The translations under genes were made by a program, and so were the position numbers. Shown here piece after piece: positions 1 through 64,000 of a DNA stretch of 64,000 nucleotides. The first letter of the stretch is position 1, and every line of letters begins with the position of its first letter. The DNA comes from Christiangramia portivictoriae DSM 23547 (GTDB lineage: Bacteria > Bacteroidota > Bacteroidia > Flavobacteriales > Flavobacteriaceae): assembly GCF_000423045.1 (NCBI RefSeq), contig NZ_KE383971.1, positions 568,092-632,091 on the forward strand. Reading direction: 5' to 3'. Below the pieces are notes generated by a model. It made no database searches. It saw nothing but the letters and a program-made list of their open reading frames with translations, and was not told the origin of the DNA.

Positions 1-27
1 CCGGACATTATGATGTCCGGGCTTTTT
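1..27 (+). terminator. Rho-independent terminator of an upstream gene
   Basis: An 8-bp perfect stem, CCGGACAT at 1-8 and ATGTCCGG at 13-20, closes a TATG loop and is followed by GCTTTTT. It should end a plus-strand gene that lies outside the window. The stem could extend further to the left, which cannot be seen. Confidence 0.75.
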
Positions 28-261
28 AATTGCTTGTACGAAACTTTAGAATGCTCTATTGTAAATATTATTGATCAGGGAAATTGTACTTAGCGACCGT
101 GTAATATGGAATCGTTATTTATCAGATCTATAGCTCGTCAATAATTATTAAAATTTTATAATCCGCAGGCCCGCAATGAAGAATGCTGTATCAATCTTTA
201 TAGGGTAGCATTACATTCACAATTTCTGAATTTGATGTTAGCTTGAACGGGCGGAGAATTC

Positions 262-972
262 TTAATCGAAGGTCTTAAGGACATTTGATGCCTTCTCTTT
301 ATAACTCCGACTAACAGGCAGCGATTTATTTCCAATGATCACTTCTTCATGAGAATACGACTCAATTTTACTAATATTGATGATATATGATCTGTGAATT
401 CTTAGAAAACTAGCATCTGGAAGTTTCTCTTCAATGGAGGAAATTGTCTCCCTGGTAACTTTAGTGCCTTCGGTAGTTTCTATTTTCAGGTAATCGCTCA
501 AACTTTCTATCCATGATATGTTTTTGAAATCGATTTTATGCATTTTCCGATCGATTTTGACAAAAAAGAAGTCAGTTGCTAACTCCGCCCGATCTGCAGC
601 GGTAGTTTTAGAATAAAGATTTTTGAAATTAAGAACTGCGTCGAGAAATCTTTCAAAAGAAATAGGCTTAAGCAAATAATCTGCTGCGTGAAGATTAAAT
701 CCCTCGATAGCAAATTCTCTGTAAGCGGTGGTGAAAATCACTTTAATATCTTTATTGATGGCTTTTGCAAATGCGATCCCGGAAATCCCCGGCATGTTAA
801 TATCCAGAAATATCAGGTCAATCTTGGTAGTACTAATACAGTTAAAAGCTTCGGTAGCATTTCGGCAGGACTGTACGATCTCCAGAAAATCTATTTTTAA
901 AATATGATTTTTAAGGATGTCAAGGGCAACCGGTTCGTCATCAACGAGCAAACATCGAATTTTCTCAGGCAT
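262..972 (-). CDS. LytTR-family response regulator
   Basis: Cytoplasmic two-component response regulator of the LytR/AlgR type, 236 aa, the usual length. The N-terminal receiver domain (about residues 5-120) shows the acidic pair DD at 11-12 and the phosphoacceptor Asp57 in FLDINMPG. The C-terminal LytTR DNA-binding domain (about 135-236) carries the family motif RIHRSYIINISKI. Its start overlaps the end of the sensor kinase gene upstream by 8 nt, so the two are co-transcribed and translationally coupled. The pair probably forms a signalling unit for an unknown cue; targets cannot be read from the sequence. Identification of the family is secure. Confidence 0.93.
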   Translation of the reverse strand: MPEKIRCLLVDDEPVALDILKNHILKIDFLEIVQSCRNATEAFNCISTTKIDLIFLDINMPGISGIAFAKAINKDIKVIFTTAYREFAIEGFNLHAADYLLKPISFERFLDAVLNFKNLYSKTTAADRAELATDFFFVKIDRKMHKIDFKNISWIESLSDYLKIETTEGTKVTRETISSIEEKLPDASFLRIHRSYIINISKIESYSHEEVIIGNKSLPVSRSYKEKASNVLKTFD

Positions 973-2047
973 AGACAGGATTTTTTGAGAGTTTCAGAAT
1001 TAACTGTACATGAAAATGATCTTTTTGGTTCTTGATGTCAAGATGGTAATTGTTCTCGTAAAGCAGATCCAGTCTACGTTTAATATTCTCCAGACCAATA
1101 CCGCTATCAGAATTTTCTGCTGGAATTTCCGGTTTCGTATTTTCTATCGTAAACCTTAGATGTTCATTATCAAACTTCAGTTGTATAGTAATTTGCAGTC
1201 TTCCGTCAGCACCACGGCCGTGTTTAAAACAGTTTTCTACAAAAGGCAGCAATAGCATGGGCGCAATCTCCACATCTTCTGAAAACTCTTCAATATCAGT
1301 ATGAACACAGAGAAGATTCTGAAACCTCTTTTTTTCAAGGGCTATATAGTTTTGAATATGCCTTATTTCAGCATTTAGCGAAACCACTGGTTTTTTGGTT
1401 TGGTATAGAATATAATCCAGTAGTTCTGATAGTTGCAGAATCATTTCTGAAGTATTCTGGTCATTTTTCAGACTTAAACCATAGATGGTATTGAGGGAAT
1501 TGAAAAGAAAATGTGGATGGATTTGCAGCTTTAAATAATCCAGTTCCTGTTCTTTAAATTTCAACTGGGCCTCCAGGATTTTATTCCTCAATTCCTCGTT
1601 TCTGGCTGCTGTTGCATAATTGTATTTCAGTAGACTAAAGGCGGAAGACAACGCTACCACCAGGTAAACGCTAATCATGATATACGCAAGACTTTTCGTG
1701 ATTGGATAACTATCCTCATAAGTGTAACCTGAAGTGAGCACCTTCGCGTAGAAAGCTGATATACATATATAGCAGGCAGAAATCACGCAGGCAGCAAAAG
1801 TGTACAAACCAAAATGAACGTATTTCTTAGGAATGAGATACCCTGGAATGATCTGGTATACAAAAGCATAGGTTGTCATGATAGTTACCGGGAGGAAGAA
1901 AGTTGCAAAGGTGACAACCTCTTCGAAAGCTGCGCCTTCAAACCCAAAAAAGAAAGCGAAATAGGCTAACACCAAAAGCCAGAACAGGCCGTGAAGCAAC
2001 AATTTTTTACTCAAATTTAGAATGGCCAGCAATAGTCTCATAAACAA
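965..2047 (-). CDS. LytS-type sensor histidine kinase
   Basis: Membrane sensor kinase, 360 aa. Four hydrophobic segments (about residues 18-38, 45-70, 80-104, 118-140) lead into a short coiled linker and a His_kinase domain with the motif HPHFLFNSLN (phosphoacceptor His near 179). The ATP-binding domain shows an N-box (LLPFVENCFKHG) and a G-box (GIGLENIKRRL). There is no recognisable extracytoplasmic sensor domain, so the signal is probably sensed in or near the membrane. It overlaps the LytTR regulator by 8 nt. A second Met at codon 3 could be the start. This is the common Bacteroidetes LytS/LytTR pair arrangement. Confidence 0.92.
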   Translation of the reverse strand: MFMRLLLAILNLSKKLLLHGLFWLLVLAYFAFFFGFEGAAFEEVVTFATFFLPVTIMTTYAFVYQIIPGYLIPKKYVHFGLYTFAACVISACYICISAFYAKVLTSGYTYEDSYPITKSLAYIMISVYLVVALSSAFSLLKYNYATAARNEELRNKILEAQLKFKEQELDYLKLQIHPHFLFNSLNTIYGLSLKNDQNTSEMILQLSELLDYILYQTKKPVVSLNAEIRHIQNYIALEKKRFQNLLCVHTDIEEFSEDVEIAPMLLLPFVENCFKHGRGADGRLQITIQLKFDNEHLRFTIENTKPEIPAENSDSGIGLENIKRRLDLLYENNYHLDIKNQKDHFHVQLILKLSKNPVYA

Positions 2048-2218
2048 CTAAAATTGTGACTTAAATTTGATTTATAAAAATTATTGCGATGAATAACTGG
2101 TTTAATGAGGCGTAGAACCTTATTTACACATAATTTCTAAACAGAATTGACAAATTGTAAAATCAGGTTCAAAACATGCAACTCGTCTCAATTTTTAAAT
2201 TTCAGCTTAACTTTCTGG

Positions 2219-2226
2219 TAAGTTTG
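2219..2226 (+). promoter_or_regulatory. Candidate -7 box TAAGTTTG for the ExbB-like gene
   Basis: TAAGTTTG matches the Bacteroidetes -7 consensus TAnnTTTG and lies 26 nt before the ATG at 2253, placing transcription start near 2230. No clear -33 element is seen. It sits in the divergent region between the kinase gene and the ExbB-like gene. Confidence 0.45.
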
Positions 2227-2252
2227 GTTGTAGTAACCAATAAAACACAATT

Positions 2253-2690
2253 ATGATTGTAATTATTAATATTCTTTTCCAAAACCCGGGTTTCTTTCAG
2301 CAATTTGCAGATCGAATTTATGAAGGCGGGCCACTTGCCATGAGTCTTATTCTGGTCTCATTCCTAATGATCCTATTCCTGGTTATCCGGGCAGCGATGA
2401 ACCTGAAAGCGGCTAGTCATAAGTTTCGAAAAAACATTTCCTTGATCAATCAACTGGCATTAATTGCTTTGGTCATAGGTCTTTTTGCACAATTCACTGG
2501 TTTGATACAAATATTTGATGCTTTTGAATCTCTTGGAGATGTAAATCCCGCGATGTTTGCCGGCGGACTAAAAGTGACGCTCCTTGCTCCTTTGTTTGGC
2601 GGACTCACTTTCCTGGTGGGGCGTATTTGCAGTTTTATACTTCACTGGATTCGTAAGTCAGATCTTGATGCGAACTCAGCCAGGGCTTAG
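2253..2690 (+). CDS. MotA/TolQ/ExbB-like membrane protein
   Basis: Small inner-membrane protein of 145 aa with three hydrophobic segments (about residues 28-50, 65-88, 105-130). The stretch around residues 75-120 (GLFAQFTGLIQIFDA then MFAGGLKVTLLAPLFGG) resembles the proton-channel core of the MotA/TolQ/ExbB family, but the protein is shorter than a typical ExbB and lacks the long cytoplasmic loop. No ExbD/TolR or TonB partner lies nearby. It has its own promoter-like box upstream. It may be an orphan ExbB-like channel subunit or a flavobacterial membrane protein of unknown role; the family link is moderately supported. Confidence 0.65.
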   Translation: MIVIINILFQNPGFFQQFADRIYEGGPLAMSLILVSFLMILFLVIRAAMNLKAASHKFRKNISLINQLALIALVIGLFAQFTGLIQIFDAFESLGDVNPAMFAGGLKVTLLAPLFGGLTFLVGRICSFILHWIRKSDLDANSARA

Positions 2691-2843
2691 GTACACCAAT
2701 TCAGCTATTTCATCATTCAAATTACGAACGCCATAAATCCATCATAATCTATGAAACATTTATAAAATCCTGGAATTAATTATTTTCCATTTTTGTAAAT
2801 GAACATTTACTACATTTAGGTGTTAATTCTAATTTTAGAAATC

Positions 2844-2951
2844 ATGGGGAAAGAGAAATCACCTTCAAAAAATTCAGCTAAAAAAGAAGCGGTGCTGAGT
2901 TTAAAAGAAAAGAGAGCGGCAAAGGCAGCGAAAAAGAAAAACAGATCATAA
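2844..2951 (+). CDS. Basic Lys/Ala-rich small protein (35 aa)
   Basis: A 35-codon ORF starts at ATG 2844 and ends with TAA 2949-2951, directly before a strong terminator. The product starts MGKEKSPSKN and ends AAKAAKKKNRS; about a third of the residues are Lys or Arg and the C-terminal half is Lys/Ala repeats like a nucleic-acid-binding helix or a histone-tail-like peptide. No function is assigned. The position, convergent with and sharing a terminator with a DEAD-box helicase, hints at RNA-related biology, but that is inference. The match of ORF end to terminator supports it being real. Confidence 0.6.
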   Translation: MGKEKSPSKNSAKKEAVLSLKEKRAAKAAKKKNRS

Positions 2952-2958
2952 AAACGAA

Positions 2959-2989
2959 GGAGCGCAAATGCGCTCCTTTTTATTTTTTT
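2959..2989. terminator. Terminator between small basic ORF and helicase
   Basis: An 8-bp stem, GGAGCGCA at 2959-2966 and TGCGCTCC at 2969-2976, is followed by TTTTTATTTTTTT. It ends the plus-strand small ORF. It lies just past the helicase stop (2980-2982) on the minus strand, where a weaker T-rich tract follows, so it may act in both directions. Confidence 0.85.
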
Positions 2990-4323
2990 CTTCTCCGGTT
3001 GGCATTTTTATCACCTCGGGTTTTCGGTTTTTTATATTTCTTGGCAATTTCCCTGCGATAACTACCTCCCAGGTTTACCTTTTTGTTTTTTTCCTTTTTC
3101 TCGTGAAAAGCCGGTCCTGCTTCCTGGTCATCAGAATGCGGATTGTAGATCTCAATAGATCTTGGTTTTTCTTCCGCGATCAATTCGGTAGAAATTTCAA
3201 CAGTTTCCGGGATCGCATGTTCCGGTACCTGCATATCCATGAGCGATTCGATCTTTTCGAAATTTTCGGCTTCAGCATCGGTCTTGAAGATAATTGCAAC
3301 ACCTTTCTTCTCTGCACGACCCGTACGTCCAATACGATGCATGTAATTTTCAGGATAATGGGGAGTATCCAGATTAATTACATGTGATACATTTTCTATA
3401 TCCAGTCCACGAGCCATCACATCTGTTGAGATCATGATTCGCGTACGACCTTCAGCAAATTCCTGAAGGCTGTTGAGTCGGTAATTCTGACTCTTCCCTG
3501 TATGCACTACGCTTACCTGATGCCTGAATTCAGAATCAAGAATATCGAAAAGTTTATCGGCAAAACGCTTGTCGGTCGTAAAAATCAGGACCTTGCGATA
3601 TTCATCTTCATTTTTAAAAAGCTCCTTGAATAGATTTGCTTTCGTATTAAAATTTGGAACCTTGTATGCTCGCTGTTCTATGTTTTCCAGCGGTGTACCA
3701 CTTACGGCAACCGATATTTTCTCTGGATTTTTGAAGTTTGCGTCGATCATCGCTTCCACGGTTTCGGTCATTGTTGCCGAGAACATGATGCTTTGCCTGT
3801 TCTGCGGAAGCAATTCGAGGATATTGTTCACCTGGAATTTAAAACCAAGATCCAGCATCACATCTACTTCATCGATCACAAATTTCTGAATGGACTTTAG
3901 CTGAACCGCTCTTCGTAATACCAGGTCATAAAGTCGCCTTGGAGTTGCTACCAGGATGTCCTGTCCCTGCATGAGATCCTGGTGTTGCGTATTAATGTTC
4001 ACGCCACCATAAATCCCTGAAATCCTCACGTTGATATACTTTGCGATTTTTTCAATTTCCTCAACCACCTGTACCACCAGTTCGCGCGTTGGAACAAGAA
4101 TCAAGATCCTGGGATTTTTCTGTTCCAAATATCTGAGCATTCTTAAAAGCGGCAGCAAATAGGCAAACGTCTTACCGGTTCCCGTTTGCGCGATCCCAAC
4201 CACATCCCTGCCAGACATGATCGATGAAAATGCCTGTTCCTGAATGGGTGTAGGTGCCTGGAAATTAAGATCTTCCAATGCATTACGCAGCGGAGTGTTT
4301 AGGTTTAGATCCTGAAAGCTCAA
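2980..4323 (-). CDS. DEAD-box RNA helicase, RhlE-like, with DEVD motif
   Basis: ATP-dependent RNA helicase acting in RNA remodelling, ribosome assembly or decay. From the chosen start the order is Q-motif (FQAPTPIQEQ), Walker A AQTGTGKT at about 45-52, PTREL, motif II as DEVD rather than DEAD, SAT, then the second RecA domain with RGLDI and HRIGRTGR. The tail is basic and low-complexity (about the last 90 residues), typical of RhlE-like proteins. The open frame extends to an ATG at 4374, but a -7 box (4344-4351) lies inside that extension, and TTG at 4323 gives the usual family start (MSFQDLNLN). I therefore favour 4323; the longer form remains possible. Confidence 0.9.
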   Translation of the reverse strand: MSFQDLNLNTPLRNALEDLNFQAPTPIQEQAFSSIMSGRDVVGIAQTGTGKTFAYLLPLLRMLRYLEQKNPRILILVPTRELVVQVVEEIEKIAKYINVRISGIYGGVNINTQHQDLMQGQDILVATPRRLYDLVLRRAVQLKSIQKFVIDEVDVMLDLGFKFQVNNILELLPQNRQSIMFSATMTETVEAMIDANFKNPEKISVAVSGTPLENIEQRAYKVPNFNTKANLFKELFKNEDEYRKVLIFTTDKRFADKLFDILDSEFRHQVSVVHTGKSQNYRLNSLQEFAEGRTRIMISTDVMARGLDIENVSHVINLDTPHYPENYMHRIGRTGRAEKKGVAIIFKTDAEAENFEKIESLMDMQVPEHAIPETVEISTELIAEEKPRSIEIYNPHSDDQEAGPAFHEKKEKNKKVNLGGSYRREIAKKYKKPKTRGDKNANRRRKK

Positions 4324-4343
4324 AGTATAGTTTTTTATTTTTG

Positions 4344-4351
4344 CAAAGGTA
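4344..4351 (-). promoter_or_regulatory. Candidate -7 box TACCTTTG for the helicase
   Basis: On the minus strand TACCTTTG matches TAnnTTTG exactly. Transcription would start near 4340, downstream of the ATG at 4374 but upstream of the TTG at 4323, which argues that the TTG is the true start of the helicase. Confidence 0.5.
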
Positions 4352-4383
4352 CTGCTTAACGTGCTAACCTGCACACTTATATA

Positions 4384-5097
4384 CTAGTAAATGCGAATCT
4401 GGTAGCTTGCTTCAAAATCCTGCTGTGCTTCTACCACTTCATTACCAGCTTTTTCTTCAAAATCTTTACTGGCATCTGCCAGGTCTGTATATCCAAGCCA
4501 GGGCTCAATACAAACATAGGCCGCGTTCGGTTTTGCCCAGATACCTAGGTCCTTAAAATCGTTAAATTCAACTCCTAAAATAGCACCTTCAGTTTTGCTG
4601 TGAAGCGTTACTTCTTTCGATTTGATACTTCGGAAGATCAAAGCATCCTTGTCAAAAAGGTCAGGTCTTAACATCAATTCTTGCTCGTTCTCAAGTATTT
4701 TAGCAGTTTGATCTCCAAGCAGGCCATTTCTATCCAGGATCTCGGTTGTTAGATCTACTTTTTGGTCAAATTGAAGGGAATAATCTTCGATCTTTTCACC
4801 TTCAGAATAGAGAATATTAAAGGCCGGGTGCCCTCCAAGCGAAAAATATAAAGGCTTTTCATCAAGATTAATTACACGATGTTTTACTTCCAGTATTTTG
4901 TCCTTTAGCTTAAACGTAATCCTGAAGGCAAATTTGAAAGGATACATTTGTAAGGTTTCTTCAGAATAAAGAAGTTCAAAAACAAGCGCATCTTCGGTTT
5001 TCTCTTTTAGTCTTATCTGGTCGTTATGCCGAATAATCCCATGTTTTGGCAGACTATAAGTTGATCCTTCATAATTATATACACCATCCTTCAGCAT
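4384..5097 (-). CDS. LacX-like aldose 1-epimerase family protein, 5' end disturbed
   Basis: Member of the galactose mutarotase-like fold, LacX/YeaD-type branch, likely acting on a hexose or hexose phosphate in the cytoplasm. Motifs include the HGIIRHN loop near residue 19 and SLGGHPAFN. The first ATG gives only 237 aa. The same frame stays open upstream to 5283 and encodes family-like sequence (ending APNLFPVIG just before the Met), but has no ATG there; a stop lies at 5284-5286. An ATG exists at 5265-5267 in another frame, and removing 2 nt from the AGAAGA tract after it would restore a full-length protein. The gene is thus either frameshifted, started at an unusual codon, or affected by a sequence error. 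Confidence 0.75.
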   Translation of the reverse strand: MLKDGVYNYEGSTYSLPKHGIIRHNDQIRLKEKTEDALVFELLYSEETLQMYPFKFAFRITFKLKDKILEVKHRVINLDEKPLYFSLGGHPAFNILYSEGEKIEDYSLQFDQKVDLTTEILDRNGLLGDQTAKILENEQELMLRPDLFDKDALIFRSIKSKEVTLHSKTEGAILGVEFNDFKDLGIWAKPNAAYVCIEPWLGYTDLADASKDFEEKAGNEVVEAQQDFEASYQIRIY

Positions 5098-5346
5098 TCC
5101 AATAACCGGAAAAAGATTGGGCGCATGACTTCCCCAAACATCCGGATCTGCCTGCCAGATGTATTCCCTTCCGGTTTTCTTGTTTAGTATGCTGCAAAGC
5201 TCGGCACCGGTTTCCAGAACGCCAATCTTTAAATCTTCATTTCTATATAATGTGTGGTCTTCTCCATAAATTAAATTCAGTACTTAGTAACCAGGTTGAC
5301 AATAATAGCTAAGATAAATTTTAAGTAATTTTAGAAAAAGTCAAAT

Positions 5347-5882
5347 ATGAAAAAGATTCTCGCTTTTGCTGGTTCCAACAGCAGTACCTCCATAAATAAA
5401 ATGCTGTTGCTGCATGTCACCGGACGTATCCAGGGACATCATATGAAAATCCTTGATCTAACAGAATTTCCTTTACCAATATATGATCAGGATATTGAAA
5501 AAGAATCGGGAATCCCATTAAACGCAAAGATCCTTTATAATCATATTCGTGATCATGACGCGCTGGTCATCGCTGCCAACGAACATAATGGAAGTGCCTC
5601 CGCGTTTTTTAAAATATCATCGACTGGCTTTCACGCAATGACAAGAATTTTCTGGAAGGTAAAAAGATATTACTTATGAGTACTTCTCCGGGGAGACGGG
5701 GAGCGAAAAGTTCGCTGGATTACTGCCGCGATATCTTCGGAAGATTTGGTGGCGATGTGATCGAAAGTTTTAGTTTTCCATCATTCCAGGAAAATTTTAA
5801 AGACGGAAAAGTGACAAACGAAGTACTGGATATGGGAATTGAGGACGTGCTTACTACCTTTGCACATCAAATCGAAGCATAA
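5347..5882 (+). pseudogene. NADPH-dependent FMN reductase family protein, frameshifted
   Basis: Flavodoxin-like NADPH:FMN reductase, reducing flavin or quinone substrates in the cytoplasm. The first frame (5347-5679) has the N-terminal flavin-binding motif FAGSNSSTSINKMLLL and the NEHNGSASAFFK segment; the rest, including LLMSTSPGRRGA, is in the -1 frame up to 5882. One missing A in the run at 5611-5614 explains the break exactly: with five A residues the protein reads through as FFKNIIDWLSRNDKNFLEG into the second part, about 178 aa. It is divergent from the LacX-like gene, which also has a 5' indel. A homopolymer sequencing error is as likely as a real mutation. Confidence 0.85.
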
Positions 5883-7175
5883 TTGAGAACAAAAAGGTCT
5901 TTTGCCATAGAGAATGTGGCAGATTTTAAAAAGAAATTACTCAAATGGGGAAACACTTTTCCTGAGATCGTTTGGCTGGATAGTAACCTGGATTCTTCTG
6001 AAAATTCCGAATTTGAAGCAGTGCTGGCTGTAGAAGCCTTTACCGCTATAAAAACCGATTATCATCATGCATTCGATAAGCTGAAGGAATATCAGCAAAC
6101 TACCAAAGACTGGATATTTGGCTATTTAAGCTATGACCTTAAAAATGATGTAGAACGCTTAAAATCTTCTAATTACGACGGACTACAATTTCCAGACCTG
6201 TATTTTTTTCAGCCACAAAAGCTGGTCTTCTTAAAAGAGCATACCGCAGAATTTGTGTACCTGAAAATGGTAGATGATGAAATAGATGCTGATTATGAGC
6301 AAATTCTTAATACTGCACTTCATACTGAAATCGCTCACGAACAAATAGACATTCAATCCAGGATTAGTAAAGAGGACTATCTTAAAAAGGTGGATGCCAT
6401 GCTGGAGCATATTCATCGCGGGGATATTTACGAAGCGAACCTGTGCCAGGAATTCTTTGCTGAGCATGTAGAACTCAATGCATTTTCTATCTATCAAAGT
6501 CTCAACGAAATTTCCACACCACCATTTGCTGCATTTTTAAGGCTGGAAAACATCAACCTGGTTTCGGCTTCGCCAGAGCGATATCTTCGGAAAAAAGGTG
6601 ATCAATTGCTCACTCAGCCCATCAAAGGCACGGCAAGAAGATCTGCAAATCCCAGGGAAGACAGGGAAATAGCCATGAAACTGGCCCGGGATCCAAAGGA
6701 GATATCAGAAAACGTGATGATCGTGGATCTGGTGCGCAATGATCTTTCCAGGATCGCTGAAAAAGGATCTGTGAAAGTAGATGAGCTATGCAAAGTTTAT
6801 TCTTTTAAACAGGTGCACCAGATGATCTCCACCGTCACCGCTACCATCGCCAATGGCATTGAACCTGTAGAAGCCTTGCGAACAAGTTTTCCCATGGGAA
6901 GCATGACCGGGGCACCCAAAATTTCAGCAATGAAGATCATTGAAGAGCTGGAAAGTACCAAGCGCGGATTGTATAGTGGCGCTGTGGGTTATTTCTCTCC
7001 CGCAGGTGATTTTGATTTCAATGTGGTCATTCGCAGTATTCTCTATAATTCAAATACTAAATACCTGTCCTTTTCTGTAGGGGGCGCTATTACCGCAAAG
7101 TCGAACCCGCAAATGGAGTATGAAGAATGCCTCCTGAAATCGAAAGCATTACGTGAGGTTCTGGAGAATTTATAG
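5883..7175 (+). CDS. pabB: Aminodeoxychorismate synthase component I
   Basis: Chorismate-binding enzyme that makes 4-amino-4-deoxychorismate, a folate precursor, using ammonia from a glutamine amidotransferase partner. The 430-aa protein has the C-terminal chorismate-binding core from about residue 160: PIKGTARR, ENVMIVDLVRNDLSRI, FPMGSMTGAPK and a GLYSGAVGYFSP segment. The N-terminal part is short, as in stand-alone PabB proteins. TrpE is an alternative, but no trp genes are near. The start is TTG at 5883, immediately after the TAA of the reductase remnant; no better in-frame ATG is seen upstream. The amidotransferase partner is not in this window. Confidence 0.88.
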   Translation: MRTKRSFAIENVADFKKKLLKWGNTFPEIVWLDSNLDSSENSEFEAVLAVEAFTAIKTDYHHAFDKLKEYQQTTKDWIFGYLSYDLKNDVERLKSSNYDGLQFPDLYFFQPQKLVFLKEHTAEFVYLKMVDDEIDADYEQILNTALHTEIAHEQIDIQSRISKEDYLKKVDAMLEHIHRGDIYEANLCQEFFAEHVELNAFSIYQSLNEISTPPFAAFLRLENINLVSASPERYLRKKGDQLLTQPIKGTARRSANPREDREIAMKLARDPKEISENVMIVDLVRNDLSRIAEKGSVKVDELCKVYSFKQVHQMISTVTATIANGIEPVEALRTSFPMGSMTGAPKISAMKIIEELESTKRGLYSGAVGYFSPAGDFDFNVVIRSILYNSNTKYLSFSVGGAITAKSNPQMEYEECLLKSKALREVLENL

Positions 7176-7217
7176 TCAGATTTTGACTAAATTCAGGCTT
7201 TGTATAATCGACTAGAT

Positions 7218-8531
7218 ATGGAAAAAGCCTTCAAAAAGATCATCAAAGAAGAATATCCTTTTCTTTGTACCAGTAAATTGTTGATCGCTGTGAGTGGCGG
7301 TGTGGATAGTGTTGTTCTGGCACATTTGTGTAAGATCTCCAAAATGGAATTCGCCATTGCGCATTGCAATTTCAACCTTCGTAATGAAGAAAGTGATGCA
7401 GATGAAGCCTTTGTAAAGCAACTGGCAGAAAATCTTGAAGTTCCTTTTTATAGCCAGAGTTTTAATACCATGAAATTTGCCGATAATGCCGGTATTTCCA
7501 TACAAATGGCCGCCCGTGAACTGCGCTATAGCTGGTTTGCAGAATTGTCAAATTCCATGGAATTTGATTATACCCTTACTGCACATCATGCGAATGACAA
7601 TCTTGAGACCTTTTTAATCAATCTTATTCGTGGGACTGGTCCTGAGGGTTTGCTGGGAATCAAGGACATACATCACCAGGTAATAAGACCTTTGATAAGG
7701 TTTTCCAGAGTCGAAATCGAAGAATTTGCCAGGCTTAAAGGCCTGCATTGGCGGGAAGATTCCAGTAATGCTTCAGATAAATATATGAGAAACAAGATTC
7801 GACATCATATGGTGCCACTCATGCAGGAACTCAATCCACAATTGCTTGAAAGTTTTGCGAAAACTCAGCAGCATTTAAATGAAAACATTGATCTGGTCGA
7901 GGATTATATGAGTCTTTTATATCCAAAGATCATTAGCAGAGATGTTTTTGGGTATGCACTTGATGTAGCTTTTCTGAAAAAACTACCAAATTCAAGGCAG
8001 ATTCTTTACCAGTTGCTCAAGTCTTTTGGGTTTAATGAATGGAACGATGTGCATGATCTTCTGGATGCACAGACCGGTAAAATGGTCCTTTCAGAGTCAC
8101 ACCGGCTTATCAAGGATAGAGATAGATTATTACTTACAGAAATTCAGGACGAGACCATGAATACAGAGTACCATCTGGAAAAAGGTGATGAATTTGTGAT
8201 GATTCCAGACTTTGGAGCCCTGCATTTGACTGAAGTCGAGAATTTCGATAGGACTGCTCCCAATAGTATTTTTGTGCCGGTTCGAAAACTTCAGTTTCCC
8301 TTATTGATAAGAAAATGGAAAGAAGGAGATTACTTTATTCCTTTTGGCATGAAAGGAAAAAAGAAGCTGAGTGATTACTTCAAGGATGAGAAATTCAGTT
8401 TACCACAAAAGGAGCAAACCTGGTTGCTGTTTTCCGGAGAAGAACTGGTCTGGATCATCAACGAGCGTGCAGATAATCGATTTGCCGTTGAAAAAGGTGA
8501 TCGGGAGATCCTGAAAATTAGCTTCAGCTAA
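7218..8531 (+). CDS. tilS: tRNA(Ile)-lysidine synthase
   Basis: Cytoplasmic ATP-dependent enzyme that converts the C34 wobble base of tRNA-Ile(CAU) to lysidine so that AUA is decoded. The N-type ATP pyrophosphatase P-loop reads SGGVDS near residue 24, followed by AHCNFNLR and the TAHHANDNLETFLINL region. The C-terminal domain (PLLIRKWKEGDYFIPFGMKGKKKLSDYF) is the TilS substrate-binding module. The product is 437 aa from ATG 7218; a TTG at 7200 would add six residues but has little support. It follows pabB by about 40 nt and is probably co-transcribed. Confidence 0.95.
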   Translation: MEKAFKKIIKEEYPFLCTSKLLIAVSGGVDSVVLAHLCKISKMEFAIAHCNFNLRNEESDADEAFVKQLAENLEVPFYSQSFNTMKFADNAGISIQMAARELRYSWFAELSNSMEFDYTLTAHHANDNLETFLINLIRGTGPEGLLGIKDIHHQVIRPLIRFSRVEIEEFARLKGLHWREDSSNASDKYMRNKIRHHMVPLMQELNPQLLESFAKTQQHLNENIDLVEDYMSLLYPKIISRDVFGYALDVAFLKKLPNSRQILYQLLKSFGFNEWNDVHDLLDAQTGKMVLSESHRLIKDRDRLLLTEIQDETMNTEYHLEKGDEFVMIPDFGALHLTEVENFDRTAPNSIFVPVRKLQFPLLIRKWKEGDYFIPFGMKGKKKLSDYFKDEKFSLPQKEQTWLLFSGEELVWIINERADNRFAVEKGDREILKISFS

Positions 8532-8632
8532 AAAAATCGATATAATTGTAAGTTCAATCTCTTGTTTTTCCTGAATTCCTTCAGGATTACTTCCCTAATT
8601 TCTATCTTTAGACGTTCTATAAAAATATACCA

Positions 8633-10486
8633 ATGAAAATATTCAATACTTCCCTGTTTTCAGTATTACTTCTATTTATACTGAATCCTTTAAGTGCTCA
8701 AAATGAGACAGATTATGATGTCAAGACCCATTATGATAAAATGGAAGTCGACATTCCCATGCGGGACGGTATAAAACTTCATACCACCATCTACACTCCA
8801 AAAGATACCTCTACTGAATATCCCATATTGATGCAGCGAACTCCATACAGTTCCCGGCCTTATGGTGAAGACCAGTTTAGATCCAAGATTGGACCAAACG
8901 AGATCATGATGAAGGAAGGAAATATCATTGTTTACCAGGATGTGCGTGGAAGGTGGATGAGCGAAGGGAAATATGACAATATGCGCGCTTTTATTCCGAA
9001 TAAAAAAGGGAAGGAAGTAGATGAAGCCAGCGATACCTATGATACGATAGAATGGCTCATCAATAATGTAGATAACAATAACGGAAAAGTTGGAACCTGG
9101 GGAATTTCTTACCCTGGTTTTTACAGTACCTATTCACTTCTAAGCGGGCATCCGGCACTCAAGGCGGCATCTCCGCAGGCGAGTATCGGCGATTTCTTTT
9201 TCGATGATTTTCACCATAATGGTGCTTACCTGCTAAGTTACTGGAGGGCGACTGCGGTTTTTGGCTATCAAAAGGATACTCCCGTAGATACCAGCTGGTA
9301 TAGTTTTCCAGAAATCAAAACACAGGATCAATACCAGTTTTTCATGGATGCTGGTCCTTTGAGCAATCTTGATGAATATTACAAGGAAGACAATGAGTTC
9401 TGGCAACAACTAAAGCAACATCCAAATTATGATGAATTCTGGCAGAAGCGCGGGATCGTTCAACACATGAAAGATATCAAGCCGGCGGTCATGATCGTAG
9501 GTGGAATGTTTGACGCAGAAGATCTTTATGGTCCTTTTAATATTTATAAAAGTATAGAAGAGAATAGTGATAATCATAATATGATCGTTTTTGGTCCCTG
9601 GAGTCACGGTGACTGGGCACGGGAATCTGGAAGGCAGTCTGTTGGAAATGTATATTTTGGAGACAGTATTTCCACTCATTTCCAGAGAGATTATGAAACC
9701 GAATTTTTCAATCATTTTCTGAAGAAAAAAACAAAGGATGCTCTAAGATTACCGGAAGCACATATTTATGACACAGGAGCTCGCGAATGGAACGATTATG
9801 CTGCATGGCCACCCAAGAATACCACAAAAAAAACCTGGTACCTGGGAGCCAATGAGCAATTATCTGAAACAGCATCAGATCACGAAGAAACTTTTGTGAG
9901 CGATCCGGCAAAACCAGTTTCTTATAATAACGAGATCAAAATGGTTTTTACTCCGAGAGAATACATGTCTGGAGACCAGCGATTCGCTGCCAGAAGACCT
10001 GATGTACTGATATTTGAAACCGAAGTTCTGGAAGAAGATATGAAAATGACCGGACCTATTGAAGCGATGTTGAAAGTGGCGACTACGGGAACTTCAGCAG
10101 ACTGGGTTGTAAAATTGGTGGATGTTTATCCTGAAGATGCAGAGAATTATGAAGAAACCATGCCGCATCTTAAAATGAGCAACTACCATATGATGGTTCG
10201 TAGTGAGGTGATGCGCGGAAGATTCAGAAATAGTTTTGAGAAACCGGAAGCATTTGAGCCTAATAAAAAAACCGATGTAAATCTAACGCTACAGGGAGTA
10301 AATCATACCTTTAAAAAAGGTCATAAAGTACAGATCCAGATCCAGAGTACATGGTTCCCACTCATCGACCGGAATCCGCAGACCTATGTAGATAATATCT
10401 TTGAAGCTGAAGAGGAAGATTTTCAAAAGCAAACACATACGATCTACGGCGATTCAGCCATTAAATTTTCAGTTTTAGAAGAATAA
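8633..10486 (+). CDS. Secreted CocE/NonD family hydrolase
   Basis: Alpha/beta hydrolase of the X-Pro dipeptidyl-peptidase S15/CocE type, acting on acyl-amino or ester substrates outside the cytoplasm. Residues 1-22 are a Sec signal peptide ending SAQ. The catalytic core spans about 40-340 with the nucleophile motif GISYPG (Ser159), the DVRGRW oxyanion region near 105 and an FGPWSHGDW segment carrying the likely catalytic His. The C-terminal domain is the beta-sandwich usual for the family. Length 617 aa fits. A TATCTTTA sequence at 8603-8610 is a weak -7 box. It is followed after 8 nt by another exported protein gene, so the two may act together on peptides. Confidence 0.88.
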   Translation: MKIFNTSLFSVLLLFILNPLSAQNETDYDVKTHYDKMEVDIPMRDGIKLHTTIYTPKDTSTEYPILMQRTPYSSRPYGEDQFRSKIGPNEIMMKEGNIIVYQDVRGRWMSEGKYDNMRAFIPNKKGKEVDEASDTYDTIEWLINNVDNNNGKVGTWGISYPGFYSTYSLLSGHPALKAASPQASIGDFFFDDFHHNGAYLLSYWRATAVFGYQKDTPVDTSWYSFPEIKTQDQYQFFMDAGPLSNLDEYYKEDNEFWQQLKQHPNYDEFWQKRGIVQHMKDIKPAVMIVGGMFDAEDLYGPFNIYKSIEENSDNHNMIVFGPWSHGDWARESGRQSVGNVYFGDSISTHFQRDYETEFFNHFLKKKTKDALRLPEAHIYDTGAREWNDYAAWPPKNTTKKTWYLGANEQLSETASDHEETFVSDPAKPVSYNNEIKMVFTPREYMSGDQRFAARRPDVLIFETEVLEEDMKMTGPIEAMLKVATTGTSADWVVKLVDVYPEDAENYEETMPHLKMSNYHMMVRSEVMRGRFRNSFEKPEAFEPNKKTDVNLTLQGVNHTFKKGHKVQIQIQSTWFPLIDRNPQTYVDNIFEAEEEDFQKQTHTIYGDSAIKFSVLEE

Positions 10487-10494
10487 ATCTTAGC

Positions 10495-12309
10495 ATGAAA
10501 AAAACAGTTTACGTATTGTTGTTTGGCATTTTGCTAAGCTCGTGTGGCGATGAAAAGCAAAATTCAGATTACTCTGCGGAGGAGCAACAGAACGCTTCCG
10601 AAGAAATGAACGCCTACTTTGCACGTGAATTCGAAAAAGAAGTTCAGGAATCTCCAGAGACCCAGACCCGCAGAGGTTTAAAGACTAATTATGATCAATG
10701 GGACGATTATTCCAATCTCAAGTATGCTGAAGATCTGGAACAGGCCCGCGAACGTCTGGATTACCTGGACAAGGTAGATGTTGAAGCCTTGGATAAGGAC
10801 ACCAGGCTGAGCTATGATTTGTATCGCCGGCAGGTTCAAAATGAGATCGACGATTACGATTTCAGGTTTTATAATTATCCTATCGAACAAATGCACGGTC
10901 TGCATGCAGAACTACCTGCTTTCCTCATCAATATGCACCGCATAGATTCCATTCCAGATGCCCGGGCATATATTGCTCGACTGGAAGGACTAGAAAAAGT
11001 AATGAAAGATGTGATCGAGCAGTTACAACTTAGGGAACAGAATGGAATTATCCCGCCTAAATTTGTTTTTGACAGAACGCTTGATGCTTCCAGAAATATC
11101 ATAAAAGGAAAGCCATTTTCAAAGTCGGCCAATGCCAGTGCGCTTCTGGAAGATTTTACGTCCAAGATCGATCAACTGAACCTGGAGGATGCAGAGCGTA
11201 CAAAACTGGTAAATGCTGCGGAAGAGGCGCTGGTAAATCACGTGCAACCGGCGTACCAGGGATTGATAGACCATTTGGAGAATCAGCAATTACGTGCTAC
11301 GGAAGAAGCCGGTGTATGGAAATTCCCGAAAGGGGAGGAGTTTTACGAACTTGCTTTGAAAAGAGTAACCACCACCAACCTTTCAGCCGAAGAGATTCAT
11401 CAAATAGGTTTGAGCGAAGTTGCAAGAATACATTCTGAAATGGAGAAGATCATGGAACAGACTGGATTTGAAGGCAGTCTTCAGGATTTCTTCGATTTCA
11501 TGAAAAAAGATGAGCAATTCTATTTTGCAGATACTGAAGAAGGTAAAGCACAATACCTCTCTCAGGCAAAGCAGATTATCAATACCATGAAAACGAGGCT
11601 TCCGGAACTGTTCAATACAATGCCTGAAGCAGACATCGTAGTAAAAGCTGTAGAGCCCTTCCGCGAAAAAAGCGCCGGGAAAGCATTTTATCAACAACCC
11701 GCTCTGGATGGTTCCCGCCCTGGAACCTACTATGCCAACCTATATGATATGAAAGCCATGCCCAAATACGAAATGGAAGCGCTGGCTTATCATGAAGGGG
11801 TTCCAGGCCATCATATGCAGATCGCCATCGCCCAGGAACTGGATTCAATTCCGGAGTTTAGAAAATTCAGCTTTTATACTGCTTACGTGGAAGGTTGGGG
11901 ATTATACAGTGAGTATATTCCGAAGGAAAAAGGATTCTACAAAGATCCGTATTCAGATTTTGGGCGGCTTGCCATGGAACTTTGGAGATCCTGCAGACTG
12001 GTTGTAGATACCGGTATTCATGCTAAAAAATGGACCAGGCAGGAAGGCATAGATTATTATCGTGAAAATACTCCAGCTGCAGAGAGTGCCTGCGTTAAAA
12101 TGGTGGAACGGCATATCGTTATGCCGGGGCAGGCGACTGCTTACAAGATTGGAATGAATAAAATCCTGGAATTAAGAGACAACGCGAAAACTGAGCTGGG
12201 AGAAAAATTTGATATTCGTGAGTTTCACGATGTGGTATTAACCGATGGTGCTTTGCCTCTCACGATTCTGGAAAGTAAAGTAAGCGATTGGGTAAAGAGT
12301 AAGAAATAA
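10495..12309 (+). CDS. DUF885 family lipoprotein, putative metallopeptidase
   Basis: Lipoprotein of 604 aa: signal peptide with lipobox LLSSC (Cys17). The DUF885 domain occupies most of the chain and contains the zinc-peptidase-like motif YHEGVPGHHMQ near residue 435 and a downstream EGWGLYSE motif that could give the third ligand. These features suggest a metal-dependent carboxypeptidase-like enzyme at the outer or inner membrane; substrate is unknown. The gene lies 8 nt after the CocE-type hydrolase and 2 nt before galM, so a single transcript from 8.6 to 15.0 kb is possible although the functions do not clearly match. Confidence 0.85.
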   Translation: MKKTVYVLLFGILLSSCGDEKQNSDYSAEEQQNASEEMNAYFAREFEKEVQESPETQTRRGLKTNYDQWDDYSNLKYAEDLEQARERLDYLDKVDVEALDKDTRLSYDLYRRQVQNEIDDYDFRFYNYPIEQMHGLHAELPAFLINMHRIDSIPDARAYIARLEGLEKVMKDVIEQLQLREQNGIIPPKFVFDRTLDASRNIIKGKPFSKSANASALLEDFTSKIDQLNLEDAERTKLVNAAEEALVNHVQPAYQGLIDHLENQQLRATEEAGVWKFPKGEEFYELALKRVTTTNLSAEEIHQIGLSEVARIHSEMEKIMEQTGFEGSLQDFFDFMKKDEQFYFADTEEGKAQYLSQAKQIINTMKTRLPELFNTMPEADIVVKAVEPFREKSAGKAFYQQPALDGSRPGTYYANLYDMKAMPKYEMEALAYHEGVPGHHMQIAIAQELDSIPEFRKFSFYTAYVEGWGLYSEYIPKEKGFYKDPYSDFGRLAMELWRSCRLVVDTGIHAKKWTRQEGIDYYRENTPAAESACVKMVERHIVMPGQATAYKIGMNKILELRDNAKTELGEKFDIREFHDVVLTDGALPLTILESKVSDWVKSKK

Positions 12310-12311
12310 GC

Positions 12312-13313
12312 ATGTTAAAAACGGTACAGGAAGAAGATCTACAAATTGTTGAATTGGAAAATTCCCAGCAAGCCAGGCTAAGGATCCTGAACCTTGGGGC
12401 ATCACTTTTTAGTTTTCGACTGAAGGATAAAAATGACAGGCCTGTAGAAGTGGTTGCAGGTCCTGCAAAGATGGAAGATTATATAAGTGAAACTTACTGG
12501 GAGCATAACAAATGTTTTGGAGCCAGTATTGGGCGCTTTGCGGGAAGAATTGCTGAAGGGAAATTCAGCATTGGAGAGGAAGATTTCAAACTGGAAGAAA
12601 ATTTAGAGGAAGCTCATTTACACGGAGGCTCAAATGGTTTTCAAACTAAGATATGGGAGATCGCTAAGATCACAGATGCACCGAATCCTTCTGTAAAACT
12701 TACTCATGTAAGTGAGCACATGGAAGACGGCTATCCTGGGAAAGTAAGGGTTGAGGTGACCTATACGTTGACGGAGGATAATAGTGTTAAACTCGCTTAC
12801 CGCGCTACGACAGATAGAAATACGATCATCAACCTTACCAACCATACTTACTTCAATCTCAATGGTGGAGGGAGTATAAGTGATCATTTTATGCAAGTCA
12901 ATGCTTCAAAAATCCTGGAACTGGATAAGCACAACCTGCCCACAGGAAATTTGACGAAACTCAGGGATCATTCCAAGGATTATCGAGAAAATAAATTATT
13001 GGGCAATAGAGAACTGGATGATGTCTATGTGCTGGACGTAATGGAAAATGAAGTACAGGCACAGTTGTTTGCTCCACTCACAGGTATTAAACTTAAGGTT
13101 TTGAGCGATCAGCCCGTGGTTGTTATCTATTCTCCGGAAAGTCTTCCGGAAGATTTAGTGTATCTTAATAAGCTGGATGAAAAATTTCCTGCAGTGGCGA
13201 TCGAGGCACAAAATTATCCTGATGCCCCAAACTTCCGAAACTTCCCCAGTAGTCTGCTTAAACCGGGTGAAGTCTATGAAAACAACATCGTTTTTGCTTT
13301 TTCTGTAAAATAA
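12312..13313 (+). CDS. galM: Aldose 1-epimerase (galactose mutarotase)
   Basis: Interconverts alpha- and beta-D-galactose (or glucose), feeding the Leloir pathway. The 333-aa protein shows the family motifs NKCFGASIGRFAGRIAEG, HLHGGSNGF (catalytic His region), LTNHTYFNLNG and a late IEAQNYPDAPN segment carrying the catalytic Glu. There is no signal peptide, so it is cytoplasmic. It starts 2 nt after the preceding stop and is followed by a sodium/sugar symporter, then galT and galK on the other strand, which fixes its role in galactose use. It is a different branch from the LacX-like protein at 4.4-5.1 kb. Confidence 0.93.
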   Translation: MLKTVQEEDLQIVELENSQQARLRILNLGASLFSFRLKDKNDRPVEVVAGPAKMEDYISETYWEHNKCFGASIGRFAGRIAEGKFSIGEEDFKLEENLEEAHLHGGSNGFQTKIWEIAKITDAPNPSVKLTHVSEHMEDGYPGKVRVEVTYTLTEDNSVKLAYRATTDRNTIINLTNHTYFNLNGGGSISDHFMQVNASKILELDKHNLPTGNLTKLRDHSKDYRENKLLGNRELDDVYVLDVMENEVQAQLFAPLTGIKLKVLSDQPVVVIYSPESLPEDLVYLNKLDEKFPAVAIEAQNYPDAPNFRNFPSSLLKPGEVYENNIVFAFSVK

Positions 13314-13350
13314 TAATTCTATATTTATCCGAAGATTTTAAGAAAAGATT

Positions 13351-15000
13351 ATGATAGGAATTTTATCCTTCGTTGGATTTACAGCACTTGTAGCTATTAT
13401 CGCATATTTCGCAACAAGAAGAACAGATGAGTCTACCAGTGACGGTTATTTTTTAGGTGGTAGAAGCCTGACTGCCGGTGTAATAGCGGGTTCTTTATTG
13501 TTGACAAATCTCTCCACAGAACAGATTGTTGGATTGAATGGAAGTTCATATGCTAACGGATTATCTGTGATGGCCTGGGAAACACTGGCTGCAATTGCCA
13601 TTGTTGTTACCGCGATTTTTTTGCTGCCCAGATATTTAAAAGGAGGTCTTACAACAGTACCGCAATTCCTAGCTGAACGTTACGATGTTACTACCAAAAC
13701 ACTTACATCAGGCTTGTTTCTTACAGGATATGTAGTTGTTTTACTGCCAATCATTCTCTATTCCGGTTCGGTAGCGATAAGCGGGATGTTCGATGTCCCA
13801 GCACTGCTAGGGGTTTCAGATGAAGCAGCTATAAAAATATGTGTTTGGGGAATTGGAATCATAGGCTCAATTTATGCCGTTTTTGGAGGACTAAAAGCAG
13901 TAGCAGTTTCAGATAGTATTAATGCCATCGGACTTCTTATTGGAGGGATTATGGTACCAATTTTTGGACTGGTGATCATTGGAGATGGTAGTTTTCTGGA
14001 TGGTATCACAACGCTGACTGAATCGAACCCGGAGAAATTTCAATCCATGGGGGACGAAACGAGTCCGGTTCCTTTTCATACTCTTTTCACTGGTATGATG
14101 CTAGTTCAGCTTTTTTACTGGGGAACCAATCAGCAGATCATTCAGCGTGCATTGGCAGCTAAAAACCTTAAGGAAGGACAGAAAGGTTTAATGCTGGCCT
14201 CATTCATTAAAATTTTAGGACCACTCATTGTAGTGCTTCCTGGAATCATTGCTTTCCATATTTTTGGTGCAGATCTTGAAAACGGGGATGAAGCATATCC
14301 ACTTCTGGTAAACCGGGTACTACCCGGCTATTTGATTGGGTTCTTCGCTGCGGTTATATTTGGAGCCATTCTAAGCTCTTTTAATAGTGTGTTGAATAGT
14401 TCGGTTACGCTTTTTGGAATCGACATTTATAAACAGCATATCAATAAGGATGCTAACGAGAAGACTATTGTTCGTTATGGTAAAATCTTCGGAATAGTGC
14501 TAGCAGTTGCGGCAATGTTCATTGCACCTTTAATTGCGAATGCTGGTAGTTTATTCGACTATCTACAAGAGGTAAATGGAATATACAGTATTCCAATCCT
14601 TACGATCATTGTCGTTGGTTACCTGACTAAATATGTACCGGCCATTGCGGCAAAAATCGGACTCATTTCAGGATCGTTACTATACATTTTGAGCCAGTTT
14701 GTACTGAAGCCATATCTCGCTGAAAACGCTCTGGAAGATGCTGCTGCTAAAGGAATCATTGATGCCGCAGAGTTAGCAGCCATAGAAGCCAGCGCATATC
14801 CTCATTTCCTGGATGTAATGGCAATTTTATTTGCTTTGAATGTGATAATTATGCTGGTGATTGGGAAGATCAAACCTCGAAAAACTGCCTATTTACAGGA
14901 ACATACTAAGCAGGTTGATATTACACCATGGAGATTCGTAAAACCTGTAGGGTTTGGAATCATTATCATCGTAGTGGGAGTTTATGCATATTTTGCATAA
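13351..15000 (+). CDS. SSS-family sodium/sugar symporter
   Basis: Inner-membrane sodium:solute symporter of 549 aa with about 14 hydrophobic segments. The N-terminus shows the FLGGRSLTAGVIAGSLLLTNLSTEQIVGLNG-type region (residues about 30-65) typical of SGLT-like carriers, and the central GTNQQIIQRALAAKNLKEGQ motif. Placed between galM and the convergent galT-galK, it most likely imports galactose (or glucose) with sodium, which suits a marine cell. The sugar is inferred from context only. A strong bidirectional terminator follows. Confidence 0.9.
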   Translation: MIGILSFVGFTALVAIIAYFATRRTDESTSDGYFLGGRSLTAGVIAGSLLLTNLSTEQIVGLNGSSYANGLSVMAWETLAAIAIVVTAIFLLPRYLKGGLTTVPQFLAERYDVTTKTLTSGLFLTGYVVVLLPIILYSGSVAISGMFDVPALLGVSDEAAIKICVWGIGIIGSIYAVFGGLKAVAVSDSINAIGLLIGGIMVPIFGLVIIGDGSFLDGITTLTESNPEKFQSMGDETSPVPFHTLFTGMMLVQLFYWGTNQQIIQRALAAKNLKEGQKGLMLASFIKILGPLIVVLPGIIAFHIFGADLENGDEAYPLLVNRVLPGYLIGFFAAVIFGAILSSFNSVLNSSVTLFGIDIYKQHINKDANEKTIVRYGKIFGIVLAVAAMFIAPLIANAGSLFDYLQEVNGIYSIPILTIIVVGYLTKYVPAIAAKIGLISGSLLYILSQFVLKPYLAENALEDAAAKGIIDAAELAAIEASAYPHFLDVMAILFALNVIIMLVIGKIKPRKTAYLQEHTKQVDITPWRFVKPVGFGIIIIVVGVYAYFA

Positions 15001-15022
15001 AACTATATGAAGAATCATAAAC

Positions 15023-15055
15023 AAAAAACCCTCGAATTTTTTTCGAGGGTTTTTT
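15023..15055. terminator. Bidirectional terminator between symporter gene and galT
   Basis: The stem AACCCTCGAA (15027-15036) and TTCGAGGGTT (15042-15051), with a T5 loop, is flanked by an A-run on the left and a T-run on the right. It can end both the plus-strand symporter gene and the minus-strand galK-galT transcript. Confidence 0.9.
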
Positions 15056-15071
15056 AGTTCAGATTTGTTTT

Positions 15072-16112
15072 TTAGCGTTTTAAATAATGCGCTGGAGCCT
15101 GGTCGTTCAGCATTTTCGCAGCCTGTTCTGCAGTGATGTCCCGTTGAGGTCCTGCAAACATCTCGTAACCAACCATAAACTTCTTAACCGTGGCAGATCG
15201 CAACAGTGGTGGATAGAAGCTCATATGAAAGTGCCATTCAGGATGGTCCCTGCCGTCTGTCGGAGCCTGGTGTATACCAGACGAATACGGGAATGATGTT
15301 TCAAACAGGTTATCATACTTGGTGGTGAGCTTTTTTATAATATCTGCGAAAGCGGTCTCTTCATCTGTATCAAGATCTGTTATTTGCTGAAGATGTCTCT
15401 TAGGAACGATCATCGCTTCGAAAGGCCATACGGCCCAGAAAGGAATTAGGGATACGAATTGCTCATTTTCATCGATAATTCGTTCTCCCAAGGTCAGCTC
15501 CTGATTTAAATAATCACCCAGAAGACTGGAATTGTTCTTTTGCCAGTATGCTTTGAATCTCTCAGATTTCTTCAAAATTTCGGTTGGGATGGAAGATTGT
15601 GACCATATTTGTCCATGAGGATGCGGATTACTACAACCCATGATCGCACCTTTATTTTCAAAGATCTGGATATAATTGATGTCAGGATTTTTGCCCAGCT
15701 CAGCAAATTCGGCTTTCCAGATCTGCACCACTTTTGTGATTTCTGAAATTTCCATCAATGGCAGCGTTATTGAATGATCTGGAGAGAAACAAACAACCTT
15801 GCAAATTCCCCTTTCGGTTTCAGCCTTTAGCAAACCCTGCTCAAAATTCAATTCAGCAGTATCCGGAAGCAGAGCGCTGTAATCGTTTACAAAAGCATAA
15901 GGTTCAGAATAATTAGGATTAGTTTCTCCGCATGCCCTGCTATTTCCTGGACAGAGATAACAGCCAGGATCATAAGTACTTTTTTCACTGGTTTTAGTCT
16001 CTTCGGTTTTGCCCTGCCATGGTCTTTTTGTGCGATGCGGAGAAACCAGTATCCATTCGCCAGTCAAAATATTATATCGACGATGCGGTAATTTGTTCAG
16101 TTCTTCATTCAT
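15072..16112 (-). CDS. galT: Galactose-1-phosphate uridylyltransferase
   Basis: Transfers UMP from UDP-glucose to galactose-1-phosphate in the Leloir pathway. The 346-aa length is typical. Visible motifs are the zinc-binding CYLCPGN (about 51-57), the active-site NPHPHGQIW with the nucleophilic His, and FWAVWPFEAMIVPKRH. It overlaps the end of galK by 8 nt, so both form one minus-strand operon. No galE is found in the window, so the epimerase must be elsewhere. Confidence 0.95.
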   Translation of the reverse strand: MNEELNKLPHRRYNILTGEWILVSPHRTKRPWQGKTEETKTSEKSTYDPGCYLCPGNSRACGETNPNYSEPYAFVNDYSALLPDTAELNFEQGLLKAETERGICKVVCFSPDHSITLPLMEISEITKVVQIWKAEFAELGKNPDINYIQIFENKGAIMGCSNPHPHGQIWSQSSIPTEILKKSERFKAYWQKNNSSLLGDYLNQELTLGERIIDENEQFVSLIPFWAVWPFEAMIVPKRHLQQITDLDTDEETAFADIIKKLTTKYDNLFETSFPYSSGIHQAPTDGRDHPEWHFHMSFYPPLLRSATVKKFMVGYEMFAGPQRDITAEQAAKMLNDQAPAHYLKR

Positions 16113-17280
16113 GGGATACCAGTTTTATTATTTCTGTACCGGCTGATGGTGCCACTTCGATTGCTTCAGGGTGAATATTAAATTCTTTAAAGTATGCTTC
16201 AGATACTTCCGTAATATAGCCTTCGATGTTTTCAGAATTGATGAGATTAATGGTGCAGCCGCCAAAGCCACCGCCCATCATCCTGCTTCCGTAGATAAAT
16301 TCTTTATTTTCAGCATAATCAACCAGGAAATCAAGTTCAGGGCAGCTTACTTCATATTGATGCTGCAAACCACGATGGGAAGCGAACATCAATTTTCCCA
16401 ACGCAAAAAGGTCATTACTGCGTAGCGCACTTGCAGCAGCCTGTACGCGTTCATTCTCCTGCAGTACATATAAACAGCGTTGGTAAGTCTGGCTGGAAAG
16501 CACCTGCTGATATTGCTCTAAGAGTGTATGATCAATTTCTCTTAGAGAAGTTATCGTTGGATGTTTTTCCTGAATAATGCGAATGGCTGCTTCACATTCC
16601 TCACGCCTGGAATTATAGTCACTATCAGCCAGGTTATGTGAAACCCTGGTATTCAAGAGTAGTAATCTAAAATTTCCAAGATCTGCGGGAATATATTCTG
16701 CATCAAGACTTTTGCAGTCCAGTTTGATAAAATGATCTTTCTTACTGAGAACGGATGCAAATTGATCCATGATCCCACAATTGGAACCTACGAAATTATT
16801 TTCTGCGCGTTGCGCTAATGTTGCGATCTCGATTGGACTCAAATTAAGTTGAAGTAGTTCATTAAGACCAGTACAGAAGCCACATTCCAGAGCTGCGGAA
16901 GAACTAATCCCGGCACCGGTAGGAAGATCGCTGGAAATTATGCAGTCAAAACCTTCCAATTTCTTATGATTCTGCTGAAGTTCGTGAACGATCCCGAGCA
17001 GATAATCTTTCCAGTCATTTTGCCTCACAGGAGTGTTATCAAGATAAAATTCAAATCCATTGGTATAGGTATCGCTGTATATTCTGCAGAAGTTCTCTGT
17101 GTTGTTTAATCTGAATTTGAAATGAATATGTCTGTCGATCGCAGTGGGCATCACGAAACCATTATTATAATCTGTATGTTCTCCAATAAGATTGATTCGG
17201 CCCGGAGAATTAATCATCAACTCCGGTTGAAAATCATGGAAGACCGAAGGCTTCGTAGAAAAAGATCTGATATTTGTCAA
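16105..17280 (-). CDS. galK: Galactokinase
   Basis: GHMP-family kinase that phosphorylates alpha-D-galactose at C1. The 391-aa protein has the galactokinase signature GRINLIGEHTDYNNGFVMP near the N-terminus, the ATP-binding LPTGAGISSSAALE motif and the C-terminal GSRMMGGGFGGCTI motif. It starts only 29 nt from the palindromic operator at 17309-17337, in divergent orientation to the NUDIX-type regulator gene, so its transcription is probably controlled by that regulator. galT follows with an 8-nt overlap. Confidence 0.95.
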   Translation of the reverse strand: MTNIRSFSTKPSVFHDFQPELMINSPGRINLIGEHTDYNNGFVMPTAIDRHIHFKFRLNNTENFCRIYSDTYTNGFEFYLDNTPVRQNDWKDYLLGIVHELQQNHKKLEGFDCIISSDLPTGAGISSSAALECGFCTGLNELLQLNLSPIEIATLAQRAENNFVGSNCGIMDQFASVLSKKDHFIKLDCKSLDAEYIPADLGNFRLLLLNTRVSHNLADSDYNSRREECEAAIRIIQEKHPTITSLREIDHTLLEQYQQVLSSQTYQRCLYVLQENERVQAAASALRSNDLFALGKLMFASHRGLQHQYEVSCPELDFLVDYAENKEFIYGSRMMGGGFGGCTINLINSENIEGYITEVSEAYFKEFNIHPEAIEVAPSAGTEIIKLVSHE

Positions 17281-17308
17281 GACTTGATTAAATTTGAGTA
17301 ATTCAAAT

Positions 17309-17337
17309 ATAATAAATGTATGGTCTACGTTTATTAT
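17309..17337. promoter_or_regulatory. Palindromic operator, gal intergenic region
   Basis: Inverted repeat ATAATAAATGTA (17309-17320), 5-nt spacer, TACGTTTATTAT (17326-17337); 11 of 12 positions match. It lies between galK and the divergent NUDIX regulator gene, and a second copy of the same design lies at 18102-18130. The repeat shape and the neighbouring regulator support its being the regulator's binding site. Confidence 0.75.
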
Positions 17338-17351
17338 TTCAGAAAGAAAAT

Positions 17352-18080
17352 ATGCATCAGCAAAACACTCAGCAAAAAGCTTCAGAACTTACAGACCTCT
17401 ACCAGGTAAGAGAAAAAATGTATGTGGCGACCGATTGTATCATTTTCGGTTTTCATGAGGATAAGCTAAAATTGCTTGTTTTCAAGCGGCAGGTAGAGCC
17501 TTTAAAAGGATCCTGGTCTCTTATAGGGAGCTTCGTAAGGCTGGATGAGGATCTCGAGCTGGCAGGACAGAGGGTACTTAAAGAGGCTACCGGCTTGAAC
17601 GATGTTTATATGCAGCAGTTAAAGACTTATGGTAAACAAGACCGTGACCCGGGATACCGTTGTATTTCTGTGGCACAGTACGCCCTGGTTAGAGTAGAAG
17701 ATTATAACGATAAATTGGAAAGTCATTTTGGTGCGCGCTGGTTTGAAATTGGGGATCTTCCAGAATTAGTACTGGACCATGGTCAAATGGTTGAAGATGC
17801 TCTCGAGCAACTAAAAAGCAACGCACGGTACAGGCCTATTGGATTTGAATTGTTACCAGAAAAATTTACCATTCCGCAATTACAGCATCTATATGAAGCG
17901 ATCTACCAGAAGCCTTTAGACGCACGAAACTTCAGAAAAAAGGTCTTATCACTTAATGTGCTGGAAAAACTGGCAGAAAAAGATAAATCGACGAGTAAAC
18001 GTGGCGCTTATTTACATAAATTCACTGAAGAGAATTATTTGCAGTTATTAAAAGCGGGATACAACTTCGAAATCTTCTAA
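17352..18080 (+). CDS. NUDIX-domain transcriptional regulator (NrtR/AraR-like)
   Basis: Sugar-responsive repressor built from an N-terminal NUDIX domain (about residues 20-150) and a C-terminal winged-helix domain (about 155-240, LLPEKFTIPQLQHLYEAIY). The Nudix box is degenerate: the segment GSFVRLDEDLELAGQRVLKE has Val where the catalytic Glu of the RE pair should be, so hydrolysis is unlikely and the domain probably binds a sugar ligand. ATG 17352 is preferred over ATG 17316, because the latter lies inside the operator. The divergent galKT operon and matching operators on both sides of the gene suggest it controls the galactose locus and itself. Confidence 0.88.
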   Translation: MHQQNTQQKASELTDLYQVREKMYVATDCIIFGFHEDKLKLLVFKRQVEPLKGSWSLIGSFVRLDEDLELAGQRVLKEATGLNDVYMQQLKTYGKQDRDPGYRCISVAQYALVRVEDYNDKLESHFGARWFEIGDLPELVLDHGQMVEDALEQLKSNARYRPIGFELLPEKFTIPQLQHLYEAIYQKPLDARNFRKKVLSLNVLEKLAEKDKSTSKRGAYLHKFTEENYLQLLKAGYNFEIF

Positions 18081-18087
18081 ACTCTCA

Positions 18088-18149
18088 AAAGTTTGTTCTA
18101 TTTAATAATTGTATATTTTACATTTATTATCTATTTTAGAACAAACTTT
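18088..18149. repeat. 13-bp inverted repeat enclosing the second operator
   Basis: AAAGTTTGTTCTA (18088-18100) and TAGAACAAACTTT (18137-18149) are perfect inverted copies separated by 36 nt that contain the operator. The right arm ends 4 nt before ATG 18154. It could fold in RNA and mask the start, form a weak terminator for the regulator gene (there is no T-run), or be a second protein site. Confidence 0.6.
18102..18130. promoter_or_regulatory. Second palindromic operator of the gal/NUDIX type
   Basis: TTAATAATTGTA (18102-18113), a 5-nt spacer TATTT, then TACATTTATTAT (18119-18130): 10 of 12 positions are complementary and the layout is the same as at 17309-17337. It precedes the exported isomerase-like and GH5-like genes, which would place them under the same regulator. 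Confidence 0.7.
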
Positions 18150-18153
18150 CAGG

Positions 18154-19041
18154 ATGGCACAAGATCAAACTCGACGAAAATTACTTAGAAATCTGGGAAT
18201 TGGAGCAGGCATACTCGCTGTTCCATCATTTTCTTCTGTAGCAGATACCAGCGGTATCGACCTAAAATTGCAGAGCTTCCACTCAAAGGTGAGGCATTCG
18301 GTATGTCGATGGTGTTACGCAGATATTCCACTTCAGGAATTTGCGAAAGCCTGCAAAAAATTAGGCATTACTGCCATCGATCTTTTAAAGCCTTCAGAAT
18401 GGAAAATTGTTCAGGCAGAAGGACTGGCATGCTCCATGGCTACAGATGATTTTATAAGCTTAACCAATGGTTTCAACGATCTGGCAAACCATAAAACTTT
18501 ACAATCGTCTTATATAGATCTTATCAATAAAGCTGCGGAACATTATATTGAGAATGTCATCTGTTTTTCTGGGAGTCGGCGTGGGATGGATGATGAAACA
18601 GGCTGGAACAACTGTGTGAAAGGGCTGCAACCTTTACTGGAACATGCTGAAAGTCGTAATGTTACGTTGGTCATGGAATTGCTGAATAGCAAGGTGGATC
18701 ATCCCGATTATATGGCCGATCATACAGCCTGGGGAGCTGAACTTGCCAGAAGATTAGACCGTCCTAATTTTAAATTGCTCTTTGATATCTATCATATGCA
18801 AATCATGGAAGGTGATATTATTCGAAACATACAGGAATTTCATCCCTATATCAATCATTACCATACAGCCGGAAATCCAGGGAGGAACGAGATCAATAAT
18901 TCTCAGGAATTAAATTATCCCGCGATTATCCAGGCCATTCAGGACACTAGTTTTAATGGTTTTATTGCTCAGGAGTTTATTCCAACTTATGACGATAAGC
19001 TTGCTGCCCTGGAAGAGGCCATCGGGATCTGTAGCATTTAA
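18154..19041 (+). CDS. Tat-exported sugar isomerase/epimerase-like TIM barrel
   Basis: Xylose-isomerase-like TIM-barrel protein similar to hydroxypyruvate isomerases, 295 aa. The N-terminus TRRKLLRNLGIGAG is a twin-arginine signal, so the folded enzyme is exported to the periplasm. Barrel motifs include VMELLNSKVDHPDY (metal-ligand Glu), LLFDIYHMQIMEGD and the late IAQEF. ATG 18154 is preferred over an upstream TTG at 18109, which lies in the operator. The substrate is unknown; the position after the gal operator and 11 nt before a secreted glycosidase suggests a role in processing a released sugar. Confidence 0.82.
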   Translation: MAQDQTRRKLLRNLGIGAGILAVPSFSSVADTSGIDLKLQSFHSKVRHSVCRWCYADIPLQEFAKACKKLGITAIDLLKPSEWKIVQAEGLACSMATDDFISLTNGFNDLANHKTLQSSYIDLINKAAEHYIENVICFSGSRRGMDDETGWNNCVKGLQPLLEHAESRNVTLVMELLNSKVDHPDYMADHTAWGAELARRLDRPNFKLLFDIYHMQIMEGDIIRNIQEFHPYINHYHTAGNPGRNEINNSQELNYPAIIQAIQDTSFNGFIAQEFIPTYDDKLAALEEAIGICSI

Positions 19042-19052
19042 AACATTTTTTG

Positions 19053-21620
19053 ATGAAACGACTCTGCAAGTTTGCCATAGTTCTAATGCTACTTATTGCT
19101 CCTGTGTTTTCAGTTTCTTCCCAGGATAACACCTATGTGGATGATGAGGGAATCATTCGCTGGGAACCTTCCGGAGAAGAAGTTACCGGTTTTGGCGTTA
19201 ATTACTCAGCTCCATTTGCTCATGCTTACCGATCTGCTGAAAAGCTTGGTCTTGATATAAAAGCTGAAATCGATAAGGATCTTTACCATTTTTCAAGGCT
19301 AAATTTCGACCTGTACCGTCTTCACGTATGGGATACAGAAATTAGCGATACAGAAGGCAATTTACTGGAAAATATACATCTGGATGCGTTTGATTATTTA
19401 TTGGGCGAACTTAAGAAGCGCGAGATCAATTTTGTGATCACTCCCATCGCTTACTGGGGCAACGGCTGGCCAGAACCTGACGAAGAGACGCCAGGATTTT
19501 CCAGAAAGTATGGTAAAGAAGGCAGTCTAACTCATCCAGAGGCGATCGCTGCGCAGGAAAATTATCTCACGCAATTCATGAACCACGTAAATCCTTATAC
19601 AGGGATTGCCTATAAAAATGATCCAAACCTTATCGCGGTGGAGATCAGCAATGAGCCCCATCATCGAGGCAGTCCTGAGCAGGTAAAAGATTTTATCAAT
19701 AAGCTCGCAAAAGCGATTCAGGATTCGGGTTCTAAGAAACCTATATTTTACAATGTAACGCATAGCGTTCATCTCGCAGACACCTATTTTGGATCTGAAA
19801 TACAGGGTGGTACTTTTCAATGGTATCCAACCGGGCTTGGCTTTCAGAAAGAGATCCCGGGAAATCTGCTTCCTAATGTGAACGATTATAACATTCCTTT
19901 CGAAAATATCATTGAAGATAATCATGCAGCTAAACTGGTGTACGAGTTTGATGCGGCAGATGTAGACAAGTCATACATCTACCCGGCTATGGCTCGCAGT
20001 TTTCGCGAGGCAGGTATACAAATTGGGACGCATTTTGCTTATGATCCATCATTTCTGGCCTATGCGAATACCGAGTACAACACGCATTACATGAACCTCA
20101 ATTATACTCCGCATAAAGCGCTGGGGCTAATGATCGCCGGGGAAATATTTCATCATACCAAACTGGGAGAAGACCAGGGCAACTATCCCGATAACCTGAA
20201 ATTCGGGGACTTTTTGATTCAGTATGAAAATGATCTCGCGGTTTATAATGCTTCGGAAACGTTTATTTACACGAATTCCAATGCTGAAAAGCCCAAAGCT
20301 ATTTCAGAATTAAAGGAAATCGCAGGTCACGGTTCTTCTGAAGTGATCGATTATGAAGGAAAAGGAGCTTACTTTTTGGATAAACTGGAAGAAGGAGTCT
20401 GGCGTCTGGAAGTAATGCCCGACCCATTTATTATCCAGGATCCCTTCGGAAATAACAGTCTTGAGAGAACACTTGCCGTGATCAAATACCAATCTAACCG
20501 AATGAAGATTGATCTTCCAGACCTGGCTGAAAATTTCGAGTTTCGCATGATCAATGTTGCAAAAGCTGAAGTCCAGGAGGCTGAAGCTGGTACGATTTCA
20601 GTTTCTCCTGGCACCTATCTACTAAATCAGAAAGGGCAGAATTACGATATCAGAAATTATAAAGGAGACTTTCGTCTGGACCTAGCTGCGTTTGAAGCAG
20701 TGGGGGAGTCGGTTGACCGCAGCTATATCCTGCATGAAGCGGCGAACGCCGCCGAGGAGAACCAGCGCCTGACGATTCGTGCAGAGATCGTTTCCAAAGA
20801 ACCTGTCACCAATGCTGAAATCTGGTTCCAAAACGGAAACATCTATGAGGTCACACAATTGCAGGCAGAAAGTCAATACCATTATTCTGCAGAAGTACCG
20901 CAAAATTTGATAGTTCCAGGAATACTGAATTACCGTATTATTTTGGAAACAGCGCGGGGAAAACGAACATTTCCAGGCAATGTATCGGGTAGTCCGGAGA
21001 ATTGGGACTTCTATTCAGAAGATGTTTATTCTACCCGCATATATAATCAAGATTCCGCTATCTCACTTTTTGATGCTTCTGAAGATAGTGAGATGGTCGT
21101 TCATGCATGGAAACCTGGGAATCAGATGGTTCCTCTAAATTCAGTTGAAGATGAATTTCAGGTAAGACTGGATCAGTTATTTTCAGAAGATATAGAGAAC
21201 AAAAATGCTGCTCCCATTTACGATTATTCATTTCGCTTTAATTTTCAGAAGAAATTGGGAGCAAGGCTTCCAGGAGCTGAGAAAGAACTTATTGTAACCG
21301 CGCGCAATTTGCGTTCAGGTAAGGAGAAACTTCAGGTTGCGCTGTTAATGAAGAATGGTGCAGCTTTCGGGAAAATCATAGATCTGGACCAGGATCTCAG
21401 GGAGATACGTATCAGGCTTGACGAACTTAAGCCCGTAAGAACAGTAACCTTACCCCGGCCTTATCCCAGTTTTCTGCCATACTATTTTGATCATAAGAAT
21501 CCTGCTGTATTCGATCTTAGAGAAGTCGAAGCACTGCAGTTCTCCATTGGTCCCGGAATTGATTCTTCAAAGCTTCAGCAGCCCCACGAAATTGGGATTG
21601 TAAAGGTTAGACTTCAGTAG
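19053..21620 (+). CDS. Secreted GH5-like glycoside hydrolase
   Basis: Secreted 855-aa enzyme with a Sec signal peptide (residues 1-24, ending VSSQ). The N-terminal (beta/alpha)8 domain (about 30-430) looks like the cellulase/GH5 clan-A fold: VAVEISNEPHHRG carries the likely acid/base Glu after Asn, and a later LVYEFDAADV segment may carry the nucleophile. A long C-terminal region (about 500-855) is beta-rich and unassigned. Specificity is unknown; a galactose- or mannose-containing polymer would fit the gal operator context, but that is inference. The ATG at 19053 follows an in-frame TTG that I do not favour. Confidence 0.75.
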   Translation: MKRLCKFAIVLMLLIAPVFSVSSQDNTYVDDEGIIRWEPSGEEVTGFGVNYSAPFAHAYRSAEKLGLDIKAEIDKDLYHFSRLNFDLYRLHVWDTEISDTEGNLLENIHLDAFDYLLGELKKREINFVITPIAYWGNGWPEPDEETPGFSRKYGKEGSLTHPEAIAAQENYLTQFMNHVNPYTGIAYKNDPNLIAVEISNEPHHRGSPEQVKDFINKLAKAIQDSGSKKPIFYNVTHSVHLADTYFGSEIQGGTFQWYPTGLGFQKEIPGNLLPNVNDYNIPFENIIEDNHAAKLVYEFDAADVDKSYIYPAMARSFREAGIQIGTHFAYDPSFLAYANTEYNTHYMNLNYTPHKALGLMIAGEIFHHTKLGEDQGNYPDNLKFGDFLIQYENDLAVYNASETFIYTNSNAEKPKAISELKEIAGHGSSEVIDYEGKGAYFLDKLEEGVWRLEVMPDPFIIQDPFGNNSLERTLAVIKYQSNRMKIDLPDLAENFEFRMINVAKAEVQEAEAGTISVSPGTYLLNQKGQNYDIRNYKGDFRLDLAAFEAVGESVDRSYILHEAANAAEENQRLTIRAEIVSKEPVTNAEIWFQNGNIYEVTQLQAESQYHYSAEVPQNLIVPGILNYRIILETARGKRTFPGNVSGSPENWDFYSEDVYSTRIYNQDSAISLFDASEDSEMVVHAWKPGNQMVPLNSVEDEFQVRLDQLFSEDIENKNAAPIYDYSFRFNFQKKLGARLPGAEKELIVTARNLRSGKEKLQVALLMKNGAAFGKIIDLDQDLREIRIRLDELKPVRTVTLPRPYPSFLPYYFDHKNPAVFDLREVEALQFSIGPGIDSSKLQQPHEIGIVKVRLQ

Positions 21621-21634
21621 TGCATGTATCAAAA

Positions 21635-21666
21635 AAAAAAGGTCTCATAAAAATGAGACCTTTTTT
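21635..21666. terminator. Bidirectional terminator between GH5-like gene and nrdJ
   Basis: GGTCTCAT (21641-21648) and ATGAGACC (21653-21660) form an 8-bp stem around AAAA, flanked by a run of A on the left and TTTTTT on the right. It sits between two convergent genes. Confidence 0.92.
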
Positions 21667-21690
21667 CAGTTTAACACTTGTAACCAACCA

Positions 21691-24246
21691 TTATCCACAT
21701 TTAGAGGAGCCGCAATCTTTACAGGTAAGGCAACCTTCCTGGTAAATAAGATTTGAGGAATTACAGTTATTACATTTTTCCTTCTTGGCGACCGTCCCAT
21801 CTGCGATAAAACGTTTAAGAGCACGTACCACCCCATTTTTCCATGTGTTGATGGATTCACTGTCCAGCTGCAGACTGTTAATCAGGTCTACAACCTTGTC
21901 GATAGACATTCCATGACGCAGCGTACTGGAGATCAATTTCGCGTAATTCCAGAATTCGGGATTAAATTTATGCGAAAGTCCTTCAATGGTCGTTTTGTAC
22001 CCTCGTTTGTTTTCGTATTGGAAATCATAACGTGAAGAGCCGTCTTCGTTTCTCGCTTTGATAATGTAACCTTCGGTTACCCAGCGAGGAATTAAAATTC
22101 CTTCTTCATCATCTGCAAACCCGGTAAAGATCTCATAAGGTCTGTCATCCACAAGCCCGATGAACGCGATCCACTTATCCTTATTGTTCTGGAAACGAAC
22201 CACATCGGCTGTTAGAACTTCTGGTCGTTTTAGCGGGAAGGATCCGGAAGTTTGCTCCTCGGCCTCCTCTTTTTTCTCATCGTTGGAGATCAATACCCCA
22301 GATCTGGAACCATCACGATACACAGTAACTCCTTTACAACCAGCTTCCCAGGCTTCCAGGTACAGTTTTCCAACCAGTTCCTCGGTAGCGTCATTAGGAA
22401 GATTAATGGTCACACTAATAGAGTGATCGATCCATTTTTGAACGGCTCCCTGCATTCTCACTTTGCTAAGCCAGTCTACATCATTCGAAGTCGCCTGGTA
22501 GTATGGGGAAAGTTTCACCAGTTTATCCAGTTCTTCATTGGAGTAATTTTTATCGGTATCATATCCTTTCGCCTTCATCCATTGCTTGAAACGATGGTGG
22601 AAAACAACGTATTCTTCCCAGGAATCGCCAACTTCGTCTACAAAATCAACGCGAGCTTCCTTATCGTTTGGATTTACTTTTCTTCTTCTCTTATAAACCG
22701 GTAAGAAGACCGGTTCAATTCCGGAGGTTGTTTGAGTCATCAAACTGGTTGTTCCGGTTGGGGCGATGGTTAGAAGCGCAATGTTTCTACGGCCATACTC
22801 CAGCATGTCGTAATACAGTTTTTCATCGGCTTCCTTCAATCGTAGAATAAACGGATTGTTTTTCTCTCTTTCTGAATCAAAAATTCCGAAGGCACCTCTT
22901 TCTTTCGCTGTATCTACGGAAGCTCTGTATGCTGCCACAGCAATAGTTTTGTGAATTTCTACAGAGAAATCGATTCCTTCCTTGCTACCGTATTTAATTC
23001 CTAATCCGGCAAGCATATCACCTTCCGCAGTGATTCCAATACCAGTTCTTCTACCTTCGTGTGCTTTTTTACGAATATTAAGCCATAGATTTTTTTCTAC
23101 TGCTTTTACCTCGTCATTTTCCGGGTCTGCGTCGATCTTACCTATGATATTGTCGATCTTTTCCAGTTCAAGATCAATGATATCATCCATGATTCTTTGT
23201 GCCGCAGAGATATGTTTTTTGAATAGCTCGTAGTTAAAGTGCGCTTTATCTGTAAATGGCTCTTCTACATAAGAGAAAAGATTGATCGCCAGTAAACGAC
23301 AGGAATCATAAGGACAAAGCGGAATCTCTCCACATGGATTTGTGGAAACTGTTTTATATCCTAGGTCTGCATAACAATCTGGCACAGATTCGTTGATCAC
23401 TGTATCCCAGAAAAGAATTCCTGGTTCTGCCGACTTCCATGCGTTGTGTACGATCTTTTTCCATAGTCTGTCTGCCTCGATCTCTTTGGAAACCTTTGGT
23501 TCTGCGGAAAAGATTGGGTATTTCTGAGTATAATTGGTGTTGTTCTTTACAGCCTTCATAAACTGGTCATCGATTCTAACCGAAACATTGGCACCTGTAA
23601 CTTTGCCCTGTTCCATTTTAGCGTCGATAAAATCTTCAGAATCTGGATGGTTTACTGAAACCGAAAGCATCAAAGCTCCACGTCTTCCATCCTGTGCTAC
23701 TTCTCTGGTTGAGTTGGAGTAACGTTCCATAAAAGGAACGATCCCGGTTGAGGTAAGGGCCGAGTTCTTGACAGCCGATCCTTTGGGACGTATATGGGAG
23801 AGGTCATGTCCTACACCTCCGCGTCTTTTCATAAGCTGCACCTGCTCCTGGTCGATCTTCATGATCCCGCCGTAGGAATCTGAATTGCCATCATTCCCTA
23901 TAACGAAACAGTTCGATAAAGAACCAACCTGGTAAGGATTCCCAATTCCAGCCATAGGACTTCCCTGTGGAACGATATATTTAAAATCCTTGATAAGATC
24001 GAAAACTTCGTCCTCGGTCATTGGATTTGGATACTTTTTCTCTACTCTGGCGATTTCGCTAGCGATACGTCTGTGCATATCGTTTGGAGTGAGTTCATAA
24101 ATATTCCCGTCAGAATCTTTAAGGGCGTACTTATTTACCCAAACTCTGGCGGCAAGATCGTCGCCTTTGAAGTATTTTAATGAAGCTTCGAAGGCCTGTT
24201 CCTGAGTATATGTCTTCGGAACAACTGGATTTTCCTGTACAGGCAT
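21691..24246 (-). CDS. nrdJ: Adenosylcobalamin-dependent (class II) ribonucleotide reductase
   Basis: Makes deoxyribonucleotides using coenzyme B12 as radical source, so it works with or without oxygen. The 851-aa protein shows the RNR barrel with active-site Cys in SLSNCFVIGN, the NPCGEIPLCPYDSC radical/redox region, and GIGITAEGDMLAGLGIKYG. The C-terminus carries a TSCPD-like segment and a Cys-rich zinc-ribbon-like tail (CNNCNSSN...CLTCKDCGSSKC) that supplies the reducing thiols. No nrdR box or cobalamin riboswitch is recognised in the upstream region. It is a single-gene unit between two terminators. Confidence 0.94.
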   Translation of the reverse strand: MPVQENPVVPKTYTQEQAFEASLKYFKGDDLAARVWVNKYALKDSDGNIYELTPNDMHRRIASEIARVEKKYPNPMTEDEVFDLIKDFKYIVPQGSPMAGIGNPYQVGSLSNCFVIGNDGNSDSYGGIMKIDQEQVQLMKRRGGVGHDLSHIRPKGSAVKNSALTSTGIVPFMERYSNSTREVAQDGRRGALMLSVSVNHPDSEDFIDAKMEQGKVTGANVSVRIDDQFMKAVKNNTNYTQKYPIFSAEPKVSKEIEADRLWKKIVHNAWKSAEPGILFWDTVINESVPDCYADLGYKTVSTNPCGEIPLCPYDSCRLLAINLFSYVEEPFTDKAHFNYELFKKHISAAQRIMDDIIDLELEKIDNIIGKIDADPENDEVKAVEKNLWLNIRKKAHEGRRTGIGITAEGDMLAGLGIKYGSKEGIDFSVEIHKTIAVAAYRASVDTAKERGAFGIFDSEREKNNPFILRLKEADEKLYYDMLEYGRRNIALLTIAPTGTTSLMTQTTSGIEPVFLPVYKRRRKVNPNDKEARVDFVDEVGDSWEEYVVFHHRFKQWMKAKGYDTDKNYSNEELDKLVKLSPYYQATSNDVDWLSKVRMQGAVQKWIDHSISVTINLPNDATEELVGKLYLEAWEAGCKGVTVYRDGSRSGVLISNDEKKEEAEEQTSGSFPLKRPEVLTADVVRFQNNKDKWIAFIGLVDDRPYEIFTGFADDEEGILIPRWVTEGYIIKARNEDGSSRYDFQYENKRGYKTTIEGLSHKFNPEFWNYAKLISSTLRHGMSIDKVVDLINSLQLDSESINTWKNGVVRALKRFIADGTVAKKEKCNNCNSSNLIYQEGCLTCKDCGSSKCG

Positions 24247-24540
24247 AAAAATGAGATTTTTAGGTTAGAAATGTTCTAATCGACTGGTATAAAACTAGGC
24301 ATAATTTCCGGACAATTAACAAAGCATTTAGAAAAAGTTTTCAAACAAAAACAGTTAACCAGCTGATTATTAACAAACTAAAAATTTACTAACAATAAAA
24401 AGTTGACAAATAATGAAAACATTCAATTTTAAATTTTGAATATTAATACCACTGAGAATCAGTACAAAAAATAGCGGAGTGGCCATGAAAATAAGCCTGA
24501 GAGAGCTCATTTAAGATGCAATTTCGAACGAAACTGAGTA
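24247..24540. other. AT-rich intergenic region upstream of nrdJ
   Basis: About 300 nt of very AT-rich sequence separate nrdJ from the terminator of the amylase gene. No ORF, repeat array or recognisable riboswitch is seen. It must hold the nrdJ promoter, but I see no clear TAnnTTTG on the minus strand. Confidence 0.5.
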
Positions 24541-24571
24541 AAAAAAGAGGCCTCACAAAACTGTGAGGCCT
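24541..24571 (-). terminator. Terminator of the amylase/sus operon
   Basis: AGGCCTCACA (24548-24557) and TGTGAGGCCT (24562-24571) form a 10-bp stem with an AAAC loop. On the minus strand it is followed by CTTTTTT, so it ends the operon that runs from susC to the amylase. Confidence 0.9.
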
Positions 24572-24611
24572 TCTTTGAATTAACACCTATGAAAATTCAA
24601 AATAAAATTGT

Positions 24612-26069
24612 TTATTCTGTAATAGACCAGATTGAATATCCATTTGCAGGAGCTTCAATGGTCACCGCTCCATTTTCATCGGAGGTAGGGAAATATGATG
24701 AATTCGAACTATAATCCTGTAACCTAACATTACTCCAGTTCGAACTTACTGTTCTTCGTTTAGTGCCATTATTGATGCTAATATAGAGAATTAATCCAGG
24801 ATTTGTACCAGACCCATTTCTTTTCATCACATATTCATCCTGGTCTGCATACAAGATCTCTGTATCACCGGTTGCAAGACTATTATGGATGGCAATTAAC
24901 CTTTTTAGTTCATCTTTAAATTCTTCATTTTCGTAATCTGAATAGAAGATGGTAGGATAACCAGGGTGCGTTAAAATATAAGCATAAGCTTTCATTTTGT
25001 TCGAGCTCATGATATAATTGTCCTCGTTGGAATCTTTTTCAGTATCATGATTCGCGGTAAAAGTAACCGCATCTTCCGGGTTCGTCTTCCAAAGCATATC
25101 ACTTTCAAGAATACTTAGGTTTTCAAACCTGTCCAGACTTTCCTCCAGTTTGTAGAAGGTAGAAAAATCGAATGCCGGAGATCCTGAAGTTTCGATCCAG
25201 TCACGGAGCACATCTGGATTACCATCAAAATTTTCTCCTACAGAGAATCCTCCAACCGCTTCATTCCATTCTTTAACCACCCAAGGTTCGAAACCTTTAA
25301 CGTAGTCAAATCGCCAGCCGTCAAATCCCATAACGTTTTTGTAATATTTCGCTACTGAATTTTCATCTTTCCATAACCAGTCCTGTACTCTTTCCCTATG
25401 GTGATCAAGATTGGTCTCTTCATAGAACAAACTTCCCGGATCGTACTGGCTTACGCTATTTGGATAAAAATCTTCGTACGTTCTATTGAACATCCCTGAA
25501 GCATTTCCATTTTCTTCATTAAATAGCGTATACGTATCATAGTCTCTGTAAGGATTGTATTGTAATCCTCCGCCAGAATTGTGATTTAGTACTATATCTG
25601 CAATGACTTCAATATCGTTGCTATGGGCTGTAGCGATTAAATTCTCCAATTCTGTTCTTGAACCAAATCTTGTTTCTACCGTTCCATGCTGATCATAATC
25701 ACCAAAATCGAAATAATCTGAAACGTCATATCCCATTGAATAACCACCAGACTGGCCTTTGGCTGGTGACGGTATCCAGATTCTGTCCACACCGGCTTCA
25801 GACCATTCCGGTACTTTTTCTGAAAGATTGTCCCACCATGCAAATCGTGGTTCTACATCCCAGTAGAATGCCTGCATCATCACTCTGTTGCCATTGTCCA
25901 GAGAGGCCAGGTCCAGTGCCTGAGGCTCAGATGGAGCAGGAATTTCTGGGTTTCCGGTAATATCATCTGTCGCATCCACGACGTCATCTGAATCGTCACT
26001 GGAACATGCACCCATAAAGAGGGCACTCCCAAGCAGCAGGCTGCATAAAAATTTATTCGTATTCATCAT
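24612..26069 (-). CDS. Secreted GH13 alpha-amylase lipoprotein
   Basis: Starch-degrading enzyme, 485 aa. The signal peptide ends in a lipobox GAC followed by SSDDSDD, an acidic stretch after the Cys typical of surface-exported Bacteroidetes lipoproteins. The GH13 barrel shows all four regions: DIVLNHN, GWRFDYVKGF (nucleophile Asp), VGENFDG (acid/base Glu) and FTANHDTE. Its place after susC-susD-susE, behind an attenuating hairpin, suggests a SusG-like role cutting starch on the cell surface. The initial MM leaves two possible starts three bases apart. Confidence 0.93.
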   Translation of the reverse strand: MMNTNKFLCSLLLGSALFMGACSSDDSDDVVDATDDITGNPEIPAPSEPQALDLASLDNGNRVMMQAFYWDVEPRFAWWDNLSEKVPEWSEAGVDRIWIPSPAKGQSGGYSMGYDVSDYFDFGDYDQHGTVETRFGSRTELENLIATAHSNDIEVIADIVLNHNSGGGLQYNPYRDYDTYTLFNEENGNASGMFNRTYEDFYPNSVSQYDPGSLFYEETNLDHHRERVQDWLWKDENSVAKYYKNVMGFDGWRFDYVKGFEPWVVKEWNEAVGGFSVGENFDGNPDVLRDWIETSGSPAFDFSTFYKLEESLDRFENLSILESDMLWKTNPEDAVTFTANHDTEKDSNEDNYIMSSNKMKAYAYILTHPGYPTIFYSDYENEEFKDELKRLIAIHNSLATGDTEILYADQDEYVMKRNGSGTNPGLILYISINNGTKRRTVSSNWSNVRLQDYSSNSSYFPTSDENGAVTIEAPANGYSIWSITE

Positions 26070-26080
26070 TAGTTCAGTTT

Positions 26081-26113
26081 AAAGAAACAAAAGGGGCTAA
26101 TTGAATTAGCCCC
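26081..26113 (-). terminator. Hairpin terminator between susE-like gene and amylase
   Basis: GGGGCTAA (26093-26100) and TTAGCCCC (26106-26113) form an 8-bp stem; on the minus strand TTTTGTTTCTTT follows. It lies in the 61-nt gap between two operon genes, so it probably lets only part of the transcripts reach the amylase gene. Confidence 0.8.
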
Positions 26114-26130
26114 GATATCATATTGTTTGA

Positions 26131-27288
26131 TTATTCTCCTGCAGGAATAAGAATATATCTTGCAGTAAGGTCATTAAACCAGATGTCATAAACACCTGCA
26201 GAAACAGGGATGTTTGGATCATTTGCATTTGCTCCCTGACCGCTTATAGGCGTACTTGCACCCCAGCTTACGTCCCAGGCATTATTTGCTCTGAACTTCA
26301 ATTCACCGTCGAACAGCTCCACATCATTCATGTACCAGATGTGAGAATCAAAGTCTGATTGAGTCATGTCCATATCGTCGTTCCAGCCTTCATCTGTACC
26401 TGTAGTGGCAGTACCAATAATTCCCACCATATCATACATGGTCGCTGCGGAAGCATCCATAGCTTCAAAAGTATAGGTCATATCCTCTGTATTCAGGGAC
26501 AGCGTGTAATAAGCATCGTCGTCTACTCCAAATGCCGCGGGATCTGATGCATCTCCAGGATTAACTCCTAAAGTTCCATCTGTACCACCCCATTGTGGTT
26601 GCCATGCACCAAGCATTTCAAGTAATTTAAAACCTTCCACACCATCTCCACCAGCAAATCTTCCAGTAAAGTTGAAAATGTTGTCATTTTCTGGATCTCT
26701 GAACATAGGTGTGTTGTTATTGTTGTTGTTCCATCCGGCAGCTGTAGCGTCTCCTACAAAGAAAAGATTCATTTTTGAAGGATTTTCCTCTTCCTCGATC
26801 ACAGCTTCAGGAAGTACAACTCTAAGAGACATTACTTCAGAAGTTTCGTTAAGTCCGTTGCTTCCATCGGTTCCGGCATAAGCGCGAACTCTGAAGTAGA
26901 TATCTCCTGAATTTGGCATCTCGGTCTCAGGATCGTTATCCAAACCTGCTTCCGTAGCCAAAGACATTAACTGGCTAACAGTAACTCCAAGGTTGTTTTC
27001 TCCGGTTGTTCCAATGATATTGAAAGAAGAAAAGTCTGCGTCAGATGAACCCTGAAGTTCATAGGTTACAGTTGTTGGAGCATCAAAATCAACTTCACTC
27101 CATACAAATCGCTCTGCGATATTATTGGCAGTTTCAGAAGTGAGGGTATAAGATTCAGCAGTTGAACTCAGGAACACGATCCCTTCTGGATCAGGTTGAG
27201 CTGTAAAAACCACATCATCATCGTGTTCACAGGAGGTGAATCCTACGAATGCGATCATTATTAATAAGAAAATTGAAAACTTTTTCAT
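26131..27288 (-). CDS. SusE/SusF-type starch-binding outer-membrane lipoprotein
   Basis: Surface glycan-binding protein, 385 aa. The signal peptide has a lipobox VGFTSC followed by EHDDD. The N-terminal part (about 25-155) is an immunoglobulin-like SusE domain, and the C-terminal part contains two repeated carbohydrate-binding-type modules rich in Trp and Asn (for example around GDATAAGWNNNNNNT and later GTATTGTDEGWNDD), as in SusE/SusF. It follows susD by 18 nt. It should hold starch or maltodextrin near the SusCD transporter; no enzymatic role is expected. Confidence 0.9.
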   Translation of the reverse strand: MKKFSIFLLIMIAFVGFTSCEHDDDVVFTAQPDPEGIVFLSSTAESYTLTSETANNIAERFVWSEVDFDAPTTVTYELQGSSDADFSSFNIIGTTGENNLGVTVSQLMSLATEAGLDNDPETEMPNSGDIYFRVRAYAGTDGSNGLNETSEVMSLRVVLPEAVIEEEENPSKMNLFFVGDATAAGWNNNNNNTPMFRDPENDNIFNFTGRFAGGDGVEGFKLLEMLGAWQPQWGGTDGTLGVNPGDASDPAAFGVDDDAYYTLSLNTEDMTYTFEAMDASAATMYDMVGIIGTATTGTDEGWNDDMDMTQSDFDSHIWYMNDVELFDGELKFRANNAWDVSWGASTPISGQGANANDPNIPVSAGVYDIWFNDLTARYILIPAGE

Positions 27289-27306
27289 TGTTGTAATAGT
27301 ATTTTA

Positions 27307-28917
27307 TTAGTATCCTGGATTTTGTGTCAAATTCGTGTTTACTCCCAGATCTGAAGCCGGGATTGGCATTAGGTCTCTGAAAGCTTCGGTAGTTGTTCCC
27401 TGTGGGACACCACCTTTAAACGGCCATACTCCTGCATCAGAGAATTGTCCAAATCTTATAAGATCTGTTCTTCTGTGTGCTTCCCAGTAAAGCTCTCTCG
27501 CTCTTTCTTCCAATAAGAAATTCAGGCTAAGGTCTGATGTTGAGATATTGTTGCTGTCATCATTAAAAGCTCTTTCTCTCAATTCATTGATATAACCCAC
27601 GGCCGTAGATTCGCTTCCTCCACCGCCTCTAACTACAGCTTCAGCATACATAAGGTAAGCATCGGCAAGACGGAACATTGGGAAATCTGTATCTGGAAAA
27701 TCTCCTGTAGGATCTGATCCTGCATTTCCATCTACGTCTACGTTCTTGTATTTCGCAACCGCATATCCATCTGTAAAGTTTGAAATATTGGTGATCTCTT
27801 TTGATTGACCTTCAGTATAGAAAATAGCTCTTTCATCTGCAATGTTCTCAATATCATCATCTTCATTCTCAAGGAAATCGTTGATAAGGGCAGAAGTGGT
27901 TCTTAGTCCGGCCCATCCACCATTGATTCCAAAGTTATCAGGATCCATAGACCCGCCAACTGCTGCATGTATGATAAAGGTCATCCCACCGTAAGCCTGA
28001 GTGTTGATTCCGTCGAAAGTGATTGGAAAAATGATCTCATTCTGCGCTCCATTCATGTTGTTATCTGCAAGAAAAAGCTTCTGATAATCATCAACTAAGG
28101 TAAATCCTGAGTTGATCACCTTTTCAGTATAGGTAATAACGTCTGAAGATCTGTCTGATCCAGTGTACTTTTCAGCATTCTGGTACAGTTTAGCCAGCAA
28201 CATCCAGGCTGCAGCCTGATCTGCACGACCGTATTCATTAGCACCTGCAGCTGTTAGTTCGCTCTCTATCGCTAAAAGTTCACTTTCGATATAAGTGAAA
28301 AGCTCTGCTGAGTTTGTTTGCTGCGGAAGAAAGGCTCCAACAGGATCTTCTTCAGTTACAAATGGTGGATTACCATATAGATCAAGTGCATGCCAGTAGC
28401 TTAATGCTCTCAGGAATCTTGCTTCAGCACGATACACCTGGATATCAGCCTGAATTGCAGCATCCACACCGCGACCTTCGATGACTGAAGTTTCCGTTTG
28501 TCTCAAGAACTCATTGGACTGTGCGATCTGGTACATAATTCTGGAATACATTGTACGAATAAATTCGTTTCCAGAGGTCCAGTTCTGGTTATGAAGGTCT
28601 TTAATAGTCCCATCATTCCATCCAATCACGGCTTCATCTGTAGTTAGTTCCTGCATCATCCAGTATAAACGCATATACTGAGAGAAACCTTCATCCAGAC
28701 CTGAAAGATCGGCATCACCGGCAGGTCCATCCTGGCCACTAATCGCAAATCCTGCATATAGTTTAGCCAGAAACTGTTTGTAAGCTGCGGGATCTTCAAA
28801 AGCTGAAGCTGCAGTTTCCCTGTTATCCTCAGGAGTAAGTTCCAGATCGCTTTCGCATGACCATAGAACCGCCATTCCGAAGAGAATAAGGAAAGTAGAT
28901 TTTAATTTATTAAACAT
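27307..28917 (-). CDS. SusD/RagB family glycan-binding lipoprotein
   Basis: Outer-membrane lid protein of the SusCD importer, about 536 aa from the preferred start. The signal peptide has a lipobox VLWSC followed by ESDLEL. The TPR-containing SusD fold is shown by the conserved C-terminal features (RLADAYLMYAEA, ELYWEAHRRTDLIRFGQF and a closing TNLTQNPGY). The frame also opens at ATG 28944, overlapping the susC stop by 1 nt, which would put nine extra residues before the signal peptide; the Met at 28917 gives a normal signal sequence. Partner of the SusC protein encoded just upstream. Confidence 0.93.
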   Translation of the reverse strand: MFNKLKSTFLILFGMAVLWSCESDLELTPEDNRETAASAFEDPAAYKQFLAKLYAGFAISGQDGPAGDADLSGLDEGFSQYMRLYWMMQELTTDEAVIGWNDGTIKDLHNQNWTSGNEFIRTMYSRIMYQIAQSNEFLRQTETSVIEGRGVDAAIQADIQVYRAEARFLRALSYWHALDLYGNPPFVTEEDPVGAFLPQQTNSAELFTYIESELLAIESELTAAGANEYGRADQAAAWMLLAKLYQNAEKYTGSDRSSDVITYTEKVINSGFTLVDDYQKLFLADNNMNGAQNEIIFPITFDGINTQAYGGMTFIIHAAVGGSMDPDNFGINGGWAGLRTTSALINDFLENEDDDIENIADERAIFYTEGQSKEITNISNFTDGYAVAKYKNVDVDGNAGSDPTGDFPDTDFPMFRLADAYLMYAEAVVRGGGGSESTAVGYINELRERAFNDDSNNISTSDLSLNFLLEERARELYWEAHRRTDLIRFGQFSDAGVWPFKGGVPQGTTTEAFRDLMPIPASDLGVNTNLTQNPGY

Positions 28918-28943
28918 AATTCTAGTAATTTTTCTATTATTCA

Positions 28944-31871
28944 TTAAAAAGCAAAGTTCAGTCCAAGTACGAATCTTCTTGATCTTGGGTAGAAGTTATT
29001 ATCAATTCCACCAAAAACTTCTGGATCAAGGCCGTCATAATCTGTGATCGTAAGTACATTTGTCGCCGTTAAAGAAGCTCTGAAATCAACTTTTTCACCC
29101 GGGATCGTGTATCCAATACTTACGTTATCAAGTTTTACGAAATCTGCTGCCTGCAGGTAGTAATCTGAGAAGAACTGACTGTTTATAAAACCAGACTCCA
29201 GTACGTTCGAATTAAAGTTCGAGTAATAATCTGAAGGTGTGTTTGTTCCTGCTTCTACAAATCCATTTGCAGACTGCGTGTTGTTATAAATATAGTTTCC
29301 AAAACTTCCTCTAAAAGTAAAGCTGAAGTCAAAGTCTTTGTAGTTCATGGTATTGGTAAGACCCATATAATAATCTGGGGTTGCCTTTTTGTAAGGCTGT
29401 CTATCTGCTTCTGTGATCTGGTTATCACCATTCACATCAACATAAGCACCTTCAATTGGCTGCCCGGCATCATTATAAACCTGTCTGAATACAAAGAAGG
29501 TAGTAGGATCAAATCCTTCTTTCCAAAGCTGGATGTTGTTTCCAGTTCCACCACTAATTCCTCCCTGTGGGATAAAGAAGTTTGGATCGTCCCCTAAAGA
29601 AAGCTCTGTAATTTCCAGTTCCTGGAAGGAAATGTTGTAACCCAAAGTCCAGTTAAAATCTTCAGACCTGGCGATGTCTCCGCTAATTCCAACCTCAATA
29701 CCTTTACTTACAGTTGTACCAACATTGGTTAACAGTTGATCTGAAAGGTTTGCTCCTGCAGGTACTGGCACGGTCGCAATAAGGTCTTTAGTTTCTCTGT
29801 AGTAACCATCCACAGAACCACTCAGTCTATTATCGAATAAACCAAAATCGATACCTGCGTTATAGTTGATCAGGCTTTCCCACTTAAGATCCTCATCATA
29901 CTCTTCTGGACGGATCGTACCAACAAACTGATTTCCAAACTGGTAACTGGCACCACCCTGGCTAGGCGTATACAATCCTAAATATCCATAGTTTCGGCCA
30001 ATTTCATAGTTTCCTGTTTCACCGTATCCACCACGCAGTTTCAACTCGTTAAGTACTCTTGAATCCTGAAGAAATTCTTCGTTATGGATCTTCCAGCCAA
30101 TAGAAGCTGCCGGGAAGTAACCCCAACGATTGTCTGGAGAAACTCTTGACGAACCATCGGCACGAATACTACCAGAGATCAGGTATTTGTTATTAATGTC
30201 AAAACTAGCTCTCGCGAAGTAAGACTCTAAAGAGTTCCTGTTAATATCTCTTGGAAGCGCTCTGATCTGATCCTGCTCCGTTCCAAAAACATTGCTGGTA
30301 GAATAGAATTCCTGATAAGAATGACCGGCAGTCACATCGACATCGGTTTCAAAGAAACCAAGTTCAGTCTTGTAATTTAAATAAGTATCAAGAAGCAGGT
30401 TACGGTTTATATTGCTGTAATCTTCGAATTGATCGATGTTAGACGTGTTCGATGCTGCAAATACCGGAGTGAATTTATCACCATCAGCTTCAGCGTAATC
30501 GAAACCAGCACTTACTACTGCTTTAAGACCTGTTAAGAAAGGAACTTTATATTCAGCATTCAGATTCGTAATAGAACGTCTGGTCTGGTTTCTGTCTGTA
30601 TTTTGCTCTAGAAGAGCGATAGGGTTTCTGGTCGCAAGATTCTGTTGCGTGATCTCTCCACCTGAAAGTCGGTTAAATTCAAAGAAACCTCCAAATGGAA
30701 GGCTCTCATCGTAAATAGGCTGAGTAGGATCGAAAGCTACAGCAGAACCAATGGCACCGCCGTTCGAAAACTTATTCTTATCCAAAGAGTTCTTTGATGT
30801 AAGAGTCAGTTTCAACGAGTTGTCAAAAAGGTCCTGGTTTAAAGAGATATTAAAAGCATTACGCTCATAATAATCTTTTCTGATAACACCAGTTTCAGCA
30901 GTATGGTTAAAGTTCAAACGATAGTAGAAATTCCCGATACCCTGAGTAGCTGTAAAGTTATGAATAGCTCCAACTGAAGTTTCGTAGATCTCATCCTGCC
31001 AGTCTGTATTGGCATTTCCTAATAAAGAAGGATCTGTACCCGGAGTATTGTTGATCAGGTTTCTAAATTCATCTGCATTTAGTACGTCTACTTTGTCCAT
31101 AACATTCCCGATGGAAGTTTTCAGATCATAGGTAAACTGAAATGGAGAGTCCTTCTTACCTTTCTTTGTAGTAATAAGAATTACCCCGTTAGAAGCTCTC
31201 GAACCATAAATAGACGTAGCCGCAGCATCCTTAAGTATAGTGAAATCCTCAATTTCATTTGGGTTAATAGAGTTAAGCGCGTTTCTTGAACCGGCAACTC
31301 CACGTTGATCCAAAGGTACACCATCAACTACGATCAAAGGATCGTTAGAAGCCGAGAGTGAAGAACCACCACGTATTCTGATCGTTCCTCCCTGTCCTGG
31401 AGCTCCACCACCCGGGGTGATCTGTACTCCGGCAGATTTACCGGCAATTAGTTGTTCTGGTGCAACGACAGCACCCTGGTTAAAAGATTCAGTAGAAATC
31501 TTTTCTACAGCCCCGGTCGCATCCTGCTCTGAGGTAGCTCCGTAACCAATTAAAACAACTTCATCCAGCGACGCCGCATCTTCATCCAGCGTGATATCTA
31601 TGGTAGACTGTCCCTCGTAAGGTACCTGTTGCGTGACGAAACCTAAAAATGAAAAAACAAGTATATCTTCGTCTGATATGTTTGAGATGGTATAATTACC
31701 ATCAAAATCGGTCGTAGTACCATTAGTGGTACCCTGAACAATGACGTTCACACCGGGAACCGGAAGGCCTGTGGCAGTCTCTGTCACATTTCCGCTAACG
31801 GTGTTTTGTGCAAAAAAGCTCATTGGCAGCATGAACAGCAGAAACAATGTGCTTTTAATTAAATTCCTCAT
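28944..31871 (-). CDS. SusC/RagA family TonB-dependent receptor
   Basis: Outer-membrane beta-barrel importer, 975 aa, energised by TonB. After a signal peptide (1-21) comes a carboxypeptidase-regulatory-like domain (about 24-100, with SGNVTETATGLPVPGVNV), a plug domain (PEQLIAGKSAGVQI, then GSRASNGVILITTKKGK) and the barrel, ending in the aromatic-terminated strand LGLNFAF. With SusD, SusE and the amylase it forms a starch/maltodextrin utilisation locus. The upstream region shares a 16-bp palindrome with the divergent lacI gene. A weak -7 box (TACATTTA, plus-strand positions 31927-31934) fits susC. Confidence 0.95.
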   Translation of the reverse strand: MRNLIKSTLFLLFMLPMSFFAQNTVSGNVTETATGLPVPGVNVIVQGTTNGTTTDFDGNYTISNISDEDILVFSFLGFVTQQVPYEGQSTIDITLDEDAASLDEVVLIGYGATSEQDATGAVEKISTESFNQGAVVAPEQLIAGKSAGVQITPGGGAPGQGGTIRIRGGSSLSASNDPLIVVDGVPLDQRGVAGSRNALNSINPNEIEDFTILKDAAATSIYGSRASNGVILITTKKGKKDSPFQFTYDLKTSIGNVMDKVDVLNADEFRNLINNTPGTDPSLLGNANTDWQDEIYETSVGAIHNFTATQGIGNFYYRLNFNHTAETGVIRKDYYERNAFNISLNQDLFDNSLKLTLTSKNSLDKNKFSNGGAIGSAVAFDPTQPIYDESLPFGGFFEFNRLSGGEITQQNLATRNPIALLEQNTDRNQTRRSITNLNAEYKVPFLTGLKAVVSAGFDYAEADGDKFTPVFAASNTSNIDQFEDYSNINRNLLLDTYLNYKTELGFFETDVDVTAGHSYQEFYSTSNVFGTEQDQIRALPRDINRNSLESYFARASFDINNKYLISGSIRADGSSRVSPDNRWGYFPAASIGWKIHNEEFLQDSRVLNELKLRGGYGETGNYEIGRNYGYLGLYTPSQGGASYQFGNQFVGTIRPEEYDEDLKWESLINYNAGIDFGLFDNRLSGSVDGYYRETKDLIATVPVPAGANLSDQLLTNVGTTVSKGIEVGISGDIARSEDFNWTLGYNISFQELEITELSLGDDPNFFIPQGGISGGTGNNIQLWKEGFDPTTFFVFRQVYNDAGQPIEGAYVDVNGDNQITEADRQPYKKATPDYYMGLTNTMNYKDFDFSFTFRGSFGNYIYNNTQSANGFVEAGTNTPSDYYSNFNSNVLESGFINSQFFSDYYLQAADFVKLDNVSIGYTIPGEKVDFRASLTATNVLTITDYDGLDPEVFGGIDNNFYPRSRRFVLGLNFAF

Positions 31872-31979
31872 AAAATTATTATTGGTTTTTGATAAAAATT
31901 AACCTTATACTTTTACTTCCTGAGGTTAAATGTATGTAAATTCAACTCCAATTCAGGATGAATCTCCGCTATTACTGGG

Positions 31980-31995
31980 ACGAAAACGTTTTCGT
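31980..31995. promoter_or_regulatory. LacI-type operator between susC and lacI genes
   Basis: A perfect 16-bp palindrome, ACGAAAACGTTTTCGT, with the central CG typical of LacI-family operators, lies between the divergent susC and LacI-type genes. A near copy occurs upstream of pfkA at 41085-41100. It is the best candidate site for the LacI-type regulator encoded next to it. Confidence 0.8.
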
Positions 31996-32039
31996 GTTGA
32001 AAACTTTTTCTTCTTAAGAGATTCATAATCAAATAATGC

Positions 32040-32047
32040 TAATTTTG
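32040..32047 (+). promoter_or_regulatory. Candidate -7 box TAATTTTG for the LacI-type gene
   Basis: TAATTTTG matches TAnnTTTG and lies 46 nt before ATG 32094. Transcription would start near 32051, with the palindromic operator centred about 63 nt upstream. Confidence 0.5.
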
Positions 32048-32093
32048 CGAGATCAAAAATTTATCCTGCCAAAATCAAGAATATCCTAATAGA

Positions 32094-33122
32094 ATGAAGC
32101 CAAAACTTACCCTGAAGAAAATTGCGAAAGAGCTTGACGTATCTATCTCTACCGTTTCAAAAGCACTTCGAGACAGCTCCGAAATTGGTGAGGAAACCCG
32201 TGCCAAGATCAAGGCTTTTGCCAAACATTACAATTATAAGCCAAACAATATCGCTCTGAGTCTTAAAAACCGCAAAACCAAGACGATAGGGATTATTATT
32301 CCCGAAATTGTGCACCATTTTTTTACCACAGTGATTAGCGGAGTGGAAAAAGTGGCCAATGAAATGGGTTATAACGTTCTGGTATGCCTTTCAGACAATT
32401 CGTTCGACAAGGAGGTGCTGAATATGGAAATGCTGGCCAATGGAAGTACCGATGGTTTTATTCTTTCCCTGGCAAAAGAAACCATGCAAAAAGGCGATTA
32501 TCATCACCTCGCGGAAGTGATCAACCAGGGAATGCCTTGTGTGCTATTCGACCGTGTTGCGGAAGATATTTCCTGTGATAAGGTGATCATTGATGATGTT
32601 ACGGGAGGGAAAAAAGCAGTGCAACACCTTATAGATATAGGCTGCAGAAAAATTGCTCTTATTTCTACGGTGGATTATGTTAGTGTGGGAAAACTTCGTA
32701 CGCATGGTTATAAGCAGGCTTTAGCTGAAAATGGAATAAGCATTAATGAAGATCTTATTCTGAAGATAGAGGAGATGGAAGATAGCGAAAAGGAAATTGA
32801 AGCATTTCTGAAAGAACGCGAGGTGGACGGAGTCTTCGCTGTAAATGAGCATTTCGCGATTTCTGCTGTAAAAACCATTCAGGATCAGGGAAAAAATGTG
32901 CCCGAGGATGTTTCGGTGATAGGTTTTACAGATGGTGAATTATCTAAAAGATTTATTCCAAGTTTAACGACGGTAAGTCAGCACGGGATGCGAATGGGCG
33001 AGGAGTCTGCCCGGCTTTTAATAGAAAAACTGGAGCGCACCCCTTCCGAAGAAGATTACTATAAAACTATTATTGTGGAAACTGGCCTGGTGGTAAGAGA
33101 TTCAACAAAATCCCGGAAATAG
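32094..33122 (+). CDS. LacI-family transcriptional regulator of maltose/starch genes
   Basis: Cytoplasmic DNA-binding regulator, 342 aa. The N-terminal helix-turn-helix reads TLKKIAKELDVSISTVSKAL (about 4-24), followed by a hinge helix (NNIALSLKNRKT) and a periplasmic-binding-protein-like sugar domain from about 60 on (IGIIIPEIVHHFFT). It is divergent from the susC operon with a perfect LacI-type palindrome between them, and is followed by maltose-phosphorylase pathway genes. It probably senses maltose or a derivative. A related palindrome upstream of pfkA suggests a wider regulon. Whether it represses or activates cannot be read from sequence; the upstream operator position would allow activation. 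Confidence 0.92.
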   Translation: MKPKLTLKKIAKELDVSISTVSKALRDSSEIGEETRAKIKAFAKHYNYKPNNIALSLKNRKTKTIGIIIPEIVHHFFTTVISGVEKVANEMGYNVLVCLSDNSFDKEVLNMEMLANGSTDGFILSLAKETMQKGDYHHLAEVINQGMPCVLFDRVAEDISCDKVIIDDVTGGKKAVQHLIDIGCRKIALISTVDYVSVGKLRTHGYKQALAENGISINEDLILKIEEMEDSEKEIEAFLKEREVDGVFAVNEHFAISAVKTIQDQGKNVPEDVSVIGFTDGELSKRFIPSLTTVSQHGMRMGEESARLLIEKLERTPSEEDYYKTIIVETGLVVRDSTKSRK

Positions 33123-33144
33123 TATATTCATTTTAAAAAAAACA

Positions 33145-33152
33145 TATCTTTG
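33145..33152 (+). promoter_or_regulatory. Candidate -7 box TATCTTTG for the maltose uptake operon
   Basis: TATCTTTG fits TAnnTTTG exactly, 23 nt after the LacI-type gene's stop. Transcription would start near 33156 and give a leader of about 95 nt before the MFS gene at 33251. That leader contains two inverted repeats. Confidence 0.5.
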
Positions 33153-33172
33153 CCATAATTGAAATTTATCAG

Positions 33173-33228
33173 AACTTATATTTTTACTTCCTATCTTTTA
33201 TAAGTTGTGATAAGTCTTTGTGCTTATC
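33173..33228 (+). repeat. Two inverted repeats in the MFS gene leader
   Basis: AACTTATA (33173-33180) pairs with TATAAGTT (33199-33206), and GATAAG (33209-33214) pairs with CTTATC (33223-33228). They share the ATAAG core, so they could be two operator-like sites or RNA hairpins in the 5' leader. They do not resemble the CGAAAACGTTTTCG palindrome. Confidence 0.45.
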
Positions 33229-33250
33229 GTAGAACAGTTAAAATCACGAT

Positions 33251-34684
33251 ATGCAAAAACCCCGTTTAAAGTTTTGGGATATCTGGAACATGAGTTTCGG
33301 ATTTCTGGGTATACAATTTGGTTTCGCGCTGCAAGGCTCGACCATGTCCCGTATATTCGAAACATTAGGTGCTGAGAAGGACAATATTCCACTATTATGG
33401 ATCGCTGCGCCACTGGCAGGTCTCATCGTGCAACCAATCATAGGTTATTTAAGCGATAACACCTGGCATAAGAGCCTTGGTAGAAGAAGACCATTTTTCC
33501 TACTTGGAGCCATACTCAGCTCTATCGCGCTCCTGCTCATGCCTTACTCTTCTGCAGTATGGATGGCCGCAGGTTTATTGCTCGTACTGGACGCTTCCAT
33601 CAATATTTCCATGGAACCATTTCGCGCTCTGGTGGCAGACAAATTGCCAGATTCACAAAGAAGTTATGGATTTGTTATCCAGACTCTTATCATTGGAATT
33701 GGAACCTGGGTGGCCAGTAACCTCCCAAAGTTCATGAATAACGTGCTGGATATTAGCAACGAAGCCGCTCCTGGAGTAGTACCAGAATCGGTTCGGGTAG
33801 CATTTATCGTTGGAGCTGTGGTATTTATAGGATCTATCCTGGTGACCATCTTTACCACCAAAGAATATACGCCTGAACAAATGCAGAAATTTGAAGACGG
33901 CGATGTACCTGAAAAGGATCAGGGAATGTTGAAAACCATTCTGGGAACCTATGCTTTAATGCCGAAGATCATGAAGAAACTGGGTGTAGTTCAGTTTTTT
34001 TCCTGGTTTGCATTTTTTGCCATGTGGACCCTCGCAAATCCTGCGCTTACCAGTCATATCTATAACGCTCCAAAACCTCAGATAGAAGAATTCGCTCAGT
34101 TAAATAGTGAAGGAGAACTTCAATATGATGCAGAAAGAGTGATCTTATTTCAGGATGACCAGGCGAGACTGGAGTATTCAGAACAGGATAAGAACTATAA
34201 TGAAGCCAGTGATGATGTAGGATCCAAAATGGGAATCTACGGACTCTCTTCCATGGCTTTTGCCTTACTGCTTACGTTCTATACTTCGAGATTTGCCATC
34301 AACCGTAAATTCGTACATATGGGAAGTTTAATTCTTGGAGGAGTTGGTTTTTTATGGATGTACTTTATTCCCGGGGAACCAGAAATGCTTTATGTATGTT
34401 TTGTTCTTATTGGCTTTGCCTGGGGAAGTATACTTTCCATGCCTTACGCCATGTTATCCAGTTCAGTCGCTTCTTCCAAAATGGGTCTCATGATGGGTGT
34501 TTTCAATATGTTCATTGTAGTACCACAAATTATCGCAGCACTGGGAGGTGTTGTATTTCTACAAAAACTTATTGGGGAAGAATCGATCCACGCCATGACT
34601 GTGGCAGGAGTATTCCTACTGTTAGCGGCATTTTCAAATTTATTAATCACAGATAGAAAAGCTATTAAATATGACCCAGCATAG
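33251..34684 (+). CDS. MFS sugar permease, SLC45/GPH-like (maltose type)
   Basis: Inner-membrane transporter, 477 aa, with about 12 hydrophobic segments. The MFS loop motif GYLSDNTWHKSLGRRRPFFL lies between helices 2 and 3, and the N-terminal WNMSFGFLGIQFGFALQ stretch resembles sucrose/maltose-type MFS carriers. The gene opens an operon with beta-phosphoglucomutase and a GH65 phosphorylase, so it most likely brings maltose or short maltodextrins from the periplasm into the cytoplasm. Its end overlaps pgmB by 14 nt. Substrate is inferred from context. Confidence 0.9.
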   Translation: MQKPRLKFWDIWNMSFGFLGIQFGFALQGSTMSRIFETLGAEKDNIPLLWIAAPLAGLIVQPIIGYLSDNTWHKSLGRRRPFFLLGAILSSIALLLMPYSSAVWMAAGLLLVLDASINISMEPFRALVADKLPDSQRSYGFVIQTLIIGIGTWVASNLPKFMNNVLDISNEAAPGVVPESVRVAFIVGAVVFIGSILVTIFTTKEYTPEQMQKFEDGDVPEKDQGMLKTILGTYALMPKIMKKLGVVQFFSWFAFFAMWTLANPALTSHIYNAPKPQIEEFAQLNSEGELQYDAERVILFQDDQARLEYSEQDKNYNEASDDVGSKMGIYGLSSMAFALLLTFYTSRFAINRKFVHMGSLILGGVGFLWMYFIPGEPEMLYVCFVLIGFAWGSILSMPYAMLSSSVASSKMGLMMGVFNMFIVVPQIIAALGGVVFLQKLIGEESIHAMTVAGVFLLLAAFSNLLITDRKAIKYDPA

Positions 34685-35348
34685 AAACAGTACAAAGGCT
34701 GCTGTTATTTTCGATCTCGACGGAGTGATCGTGGATACGGCAAAATTTCATTTTCAGGCCTGGAAAAAACTTGCTAATGATCTTGGCTTTGATTTCACTG
34801 AAGAACAGAATGAGCAATTAAAAGGAGTAAGCAGGGTGGAATCATTGAAAAAGATCCTGCAATGGGGAAACATGGAACTTTCTGAAGAAGAATTCAACAG
34901 ACAGATGGCCCTGAAAAATGAAAATTATCTGGGTTATGTTGAAAAAATGGATGAATCTGAAATTCTTCCAGGAGTTCCTAAGATATTAAAGTATCTGAAA
35001 GAGAATAATATTCCTTTTGCTTTAGGCTCGGCCAGTAAAAATGCACGAAGAATACTGAAGCAAATCAACTTATACGAAGAATTTGATGCGATCGTAGATG
35101 GAACCGATGTTTCCAAGGCAAAGCCAGATCCGGAAGTGTTCCTGATCGCCGCAGTGAAACTAGGTACGCAGGCACATCATTGTGTGGTATTTGAAGATTC
35201 TCTGGCCGGAGTTCAGGCGGCCAATGCCAGCAATATGACCAGTATTGGTATTGGTTCTGCCAGTGTGCTTGGCGAGGCAGATCACGTCTTTAATGACTTC
35301 ACCGAGATCGACATAGAATTTATTGAAAAATTATTGAACAACGAGTAG
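34671..35348 (+). CDS. pgmB: Beta-phosphoglucomutase
   Basis: HAD-superfamily mutase that converts beta-D-glucose-1-phosphate to glucose-6-phosphate. The 225-aa protein has the motif FDLDGVIVDT with nucleophile Asp15 and acid/base Asp17, a cap domain with LKGVSRVESLKKIL, the GSASKNARRIL motif and the C-terminal VVFEDSLAGVQAA. It overlaps the MFS gene by 14 nt and sits 2 nt before the GH65 gene whose product is its expected substrate source. The pairing with GH65 makes the assignment firm. Confidence 0.95.
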   Translation: MTQHRNSTKAAVIFDLDGVIVDTAKFHFQAWKKLANDLGFDFTEEQNEQLKGVSRVESLKKILQWGNMELSEEEFNRQMALKNENYLGYVEKMDESEILPGVPKILKYLKENNIPFALGSASKNARRILKQINLYEEFDAIVDGTDVSKAKPDPEVFLIAAVKLGTQAHHCVVFEDSLAGVQAANASNMTSIGIGSASVLGEADHVFNDFTEIDIEFIEKLLNNE

Positions 35349-35350
35349 TA

Positions 35351-37657
35351 ATGAATCAGGATTATATAAAACCGGACGAATGGTCCATCATTGAAGAAGA
35401 ATTTGACGCAGGTAGGGTGAAATCCTCAGAAAGCCTTTTCAGCATTGGAAACGGAGCCATGGGACAGCGTGCAAATTTCGAAGAACAATATTCCGGACCA
35501 AGTTTCCAGGGAAGTTACATTGGTGGGGTCTATTATCCAGACAAAACCAAAGTGGGCTGGTGGAAGAATGGATATCCGGAATATTTTGCAAAAGTGCTTA
35601 ACGCACCAAACTGGATAGGAATCAACGTTTTTGTAAACGAGGAACCTTTGGATCTTTTCCATTGCAAGCAGGTAAAAAACTTTCGTCGTGAACTCAATAT
35701 GAAGGAAGGAACGCTTTCCAGGAGTTTTGAAGCTGAGCTTCCAAACGGAGTTGAGGTAGAAGTAAAAGCCTTGCGTTTTGTTTCTATTGTAGAGGATGAA
35801 CTTGGAGCGATCAAATTCGAAGTAACACCGCTTAATCAGGATGCTGAGATCAGGTTCGATCCTTATCTTGATGGTAGTATTACAAATACCGATGCGAACT
35901 GGGAAGAAAGATTCTGGGAAACCCAGGAAGTGAAAGAAGACTCTGAGCGTGGTTATATTGTTAGCAAAACTCTCAAAACAGGTTTCCACGTTGGTACCTT
36001 TATGCAGTCTGAAATTCTACTGAATAATGAGAAAGTTTTAACTGAAGCAACTTCTTCAGTTGGAGAAGATCGTATTTCGTTTGCTTACAGCATCAAAGCC
36101 AGAAAACAGGAAACAGCTGCGATCATCAAATATGCAGGCTATGTTTCCGATATGAATCATAAGAAGGAGCAATTGATCGATGCGGCAGGGAAAGTCCTGG
36201 ATTCGGCTACTTCAAAGGGATTCGAAACTTTAAAAAAAGATCAGAAGGAAGCCTGGGCTTCGATTTGGGAAATGGCAGACATTACCATTGCTGGAGATGT
36301 AAAAGCTCAGCAGGGGATTCGATTTAATATTTTCCAACTTAATCAAACCTATTTAGGAGAAGATGACCGGTTAAATATTGGTCCGAAAGGATTTACTGGT
36401 GAAAAGTATGGAGGTAGTACCTATTGGGATACAGAAGCTTATTGTATTCCTTTTTATATGGCGACCAAAGACCAAAAGGTAGCCCGAAAATTGCTTACCT
36501 ATCGCTATAATCATCTTCAAAAAGCCAAGGAGAATGCGGAAAAACTAGGATTTTCCAACGGTGCCGCTCTATATCCCATGGTGACCATGAATGGAGAAGA
36601 ATCTCATAATGAATGGGAGATCACTTTTGAGGAAATTCATAGAAATGGTGCCATGATCTTTGCGATCTATAATTATGTACGTTACACCGGAGACTTCAGC
36701 TATATTCCGGAGAAAGGACTGGAAGTAATGATCGCCATTGCTAGGTTCTGGCATCAAAGATCAAACTTCAGCAAGGATAAAAACAAGTATGTGATCCTTG
36801 GGGTTACCGGTCCTAATGAATATGAGAATAACGTAAACAACAACTGGTACACGAACTATCTTGCTAAATGGTGTATCGAATACTGCCTGGAAACCATTGA
36901 AAAGGTAAAAGACGGTCACCAGGAAGATTATGCAAGAGTAATGGGGTTAACAAACCTTAATGAAGGTGAACTGTCCAAATGGAGAGAAGTGGCGGAAAAC
37001 ATGTATTTCCCGTATTCCGATGAGCACGGAGTGTATCTGCAACAGGATGGTTTTCTGGATAAGGAGATCATTCCGGTACAGGAACTGGAGAAAAAGCATA
37101 GGCCTATCAACCAGAAGTGGAGTTGGGACAGAATCTTACGTTCCTGTTATATCAAGCAGGCAGATGTGTTACAGGGATTTTATTTCTTTGAAGATCACTT
37201 TACCAAAGAGCAACTGGAGAAGCATTTTGACTATTATGAGCCGCTTACCGTTCATGAATCGTCGCTTTCTCCATGTGTACACAGCATACAGGCAGCCACG
37301 CTTGGCAGAATGGATCAGGCTTACCAGTTCTATGTAAGAACATCAAGGCTTGATCTGGATGATTATAACAAAGAGGTGGAAGAAGGTTGCCATATTACCA
37401 GTATGGCCGGTACCTGGATGAGTATTGTAGAAGGTTTTGGAGGCATGCGAGTGGAAAATGATCAGTTATCATTTAAACCTCAAATTCCTGAAAACTGGAA
37501 TGCTTATTCTTTCAAAGTAAACTTTAGAGACCGCATTGTCAAGGTTTCAGTTTCCTCCAAAGGAACCGAGTTCTTTTTAGAAGGATCAGAATCACTGGAT
37601 ATTTTGGTTAATCAAAAGGAACTTACCCTGGTGCCCAACGAAAAAATTACAGCTTAA
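35351..37657 (+). CDS. GH65 maltose phosphorylase (or related disaccharide phosphorylase)
   Basis: Inverting phosphorylase that splits an alpha-glucosyl disaccharide with phosphate, giving glucose and beta-glucose-1-phosphate. The 768-aa chain has the N-terminal beta-sandwich, then the (alpha/alpha)6 barrel with YGGSTYWDTEAYC, the catalytic acid Glu490 in VTGPNEYENNVNNNWYTN, and the phosphate-binding HESSLSPCVHSIQAA. No signal peptide, so it is cytoplasmic. Maltose is the most likely substrate given the starch locus and pgmB, though trehalose or kojibiose phosphorylases share these motifs. A terminator follows directly. Confidence 0.92.
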   Translation: MNQDYIKPDEWSIIEEEFDAGRVKSSESLFSIGNGAMGQRANFEEQYSGPSFQGSYIGGVYYPDKTKVGWWKNGYPEYFAKVLNAPNWIGINVFVNEEPLDLFHCKQVKNFRRELNMKEGTLSRSFEAELPNGVEVEVKALRFVSIVEDELGAIKFEVTPLNQDAEIRFDPYLDGSITNTDANWEERFWETQEVKEDSERGYIVSKTLKTGFHVGTFMQSEILLNNEKVLTEATSSVGEDRISFAYSIKARKQETAAIIKYAGYVSDMNHKKEQLIDAAGKVLDSATSKGFETLKKDQKEAWASIWEMADITIAGDVKAQQGIRFNIFQLNQTYLGEDDRLNIGPKGFTGEKYGGSTYWDTEAYCIPFYMATKDQKVARKLLTYRYNHLQKAKENAEKLGFSNGAALYPMVTMNGEESHNEWEITFEEIHRNGAMIFAIYNYVRYTGDFSYIPEKGLEVMIAIARFWHQRSNFSKDKNKYVILGVTGPNEYENNVNNNWYTNYLAKWCIEYCLETIEKVKDGHQEDYARVMGLTNLNEGELSKWREVAENMYFPYSDEHGVYLQQDGFLDKEIIPVQELEKKHRPINQKWSWDRILRSCYIKQADVLQGFYFFEDHFTKEQLEKHFDYYEPLTVHESSLSPCVHSIQAATLGRMDQAYQFYVRTSRLDLDDYNKEVEEGCHITSMAGTWMSIVEGFGGMRVENDQLSFKPQIPENWNAYSFKVNFRDRIVKVSVSSKGTEFFLEGSESLDILVNQKELTLVPNEKITA

Positions 37658-37663
37658 ACAACG

Positions 37664-37694
37664 GGCTCTCTTTGCATAAAGGGAGCCTTTTTTT
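37664..37694 (+). terminator. Terminator between GH65 and GH13 genes
   Basis: GGCTCTCTTT (37664-37673) and AAAGGGAGCC (37678-37687) form a 10-bp stem with one T-G wobble and a GCAT loop, then T7. With only 12 nt to the next start codon and no obvious new promoter, it probably allows partial read-through. Confidence 0.88.
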
Positions 37695-37705
37695 AATTAG
37701 ATAAA

Positions 37706-39574
37706 ATGAGAAAAATTTTAATGCTTTGCGGTCTGTTCATCGGCCTGCAGGGATTTGCGCAAATCGAGCGTGTGGAACCACCTAACTGGTGGATCGGTTT
37801 TGAGCAGGATTGCTTGCAGCTCATGCTCTACGCAAGCAATATTGGCACTGCGGAAGTGTCTTCAAATTACCAGGGAGTTGAAGTACTGGGAACCGAAACG
37901 GCAGATAGTCCAAATTATTTATTTATAAACCTGGTGATTACGGAAGCGGCCCGGCCGGGTAACATGCAACTGAATTTCAAATTTGAAGATGGTTCTTCAG
38001 AAGTCATAGATTATGAACTAAAGAAGCGGGAACAGGCTGCGGAAGATTTTGTTGGATTCGACAATTCTGATGCGATTTACCTCATTACACCAGATCGTTT
38101 TGCCAATGGCGATTATAGCAATGATGTAGACGAAAGCCTGAACGAGAAAACAATCGATCTTAAAGATGATTACGCCCGGCATGGTGGCGATATTCAAGGG
38201 ATCATAGAACATCTTGATTATATTGATGAAATGGGTTTTACTGCGATCTGGTCTTCTCCATTGCTGATCAATGACATGAAATCTGGCTCTTATCACGGTT
38301 ATGCCATGACCGACTTCTATAAAGTAGATCCTCGTTTTGGAACTCTGGAAGAATATAAAGAACTGGCACAAAAGGCAGACGAAAGAGGTATCAAATTGAT
38401 TATGGATATGGTGGCAAATCATAGCGGGGCAGAGCACTGGTGGATGGATGATCTTCCCTTCAGTGACTGGATCAACTACAAGGAGAAATTTGAAAACAAG
38501 GAAGACCTGGTGTATTCCAATCACCGTAGAACTGTGAACCAGGATCTATATGCTTCCGAAGCAGATAAAAAAGTGATGAGCAACGGCTGGTTTGTGGAAA
38601 CCATGCCAGATTTGAACCAAAAGAATCCTTACCTGGCCAAATATATCATTCAGAACAACATCTGGTGGGTGGAAACTTTAAAGCTGGGAGGCATCAGGCA
38701 GGATACCTATCCTTATCCAGACATGGAATTCATGAGTGAATGGGCCGGAGCGATCATGAAGGAATACCCGAACTTCAATATAGTAGGGGAAGAGTGGTCC
38801 AGCAATCCGTTGCTAATTCGTTTCTGGCAGGATGGAATTGAAAATGGATATGATTCTAACCTGAAGTCTACGATGGATTTTGCCATGCAAAGCAATATCG
38901 TAAAAGGATTGAATGAAGATTCTGGCTGGGACACAGGATTACAGCGTTTATATGATGGCCTGGCGAACGATTTCGCTTATGCTTCTCCTGAAAATATTAT
39001 GATCTTTCCAGACAATCATGATGTGAGCAGGATTTATACTCAGCTTCATGAAGATGTGGAAAATACAAAGATGGCGCTCAGTTATATTCTCAGCCTTCCG
39101 CGTATTGCGCAGGTTTACTACGGAACTGAAATTCTTATGAACGATACTGCAAAACCAGGTGATCATGGTTTGATTAGAACCGATTTTCCTGGGGGCTGGA
39201 AAGAAAGCGACAAGAACGCTTTTACCGGGGAGGGACTTTCCGAAAAAGAAAAGGATATGCAGAAATTCCTCAAAAAGATACTCAATTACAGAAAGTCAAG
39301 TAAAGCCATTCAGGAAGGAAATCTGGTGCATTTTACACCCGAAAACAACACTTACCTGCTCTCAAGAACTGCTGGAGATGAGACCATAGTGCTTATTCTT
39401 AATAAAAATGAAGAATCCATGAACCTAGATCTTTCCAGGTTCGCAGAACTTGAACTGGAAGGAAAGCAGTTTCAGAACCTAATAACCAGTGAAAAAATGA
39501 CCTGGGATAAAAGCCTGGAGCTTCCATCACGTGGGGCCTATTTTTTTACAACTAAAATGAACCATTTAAACTAA
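37706..39574 (+). CDS. Secreted GH13 enzyme, cyclomaltodextrinase/neopullulanase-like
   Basis: Periplasmic alpha-glucan hydrolase, 622 aa. A Sec signal peptide (1-18, ending GFAQ) is followed by an N-terminal beta-sandwich domain (about 20-110) like that of SusA-type enzymes, then the GH13 barrel with DMVANHS, the nucleophile region GGIRQDTYPYP, IVGEEW for the acid/base and FPDNHDVSR. It should trim maltodextrins imported by SusCD to maltose and glucose for the MFS permease. It is followed after 4 nt by another GH13 gene. Confidence 0.92.
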   Translation: MRKILMLCGLFIGLQGFAQIERVEPPNWWIGFEQDCLQLMLYASNIGTAEVSSNYQGVEVLGTETADSPNYLFINLVITEAARPGNMQLNFKFEDGSSEVIDYELKKREQAAEDFVGFDNSDAIYLITPDRFANGDYSNDVDESLNEKTIDLKDDYARHGGDIQGIIEHLDYIDEMGFTAIWSSPLLINDMKSGSYHGYAMTDFYKVDPRFGTLEEYKELAQKADERGIKLIMDMVANHSGAEHWWMDDLPFSDWINYKEKFENKEDLVYSNHRRTVNQDLYASEADKKVMSNGWFVETMPDLNQKNPYLAKYIIQNNIWWVETLKLGGIRQDTYPYPDMEFMSEWAGAIMKEYPNFNIVGEEWSSNPLLIRFWQDGIENGYDSNLKSTMDFAMQSNIVKGLNEDSGWDTGLQRLYDGLANDFAYASPENIMIFPDNHDVSRIYTQLHEDVENTKMALSYILSLPRIAQVYYGTEILMNDTAKPGDHGLIRTDFPGGWKESDKNAFTGEGLSEKEKDMQKFLKKILNYRKSSKAIQEGNLVHFTPENNTYLLSRTAGDETIVLILNKNEESMNLDLSRFAELELEGKQFQNLITSEKMTWDKSLELPSRGAYFFTTKMNHLN

Positions 39575-39578
39575 TCAA

Positions 39579-41024
39579 ATGAAGAAAATAACTTTTATAC
39601 TGGCCTTAATGATTCTTTTCGTTTCGTGTAAGAACGAAACAAATCAGCCAGAGAAGACAGAAAATGAAACTGCAAAAGACTCCCTCGCACCGGTGAGTGA
39701 TGATATATTGGAGTCGGCGATTATTTATGAGGCGAACATTAGACAATATTCCCCGGAAGGTACTTTTAATGCTTTTACTCAAGATATTCCGCAGCTTAAA
39801 GAATTGGGTGTAAAAGTGATCTGGCTAATGCCCATGTATCCCATTTCCATGAAAAAGAGAAAAGCGACTGATGATAAATCCATAGAGGATATCGAAGATC
39901 CTGAAGAGCGTAAGAAATATTTGGGAAGCTATTATGCGATTTCAGATTATAAAGCTGTGAATCCAAATTTTGGAACCATGGAGGATTTTGATAAGCTGGT
40001 TCAAACTGCCCACGAAAATGGCATGTACGTTATTCTGGACTGGGTGGCCAATCATACCGGCTGGGATCATGCCTGGATAGAAGAACATCCTGAATATTAT
40101 ACTAAAAATGATAAGGGTGAAATTACAGATCCTATCAATGATGCTACCGGAGAGCCATGGGGCTGGACAGATGTTGCCGATCTGAATTTCCATAACGAAG
40201 GTCTGAGAGCAGCGATGAAAAAGGACATGCTTTTCTGGATCGAGGAGCACGATGTTGATGGGTATCGTGCAGATGCGGCCCACTCGGTTCCTACAGATTT
40301 CTGGGAAGATATTGCTGCTGAATTGCGTGAAGTGAAGCCGGTTTTTATGCTGGCTGAAGCAGAAAGTCCCAAAGAATTATTTCACAATGCTTTTGAAATG
40401 GGCTATAACTGGGAAGGACACCATATTATGAATAGCATTGCACAGGGAGATAAAACTGCCAGCGACTGGGATGATTATATGAAAAAGGTTGATTCTACAT
40501 TTCAGGAAGATGATTACCTGATGAATTTTGTAACCAATCATGATGAAAATTCGTGGGCGGGAACCGTAGAGGAGAGAATGGGGGATGCTTCTGAAGCGAT
40601 GCTGGCCATGACCTATACGTTACCGGGAATGCCTTTGATCTATAGCGGACAGGAATATGACATGAACAAAAGACTGGAATTCTTCGTAAAGGATACAATT
40701 CCGAAGAAAAAAGGCAAGGTCTATCCATTACTTGAAAAACTGGGTGCGCTTAAAACTTCAAGTGTTGCATTGCACGGAGGGAAGTCGGCTGCCTCATATA
40801 ATGATGTTACAACTTCTGAAGATGAAAAAGTGCTTGCGTTCAGAAGAGAAAAGAATGGAGAAACACTTTACTATGTCGCAAATATGACTGCGGAACCATT
40901 AGAGTTTTCCGCAGAAATCGAGGGTGATTTTATAGATTATATGAATGACTCAGAAATGAACATTGAGTCAGATCAAACTCTGAAGTTTAATGCCTGGGAG
41001 TACAAAATTTTGATAAATAAGTAA
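39579..41024 (+). CDS. GH13 alpha-amylase-family lipoprotein
   Basis: Second exported GH13 enzyme of this operon, 481 aa. The signal peptide ends in lipobox LFVSC followed by KNETNQ, without the acidic surface-export signal seen in the amylase at 24.6 kb, so it may face the periplasm. GH13 regions are DWVANHT, VDGYRADAAHSVP (nucleophile Asp), MLAEAESP (the Glu region, written E-A-E) and FVTNHDENS. It likely shortens linear or branched maltodextrins. A clear terminator ends the operon. Confidence 0.9.
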   Translation: MKKITFILALMILFVSCKNETNQPEKTENETAKDSLAPVSDDILESAIIYEANIRQYSPEGTFNAFTQDIPQLKELGVKVIWLMPMYPISMKKRKATDDKSIEDIEDPEERKKYLGSYYAISDYKAVNPNFGTMEDFDKLVQTAHENGMYVILDWVANHTGWDHAWIEEHPEYYTKNDKGEITDPINDATGEPWGWTDVADLNFHNEGLRAAMKKDMLFWIEEHDVDGYRADAAHSVPTDFWEDIAAELREVKPVFMLAEAESPKELFHNAFEMGYNWEGHHIMNSIAQGDKTASDWDDYMKKVDSTFQEDDYLMNFVTNHDENSWAGTVEERMGDASEAMLAMTYTLPGMPLIYSGQEYDMNKRLEFFVKDTIPKKKGKVYPLLEKLGALKTSSVALHGGKSAASYNDVTTSEDEKVLAFRREKNGETLYYVANMTAEPLEFSAEIEGDFIDYMNDSEMNIESDQTLKFNAWEYKILINK

Positions 41025-41044
41025 TTAATCTCCTAATAATTTGC

Positions 41045-41072
41045 AAAAAGCCACAAAATTGTGGCTTTTTTT
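41045..41072 (+). terminator. Terminator of the maltose operon
   Basis: AAAAAGCCACAA (41045-41056) and TTGTGGCTTTTT (41059-41070) form a stem closed by AA (in practice a slightly larger loop), running into TTTTTTT. It lies between the last GH13 gene and the pfkA regulatory region. Confidence 0.9.
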
Positions 41073-41084
41073 ATTAGTTATCAA

Positions 41085-41100
41085 CCGAAAACGTTTTAGT
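41085..41100. promoter_or_regulatory. LacI-type operator upstream of pfkA
   Basis: CCGAAAACGTTTTAGT matches 14 of 16 positions of the perfect palindrome between susC and the LacI-type gene, including the AAAACGTTTT core. Its centre is about 55 nt before the transcription start predicted from the -7 box at 41136. It suggests that the LacI-type regulator of the starch locus also controls glycolytic genes. Confidence 0.65.
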
Positions 41101-41135
41101 TTTTTCCGAAATTAGGTAATTGGTTTGAAAGAAGT

Positions 41136-41143
41136 TAGCTTTG
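41136..41143 (+). promoter_or_regulatory. Candidate -7 box TAGCTTTG for pfkA
   Basis: TAGCTTTG matches TAnnTTTG and begins 14 nt before ATG 41150, predicting a transcript with almost no 5' leader. It favours the ATG at 41150 over the in-frame TTG at 41141, which would lie within the box. Confidence 0.5.
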
Positions 41144-41149
41144 AGGGTA

Positions 41150-42136
41150 ATGGTTGAAAAAATTAGAAACATCGCTGTTCTAACTTCCGGAGGAGATGCT
41201 CCGGGAATGAACGCTGCTATAAGAGCAGTGGTTCGTGCCTGTTCATTTCATGATCTCGATTGTACAGGAATATTTCGTGGTTACCAGGGTCTAATCGAAG
41301 CAGACTTCGAGCCTTTGGACGCACGATCAGTTAGAAACATAATCAATAGAGGTGGAACTTTTTTGAAGTCTACCCGTTCCAGGGAATTTCAGACGAAAGA
41401 AGGTCGTCAAAAAGCTTACGACAATCTAATAGCTAACAATGTCGATGCACTTATTGTAATTGGCGGAGACGGTACCTTTACCGGTGGACAGCTATTTAGT
41501 AAAGAATTTGGATTCCCGGTAGTGGGAATTCCTGCGACCATCGATAATGACATCAATGGAACAGATTTTACCCTGGGTTACGACACTGCGTTAAATACTG
41601 TGGTAGAAGCGATCGATAAGATTCGTGATACGGCAAGCTCGCACAACAGGTTGTTCCTCGTAGAGGTTATGGGTCGTGACGCTGGCGATATCGCTTTGAA
41701 TAGTGGTATTGGTGCTGGTGCCGAAGAGATTTTGATCCCCGAGGAAAACCTGGGAGTTGAAAGATTACTCGATTCACTTAGAAAAAGTAAAAAAACTGGA
41801 AAAACTTCCAGTATCATCGTGGTTGCTGAAGGTGATAAGAGCGGGAAGAATATCTTCGAACTGGCTTCCTTTATAGAAGAAAACCTTGATGAATACGAAG
41901 TAAGAGTTTCAGTGCTGGGTCATATTCAAAGAGGAGGTTCTCCAAGTTGTTTCGATCGTGTTCTGGCGAGTAAGTTGGGAGTGGGAGCCGTTGAAGCTTT
42001 GATGAATGGAAAGACCGAGATCATGGTAGGAATTCATCACCAGAAGGTTGTTCATATAGATTTATTGACGGCTATCAAAGGTGAAGCAAAAATAGATAAA
42101 GAATTACGAAGGGTGGCAGACATCACTTCGGTATAA
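41150..42136 (+). CDS. pfkA: ATP-type 6-phosphofructokinase
   Basis: Commits fructose-6-phosphate to glycolysis. The product is 328 aa from ATG 41150. Motifs are the N-terminal TSGGDAPGMNAAIRA, the GGDGTFTGG phosphate-binding loop (the residue after GGDG favours ATP over pyrophosphate), PATIDNDINGTDFTLG with the catalytic Asp, and VLGHIQRGGSPS. It is followed after 16 nt by gapA, forming a glycolytic operon, and preceded by a LacI-type palindrome shared with the starch locus. Confidence 0.95.
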   Translation: MVEKIRNIAVLTSGGDAPGMNAAIRAVVRACSFHDLDCTGIFRGYQGLIEADFEPLDARSVRNIINRGGTFLKSTRSREFQTKEGRQKAYDNLIANNVDALIVIGGDGTFTGGQLFSKEFGFPVVGIPATIDNDINGTDFTLGYDTALNTVVEAIDKIRDTASSHNRLFLVEVMGRDAGDIALNSGIGAGAEEILIPEENLGVERLLDSLRKSKKTGKTSSIIVVAEGDKSGKNIFELASFIEENLDEYEVRVSVLGHIQRGGSPSCFDRVLASKLGVGAVEALMNGKTEIMVGIHHQKVVHIDLLTAIKGEAKIDKELRRVADITSV

Positions 42137-42140
42137 TTAA

Positions 42141-43151
<1,011 letters not shown>

Positions 43152-43173
43152 ATTATTCTGAATAAAATCAAAT

Positions 43174-43208
43174 AGCAGTTCGGTGGTACAGCTGGACTGC
43201 TTTCTTTT
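43174..43208 (+). terminator. Weak terminator or attenuator after gapA
   Basis: AGCAGT (43174-43179) and ACTGCT (43196-43201) pair, extended by T-G and C-G pairs, then TTTCTTTT follows. The loop is 12 nt. It lies between gapA and the BadF-type gene. Confidence 0.55.
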
Positions 43209-43229
43209 CAATTTAATCCATCTCAGAAC

Positions 43230-44087
43230 ATGATATTGATTGCCGACGGCGGGTCCACAAAATGTGACTGGATCTTACTGAACAATGAGGGCGAGCAGCT
43301 ATTTAAGACCAGAAGTAAAGGTTTGAATCCTGCTGTTTTTAAAGAAGCTGTTCTTGAAGAGCGTCTTGCTGAAAACCCTGAACTTGCAGAAGTAAGAGAT
43401 ACGATCGAAAAAGTACATTTTTATGGTGCCGGTTGTGGTACACCAACTCCTACTGAACTGCTTAGAAGCATCATCGCGAACTATTTTACAAATGCAGATG
43501 AGGTAAAGGTGATGGAAGATACGGTTGCGGCGGTTTATGCTGCGACTACAGAGCCTGGGATCGTTTGTATTCTGGGGACTGGATCCAACAGCTGTTATTT
43601 TGATGGAGAAAATATAAGTCAGGCCGTGGCTTCTCTCGGTTATATCTTAATGGATGAAGCCAGTGGTAATTACTTCGGAAAAAGACTCATCAGGGATTAT
43701 TACTATAAAAGAATGCCTCCTGAAATTGCTGAAAAATTTGAGCAGAAGTTCGACCTTAATTCAGATACCATTAAGATGAACCTTTATCGCAAGGATAATC
43801 CTAATACGTACCTGGCGCATTTCGCTGAATTTATCTTTACTAATGAACGTAATGGCTACTTCTATAAATTGCTCCACGAAGGTCTTTCAGATTTTGTTCA
43901 TTCAAGAGTCATGAGCTATCCGCAGGTGACCTCTGTGCCAGTTCACTTCATAGGCTCCATAGCTTACTTCAGTCAGGATATTATCAAGGCAGTTTTACAG
44001 CCTTACGGTATCGAAGTTGGGAACATTGTGAGAAGACCTATTGATGCATTAATTGAATATTACCGCCAGAATGTATTCGGTAAATAG
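43230..44087 (+). CDS. BadF/BadG/BcrA/BcrD-type ATPase, N-acetylglucosamine-kinase-like
   Basis: Member of the ASKHA (actin/hexokinase) fold, 285 aa, cytoplasmic. The phosphate-1 motif ADGGSTKCDW is at the N-terminus, the phosphate-2 region is EDTVAAVYAA near residue 95, and the adenosine region contains CILGTGSNSC and GSIAYFSQDI. In Bacteroidetes this type is usually annotated as an N-acetylglucosamine or related sugar kinase. The neighbours pfkA and gapA fit a role in amino-sugar or hexose phosphorylation, but the substrate is not visible. Confidence 0.85.
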   Translation: MILIADGGSTKCDWILLNNEGEQLFKTRSKGLNPAVFKEAVLEERLAENPELAEVRDTIEKVHFYGAGCGTPTPTELLRSIIANYFTNADEVKVMEDTVAAVYAATTEPGIVCILGTGSNSCYFDGENISQAVASLGYILMDEASGNYFGKRLIRDYYYKRMPPEIAEKFEQKFDLNSDTIKMNLYRKDNPNTYLAHFAEFIFTNERNGYFYKLLHEGLSDFVHSRVMSYPQVTSVPVHFIGSIAYFSQDIIKAVLQPYGIEVGNIVRRPIDALIEYYRQNVFGK

Positions 44088-44112
44088 TACAACTCATTTT
44101 CAAAAACTAAAG

Positions 44113-44140
44113 AGACCCGCAAATCGCGGGTCTTTTTTTT
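44113..44140 (+). terminator. Terminator after the BadF-type gene
   Basis: AGACCCGC (44113-44120) and GCGGGTCT (44126-44133) form an 8-bp stem with a 5-nt loop and are followed by eight T residues. Confidence 0.92.
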
Positions 44141-44239
44141 ATGAAAAATTTGGCGATACAACTTGTTGGAGATGTATCACTTATAAGTTTAAAATGTACA
44201 TTTAGCGGCGTTTAACAACCCTACATTATATGTAATTTT

Positions 44240-45778
44240 ATGCTTGTAAAAGTTTATGGAAGTGCTGTTTTTGGTGTGGATGCTACTACAATAACCATTG
44301 AGGTGAACGTAGCTTCAGGCATTGGTTATCATCTTGTAGGTTTACCAGATAATGCCGTCAAGGAATCCAGCTACCGGATCACAGCGGCCCTCCAAAATAA
44401 CGGTTACAAATTACCTGGGAAAAAGATCATTGTAAACATGGCACCTGCAGACCTTAGAAAAGAAGGTTCAGCCTATGATCTGAGTTTTGCCATGGGTATC
44501 CTGGCCGCTTCTGAACAAATCAAAGCCAGTAATATTTCGGAGTATATCATCATGGGTGAGTTATCGCTGGACGGCAGTCTGCAACCCATTAAAGGAGCAC
44601 TACCTATTGCTATTCAGGCCAAGAAAGAAGGTTTTAAAGGCTTTATTCTGCCTGAACAAAATGCCCGGGAAGCAGCGATCGTTTCAGGTCTGGATGTGTT
44701 CGGGGTAACGAATATCAAAGAAGTGATCGATTTTTTTCATTCAGGAAAGTTACTGGAACCAACCATAATAAATACCAGAGAAACATTTTTTCAGGATCTG
44801 GATCATCTGGAGCATGACTTCGCCGATGTAAAAGGACAGGAATCCATCAAGAGATGTATGGAGATCGCTGCCGCGGGTGGACACAACATCATTCTTATTG
44901 GGCCTCCAGGGGCAGGAAAAACGATGCTAGCCAAAAGATTACCCAGCATCCTACCACCAATGACTTTGCAGGAAGCACTGGAAACTACTAAAATTCATAG
45001 TGTAGCCGGACGCATAAAGGATAATGTAGGTTTGCTGGCCCAGAGGCCTTTCCGGAGTCCGCATCATACCATATCCGATGTAGCGCTCGTTGGCGGGGGT
45101 GGATATCCTCAGCCGGGAGAAATTTCGCTATCACACAATGGAGTTTTATTTCTGGATGAGCTTCCCGAATTTAAAAGAAGTGTTTTAGAGGTAATGCGAC
45201 AACCTCTGGAAGACCGGGAGGTAACCATCTCCAGGGCAAGATTTACCGTAACTTATCCATCCAGTTTTATGCTGGTAGCCAGTATGAACCCCAGCCCGGG
45301 TGGATATTTTAACGATCCCGATGCGCCGGTGTCGTCATCTGCCTTTGAAATGCAAAGATACCTTGGCAAGATTAGCGGACCTCTTCTCGACAGGATCGAT
45401 ATCCATATTGAGGTGACACCAGTTCCTTTCGACAAATTAAGCGAAGAACGGAAGGGAGAATCCAGCAAATCGATACGGGAGAGAGTAACCAGGGCTAGAA
45501 GTGTTCAATCTATCAGGTTTCAGGATCTTGAACACGTGCATTACAATGCTCAGATAGGTCCAAGGCAAATCAGGGAATACTGCCAATTGGATGATGCGTC
45601 GAAAAATTTATTGAAAACTGCCATGGAAAAACTAAATCTCTCTGCCCGCGCTTATGACCGGATTTTAAAAGTATCCAGAACGATCGCAGATCTTGCCGGA
45701 AGTACGAATATCGAGGGAGAGCATATAAGTGAGGCCATTCAATACAGAAGTCTGGATCGGGAAGGATGGCTGGGCTAA
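44240..45778 (+). CDS. YifB/ComM-family Mg-chelatase-like AAA+ ATPase
   Basis: Hexameric AAA+ helicase-like protein; ComM homologues promote branch migration during natural transformation. The 512-aa chain has the N-terminal ChlI-type Lon-protease-like fold (about 1-170, DLRKEGSAYDLSFAMGILAA), the AAA+ domain with Walker A GPPGAGKTMLAKRLP, Walker B LFLDELPEF, and the C-terminal Mg_chelatase_C domain (YCQLDDASKNLLKTAMEKL). Length and motif order are normal. It appears monocistronic and is a core gene. Confidence 0.93.
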   Translation: MLVKVYGSAVFGVDATTITIEVNVASGIGYHLVGLPDNAVKESSYRITAALQNNGYKLPGKKIIVNMAPADLRKEGSAYDLSFAMGILAASEQIKASNISEYIIMGELSLDGSLQPIKGALPIAIQAKKEGFKGFILPEQNAREAAIVSGLDVFGVTNIKEVIDFFHSGKLLEPTIINTRETFFQDLDHLEHDFADVKGQESIKRCMEIAAAGGHNIILIGPPGAGKTMLAKRLPSILPPMTLQEALETTKIHSVAGRIKDNVGLLAQRPFRSPHHTISDVALVGGGGYPQPGEISLSHNGVLFLDELPEFKRSVLEVMRQPLEDREVTISRARFTVTYPSSFMLVASMNPSPGGYFNDPDAPVSSSAFEMQRYLGKISGPLLDRIDIHIEVTPVPFDKLSEERKGESSKSIRERVTRARSVQSIRFQDLEHVHYNAQIGPRQIREYCQLDDASKNLLKTAMEKLNLSARAYDRILKVSRTIADLAGSTNIEGEHISEAIQYRSLDREGWLG

Positions 45779-45819
45779 TATCTTGAGCTTTAATTAACGA
45801 AAGCTTTGACTGTTTTTTA

Positions 45820-45827
45820 TATTTTTG
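45820..45827 (+). promoter_or_regulatory. Candidate -7 box TATTTTTG for the DUF2891-pxp operon
   Basis: TATTTTTG matches TAnnTTTG and lies 65 nt before ATG 45892. Transcription would start near 45831 and cover the five-gene run ending at 50587. Confidence 0.4.
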
Positions 45828-45891
45828 GATAAAACCTACTAATTCAACAAGTGAATTTCGAAATATCTCGAAAAAGACGTAATTACAACCA

Positions 45892-47052
45892 ATGAAAAAA
45901 CTCCTTTTAGCTTCCGTTTGTTTGCTTATTTTCTCCTGCAAAGGAAATTCAGAAGACCCAGGCAAAAACCCGGGAAGTACCGATACTCTTATTACTGAAG
46001 ATATTTTGCCAAATGTGCTCAAATCAACAGACAGGATTACGCTAAGCATTGCTGAAGCTAATAACCTGGCAGCGCTACCTCTCGGATGCTTAAATACAGA
46101 ATATCCAAATAAACTTGGCCAAACGCTGGAAAACGCGGAAGCCATGGATGAGCCGCACGTGCTACATCCGGCCTTTTATGGCTGTTTTGACTGGCATTCT
46201 TCGGTGCATGCGCACTGGTCCTTGGTAAGCTTGCTCAAGCAGTTTCCAAATCTCGATAAGAATGAGGAAATCCGAGAAAAGTTAAAAACTTCCCTGTCCC
46301 AGGAGAATATTCAAGGTGAGGTAGAATATTTTAAAAGGAAAGAAAGCATGGCTTACGAGCGCACGTATGGCTGGGCATGGTTACTAAAGTTGTCTCAGGA
46401 GCTAAATTCCTGGGAAGATCCTCTCGGGCAGGAACTTGCAGCAAACCTTCAGCCATTAACAGATTTGATAACTACGCGATATATTGAATTTCTTCCGAAG
46501 TTAAATTACCCGGTAAGAGTAGGGGAGCACACCAATACTGCATTCGGACTTTCATTTGCTTATGATTACGCAGAAGCAGTGGGGAACCAGGAATTGATGG
46601 AGGCGGTCAAAAAAAGTGCTCAGAATTTTTTCCTGAATGACGATGACTGCCCGGTAGGCTGGGAGCCAGGAGGTTATGATTTTATTTCTCCCTGCCTGGC
46701 TGAAATAGATATCATGAGAAGAGTTCTGCCAAAGAGTGCATTCAATCTATGGATCGAAGATTTTATGCCTCAGCTAAAAAACGAGGATTTTGAAATGGAA
46801 GTTGGAGAGGTCTCAGACAGAACAGATGGGAAACTGGTTCATCTGGATGGTTTGAACTTTAGCAGAGCCTGGATATTCTCTGGTCTGGCAAATCAATACC
46901 CTGATAAATTTGGTCACTTAAGAAATCTCGCAAACGAGCATATTGCCTATTCTTTTCCAAATGTCTCCGGGGATGATTATGAAGGTGGTCACTGGTTGGG
47001 CACTTTCGCGATCTATGCCTTACAGAAGTCTGGAAAGCAACCGGTAAAATGA
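45892..47052 (+). CDS. DUF2891 family lipoprotein
   Basis: Lipoprotein of 386 aa with lipobox LIFSC at residues 13-17 followed by KGNSEDPG. The rest is an all-alpha, Trp- and His-rich fold of the DUF2891 family (for example HPAFYGCFDWHSSVHAHW near residue 95 and RVGEHTNTAFGLSF near 205), reminiscent of (alpha/alpha) barrel enzymes, but no catalytic assignment is known to me. Its stop overlaps the start of the Nramp-like transporter by 4 nt (ATGA), which ties it to 5-oxoproline uptake and breakdown. A role in freeing pyroglutamate or an acyl-amino acid outside the cytoplasm is speculative. Confidence 0.85.
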   Translation: MKKLLLASVCLLIFSCKGNSEDPGKNPGSTDTLITEDILPNVLKSTDRITLSIAEANNLAALPLGCLNTEYPNKLGQTLENAEAMDEPHVLHPAFYGCFDWHSSVHAHWSLVSLLKQFPNLDKNEEIREKLKTSLSQENIQGEVEYFKRKESMAYERTYGWAWLLKLSQELNSWEDPLGQELAANLQPLTDLITTRYIEFLPKLNYPVRVGEHTNTAFGLSFAYDYAEAVGNQELMEAVKKSAQNFFLNDDDCPVGWEPGGYDFISPCLAEIDIMRRVLPKSAFNLWIEDFMPQLKNEDFEMEVGEVSDRTDGKLVHLDGLNFSRAWIFSGLANQYPDKFGHLRNLANEHIAYSFPNVSGDDYEGGHWLGTFAIYALQKSGKQPVK

Positions 47053-48269
47053 GAAACTTTTTCAGAAATCTAGGTCCCGGGATCCTTGTTTCTGCTGCCT
47101 TCATTGGACCTGGAACCGTTACAGTTTGCAGTCTTGCGGGTGTAAAGTTCGGGTACAGTTTATTATGGGCTTTGTTCATTTCCATTATTGCCTGTATTGT
47201 TTTGCAGGAAATGTCGGCAAGGCTTGGCCTGGTTACCGGCAAAGGCCTTAGTGAATCATTAAGGCAGTCTATTAGTTCTCCGGTGCTACGAATGGTAGCC
47301 TTGATCCTGATCTTTTCTGCCATTGTAATTGGAAATGCGGCCTATGAGGCCGGAAATATTTCTGGCGCAGTCATGGGAATCCAGAGCATCATGCCTATTG
47401 AAGAAGTAGCGATTTCAGGTAATACTTTCAATCTTTGGAGTTTTATAATTGGAGGCTCCGCATTTCTTCTTCTATACCTGGGGAGTTATAGAAAACTGGA
47501 AAAGGTTTTTATCGCCTTAGTCACTCTTATGAGTCTAGCTTTTATTTTGACTGCAATTCTCACCAGGCCAGATTGGCGGGCAGTATTTGGAGGCTTTGTA
47601 CCAGTGTCGATAAACGATGAAATTTTAACGATCATCGCTTTGGTGGGAACTACCGTGGTTCCTTACAATCTTTTTCTGCACGCCTCTTTGGTAAGTGAGA
47701 AGTGGACTGGTAGCAATCACCTGAAAACAGTACAGAAGGAACTTGTGTTCTCAATATTTATGGGTGGCCTGGTGTCTATGGCGATTTTAATTTGTGCGGC
47801 AGCATCGGGAATTAGTTCGATCCAGGATGTTGGCGACCTGGCAGCAGGTTTAGAGCCGCTTTTTGGTAATATGGCTACCACATTTCTCGCCATTGGACTA
47901 CTGGCAGCGGGAATAACATCCTCCATTACGGCACCTCTGGCAGCTGCTTATGTCGTAAAAGGTTTACTCGGCTGGGAAGGTGGAATGTCTAACTGGAAGT
48001 TTAAAGGGGTATGGATGAGTATTATTATACTTGGTATTCTATTCAGTTCACTTGGGATCAAACCAGTTGAGATCATTCAGTTCGCACAGATAGCGAACGG
48101 AGTTGTGTTGCCGGTGATCGCGATATTTCTTTTCTGGATCGTCAATCAAAAGTCGATACTGGGAAAATATAGAAATTCAGTCATTCAGAATATTGTCGGG
48201 ATCCTGGTCATTGGCCTGGCCATTTTTCTTGGCATCAAATCGATTTATACAGTAATCCAAAATTTATGA
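47049..48269 (+). CDS. Nramp-family transporter lacking metal-site residues (YcsG-like)
   Basis: Inner-membrane protein of 406 aa with about 11 hydrophobic segments, LeuT fold, Nramp family. In helix 1 the canonical DPGN reads GPGT (residues 20-23), and in helix 6 the canonical MPHN reads VPYN (204-207); the Asp, Asn and Met that hold the metal in known Nramp transporters are therefore replaced. Together with overlaps to DUF2891 and pxpA (4 nt each), this points to a non-metal substrate, most simply 5-oxoproline. Bacillus ycsG, an Nramp-like gene, sits beside the same pxp genes. Substrate is inference. Confidence 0.85.
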   Translation: MRNFFRNLGPGILVSAAFIGPGTVTVCSLAGVKFGYSLLWALFISIIACIVLQEMSARLGLVTGKGLSESLRQSISSPVLRMVALILIFSAIVIGNAAYEAGNISGAVMGIQSIMPIEEVAISGNTFNLWSFIIGGSAFLLLYLGSYRKLEKVFIALVTLMSLAFILTAILTRPDWRAVFGGFVPVSINDEILTIIALVGTTVVPYNLFLHASLVSEKWTGSNHLKTVQKELVFSIFMGGLVSMAILICAAASGISSIQDVGDLAAGLEPLFGNMATTFLAIGLLAAGITSSITAPLAAAYVVKGLLGWEGGMSNWKFKGVWMSIIILGILFSSLGIKPVEIIQFAQIANGVVLPVIAIFLFWIVNQKSILGKYRNSVIQNIVGILVIGLAIFLGIKSIYTVIQNL

Positions 48270-49006
48270 AAAGAGAAACCATCCATATTAATTGCGATCT
48301 TGGTGAAGGCGGGGAAAATGACGAGCAGTTAATGCCGCTTATTTCTGCCTGTAATATCGCTTGTGGCGGTCATGCGGGTAACCTGGAAACCATGCAGAGA
48401 ACAGTACGACTGGCTCTTGAAAATAACGTGGAAATTGGAGCTCATCCATCGTATCCAGACCGGGCCAACTTCGGAAGAAATCATATGGAAATGACTGCTG
48501 AAGAATTGAAACTTTCCATAGAAGGACAGGTGCTTAGCTTGAAGCAGATCGTGGAATCTGAAGGTGGAAAATTAAGTCATGTAAAACTACACGGGGCTCT
48601 TTATAATGATGCTGCACGCGATAGGAATATTTCCAAAACTGTGTTGCGAAGTCTGGAAGGTCTGGGAGGTGATTTAAGGCTATATGTGCCTCTTCACTCT
48701 CAACTCGGAGAACTGGCTTTGGGTAAATTTGAACTCTATCAGGAAGCTTTTGCAGATCGCAATTATGAAAAAAATTACGCACTTGTTTCCCGGTCAAAAT
48801 CGCATGCCATCATTACAGATGAGGAACTGGTTTTTGATCATGTCTGGCGAATCTATAAGATGAATGAGATAAAATTGGAGAATGGTGAATTTTTGAAAGC
48901 TTATGCAGATACATTTTGCGTACATTCAGATACTCCCTCATCTGTGGAAATTCTGCAAAGTTTACATCGTAGATTCGCCCGTAAAAATGTATTTATAAAG
49001 GCTTGA
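48266..49006 (+). CDS. pxpA: 5-oxoprolinase subunit A (LamB/YcsF family)
   Basis: Subunit A of the bacterial ATP-dependent 5-oxoprolinase that opens pyroglutamate to glutamate. The 246-aa protein shows the family motifs HINCDLGEGGENDEQLMPL, ACNIACGGHAGN, EIGAHPSYPDRANFGR and VKLHGALYNDAA, and a late CVHSDTP. It is cytoplasmic. It overlaps the transporter gene by 4 nt and is followed by pxpB and pxpC, so the whole enzyme is encoded as one coupled unit. The operon lets the cell recycle spontaneously formed or imported 5-oxoproline. Confidence 0.95.
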   Translation: MKRETIHINCDLGEGGENDEQLMPLISACNIACGGHAGNLETMQRTVRLALENNVEIGAHPSYPDRANFGRNHMEMTAEELKLSIEGQVLSLKQIVESEGGKLSHVKLHGALYNDAARDRNISKTVLRSLEGLGGDLRLYVPLHSQLGELALGKFELYQEAFADRNYEKNYALVSRSKSHAIITDEELVFDHVWRIYKMNEIKLENGEFLKAYADTFCVHSDTPSSVEILQSLHRRFARKNVFIKA

Positions 49007-49008
49007 AG

Positions 49009-49740
49009 ATGATAAAAGGCAAGACTGTTTCGAGACTGGGGGACCGCGGAATTTTGATAGAATTTTCTCAGGATATTTCAGAAAATACCCTTAAAACTAT
49101 ACTCAATTTCAGAAATAGATTATTAGAATCAGAGTTTGAACAAAAGGTTGAGATAACAAATACATATAACTCGTTATTAATTAGTTATCCATTTACTATA
49201 AGAAACTTCTATAGTGAATTTTCAAAGGTTTCCAGTATTCTTGAACTGACTAATATATCAAAATCTTTTAAGAAGCGAGTTTTCAAAATCCCTGTTTGTT
49301 ATGAAGCTAAATTTGCTCCAGATCTTGAAACAGTCGCCAGGCTCAGAAAGCTGAAAAAAGAGGAAATCATCGAGCTTCATAGCGGTTCACAATATCTCGT
49401 TTACTTCACCGGTTTTTTGCCAGGATTTTTATATCTGGGTGGTATGAATAAAAAAATTGCCACGGCCCGAAAAGAGACTCCGCGTAAGATGGTTGAAAGA
49501 GGCAGCGTGGGAATTGCAGAAGATCAAACAGGGATCTATCCACAGGAGAGTCCGGGTGGATGGCAGATCATTGGTAGAACACCCCTGGAACTTTTTGATA
49601 TAAAACTAGAAACACCTACTCCATTCGTAGCTGGAAATTACGTGCAATTCTTTCCGGTTAGTGAATTGGAATATTTCCAAATAAAGGAAGAGGTGGAGCA
49701 TGGTAAGTATGAATTTCAAATGATCGAAATGAATGGGTGA
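49009..49740 (+). CDS. pxpB: 5-oxoprolinase subunit B (KipI family)
   Basis: Subunit B of 5-oxoprolinase, about 243 aa. The C-terminal cyclophilin-like domain carries the conserved FTGFLPGFLYLGG, RGSVGIAEDQTGIYPQ and SPGGWQIIGRTP motifs. ATG 49009 is preferred; an in-frame TTG at 49003 overlaps the pxpA stop. Base composition in the first 80 codons is more AT-rich than in neighbours. Its end overlaps pxpC by 8 nt. KipI-type sensor-kinase inhibition in Bacillus is a separate known role of the family but no partner kinase is seen here. Confidence 0.93.
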   Translation: MIKGKTVSRLGDRGILIEFSQDISENTLKTILNFRNRLLESEFEQKVEITNTYNSLLISYPFTIRNFYSEFSKVSSILELTNISKSFKKRVFKIPVCYEAKFAPDLETVARLRKLKKEEIIELHSGSQYLVYFTGFLPGFLYLGGMNKKIATARKETPRKMVERGSVGIAEDQTGIYPQESPGGWQIIGRTPLELFDIKLETPTPFVAGNYVQFFPVSELEYFQIKEEVEHGKYEFQMIEMNG

Positions 49741-50587
49741 GCTACTAGTAAAACAGGCAGGATTATTTACCACGATCCAGGATCTTGGAAGATTTGGATC
49801 CAGAAAATATGGCGTCCCAGAAAGTGGTGTTGTGGACAGATATGCCTTCAGGATCTGCAATCTAATTCTTGGTAATTCGAGCAACGCCGCAGTTATGGAA
49901 ATGACCTTTATGGGACCAGTTCTCAAATTCAACTCAGCGACCAATATTTGTATTGGAGGAGCAGATCTTACTCCCAAAATAAATGATCTGGAAGTAGAAC
50001 TGCATACACCATTTCAGATCCAGGCTGGGGATATATTATCCTTCGGAAAAAGAAAATTTGGTCTTCGATCCTATCTTGCGATCAAGGATGGTTTTCAATC
50101 TCCGGAAGTTCTCGGGAGCCGTAGTTGGCTACATTCAATTACGGGTAAAACAAGACTTCAGAAGGGGCAGGTTTTAGGTTACCAGGCTTCAGAAGCTATG
50201 ATCAATAGTTCTCATGCTGCGATTCAGGTAGATACCGATTACCTTGAGTCAAAAGAGATAGAGGCTTACGAAGGCCCGGAATTTGTCAAACTGCCAAAGC
50301 ACTTGCAAGAGCTCATCTTTCAGCAAAAATTCACACTGCATGGTGATAGTAACCGTATGGCCATTCAGTTTGAGGAAACTTTTCAAAATAACCTGGAAAG
50401 CATTCATACATCACCAGTTATGCCCGGAACTGTACAGCTCACGCCTTCAGGAAAACTGATTGCGCTTATGAGAGACTGCCAGACTACAGGTGGATATCCC
50501 CGGGTTCTACAGTTATCGGAATTTGGGATACAGGTTCTAGCTCAAAAGACCCCTGGTGAGATCGTTCAGTTTCGAAAGAAGCTGTAG
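49733..50587 (+). CDS. pxpC: 5-oxoprolinase subunit C (KipA/biotin-dependent carboxylase-like)
   Basis: Subunit C of 5-oxoprolinase, 284 aa, forming the second cyclophilin-like half with PxpB. Motifs are GLFTTIQDLGRFGSRKYGVPESG at the N-terminus, the central AFRICNLILGNSSNAAVMEMT and the C-terminal LMRDCQTTGGYPRV. It overlaps pxpB by 8 nt. It is the last gene of the DUF2891-transporter-pxpABC unit; no strong terminator is visible immediately after it. Confidence 0.93.
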   Translation: MGELLVKQAGLFTTIQDLGRFGSRKYGVPESGVVDRYAFRICNLILGNSSNAAVMEMTFMGPVLKFNSATNICIGGADLTPKINDLEVELHTPFQIQAGDILSFGKRKFGLRSYLAIKDGFQSPEVLGSRSWLHSITGKTRLQKGQVLGYQASEAMINSSHAAIQVDTDYLESKEIEAYEGPEFVKLPKHLQELIFQQKFTLHGDSNRMAIQFEETFQNNLESIHTSPVMPGTVQLTPSGKLIALMRDCQTTGGYPRVLQLSEFGIQVLAQKTPGEIVQFRKKL

Positions 50588-50750
50588 CTATCGAAAATGC
50601 AAAAAGTGCCAGAAAAGTTTATGATTGCTATAGAAAAGACCCTACTCAGAACTACAACTAAACTATGACCGACACTTTTTTTGTCCCCAAAACATTTTAG
50701 ATAAACCAAAATGACTCTACAAATATAGGTGCCGAAGTAAGCGCAGGCTA

Positions 50751-50770
50751 GGGGAATTTTCCCCTTTCTC
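50751..50770 (+). other. Short hairpin in the pxpC downstream gap
   Basis: GGGGA (50751-50755) and TCCCC (50760-50764) form a 5-bp stem with a 4-nt loop followed by TTTCTC. It is the only structure I see in the 249-nt gap after pxpC and could be a weak terminator. Confidence 0.4.
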
Positions 50771-50836
50771 ACAGCAAATGGCGTTTTTAAAGCTAGAAAT
50801 TATAATTTTGAGTCAGAAAATCAAACCTTTATCACT

Positions 50837-51229
50837 GTGAATCCACCGAATAAATGCATCACTATTCAGAAGGCAAAAGAACTTCAGAAGGAATGGCGTG
50901 AGACCAGAGCAACCGTGACCACTAATGGAACAACGCATAAAGACACCTGTGAGTTCCACTTCGATCTTGAAGAATTACAAGAATATATTAATTATGTTCG
51001 CGAGCAATCCAGAAAAAATGATGCTGAAAGGCCGGGAATCAATGTCTGGCTTGGAGCATACCCTGCAGAAGACGATCGACCTTCCCTTAACACGATCTTC
51101 TTTTCGGCGACCCGAAAAATGAAGCCAGAAGAGGAAGATGACTCTGGAAGAGATTACCTGGAAAGTGATGAGATCGAACCCATGAATACGGTTGGAGGAT
51201 TATGGCCGCCGTTACCATATAAAGGCTAG
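50837..51229 (+). CDS. Hypothetical protein, flavobacterial
   Basis: Soluble 130-aa protein starting with GTG (a start I accept because the frame opens there and the next Met lies far inside). It has a helical N-terminus (CITIQKAKELQKEWRETRA), a central FDLEELQEYINYVREQS segment and a Pro-rich C-terminus ending VGGLWPPLPYKG. There is no signal peptide or membrane segment. I do not recognise the family. It is followed 8 nt later by a membrane protein and then by a two-component system, so it may belong to a signalling unit. Confidence 0.75.
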   Translation: MNPPNKCITIQKAKELQKEWRETRATVTTNGTTHKDTCEFHFDLEELQEYINYVREQSRKNDAERPGINVWLGAYPAEDDRPSLNTIFFSATRKMKPEEEDDSGRDYLESDEIEPMNTVGGLWPPLPYKG

Positions 51230-51237
51230 GTTTTTCT

Positions 51238-51975
51238 GTGATAGAATTCATTATTGAAAATAAGCTGTACGTGGGATATCTTATGGAATTCCTTGCAGCC
51301 TGCGCCGGTACTATACATCTGCTCAAAGTCCGCAATCCAAGGAATGGGATAAAACTTTTCGTTGGATTCCTGTGGTTCAATTTCTTTTATGATCTATTTG
51401 GGATGTATCCCATCTGGGCTTTTTACGATAATTACCAGAGCGCTCCTTTTATAAAAGACACTGCCTTTGCGAGAAATTTCTGGTACTATAATAACTTTTA
51501 CGTCATCAAATATCTCCTGCTTAGCCATCTATTCATATTGCAACTGACTCATGCTGAAAGTCAGGGTTTACGGAAGATCCTGGACAGGTTGAAATGGGTA
51601 TTTCTTATTTACAGTATTGTTTGTTTCGCCAGCTTTGGAAATTATCTGTATCAATATGATTATACGGTGATCATTTTTGGAACATTCTTCCTGGTGGGAT
51701 GTATCATGGGCTATCTGCTACAAATGCTGCGTACAGATCAAGTCCTGCATTTTAGGTCTGACCTGGTTTTTTACATTGCGATAGCGTTGATCCTTTATGA
51801 ATTATGTATTGCACCCATCAATATTTATGCAGCCTACTTTAATGAAGGTAATATGGAATTCGTCCAGTTCTACGCACGTATTCTCAGGTATGGGAATATC
51901 TATTTATACGGAATGTTTATAATAGGTTTCCTGGTAACTTTGAGAAATGCCAGAAAAACTGATACCTTAGCTTAG
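51238..51975 (+). CDS. Hypothetical seven-helix membrane protein
   Basis: Integral membrane protein, 245 aa, start GTG at 51238. About seven hydrophobic segments can be drawn (roughly 10-28, 38-58, 80-100, 118-140, 145-165, 178-198, 220-240), with many Tyr, Phe and Trp. No catalytic motif is seen. This shape, placed 60 nt before a histidine kinase with little sensor domain of its own, suggests a sensory membrane partner of that kinase; this is inference from position only. Confidence 0.75.
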   Translation: MIEFIIENKLYVGYLMEFLAACAGTIHLLKVRNPRNGIKLFVGFLWFNFFYDLFGMYPIWAFYDNYQSAPFIKDTAFARNFWYYNNFYVIKYLLLSHLFILQLTHAESQGLRKILDRLKWVFLIYSIVCFASFGNYLYQYDYTVIIFGTFFLVGCIMGYLLQMLRTDQVLHFRSDLVFYIAIALILYELCIAPINIYAAYFNEGNMEFVQFYARILRYGNIYLYGMFIIGFLVTLRNARKTDTLA

Positions 51976-52035
51976 ACTTATTTATTTTATCTGTTAAACT
52001 GAATCAGGCTTGCCAGAAGTTAAATTTCATATGTA

Positions 52036-52824
52036 ATGCTTCGGAAAGAAGAGATTATTCTAATACTTTACTTCATACTGGTGATCATTTTTCTCACCAT
52101 CTTCACCGTATTTTTTGTCATTACATATCAGAAGCGAAAAAATAAGATCCTTCAGGAGAAATTCGAGGCAGAACAACAATTTTTAATAGAACTCAACAAT
52201 ACCAAGATTGAGATACAGGAGGCTACACTAAAAAATGTAAGCTGGGAACTGCACGACAATATCGGGCAATTACTATCGGTTGCAAGTATTCAACTTAACA
52301 TCCTGCTTAAAGCATCCCAGGAAGATGCCAGTCCTGCGGTCATAGAAATCAAAGACCTGGTCACTAATTCTCTTAACGAAGTTCGTTCCTTGTCAAGAAC
52401 TCTAAACAACGAAGTCATTTACGCTGCGGGCTTACATAAATCTGTTCGCGATGAATTGAATCGTTATAACCGTATGGACATTTTGCAGGCAGACCTTCAA
52501 ATTAAGGGGGAGCCTCGCGAACTAAAACCTGAAAGTGAGATCATCATCTTCCGGATCATGCAGGAGTTTTTCAATAATGTGATCAAGTATGCTGAGGCCA
52601 GTTCGCTTCAGGTTCAGCTAGACTACCTGGAAGACGCGCTTCATATCCAGGCGATAGACGATGGGAAAGGTTTTGACGATCGCGTTGTGGAAAAAGGTTC
52701 CGGCATTATCAATATGTATAGCCGGGCCAGGCTTATCAATGCGGAAATTGACCTACAGAGCAAGATTGGTGAAGGAACTTCTCTAAGCTTAATCTACCCA
52801 ATTCAAATAGATGAAAATGCCTAA
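52036..52824 (+). CDS. NarL-type sensor histidine kinase
   Basis: Membrane-anchored kinase of 262 aa with a single N-terminal hydrophobic segment (about 7-30), a coiled linker, a HisKA_3-type dimerisation domain with SWELHDNIGQLL (phosphoacceptor His73) and a HATPase domain with GKGFDDR and GSGIINMYSRARL. It has no periplasmic sensing domain, so it probably works with another membrane protein. It overlaps the response regulator gene by 14 nt. Confidence 0.92.
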   Translation: MLRKEEIILILYFILVIIFLTIFTVFFVITYQKRKNKILQEKFEAEQQFLIELNNTKIEIQEATLKNVSWELHDNIGQLLSVASIQLNILLKASQEDASPAVIEIKDLVTNSLNEVRSLSRTLNNEVIYAAGLHKSVRDELNRYNRMDILQADLQIKGEPRELKPESEIIIFRIMQEFFNNVIKYAEASSLQVQLDYLEDALHIQAIDDGKGFDDRVVEKGSGIINMYSRARLINAEIDLQSKIGEGTSLSLIYPIQIDENA

Positions 52825-53449
52825 AAAGATTAGTATTGTCGATGACCATAAGCTATTTGCGAGTTCACTGCGGGTTCTGGTGAATTCTTTTGATGGTTTT
52901 GAAGTTCTGAATTATCATAAGAATGGTCAGGAACTTGTTGAGCATATCGAGAAAGGCCTGGAACTCCCCGATGTGTTGCTTCTGGACATGAGTATGCCGG
53001 TGATGGGTGGGATGGAGACGATGACTTGGTTGAAGCAAAACCAGCCTGATCTAAAAGTGCTGGCCCTTACCGTAGATCAGGAAGATGAGACGATCATAAA
53101 AATGCTGAAACTGGGTGCCCGTGGATATCTTCTGAAAGACATAGATCCAGACGAGTTTGAACTCGCCCTGAACAAAATTGTGGAAACAGGTTATTATACC
53201 AATCGGTTAATTTCTGAAGCATACAGGAATGAAGGGAAGGCTGAAAATCAGGAGCTACTCACCGGTCGTGAACTTGAATTTTTACAACTCGCCTGTAGTG
53301 AACTTACTTATAAAGCGATTGCTGCAGAGATGAACCTGAGCCCGAAAACGGTAGAGAATTACCGGGAAAGCCTGTTTAGTAAGTTACAGGTAAAGAGCAG
53401 GGTAGGTTTGGTAATGCTCGCTATCAAAGAAGGATACTTCCGCATATAA
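52811..53449 (+). CDS. NarL/FixJ-type response regulator
   Basis: Transcription factor of 212 aa. The receiver domain (about 6-125) has the acidic pair at 11-12, phosphoacceptor Asp59 in LLLDMSMPVMGG and Lys109-type KD motif in LLKDIDPDEFE. The C-terminal LuxR-type helix-turn-helix (about 148-210) reads LTYKAIAAEMNLSPKTVENY. A second ATG at 52817 is an alternative start. Coupled to the kinase gene by a 14-nt overlap. Confidence 0.94.
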   Translation: MKMPKKISIVDDHKLFASSLRVLVNSFDGFEVLNYHKNGQELVEHIEKGLELPDVLLLDMSMPVMGGMETMTWLKQNQPDLKVLALTVDQEDETIIKMLKLGARGYLLKDIDPDEFELALNKIVETGYYTNRLISEAYRNEGKAENQELLTGRELEFLQLACSELTYKAIAAEMNLSPKTVENYRESLFSKLQVKSRVGLVMLAIKEGYFRI

Positions 53450-53539
53450 AAATTTAAGAATACTTTATAGCAAAAGCCGCTTTGTCCTGTCACTAAATTC
53501 GCGAACTGCAGTATCTTCGTAGTTTCAAATTAAATAAAC

Positions 53540-55063
53540 GTGATAGATTCAGCAAAAATAGAACTCCGGAATTTACAGGTTAAGGATTACGAGGAATTAA
53601 AAATTTCCATGGTTAAAAGTTACCAGGCCATGCCAGATGAATACTGGAGCAAGTCTGAGATCAAAACCCTGATTAGTAAATTTCCAGAAGGACAGTTATG
53701 TATCATCATAGATAATCGTATTGCGGGTTGCGCGCTCTCAATTATCGTAAACTACGATAAGTTCGACGACAATCATACCTACGATGAAATTATAGGTGGA
53801 GAAAATTTTTCTACACACACTAAGAATGGAAATGTTCTTTATGGAATTGATGTATTCATTCATCCGGAGTTTCGAGGAATGCGACTGGGGCGAAGACTTT
53901 ACGAAGCTCGAAAGGAACTATGTGAACATTTGAATCTAAAAGCGATCGTTTTTGGAGGCAGAATCCCGAATTACGCCAAATATGCAGATGAACTCACTCC
54001 AAAGCGTTATATCGAGAAGGTAAAACTTCAGGAGATTCACGATCCAGTTCTTTCCTTTCAGCTAAATAATGATTTTCACGTAAAAAAAGTGATCAAAGGC
54101 TATTTATCTGGTGATCATGAATCACGTGAATTCGCTACTTTGATGGAATGGAACAATATCTACTATTCCAAGCCTCAAAAACTGGTGAATACTACCAAAA
54201 CAGTGGTTCGACTTGGCTTGGTACAGTGGCAGATGCGGTTGTTCAAGGATTATGATGCGCTGGTTTCGCAGATAGAATTCTTTGTGGATGCGGTAAGTAA
54301 CTATCAAAGCGATTTTATTCTTTTTCCAGAGCTATTCAATGCTCCGCTCATGGCTCAGTTCAATCATCTTTCTGAACCGGAAGCCATTCGTGCGCTCTCA
54401 GACTATACCGAAAAATTACTGGAAACCTTCCGGGAGTTTGCCATCAATTACAACATTAATATCATTACCGGAAGTATGCCTTTGCCGGTAGGGGAACACA
54501 TGTATAATGTGGGATATCTGTGCAGAAGGGATGGAAGTTATGAGCGTTACGAAAAACTGCATATCACCCCGGCTGAAGAGACGGCCTGGGGAATGAAAGG
54601 CGGAAATAAACTGGAAACTTTTGATACAGACTGTGGTAAAATAGGTGTGCTTATCTGCTACGATGTAGAGTTTCCTGAAGCTTCCAGGTTGCTTGCCGAA
54701 GAAGGAATGAACATTTTATTCGTGCCCTTCATGACCGATACCCAGAATGGTTATTCCCGGGTAAAGATCTGCGCCCAGGCCCGTGCTGTGGAGAATGAAT
54801 GTTATGTGGCCATCGCAGGCTCTGTAGGAAATCTTCCAAAAGTGGATAATATGGACATACAGTACGCTCAAAGTGCAGTATTAACACCATCAGATTTTGC
54901 GTTTCCGGTAAACGGCATCAAGGCAGAAGCTACGCCAAACACTGAGAGTACTTTGCTGGTCGATGTCGATCTGGATCTTCTCAAAGAGTTGCATAACTTC
55001 GGAAGTGTTCGAAACATGAAAGACAGAAGAAAGGACCTATATTCCTTAAGAAGAAAAAAATAG
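53540..55063 (+). CDS. GNAT acetyltransferase-nitrilase fusion protein
   Basis: Two-domain cytoplasmic enzyme, 507 aa, start GTG 53540. The N-terminal GNAT domain (about 5-190) contains the acetyl-CoA loop HPEFRGMRLGRRLYEAR. The C-terminal carbon-nitrogen hydrolase domain (about 225-500) shows the nitrilase triad: Glu in LFPELFNAP, Lys in YEKLHITPAEE and Cys in IGVLICYDVEFPEA. The fusion occurs in other bacteria, but its substrates are not established to my knowledge; an acetylated amide as intermediate would link the domains. It stands alone between the two-component system and the ilv leader. Confidence 0.92.
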   Translation: MIDSAKIELRNLQVKDYEELKISMVKSYQAMPDEYWSKSEIKTLISKFPEGQLCIIIDNRIAGCALSIIVNYDKFDDNHTYDEIIGGENFSTHTKNGNVLYGIDVFIHPEFRGMRLGRRLYEARKELCEHLNLKAIVFGGRIPNYAKYADELTPKRYIEKVKLQEIHDPVLSFQLNNDFHVKKVIKGYLSGDHESREFATLMEWNNIYYSKPQKLVNTTKTVVRLGLVQWQMRLFKDYDALVSQIEFFVDAVSNYQSDFILFPELFNAPLMAQFNHLSEPEAIRALSDYTEKLLETFREFAINYNINIITGSMPLPVGEHMYNVGYLCRRDGSYERYEKLHITPAEETAWGMKGGNKLETFDTDCGKIGVLICYDVEFPEASRLLAEEGMNILFVPFMTDTQNGYSRVKICAQARAVENECYVAIAGSVGNLPKVDNMDIQYAQSAVLTPSDFAFPVNGIKAEATPNTESTLLVDVDLDLLKELHNFGSVRNMKDRRKDLYSLRRKK

Positions 55064-55103
55064 AATAGTTTGCTGAAAATGAGGAGGTTTCAGAACTTTT
55101 TAC

Positions 55104-55111
55104 TAGTTTTA
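55104..55111 (+). promoter_or_regulatory. Possible -7 box TAGTTTTA before the ilv leader peptide
   Basis: TAGTTTTA matches TAnnTTTG in 5 of 6 fixed positions. Transcription would start near 55115, one base before the leader ATG at 55116. The same 12-nt spacing from box start to ATG is found in the arg leader. Confidence 0.4.
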
Positions 55112-55115
55112 GACC

Positions 55116-55169
55116 ATGATCAGTATCGTTGAAAAATTCGTTGTGGCAGTGTTGGAAATCTTTTTCTAA
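55116..55169 (+). CDS. Putative ilv leader peptide (17 aa)
   Basis: ORF of 17 codons ending in TAA at 55167-55169. The peptide is MISIVEKFVVAVLEIFF: three Ile, four Val and one Leu, so 8 of 17 residues are the products of the following operon. It lies 35 nt before a strong terminator-type hairpin and 253 nt before ilvD. This is the architecture of transcription attenuation by ribosome stalling, as known for enterobacterial ilv leaders. GTTGTGG at 55140-55146, over the Val codons, can pair with CCACAAC at 55210-55216 in the terminator, giving a possible alternative fold. Translation of the peptide is inferred. Confidence 0.7.
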   Translation: MISIVEKFVVAVLEIFF

Positions 55170-55203
55170 GAATCTCAACATTCCATTTTAATATATGCTC
55201 AGG

Positions 55204-55232
55204 AAGCCACCACAACTGGTGGCTTTTTTTTT
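55204..55232 (+). terminator. Attenuator hairpin of the ilv operon
   Basis: AAGCCACCA (55204-55212) and TGGTGGCTT (55217-55225) form a perfect 9-bp stem with a CAAC loop, followed by a run of T to 55232. It stands between the Ile/Val-rich leader ORF and ilvD, so it should control read-through into the operon rather than end the distant upstream gene. Confidence 0.85.
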
Positions 55233-55421
55233 GTCCTGACCCATTTTAGTTTTATCCTGCACTTTTCCAGAGATCGTAAACAACACATTCGTAACTATCT
55301 TGTAGACAGTTTAATAGATGTTTTTCACTTCAATTAGCATTCAGCCAGTCTTCTAATCTCAGCATCCTAGGTATTCGATTCCCAGTATTTTTAATTCTTA
55401 TCAGACCAGAATTGAAATTTC
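55233..55421 (+). other. Remaining ilv leader, no gene seen
   Basis: About 190 nt between the attenuator hairpin and the ilvD start codon. It is AT-rich with no ORF of note and no clear second promoter. With the leader ORF it makes up the 358-nt gap before ilvD. Confidence 0.5.
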
Positions 55422-57095
55422 ATGAATACCAAATATAGCAGTACCATTACCCAAAGTGATTCTCAGCCAGCTTCCCAGGCCATGCTGCACGCCATAGGTT
55501 TAAGCCGGGAAGATCTGAAAAAACCTTTTGTAGGCATAGGAAGTACAGGCTACGAAGGCAATCCCTGCAACATGCATTTGAACGATCTCGCAAAAGAGGT
55601 CAAACAAGGAACTCAGAAGGCAGGGATCAACGGACTTATTTTTAATACGATTGGGGTAAGTGATGGCATTTCCATGGGAACTCCGGGAATGCGGTTTTCA
55701 CTTCCTTCTCGTGACCTCATTGCAGATTCCATGGAAACCGTGGTAAGCGGAATGTCTTACGATGGTCTTGTCACTGTGGTTGGATGCGATAAGAATATGC
55801 CCGGGGCTTTAATGGCGATGCTTCGATTGAATCGACCATCCATATTGGTTTACGGAGGAACGATATCATCTGGCTGTCATAAAGGTAAAAAACTGGATGT
55901 GGTATCAGCTTTTGAAGCCTGGGGTTCTAAGGTTTCCGGCGACATGCAGGAAGAGGAGTATCAACAGGTAATTGAAAAAGCCTGTCCTGGTGCCGGAGCA
56001 TGTGGTGGTATGTATACTGCAAATACTATGGCTTCAGCAATTGAAGCTCTGGGAATGAGTCTGCCTTTTAATAGCTCTAATCCCGCAACCGGTCCTGAAA
56101 AGGTCAAGGAAAGTGTGAAAGCTGGAGAAGCTATGCAACTGCTACTTGAAAAAGATCTCAAACCTAAAGATATCGTATCAGCCAAATCTCTGGAGAATGC
56201 CATAAGATTATTGACCGTACTTGGTGGTTCTACCAATGCGGTACTTCACTTCCTAGCGATCGCTAAAGCTGCGGAAATCAATTTCGGATTAAAGGATTTT
56301 GAAAGAATTTGTGAAGAAACACCGTTTCTGGCAGATCTCAAGCCTAGTGGTAAATATCTAATGGAAGATATTCACAGGATTGGAGGGATCCCAGTCGTCA
56401 TGAAATACATGCTGGAGAGAGGATTACTTCATGGGGATTGTATGACCGTAACCGGCAAAACTATAGCAGAAAATCTTGAAGAGGTAGAACCTATGCCATT
56501 TGATCAGGATGTGATACACCCCGTGGAAAAACCAATCAAAGCCACCGGACATATTAGAATACTATACGGGAATCTTGCTTCGGAAGGTTCAGTAGCAAAA
56601 ATAACCGGGAAAGAAGGTTTGAAATTCCACGGTACCGCAAAGGTCTTCGATGGCGAATATGCCGCTAATGAAGGTATTTCATCTGGAAAGGTACAAAAGG
56701 GTGATGTGGTGGTCATTAGGTACGAAGGTCCCAAAGGTGGTCCCGGAATGCCAGAAATGTTAAAGCCAACTTCAGCAATTATGGGAGCTGGACTGGGAAA
56801 AGATGTAGCCCTGATCACCGATGGAAGATTTTCTGGAGGGACCCATGGTTTCGTAGTAGGGCATATCACTCCGGAAGCACAACAGGGTGGCCTGATTGGT
56901 TTACTACAGGATGGCGATGAAATAAGTATCAATGCCGAAACAAATAAGATCGAAGCTCATTTGAGTGATGAAGAAATAAGTAAGAGAAGAGCATTATGGA
57001 AAGCACCCGCTTTTAAAGCAAAAGGAGGTGTGCTTTATAAATACGCAAAAACAGTAGCATCAGCATCAGAAGGATGCGTGACAGATGAATTTTAA
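55422..57095 (+). CDS. ilvD: Dihydroxy-acid dehydratase
   Basis: Iron-sulfur dehydratase of branched-chain amino-acid synthesis, 557 aa, making the 2-oxo acids for Val and Ile. Cluster-ligand and active-site motifs are visible: [34 protein letters not shown] and [17 protein letters not shown]. It is the first gene of ilvD-B-N-C-A and follows a leader ORF and hairpin. Spacing to ilvB is 11 nt. Confidence 0.96.
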
Positions 57096-57106
57096 TTAGG
57101 TGAAAT

Positions 57107-58840
57107 ATGGAGGTTAAAACAGCAAGTTTCGAAAAGCAAAGCAAGAAAAAAAGCCTGACCGTTTCAGGAGCAGAGGCGGTGATCAAATGTTTGCTCGAAG
57201 AAGGTGTGGATACTATTTACGGGTATCCGGGAGGAGCGATCATGCCGGTCTACGATGAACTCTACAAATATCAGAAAGAAATTCACCATGTGCTCACCAG
57301 GCACGAACAGGGAGCAACGCATGCTGCCCAGGGTTATGCCAGAGTTTCAGGAAAAGTAGGTGTCGCAGTGGCAACTTCTGGTCCTGGCGCCACAAATCTT
57401 GTGACAGGTATTGCCGATGCTCAGATAGATTCTACTCCCATGGTATGTATAACCGGCCAGGTTGGATCACATCTTCTGGGATCTGATGCTTTCCAGGAAA
57501 CCGATATTGTAGGTATTTCCACTCCGGTAACCAAATGGAACTACCAGATCACCAATGCTGAAGAAATTCCTGAAGTGATGGCGAAGGCATTTTATATCGC
57601 AAGATCGGGAAGACCGGGACCTGTGCTAATCGATATTACCAAGGATGCCCAGTTCGCCTCACTGGAATTCAGTTATAAAAAATGTTCAGGAATAAGAAGT
57701 TACCAGCCAATTCCGGAATTAAATCTCTTGGAAGTACAACGCGCCGCAGAAGTGATCAATAATGCGAGAAAGCCAATGATCGTTTGGGGACAGGGAGTCA
57801 TCCTTGGCGGAGCAGAGGATCTGTTCAAACAGGTGGTGGAAAAATCTGGTATTCCGGCCGCCTGGACCATTCTGGGACTTTCAGCTTTGCCAACAGATCA
57901 TCCTTTGAACGTGGGCATGGTGGGAATGCATGGAAACTACGCACCAAATATGTTGACCAATGAATGTGATGTTCTAATTGCTATCGGGATGAGGTTTGAT
58001 GACCGGGTTACCGGAAATCTTGAAAAATATGCGAAACAGGCAAAAATCATTCATTTTGAGATCGATCCGGCAGAAATTAATAAGAATGTCCATGCAGATT
58101 ACCCGGTCCTTGGTAATGTAAAAGAAAGTCTGAAGGCTTTGCTGGAATTACTGGAGCCAAATTCACATAAAGAATGGCATCAGCAATTCAAAGAAATGTA
58201 TAAAACCGAATATGAGAAAGTGATCAAGGGAAATCTGGACGTTCACAAGAAAGATCTGGGAATGGCTGAGGTGATTCAGGAAGTAAATATACAGTCTAAA
58301 GGCGATGCGATCATTGTTTCAGATGTTGGGCAGCATCAAATGGCTGCCTGCCGCTATGCTAAATTCAATCAGTCAAGAAGTAATGTGACTTCAGGTGGAC
58401 TGGGAACTATGGGATTTGCTCTACCAGCGGCCATTGGTGCAAAAATGGCAAAACCAGACAGGGATGTGGTTGCAGTGATAGGTGATGGAGGTTACCAGAT
58501 GACCATTCAGGAACTGGGAACTATTTTCCAGACCAGGGTACCTGTAAAAATCGTGCTATTAAATAATGGCTTTCTGGGCATGGTAAGACAATGGCAGCAG
58601 ATGTTCTTCGATCGACGTTATGCATCTACCAACATGGTGAATCCAGATTTTATCACAATCGCCAAAGGTTACCATATTCAGGCAAACCAGGTGACCGAAA
58701 GAAGCCAGCTGGAATCGGCAATTAAAGAAATGATGCAGAGTGATGAGGCTTATTTTCTTGAAGTAAAAGTTGAACAGGAAGAAAACGTGTTCCCCATGAT
58801 CCCAACCGGAGCGGCAGTTTCAGAAATATTACTAGAATAA
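57107..58840 (+). CDS. ilvB: Acetolactate synthase, large subunit
   Basis: Thiamine-diphosphate enzyme that makes 2-acetolactate or 2-aceto-2-hydroxybutyrate, 577 aa. It has the N-terminal pyrimidine-binding domain with the catalytic Glu in LTRHEQGATHAAQGYAR, a central FAD-binding domain (MVGMHGNYAPN, IGMRFDDRVTG) and the C-terminal pyrophosphate domain with GDGGYQM and LNNGFLGMVRQWQ. Its stop overlaps the ilvN start by one base. Confidence 0.96.
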   Translation: MEVKTASFEKQSKKKSLTVSGAEAVIKCLLEEGVDTIYGYPGGAIMPVYDELYKYQKEIHHVLTRHEQGATHAAQGYARVSGKVGVAVATSGPGATNLVTGIADAQIDSTPMVCITGQVGSHLLGSDAFQETDIVGISTPVTKWNYQITNAEEIPEVMAKAFYIARSGRPGPVLIDITKDAQFASLEFSYKKCSGIRSYQPIPELNLLEVQRAAEVINNARKPMIVWGQGVILGGAEDLFKQVVEKSGIPAAWTILGLSALPTDHPLNVGMVGMHGNYAPNMLTNECDVLIAIGMRFDDRVTGNLEKYAKQAKIIHFEIDPAEINKNVHADYPVLGNVKESLKALLELLEPNSHKEWHQQFKEMYKTEYEKVIKGNLDVHKKDLGMAEVIQEVNIQSKGDAIIVSDVGQHQMAACRYAKFNQSRSNVTSGGLGTMGFALPAAIGAKMAKPDRDVVAVIGDGGYQMTIQELGTIFQTRVPVKIVLLNNGFLGMVRQWQQMFFDRRYASTNMVNPDFITIAKGYHIQANQVTERSQLESAIKEMMQSDEAYFLEVKVEQEENVFPMIPTGAAVSEILLE

Positions 58841-59379
58841 TGGAAAAACAGAACTATACAGTTTCGATCTATACCGAAAACAATCTTGGTCTTCTTTCCA
58901 GGATCGCGGCAATTTTTTTAAAAAGGCATATCAATATTGAGAGTATTACGGCTTCACCCAGTGAGGTGACCGAAGTGATGCGCTTTATCATTATTGTGAA
59001 GGTCTCTGAAGAGCAGATAAAAAAGATCGTGGGACAAATTGAAAAGCAGATCGAAGTGATCAAGGCTTTTTATCATACCGATGCTGAAACGATCTACCAG
59101 GAAACAGCTTTATATAAGATCAGGTCTGAGGATTTTCTGGATGACCATACTATTCAGGATTTTATCAAAGAGACCAATGCTCGAATTGTGACGGTGACCA
59201 GGCAGTTCTTTGTAATTGAAAAGACCGGAAAACGCATCGAGGTCGATCAACTTTATGAAAAACTAAAACCTTACGGTCTCATGCAGTTCGTAAGATCTGG
59301 AACTATCGCGGTTACCAAAAATGAAATGCCGATATCGGGAATATTAGAAAAATTTAATACCACAAACTCATTGTCATGA
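58840..59379 (+). CDS. ilvN: Acetolactate synthase, small (regulatory) subunit
   Basis: Regulatory subunit of 179 aa that binds Val and stimulates IlvB. The N-terminal ACT domain (about 5-78) has [30 protein letters not shown]-type sequence, and the C-terminal ALS_ss_C domain covers about 85-165 ([25 protein letters not shown]). It is of the longer small-subunit type. It overlaps ilvC by 4 nt (ATGA). Confidence 0.95.
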
Positions 59380-60845
59380 CCAACTATTTTAACAGCCTGT
59401 CCAGCGCTGAAAAACTCGACCAATTAGGGACCTGTAGATTTATGGAGCAGGATGAATTCAGTAACGAAGCAGCTGCTTTAAAAGATAAAAAAATAGTCAT
59501 TGTAGGCTGCGGTGCGCAGGGTTTAAATCAGGGACTCAATATGCGCGACAGTGGTCTGGATATTTCATATGCACTTCGAGAAAGCGCGATCAGGGAAAAA
59601 CGTCAATCCTGGAAAAATGCTTCAGAAAATGATTTTACCGTAGGAACTTATGAAGAATTGATCCCGGATGCAGACCTGGTGATCAACCTTACACCAGACA
59701 AGCAGCATACCCCAGTCATCAAGGCCATCCAACCGCACCTAAAAGAAGGCGCTGTTCTTTCTTATTCTCATGGTTTCAATATAGTGGAAGAAGGAATGAA
59801 GATTCGCGAAGACGTGACCGTGATCATGGTCGCTCCAAAATGCCCAGGGTCTGAAGTTCGAGAGGAATACAAGCGTGGTTTTGGTGTTCCTACCTTAATC
59901 GCAGTTCATCCTGAAAATGATCCTAAAGGAATTGGTTTGGAATGGGCGAAAGCTTATGCGTATGCTACGGGAGGTCATCGCGCAGGAGTACTGGAATCTT
60001 CTTTTGTTGCTGAAGTAAAATCTGATCTTATGGGTGAGCAAACCATTCTTTGTGGTGTCTTGCAAACCGGATCGATTCTGACTTTTGACAAGATGGTTTT
60101 GGAAGGAGTGGATAAGAACTATGCTGCAAAACTAATCCAGTATGGCTGGGAAACAATCACTGAAGCTTTGAAGCATGGCGGAATCACGCAGATGATGGAC
60201 AGACTTTCTGATCCTGCAAAAATGAGAGCCTATGAAATTTCAGAAGAACTGAAGGGTAAAATGCGTCCTCTATTTCAGAAGCACATGGATGATATCATTT
60301 CCGGTGAATTTAGTAGCCGAATGATGGAAGACTGGGCGAATGATGATACTGAACTGCATACCTGGAGAGCTGAGACTGAGAATACCGCTTTCGAGAAAAC
60401 AGAGGCAACTTCAGAAGAAATCACAGAACAGGAATATTTTGATAAAGGAGTTCTGCTGGTGGCATTTGTAAAATCTGGCGTCGAACTGGCTTTCGAGACG
60501 ATGGTAGACGCGGGCATCATCGAAGAATCGGCTTATTACGAGTCTTTGCACGAAACACCATTGATCGCCAATACCATTGCCAGGAAAAAGCTTTATGAAA
60601 TGAACCGAGTAATTTCAGATACTGCAGAATATGGTTGCTATTTGTTCGATCACGCTGCGAAACCTTTGATCAAGGATTATGTAAATTCTCTAGAGCCAGA
60701 AGTGGCAGGAAGAACGTTTGATGGGATAGAACCAGACTATCAAAAACTGGAAGAAATTAATGTGGCGGTAAGAAATCATCCTGTAGAAGAGGTTGGCGCA
60801 AAATTACGATCTGCGATGACTGCGATGAAGAAAATCTATGCTTAA
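59376..60845 (+). CDS. ilvC: Ketol-acid reductoisomerase, class II (long form)
   Basis: NADPH- and Mg-dependent enzyme of Ile/Val synthesis. At 489 aa it belongs to the long class II form with a duplicated helical domain, like the E. coli protein, not the short 330-aa form. The Rossmann motif [17 protein letters not shown] lies near residue 43, with Arg residues after the second strand ([12 protein letters not shown]) for NADPH. Metal ligands are in the conserved [14 protein letters not shown] segment. It overlaps ilvA by one base. Confidence 0.96.
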
Positions 60846-62119
60846 TGGAAACCTTGCTGAAAAAAGATAAATTTTATATTCCCACGCTGGATGCGGTGAA
60901 AGAGGCTTCGGAAAGGATCTCTAAGGTAGTGCTGCAAACTCCTTTGGCAGAATCTTTTACTTATAGCCAGCGCTTTGAAGCAAAGGTAATGCTGAAGCGT
61001 GAGGATCTGCAACAGGTTAGATCTTACAAAATTCGTGGGGCTTATAATAAGATTTCGAGCTTGCCACCGGAACAACTTGAAAAAGGAGTGATTTGTGCCA
61101 GCGCCGGAAATCATGCCCAGGGTGTTGCCTTCGCCTGTAATAAGCTAAAGGTCCGGGGAGTGATCTACATGCCCGGTACCACGCCACCACAAAAGGTAGA
61201 ACAAACTGAAATGTTTGGCGGTGAGTGGGTGAAAGTTGTGCTTAAGGGTGATACCTATGACGATTCCTTTAAAAGTGCCATGAAGCATATGACTGAGGAA
61301 GGTCTCATTTTTATACATCCTTTTGATGATGAAAAAGTGATTGAAGGCCAGGCTACCATTGCCCTGGAGATCCTTAAACAATCGGATGAGCCTATCGACT
61401 ATGTTTTTGCACCGCTGGGCGGGGGCGGACTCCTCGCAGGGATCTCATCCATGTTCAAGAAATTATCCCCAGGTACGAAGATCATTGGCATTGAACCGGA
61501 AGGTGCTCCCTCAATGCAGACATCTTTAAAGGAAGGTAAGGTGGTTGAACTGGATCATATCGAGCGATTCGTAGATGGCGCATCGGTGCAGAAAGTTGGC
61601 GCAAGAAATTTTGCGATCTGTAAGGAAAATCTTGATGAAATGATCACGGTGCCTGAAGGAAAGATCTGCCAGACCATTCTTGATTTGTATAACCAGGATG
61701 CGATGGTAGTGGAACCTGCTGGCGCCATGGCGATTTCGGCTCTTGACCTGTATGCTGAAAAGATTAAAGGCAAAAATGTAGTTTGTATCGTAAGTGGTAG
61801 CAATAACGACATTATCAGGATGGCTGAAATCAAAGAACGCGCCCTGTTATATTCGGGTTTAAAACATTATTTCGTGGTTGTATTTCCGCAGAGGGCAGGG
61901 GCGCTGAAGGAGTTCGTGGCAAAAGTTCTTGGGCCAAACGATGATATCACTCATTTTGAATATTCGAAAAAGCATAACAGGTCTAATGGGCCGGCAGTTG
62001 TAGGGATCGAATTAAAAGACCCGGCAGACTTTGAACCACTGGTGGAGAGGATGAAAAAGAGGAATTTCTATGGGGAGTATTTAAACAACAATCCCAATTT
62101 ATTTCAATTTTTAATCTAG
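60845..62119 (+). CDS. ilvA: Threonine dehydratase
   Basis: PLP enzyme that deaminates threonine to 2-oxobutyrate, the first step to isoleucine. The 424-aa length and single C-terminal ACT-like domain (about 330-424, HYFVVVFPQRAGALKEFV) fit the shorter biosynthetic type. The PLP Lys is in QVRSYKIRGAYNK, the phosphate loop in PLGGGGLLAGISS and the C-terminal SGSNNDIIR is present. Last gene of the ilv operon; the arg promoter starts directly after it. Confidence 0.95.
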   Translation: METLLKKDKFYIPTLDAVKEASERISKVVLQTPLAESFTYSQRFEAKVMLKREDLQQVRSYKIRGAYNKISSLPPEQLEKGVICASAGNHAQGVAFACNKLKVRGVIYMPGTTPPQKVEQTEMFGGEWVKVVLKGDTYDDSFKSAMKHMTEEGLIFIHPFDDEKVIEGQATIALEILKQSDEPIDYVFAPLGGGGLLAGISSMFKKLSPGTKIIGIEPEGAPSMQTSLKEGKVVELDHIERFVDGASVQKVGARNFAICKENLDEMITVPEGKICQTILDLYNQDAMVVEPAGAMAISALDLYAEKIKGKNVVCIVSGSNNDIIRMAEIKERALLYSGLKHYFVVVFPQRAGALKEFVAKVLGPNDDITHFEYSKKHNRSNGPAVVGIELKDPADFEPLVERMKKRNFYGEYLNNNPNLFQFLI

Positions 62120-62145
62120 AACTGCCTATACATCAAAAATTTATA

Positions 62146-62153
62146 TACATTTG
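62146..62153 (+). promoter_or_regulatory. -7 box TACATTTG of the arg operon
   Basis: TACATTTG matches TAnnTTTG exactly, 27 nt after the ilvA stop. The predicted transcription start near 62157 is next to the leader ATG at 62158, so the first mini-ORF would be leaderless. Confidence 0.55.
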
Positions 62154-62157
62154 TAAT

Positions 62158-62220
62158 ATGATTTCTATCGCAAAGATAATACTAGTCCGCTTTAATTCGA
62201 GGCCCCGCCGCCGCTTCTAG
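62158..62220 (+). CDS. Putative arg leader peptide 1 (20 aa)
   Basis: ORF of 20 codons, stop TAG at 62218-62220. The peptide begins MISIAKIILV and ends RFNSRPRRRF: five Arg, four of them within the last six residues, as AGG and three consecutive CGC codons. It stands 235 nt before an arginine-synthesis gene pair (GNAT, argG). A ribosome short of Arg-tRNA would stall on the CGC run, which lies inside the stem-loop at 62196-62234. The first four residues equal those of the ilv leader peptide, with different codons for Ile2 and Ser3. Translation is inferred. Confidence 0.68.
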   Translation: MISIAKIILVRFNSRPRRRF

Positions 62221-62234
62221 GCAGCACCCTCGAA
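62196..62234 (+). promoter_or_regulatory. Stem-loop over the Arg codons of leader 1
   Basis: TTCGAGG (62196-62202) pairs with CCTCGAA (62228-62234). The loop holds the CGC run and the stop codon of leader 1. A second CCTCGAA at 62405-62411 could pair with the same arm instead, making two exclusive folds. A short CTTTT follows 4 nt after the stem, weak for a terminator. Confidence 0.55.
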
Positions 62235-62301
62235 ACGACTTTTAATCATATTATCTTACTTTTCCACATTGAATTATTTAAACGGCATAGAATACAAATT
62301 G

Positions 62302-62325
62302 AATATCAGAACTTTTTCTGATATT
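62302..62325 (+). promoter_or_regulatory. AT-rich hairpin before arg leader peptide 2
   Basis: AATATCAGAA (62302-62311) and TTCTGATATT (62316-62325) form a perfect 10-bp stem with a CTTT loop, 6 nt before the second leader ATG at 62332. It could act on start-site access of that mini-ORF. Confidence 0.6.
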
Positions 62326-62331
62326 TCTCCT

Positions 62332-62361
62332 ATGCGCCGCCGTTTTCCCCGTCGCACGTAA
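62332..62361 (+). CDS. Putative arg leader peptide 2 (9 aa)
   Basis: ATG at 62332, stop TAA at 62359-62361, peptide MRRRFPRRT: five of nine residues are Arg (CGC, CGC, CGT, CGT, CGC). It lies 94 nt before the GNAT gene. Its last codons and stop form the 5' arm and loop of a hairpin. Together with leader peptide 1 it gives ten Arg codons in two short ORFs upstream of an arginine operon, too many for chance in this AT-rich setting. The mechanism is unknown. Confidence 0.65.
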   Translation: MRRRFPRRT

Positions 62362-62366
62362 GTGCG
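62353..62366 (+). promoter_or_regulatory. GTAA tetraloop hairpin at the stop of leader 2
   Basis: CGCAC (62353-62357) and GTGCG (62362-62366) close a GTAA loop, a GNRA-type tetraloop that contains the TAA stop. A ribosome on leader 2 would melt it. No T-run follows, so it is not a classical terminator. Confidence 0.5.
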
Positions 62367-62377
62367 TCTATATATCC

Positions 62378-62411
62378 ATGGAACCCAGGTGAGTCCGGTT
62401 CTGCCCTCGAA
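62378..62411 (+). promoter_or_regulatory. Third mini-ORF and second CCTCGAA copy in the arg leader
   Basis: ATG 62378 opens a four-residue ORF (MEPR, stop TGA 62390-62392). GAACC (62381-62385) can pair with GGTTC (62397-62401). CCTCGAA at 62405-62411 repeats the sequence at 62228 and is complementary to TTCGAGG at 62196. It lies 43 nt before the GNAT start codon. Confidence 0.4.
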
Positions 62412-62454
62412 AACCCAGATCAAAATTTAATTTCCAACATAAATCTTTTAGCAG

Positions 62455-63087
62455 ATGAAAATTCTCATTGCTAATAAATCTCATGCATCTTATGCTGAGA
62501 TCATTTGTAATACTATCGAAGAATCGGCGAAGGTTCGCGGTACCGGTATTGCGCGCAGAACTCCTGAATACATCATCAACAAAATGGAGAAGGGAAACGC
62601 TGTGATCGCACTCGAAGAGGAAAATTTTGCCGGTTTCTGTTATATAGAAACCTGGAGCCATGACAAGTATGTGGCCAATTCCGGACTTATTGTCCATCCC
62701 GATTATAGAAACCAGGGACTGGCGAAAGACATCAAAAATGTCATTTTTGATCATTCCAGAAAAAAATATCCGGAAGCTAAAATTTTCGGGATTACTACCG
62801 GACTGGCGGTCATGAAGATCAATTATGATCTGGGCTATCAACCAGTCACTTTTTCTGAACTTACCGATGATGAGACATTCTGGAAAGGATGCCAGACCTG
62901 TAAGAATTACGACATTCTAACACGTACCGATCATAAAATGTGTTTGTGTACCGGCATGCTCTACGACCCCGCAAAGAAGAAAGACCTAAAGCTGAAGGAG
63001 AAGCCAAAGACCAATTTCAATGAAAAAGCATTTCAAAGATTGAAAAGTATCAAGCAGACGCTTTTTTATAAAAAAGAGAAGAAATAA
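62455..63087 (+). CDS. GNAT acetyltransferase, candidate N-acetylglutamate synthase
   Basis: Cytoplasmic acetyltransferase of 210 aa, first gene of the arginine operon. The GNAT core includes the acetyl-CoA loop VHPDYRNQGLAKDIKN (about 80-95) and a preceding beta-strand ETWSHDKYVANSGLIV. The C-terminal part has an unusual Cys motif C-x2-C-x13-C-x-C (GCQTCKNYD...MCLCTG), suggesting a bound metal. Its place directly before argG and behind the Arg-coded leader makes it the likely enzyme that acetylates glutamate at the first step of arginine synthesis; the specificity is inferred from context. Confidence 0.85.
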   Translation: MKILIANKSHASYAEIICNTIEESAKVRGTGIARRTPEYIINKMEKGNAVIALEEENFAGFCYIETWSHDKYVANSGLIVHPDYRNQGLAKDIKNVIFDHSRKKYPEAKIFGITTGLAVMKINYDLGYQPVTFSELTDDETFWKGCQTCKNYDILTRTDHKMCLCTGMLYDPAKKKDLKLKEKPKTNFNEKAFQRLKSIKQTLFYKKEKK

Positions 63088-63150
63088 TATCACTAATGAA
63101 AATAAATCCTTCGGTTTTAATTTCTGAAGGAAATACGAATACCATTAATT

Positions 63151-64000
63151 ATGAAAAAAGTAGTTATAGCATATAGCGGAGGTTTGGACACGTCCTACTG
63201 CGCAAAATATTTATCTGAAGAGAAAGGATTTGAAGTGCATGCTGTAAGTGTGAATACCGGAGGATTTTCAGAAGAAGAAATACAGCAAATAGGAGAAAAC
63301 GCTAGGAAAATAGGTGCAAGTAGTTATAAGAATATCGATGCGATCCATTCGTTCTACCAGAAAGTAATTAAATATCTCATCTTCGGAAATGTGCTTAAGA
63401 ATGACACGTATCCTTTATCTGTAAGTGCTGAAAGGATCATCCAGGCTATCGAGATCGTTGAATATGCGAAAAAAATTGGAGCTGAATATATTGCCCATGG
63501 AAGCACAGGGGCAGGCAATGACCAGGTAAGATTTGATATGATCTTCCAGATCATCGCTCCGGAGATCCAGATTATAACGCCAATAAGAGACCAACAGTTA
63601 ACCAGACAGCAGGAGATCGAATATCTTAAAAGTAAAGGGGTCGAGATGAACTGGGAGAAAGCGAAATATTCGGTGAATAAAGGTCTTTGGGGCACCAGTG
63701 TAGGTGGAGCAGAAACGCTGACGTCAGAAAAACCGCTGCCAGAAACCGCATATCCCTCACACTTAAAAGAAAGGGAACCAAAACAAGTTCAATTAAGTTT
63801 TACCAAAGGAGAGCTTACCGCGATTGACGGAAAGCAGGATGCACCAGAAAAAAATATTGAATTACTGGAATCTATCGCTTCAAAATATGCGATTGGGCGA
63901 GACATTCACGTGGGCGATACTATAATTGGGATCAAAGGACGGGTTGGTTTTGAAGCTGCAGCAGCATTGATCACGATTAAAGCGCATCACCTGCTGGAAA
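63151..64000 (+). CDS. argG: Argininosuccinate synthase (cut by window end)
   Basis: Joins citrulline and aspartate with ATP to give argininosuccinate. The 5' 283 codons are in the window; the rest lies beyond 64000. The N-terminal PP-loop reads AYSGGLDTSYCAKYL, followed by HGSTGAGNDQVRFDM (citrulline/aspartate-binding loop) and ITPIRDQQLTRQQEIEYL. The start ATG 63151 follows the GNAT stop by 63 nt. Downstream genes of the operon are expected outside the window. Confidence 0.95.
   Translation, partial: MKKVVIAYSGGLDTSYCAKYLSEEKGFEVHAVSVNTGGFSEEEIQQIGENARKIGASSYKNIDAIHSFYQKVIKYLIFGNVLKNDTYPLSVSAERIIQAIEIVEYAKKIGAEYIAHGSTGAGNDQVRFDMIFQIIAPEIQIITPIRDQQLTRQQEIEYLKSKGVEMNWEKAKYSVNKGLWGTSVGGAETLTSEKPLPETAYPSHLKEREPKQVQLSFTKGELTAIDGKQDAPEKNIELLESIASKYAIGRDIHVGDTIIGIKGRVGFEAAAALITIKAHHLLE

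What the first reader, a model, noticed from the sequence alone, without database searches (positions are those of the whole stretch)
62146..62454. Arginine operon leader with two Arg-rich mini-ORFs
Upstream of GNAT-argG two short ORFs carry dense Arg codons: 62158-62220 (20 aa, five Arg, including CGC CGC CGC) and 62332-62361 (9 aa, five Arg). The first Arg run lies in the loop of TTCGAGG/CCTCGAA (62196-62234); a second CCTCGAA at 62405 could compete for the same arm; a 10-bp hairpin stands before leader 2 and a GTAA-loop hairpin spans its stop. No strong T-tract terminator is seen, so the switch may act through Rho-dependent termination, RNA cleavage or translation of the first gene. Peptide-sensed control by Arg is established for other amino acids; a tandem Arg leader is new to me.
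Basis: partly seen in the sequence, partly recalled or inferred. Interest (0 to 1): 0.88.

Follow-up and report, generated by a model that had tools for sequence, protein, structure and literature searches.

The report
Arginine-sensing leader of Bacteroidia arginine operon
Just upstream of the arginine-making genes of this marine flavobacterium lie arginine-rich mini-genes and RNA hairpins that recur in most of the relatives examined and probably let the cell read its own arginine supply, a job done elsewhere by a repressor protein that was not found in these bacteria.

Summary
Of 189 usable regions upstream of close GNAT homologues, chosen by protein similarity only, 176 carry the loop AGGTGNGTCC seen at 62387-62396 and 10 more a variant; among 16 more divergent family genomes only 4 do. 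In 136 thinned sequences the leader frame is rich in Arg (576/1768 codons vs 75 and 49 in other frames) and the hairpins covary. Leader 2 most likely starts at TTG 62269. Leader 1 is an extra module (59 of 136) with a long-range stem reaching to the start of leader 2. Outside the family a differently spelled hairpin recurs (16 of 52 vs shuffled mean 3.0). ArgR: 0 of 120 family genomes. No Rfam match. Best reading: ribosome-mediated arginine attenuation of the arginine operon (GNAT-argGC-proC-argDF'BE-argH). The off-switch is unknown: no terminator in the window; Rho is my guess. The competing CCTCGAA arm at 62405 is not supported. New variant of a known kind.

The parts
62146..62153 (+). Promoter -7 box TACATTTG (TAnnTTTG type), 12 nt before leader 1
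   Evidence: Sequence; in relatives 39 box-start pairs have TAnnTTTG 13-17 nt (26 of them 15) before an ATG or GTG of the main leader; consensus named in PMC9723704 (passage).
62158..62220 (+). Leader ORF 1, MISIAKIILVRFNSRPRRRF*, probably leaderless or nearly so
   Evidence: A leader-1 ORF (picked by box, length and at least 2 Arg in the last 10 residues) found in 59 of 136 relatives; clade alignment.
62173..62181 (+). 5' arm of long-range stem S (AAGATAATA), inside leader 1 codons 6-8
   Evidence: Complementarity within a genome beats arms swapped between genomes: mean 21.33 vs 17.81, 0 of 200 swaps as high; compensatory changes and RNAalifold consensus in 12 leaders.
62196..62234 (+). Hairpin H1 (TTCGAGG/CCTCGAA) over the Arg codons and stop of leader 1
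   Evidence: TCAGG/CCTGA in 9 of 11 relatives; L121 and L122 pair less well; not in the RNAalifold consensus.
62249..62257 (+). 3' arm of stem S (TATTATCTT), 11 nt before the start of leader 2
62269..62361 (+). Leader ORF 2, LNYLNGIEYKLNIRTFSDISPMRRRFPRRT*, start TTG 62269 (an inner ATG at 62332 is in frame)
   Evidence: 58 of 59 two-leader relatives have an in-frame TTG (39), GTG (10) or ATG (9) 22-36 codons before the conserved CGC; the frame is free of stops over 24 codons in 133 of 136 vs 23 and 39 in the other frames.
62302..62325 (+). Hairpin P0 inside leader 2, upstream of the Arg codons
   Evidence: this region folds better than dinucleotide shuffles in relatives (mean z -1.31 in 77 one-leader and -1.71 in 59 two-leader genomes; control region -0.05 and +0.54).
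62332..62357 (+). Arg codons of leader 2 (CGC CGC CGT .. CGT CGC)
   Evidence: The CGC at 62353-62355 is present in 136 of 136 aligned sequences; CGC plus CGT are 544 of 591 leader Arg codons, against 192 of 673 in window genes.
62353..62366 (+). Hairpin A, CGCAC-GUAA-GUGCG; stop codon 62359-62361 in its loop
   Evidence: C-G to A-U change at one pair in 15 of 136; 92.9% of cells paired, the outermost pair failing in 36 of 136.
62380..62402 (+). Hairpin B, GGAACC-CA-GG-UGAGU-CC-GGUUCU
   Evidence: 176 of 189 upstream regions match AGGTGNGTCC exactly; outer pairs 94.9% and inner pairs 100% formed; all four outer pairs scored and one inner pair have changes on both sides; RNAalifold finds it unaided.
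62403..62454 (+). G-poor spacer to the GNAT start
   Evidence: Over 131 relatives G 5.7% and C 16.5%, against 15.9% and 16.0% upstream of 26 other window genes.
62455..63087 (+). GNAT-family protein, first gene of the arginine operon
   Evidence: PF13508 and PF00583; function (N-acylglutamate synthase) inferred from position.
63151..64000 (+). argG (runs out of the window); then argC, proC, argD, N-acetylornithine carbamoyltransferase gene, argB, argE/dapE-type, argH

Best explanation
The region is a cis-acting, translation-dependent arginine attenuator for the operon that makes arginine. A leader transcribed from a TAnnTTTG promoter begins almost directly with a leader ORF; in this clade there are two in tandem. 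Ribosomes that lack charged tRNA-Arg stall on the CGY codons before hairpin A, and this should keep the operon on; with enough arginine they run to the stop codon in the loop of hairpin A and leave, hairpins A and B form, and expression falls. SHOWN by sequence comparison: the Arg codons, the reading frame, hairpins A and B, stem S in the two-leader clade, the position before the arginine operon, and that ArgR was not found in the family genomes searched. INFERRED: stalling, the direction of the response, that stem S lets leader 1 control the start of leader 2, and the last step. For that last step I favour Rho-dependent early termination in the G-poor spacer between B and GNAT, at about one in three; B may instead be read by an unknown factor.
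For: Loci were chosen by GNAT protein similarity, not by the motif; the loop pattern is in 176 of 189 and a variant in 10 more. Arg 576/1768 in frame vs 75 and 49. 24 codons free of stops in 133/136 vs 23 and 39. Start codons ATG/GTG/TTG interchange. Covariation score 0.177 vs 0.094 shuffled, 0 of 500; slid controls at most 0.082. Stem S, 0 of 200 swaps. The hairpin is single-copy: 7 pattern hits in the genome, the other 6 without the stem-and-leader context by eye, and one hit of model R1 in the genome. Leaders of the same style in other families, some with a hairpin whose apex is CC-UACGY-GG or close to it. The operon holds the arginine pathway genes. ArgR in 0 of 120.
Against: No expression, ribosome-profiling or mutant data were available. 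No intrinsic terminator or antiterminator pair was found in the window, so a classical attenuator is not complete. The strong conservation of the loop of hairpin B is not explained by ribosome position alone. No long-range pairing of the main leader with the GNAT start stands out (mean 14.65 vs 14.27 swapped, largest of 30 swaps 14.62). The motif is not universal: of 16 family genomes picked for divergent GNAT or no R1 hit, 4 have the exact pattern, and 2 near variants (L224, L231). In five of six genomes of genus group g128 (possibly Flavobacterium, my guess) a different leader with two or three Arg codons precedes GNAT.
Confidence: 0.72

Rival explanations
1. Hairpins A and B are a stand-alone RNA sensor or protein-binding site (an arginine aptamer or the target of an RNA-binding regulator), and the Arg-rich ORF is secondary.
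For: The loop of B is almost invariant while its stem covaries; the inner pair keeps pairing through GG/CC to GA/UC (L016 and L170, L109); a hairpin of similar layout recurs in other families.
Against: The Arg codons and the frame are conserved too; B is small, and its bulge varies in length and sequence, which does not suit a ligand pocket.
Confidence: 0.15
2. Translational coupling only: the leader ribosome opens or blocks downstream initiation, without any effect on transcription.
For: In many of the 59 examples printed the 3' arm of stem S ends within about 20 nt of the leader-2 start (the search region ended near that start by construction); no terminator found in the window.
Against: The loop of B lies 58-79 nt before the GNAT start in 127 of 136, too far to cover it; complementarity to the GNAT start region is barely above swapped controls.
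Confidence: 0.25
3. Classical intrinsic-terminator attenuation (trp/his type) through the leader-1 domain.
For: In some two-leader genomes stem S or its neighbourhood is followed by a U run (L008, L120, L123).
Against: In 77 of 136 genomes of the thinned set no leader 1 was recognised by my criteria; no terminator was found in the window; several S stems lack a U run after them.
Confidence: 0.12
4. The ORFs are chance or encode an ordinary small protein; the conservation reflects only RNA structure.
For: Dense Arg ORFs also occur by chance in the window (14 of 1106 including these two).
Against: Frame-specific Arg bias and stop avoidance extend upstream of hairpin A; start codons interchange; peptide sequence varies outside the Arg codons.
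Confidence: 0.04

Closest known systems
Salmonella orf34-speF leader (PMC6386406; abstract and passages read)
   Same: A short upstream ORF with consecutive Arg codons senses arginine by ribosome pausing; Rho-dependent termination is involved; a hairpin lies downstream of the stop codon.
   Different: Controls ornithine decarboxylase, not arginine synthesis; peptide of the DUF2618 family (PF10940), whose core HIRRT occurs in 0 of 136 frames here; no hairpin like B is mentioned in the passages read.
Leader-peptide attenuators of amino-acid operons (trp/his type); in Bacteroidetes the Bacteroid-trp motif RF01692 (table entry in PMC2864571; its attenuator role is recalled) and predictions in Flavobacterium psychrophilum (PMC9723704, passages)
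   Same: Codons of the regulated amino acid in a leader ORF before its biosynthetic operon.
   Different: No terminator/antiterminator pair found in the window; a conserved apical loop in hairpin B; no Rfam match. Whether PMC9723704 lists the arginine operon could not be checked (supplements not available).
S. aureus rbfL (PMC13009471; passages read)
   Same: Leader peptide senses arginine through Arg codons.
   Different: Represses translation of rbf by blocking its ribosome-binding site; its two Arg codons are AGA and the rare AGG; linked to biofilm control, not arginine synthesis.
Fungal arginine attenuator peptide, arg-2/CPA1 uORF (recalled, no call)
   Same: Upstream peptide controls an arginine biosynthetic gene.
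   Different: A eukaryotic nascent-chain arrest by free arginine; peptide sequence conserved, whereas here the sequence outside the Arg codons varies.

Membership tests
Leader-peptide transcription attenuator (trp/his type) | Short leader ORF with a run of codons for the end product | tested here: met
Leader-peptide transcription attenuator (trp/his type) | Lies before the operon that makes that amino acid | tested here: met
   GNAT-argG-argC-proC-argD-argF'-argB-argE/dapE-argH.
Leader-peptide transcription attenuator (trp/his type) | Mutually exclusive antiterminator and intrinsic terminator with U tract | tested here: not met
   0 terminator-like sites in window 62100-62470; no competing pair was found. 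Relatives were inspected only by eye. Hence 'works like', not 'is'.
Leader-peptide transcription attenuator (trp/his type) | Ribosome stalling under starvation changes read-through | not testable with these tools
   Needs reporter or profiling data.
Salmonella orf34 / DUF2618 (PF10940) | Homologous peptide core (HIRRT) | tested here: not met
   0 Pfam hits for leaders 1 and 2; HIRRT in 0 of 136 frames.
Bacteroid-trp RF01692, Flavo-1 RF01705 or any Rfam 15 family | Covariance-model match | tested here: not met
   Window region at E up to 5: six hits below gathering score, to unrelated families; nine relatives at gathering threshold: 0.
GUCCY-hairpin (PMC2864571, not in Rfam) | Published consensus | not testable with these tools
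   Only the table entry is in the held text; here GUCC is followed by A or G in 133 of 136, which does not fit the name.
ArgR-type repression | ArgR (PF01316) present | tested here: not met
   0 of 120 family genomes; control found in 9 of 14 genomes including Bacteroides ihuae.

The most novel reading that the evidence does not exclude
Hairpin B, with its almost invariant apex (GG-UGNGU-CC in Flavobacteriaceae, CC-UACGY-GG and close forms in some other families of the class), is a dedicated arginine-operon control element read by a trans-acting partner (an RNA-binding protein, RNA polymerase or the terminating ribosome). Together with the Arg leader it would form a terminator-free attenuator that stands in for ArgR. 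A bolder form, that the Arg-rich leader peptide itself binds hairpin B in cis like a phage N peptide on boxB (recalled), is not excluded but is disfavoured: the peptide ends change between families while the CC-UACGY-GG apex stays.
Probability: 0.3. Interest if true: 0.8.

Novelty: new variant of a known kind. Interest (0 to 1): 0.62.

Why it matters
It would explain how a large bacterial family in which ArgR was not found controls arginine synthesis, and it adds an RNA motif without a match in Rfam and with a strongly conserved loop. It offers a testable case of leader-peptide control without a classical terminator, in bacteria whose translation initiation is unusual.

Tried and rejected
Chance Arg-rich ORFs: density alone is weak (14 of 1106 ORFs in the window), but conservation rejects chance.

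Competing CCTCGAA arm at 62405: rejected. Downstream CTCGA persists in six relatives whose 5' arm is TCAGG.

A generic attenuator platform: AGGTGNGTCC occurs 7 times in the genome (15 for the pattern read backwards); the other 6 lack the stem-and-leader context by eye. CCTACGYGG occurs 48 times in five other genomes, fewer than the backward pattern in each; 30 of the 48 were fetched. Four lie before GNAT (L297, L305, L312, L318). Six hits inside long open frames also have 4 to 8 flanking pairs, so a short flanking stem alone proves little. In G531 the GNAT leader has CCTGCGCGG instead and is not hit.

SD-like reading of AGGUG (binding the 16S tail): disfavoured because the apex is GA/UC in some genomes and CC/GG outside the family.

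R1 hits outside the family (8 of 246 genomes searched, E 8e-4 to 9e-3): no argG in any of the loci of about 3 kb, so I take them as chance.

Long-range stem from the main leader to the GNAT start: mean 14.65 vs 14.27 swapped, not convincing. P0 could not be scored by column covariation because its register drifts, so I used folding z-scores.

Rows dropped, missed or chosen by eye: L047 (wrong side fetched) was left out, giving 189 of 190 loci, the window itself included. Named and unnamed sets overlap; 185 motif regions gave 167 distinct 82-nt cores, thinned to 136 at under 90% identity, so counts are not independent events. The 189 are the loci with the closest GNAT; 101 of 299 family genomes had no GNAT match, and weaker GNAT matches were followed in 16 genomes only. 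The 9 variants were picked by eye before alignment A1. Of the 4 loci left out of A1, L109 has a GA/UC variant, L064 and L103 are degenerate, L079 has none. One pair measure was weak: 13 further pair types vs 11.0 shuffled, 20 of 500 as high. Leader 1 was picked with an Arg criterion, and the region searched for stem S ended near the leader-2 start by construction. Hairpin B outside the family: 16 of 52, controls 5 (reversed), 1 (reverse complement), mean 3.0 and largest 9 (100 shuffles); the five spelled apex forms were chosen after I had read 26 of the 52; in the 26 not seen before there were 5. L258 and L290 are probably false. Exactly CC-UACGY-GG: L249, L256, L271, L278, L280, L281.

Full report
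Observation. The two Arg-rich ORFs, the hairpins and the lack of a T-tract terminator are as described. Arg density alone would not impress: 14 of 1106 ATG-started ORFs of 8-40 aa in the window reach 4 Arg in 9 residues.

Sampling. I searched 299 genomes of the family with the GNAT protein (62455-63084): 198 match. Upstream DNA came from the 30 best loci of that search (the window included), the next 80 in rank and 80 named loci (Christiangramia lutea is the closest named GNAT at 93%). One of these 190 (L047) was fetched on the wrong side, leaving 189. None was chosen by the motif, but all have a close GNAT. The named and unnamed sets overlap.

Main element. 176 of 189 contain AGGTGNGTCC upstream of GNAT. 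Nine more carry near variants that I recognised by eye and kept. Of the last four, L109 has a GA/UC variant, L064 and L103 are degenerate and L079 has none. Against this, of 16 further family genomes picked because their GNAT was divergent or model R1 had no hit, only 4 have the exact pattern, with near variants in L224 and L231.

Structure. After thinning, 136 sequences were aligned. Hairpin A (CGCCC-GUAA-GGGUG, here CGCAC-GUAA-GUGCG) overlaps the last Arg codon and usually the stop; hairpin B (here GGAACC-CA-GG-UGAGU-CC-GGUUCU) starts 14 nt after its last base in the window. For the 11 pairs named, 94.9% of cells pair (90.6% shuffled), 51 cells change on both sides (9.6 shuffled), and the covariation score is 0.177 (0.094 shuffled, 0 of 500; slid controls at most 0.082); the count of further pair types is weaker (13 vs 11.0, 20 of 500), and the outermost pair of A fails in 36 of 136. 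RNAalifold predicts B in full and two pairs of A unaided. The distance from the conserved CGC to the loop of B is 30-36 nt in all 136.

Leader ORF. Through the conserved CGC (136 of 136), the 13 codons that end there hold 576 Arg of 1768 in frame, against 75 and 49 out of frame. Of 591 leader Arg codons 544 are CGC or CGT; in 38 long window ORFs these are 192 of 673. A stop follows directly after the next codon in 117 of 136. The 24 codons upstream are free of stops in 133 of 136, against 23 and 39. Thirty-nine box-start pairs have TAnnTTTG 13-17 nt before an ATG or GTG of the main leader; in the window the box is 12 nt before leader 1. The leader would thus begin at or a few bases after the transcript start; that step is inference. 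Leaderless mRNAs were only 5.5% of those mapped in F. psychrophilum (PMC9723704, passage).

Two architectures. A second, upstream Arg leader was recognised in 59 of 136 by box, length and Arg criteria, the window's clade among them. There leader 2 has an in-frame TTG (39), GTG (10) or ATG (9) 22-36 codons before the conserved CGC in 58 of 59; about half would have one by chance (my estimate). In the window this is TTG 62269. Codons about 4-11 of leader 1 pair with sequence before the start of leader 2 (stem S): mean score 21.33 within genomes against 17.81 for arms swapped between genomes, 0 of 200 swaps as high. In 12 Christiangramia/Gramella leaders S shows compensatory changes and is in the RNAalifold consensus; the TTCGAGG/CCTCGAA hairpin is TCAGG/CCTGA in 9 of the 11 others but is not in that consensus. 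A further hairpin, P0, lies in the main leader before the Arg codons; its region folds better than shuffles (mean z -1.31 and -1.71; control region -0.05 and +0.54), but it looks absent in L066 and L074.

Beyond the family. In 149 genomes of the class, 57 have the GNAT, four of them of the window's own family. Leader-like ORFs with Arg near the C-terminus are listed for many of the 52 others I read; no chance control was run for these. Sixteen of the 52 hold a hairpin with one of the sought apexes, against a shuffled mean of 3.0 (largest 9), 5 reversed and 1 reverse complement. The apex forms were chosen after reading 26 of the 52; in the other 26 there were 5 hits, one probably false. Six have exactly CC-UACGY-GG. 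Clear cases are L248, L256, L271, L278, L280 and L281. I read this as a distant form of hairpin B; homology is inferred, not proved. Model R1 itself finds nothing convincing outside the family. The 19 genomes of genus group g128 shown have no R1 hit, and in five of the six g128 genomes read the GNAT is preceded by a different conserved leader.

Context. The operon is GNAT-argG-argC-proC-argD-N-acetylornithine carbamoyltransferase-argB-argE/dapE-type-argH. ArgR was not found in 120 of 120 family genomes while the control search worked. Neither leader matches Pfam.

Mechanism. The pattern fits ribosome-mediated sensing of charged tRNA-Arg. How the ribosome's position is turned into output is unknown. 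The spacer from B to GNAT is G-poor (5.7% G, 16.5% C over 131 relatives, against 15.9% and 16.0% upstream of 26 other genes), which suits Rho loading but equally an open start region. I therefore favour Rho only weakly.

Literature. Seen as abstract or passages: PMC6386406 (Salmonella orf34), PMC13009471 (S. aureus rbfL), PMC9723704 (Flavobacterium psychrophilum; states strong clues for leader-peptide attenuation before amino-acid operons without naming arginine there), PMC7366714 (B. thetaiotaomicron), PMC2864571 (table of motifs and passages). Searches listed no paper that, by title and abstract start, describes an arginine-operon leader of this kind in Bacteroidetes; the library lacks many subscription papers and I could not open supplements.

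Noticed in passing
L223, L225, L228, L229, L230, about 330 nt upstream of GNAT: In five of six genus-g128 genomes read, GNAT is preceded by a different, much conserved leader ORF (e.g. MNKISLHITSLSRTNSPITSPEVRTLSL* in L228) directly after a TAnnTTTG box, with only two or three Arg codons; a possible arrest peptide or structured RNA.
   Followed up: partly
L241-L292, upstream of GNAT: Leader-like ORFs in other families share C-terminal styles by group (..PFFPRR*..PVRPxFxxRR*..RRPYMPRA*..RxRI*), with a hairpin at or near the stop in several of the ten folded.
   Followed up: partly
start regions of leader 1 in two-leader genomes and of the single leader in others: Codons 6-7 of many leaders hold an ACATA- or AAATAATA-like box; in two-leader genomes it is part of the 5' arm of stem S, in one-leader genomes its role is unknown.
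   Followed up: partly
window 62455-63087: GNAT protein before argG is a weak match to the nearest NCBIfam acetyltransferase model (23.4 bits vs cut-off 154); it may be the N-acylglutamate synthase of this pathway.
   Followed up: no
L233 (G181, same family), upstream of GNAT: A family member whose leader ends ..RIPFYTRR* and is followed by GGUC-A-CU-UACGC-GG-A-GACC, the apex style otherwise seen outside the family.
   Followed up: no
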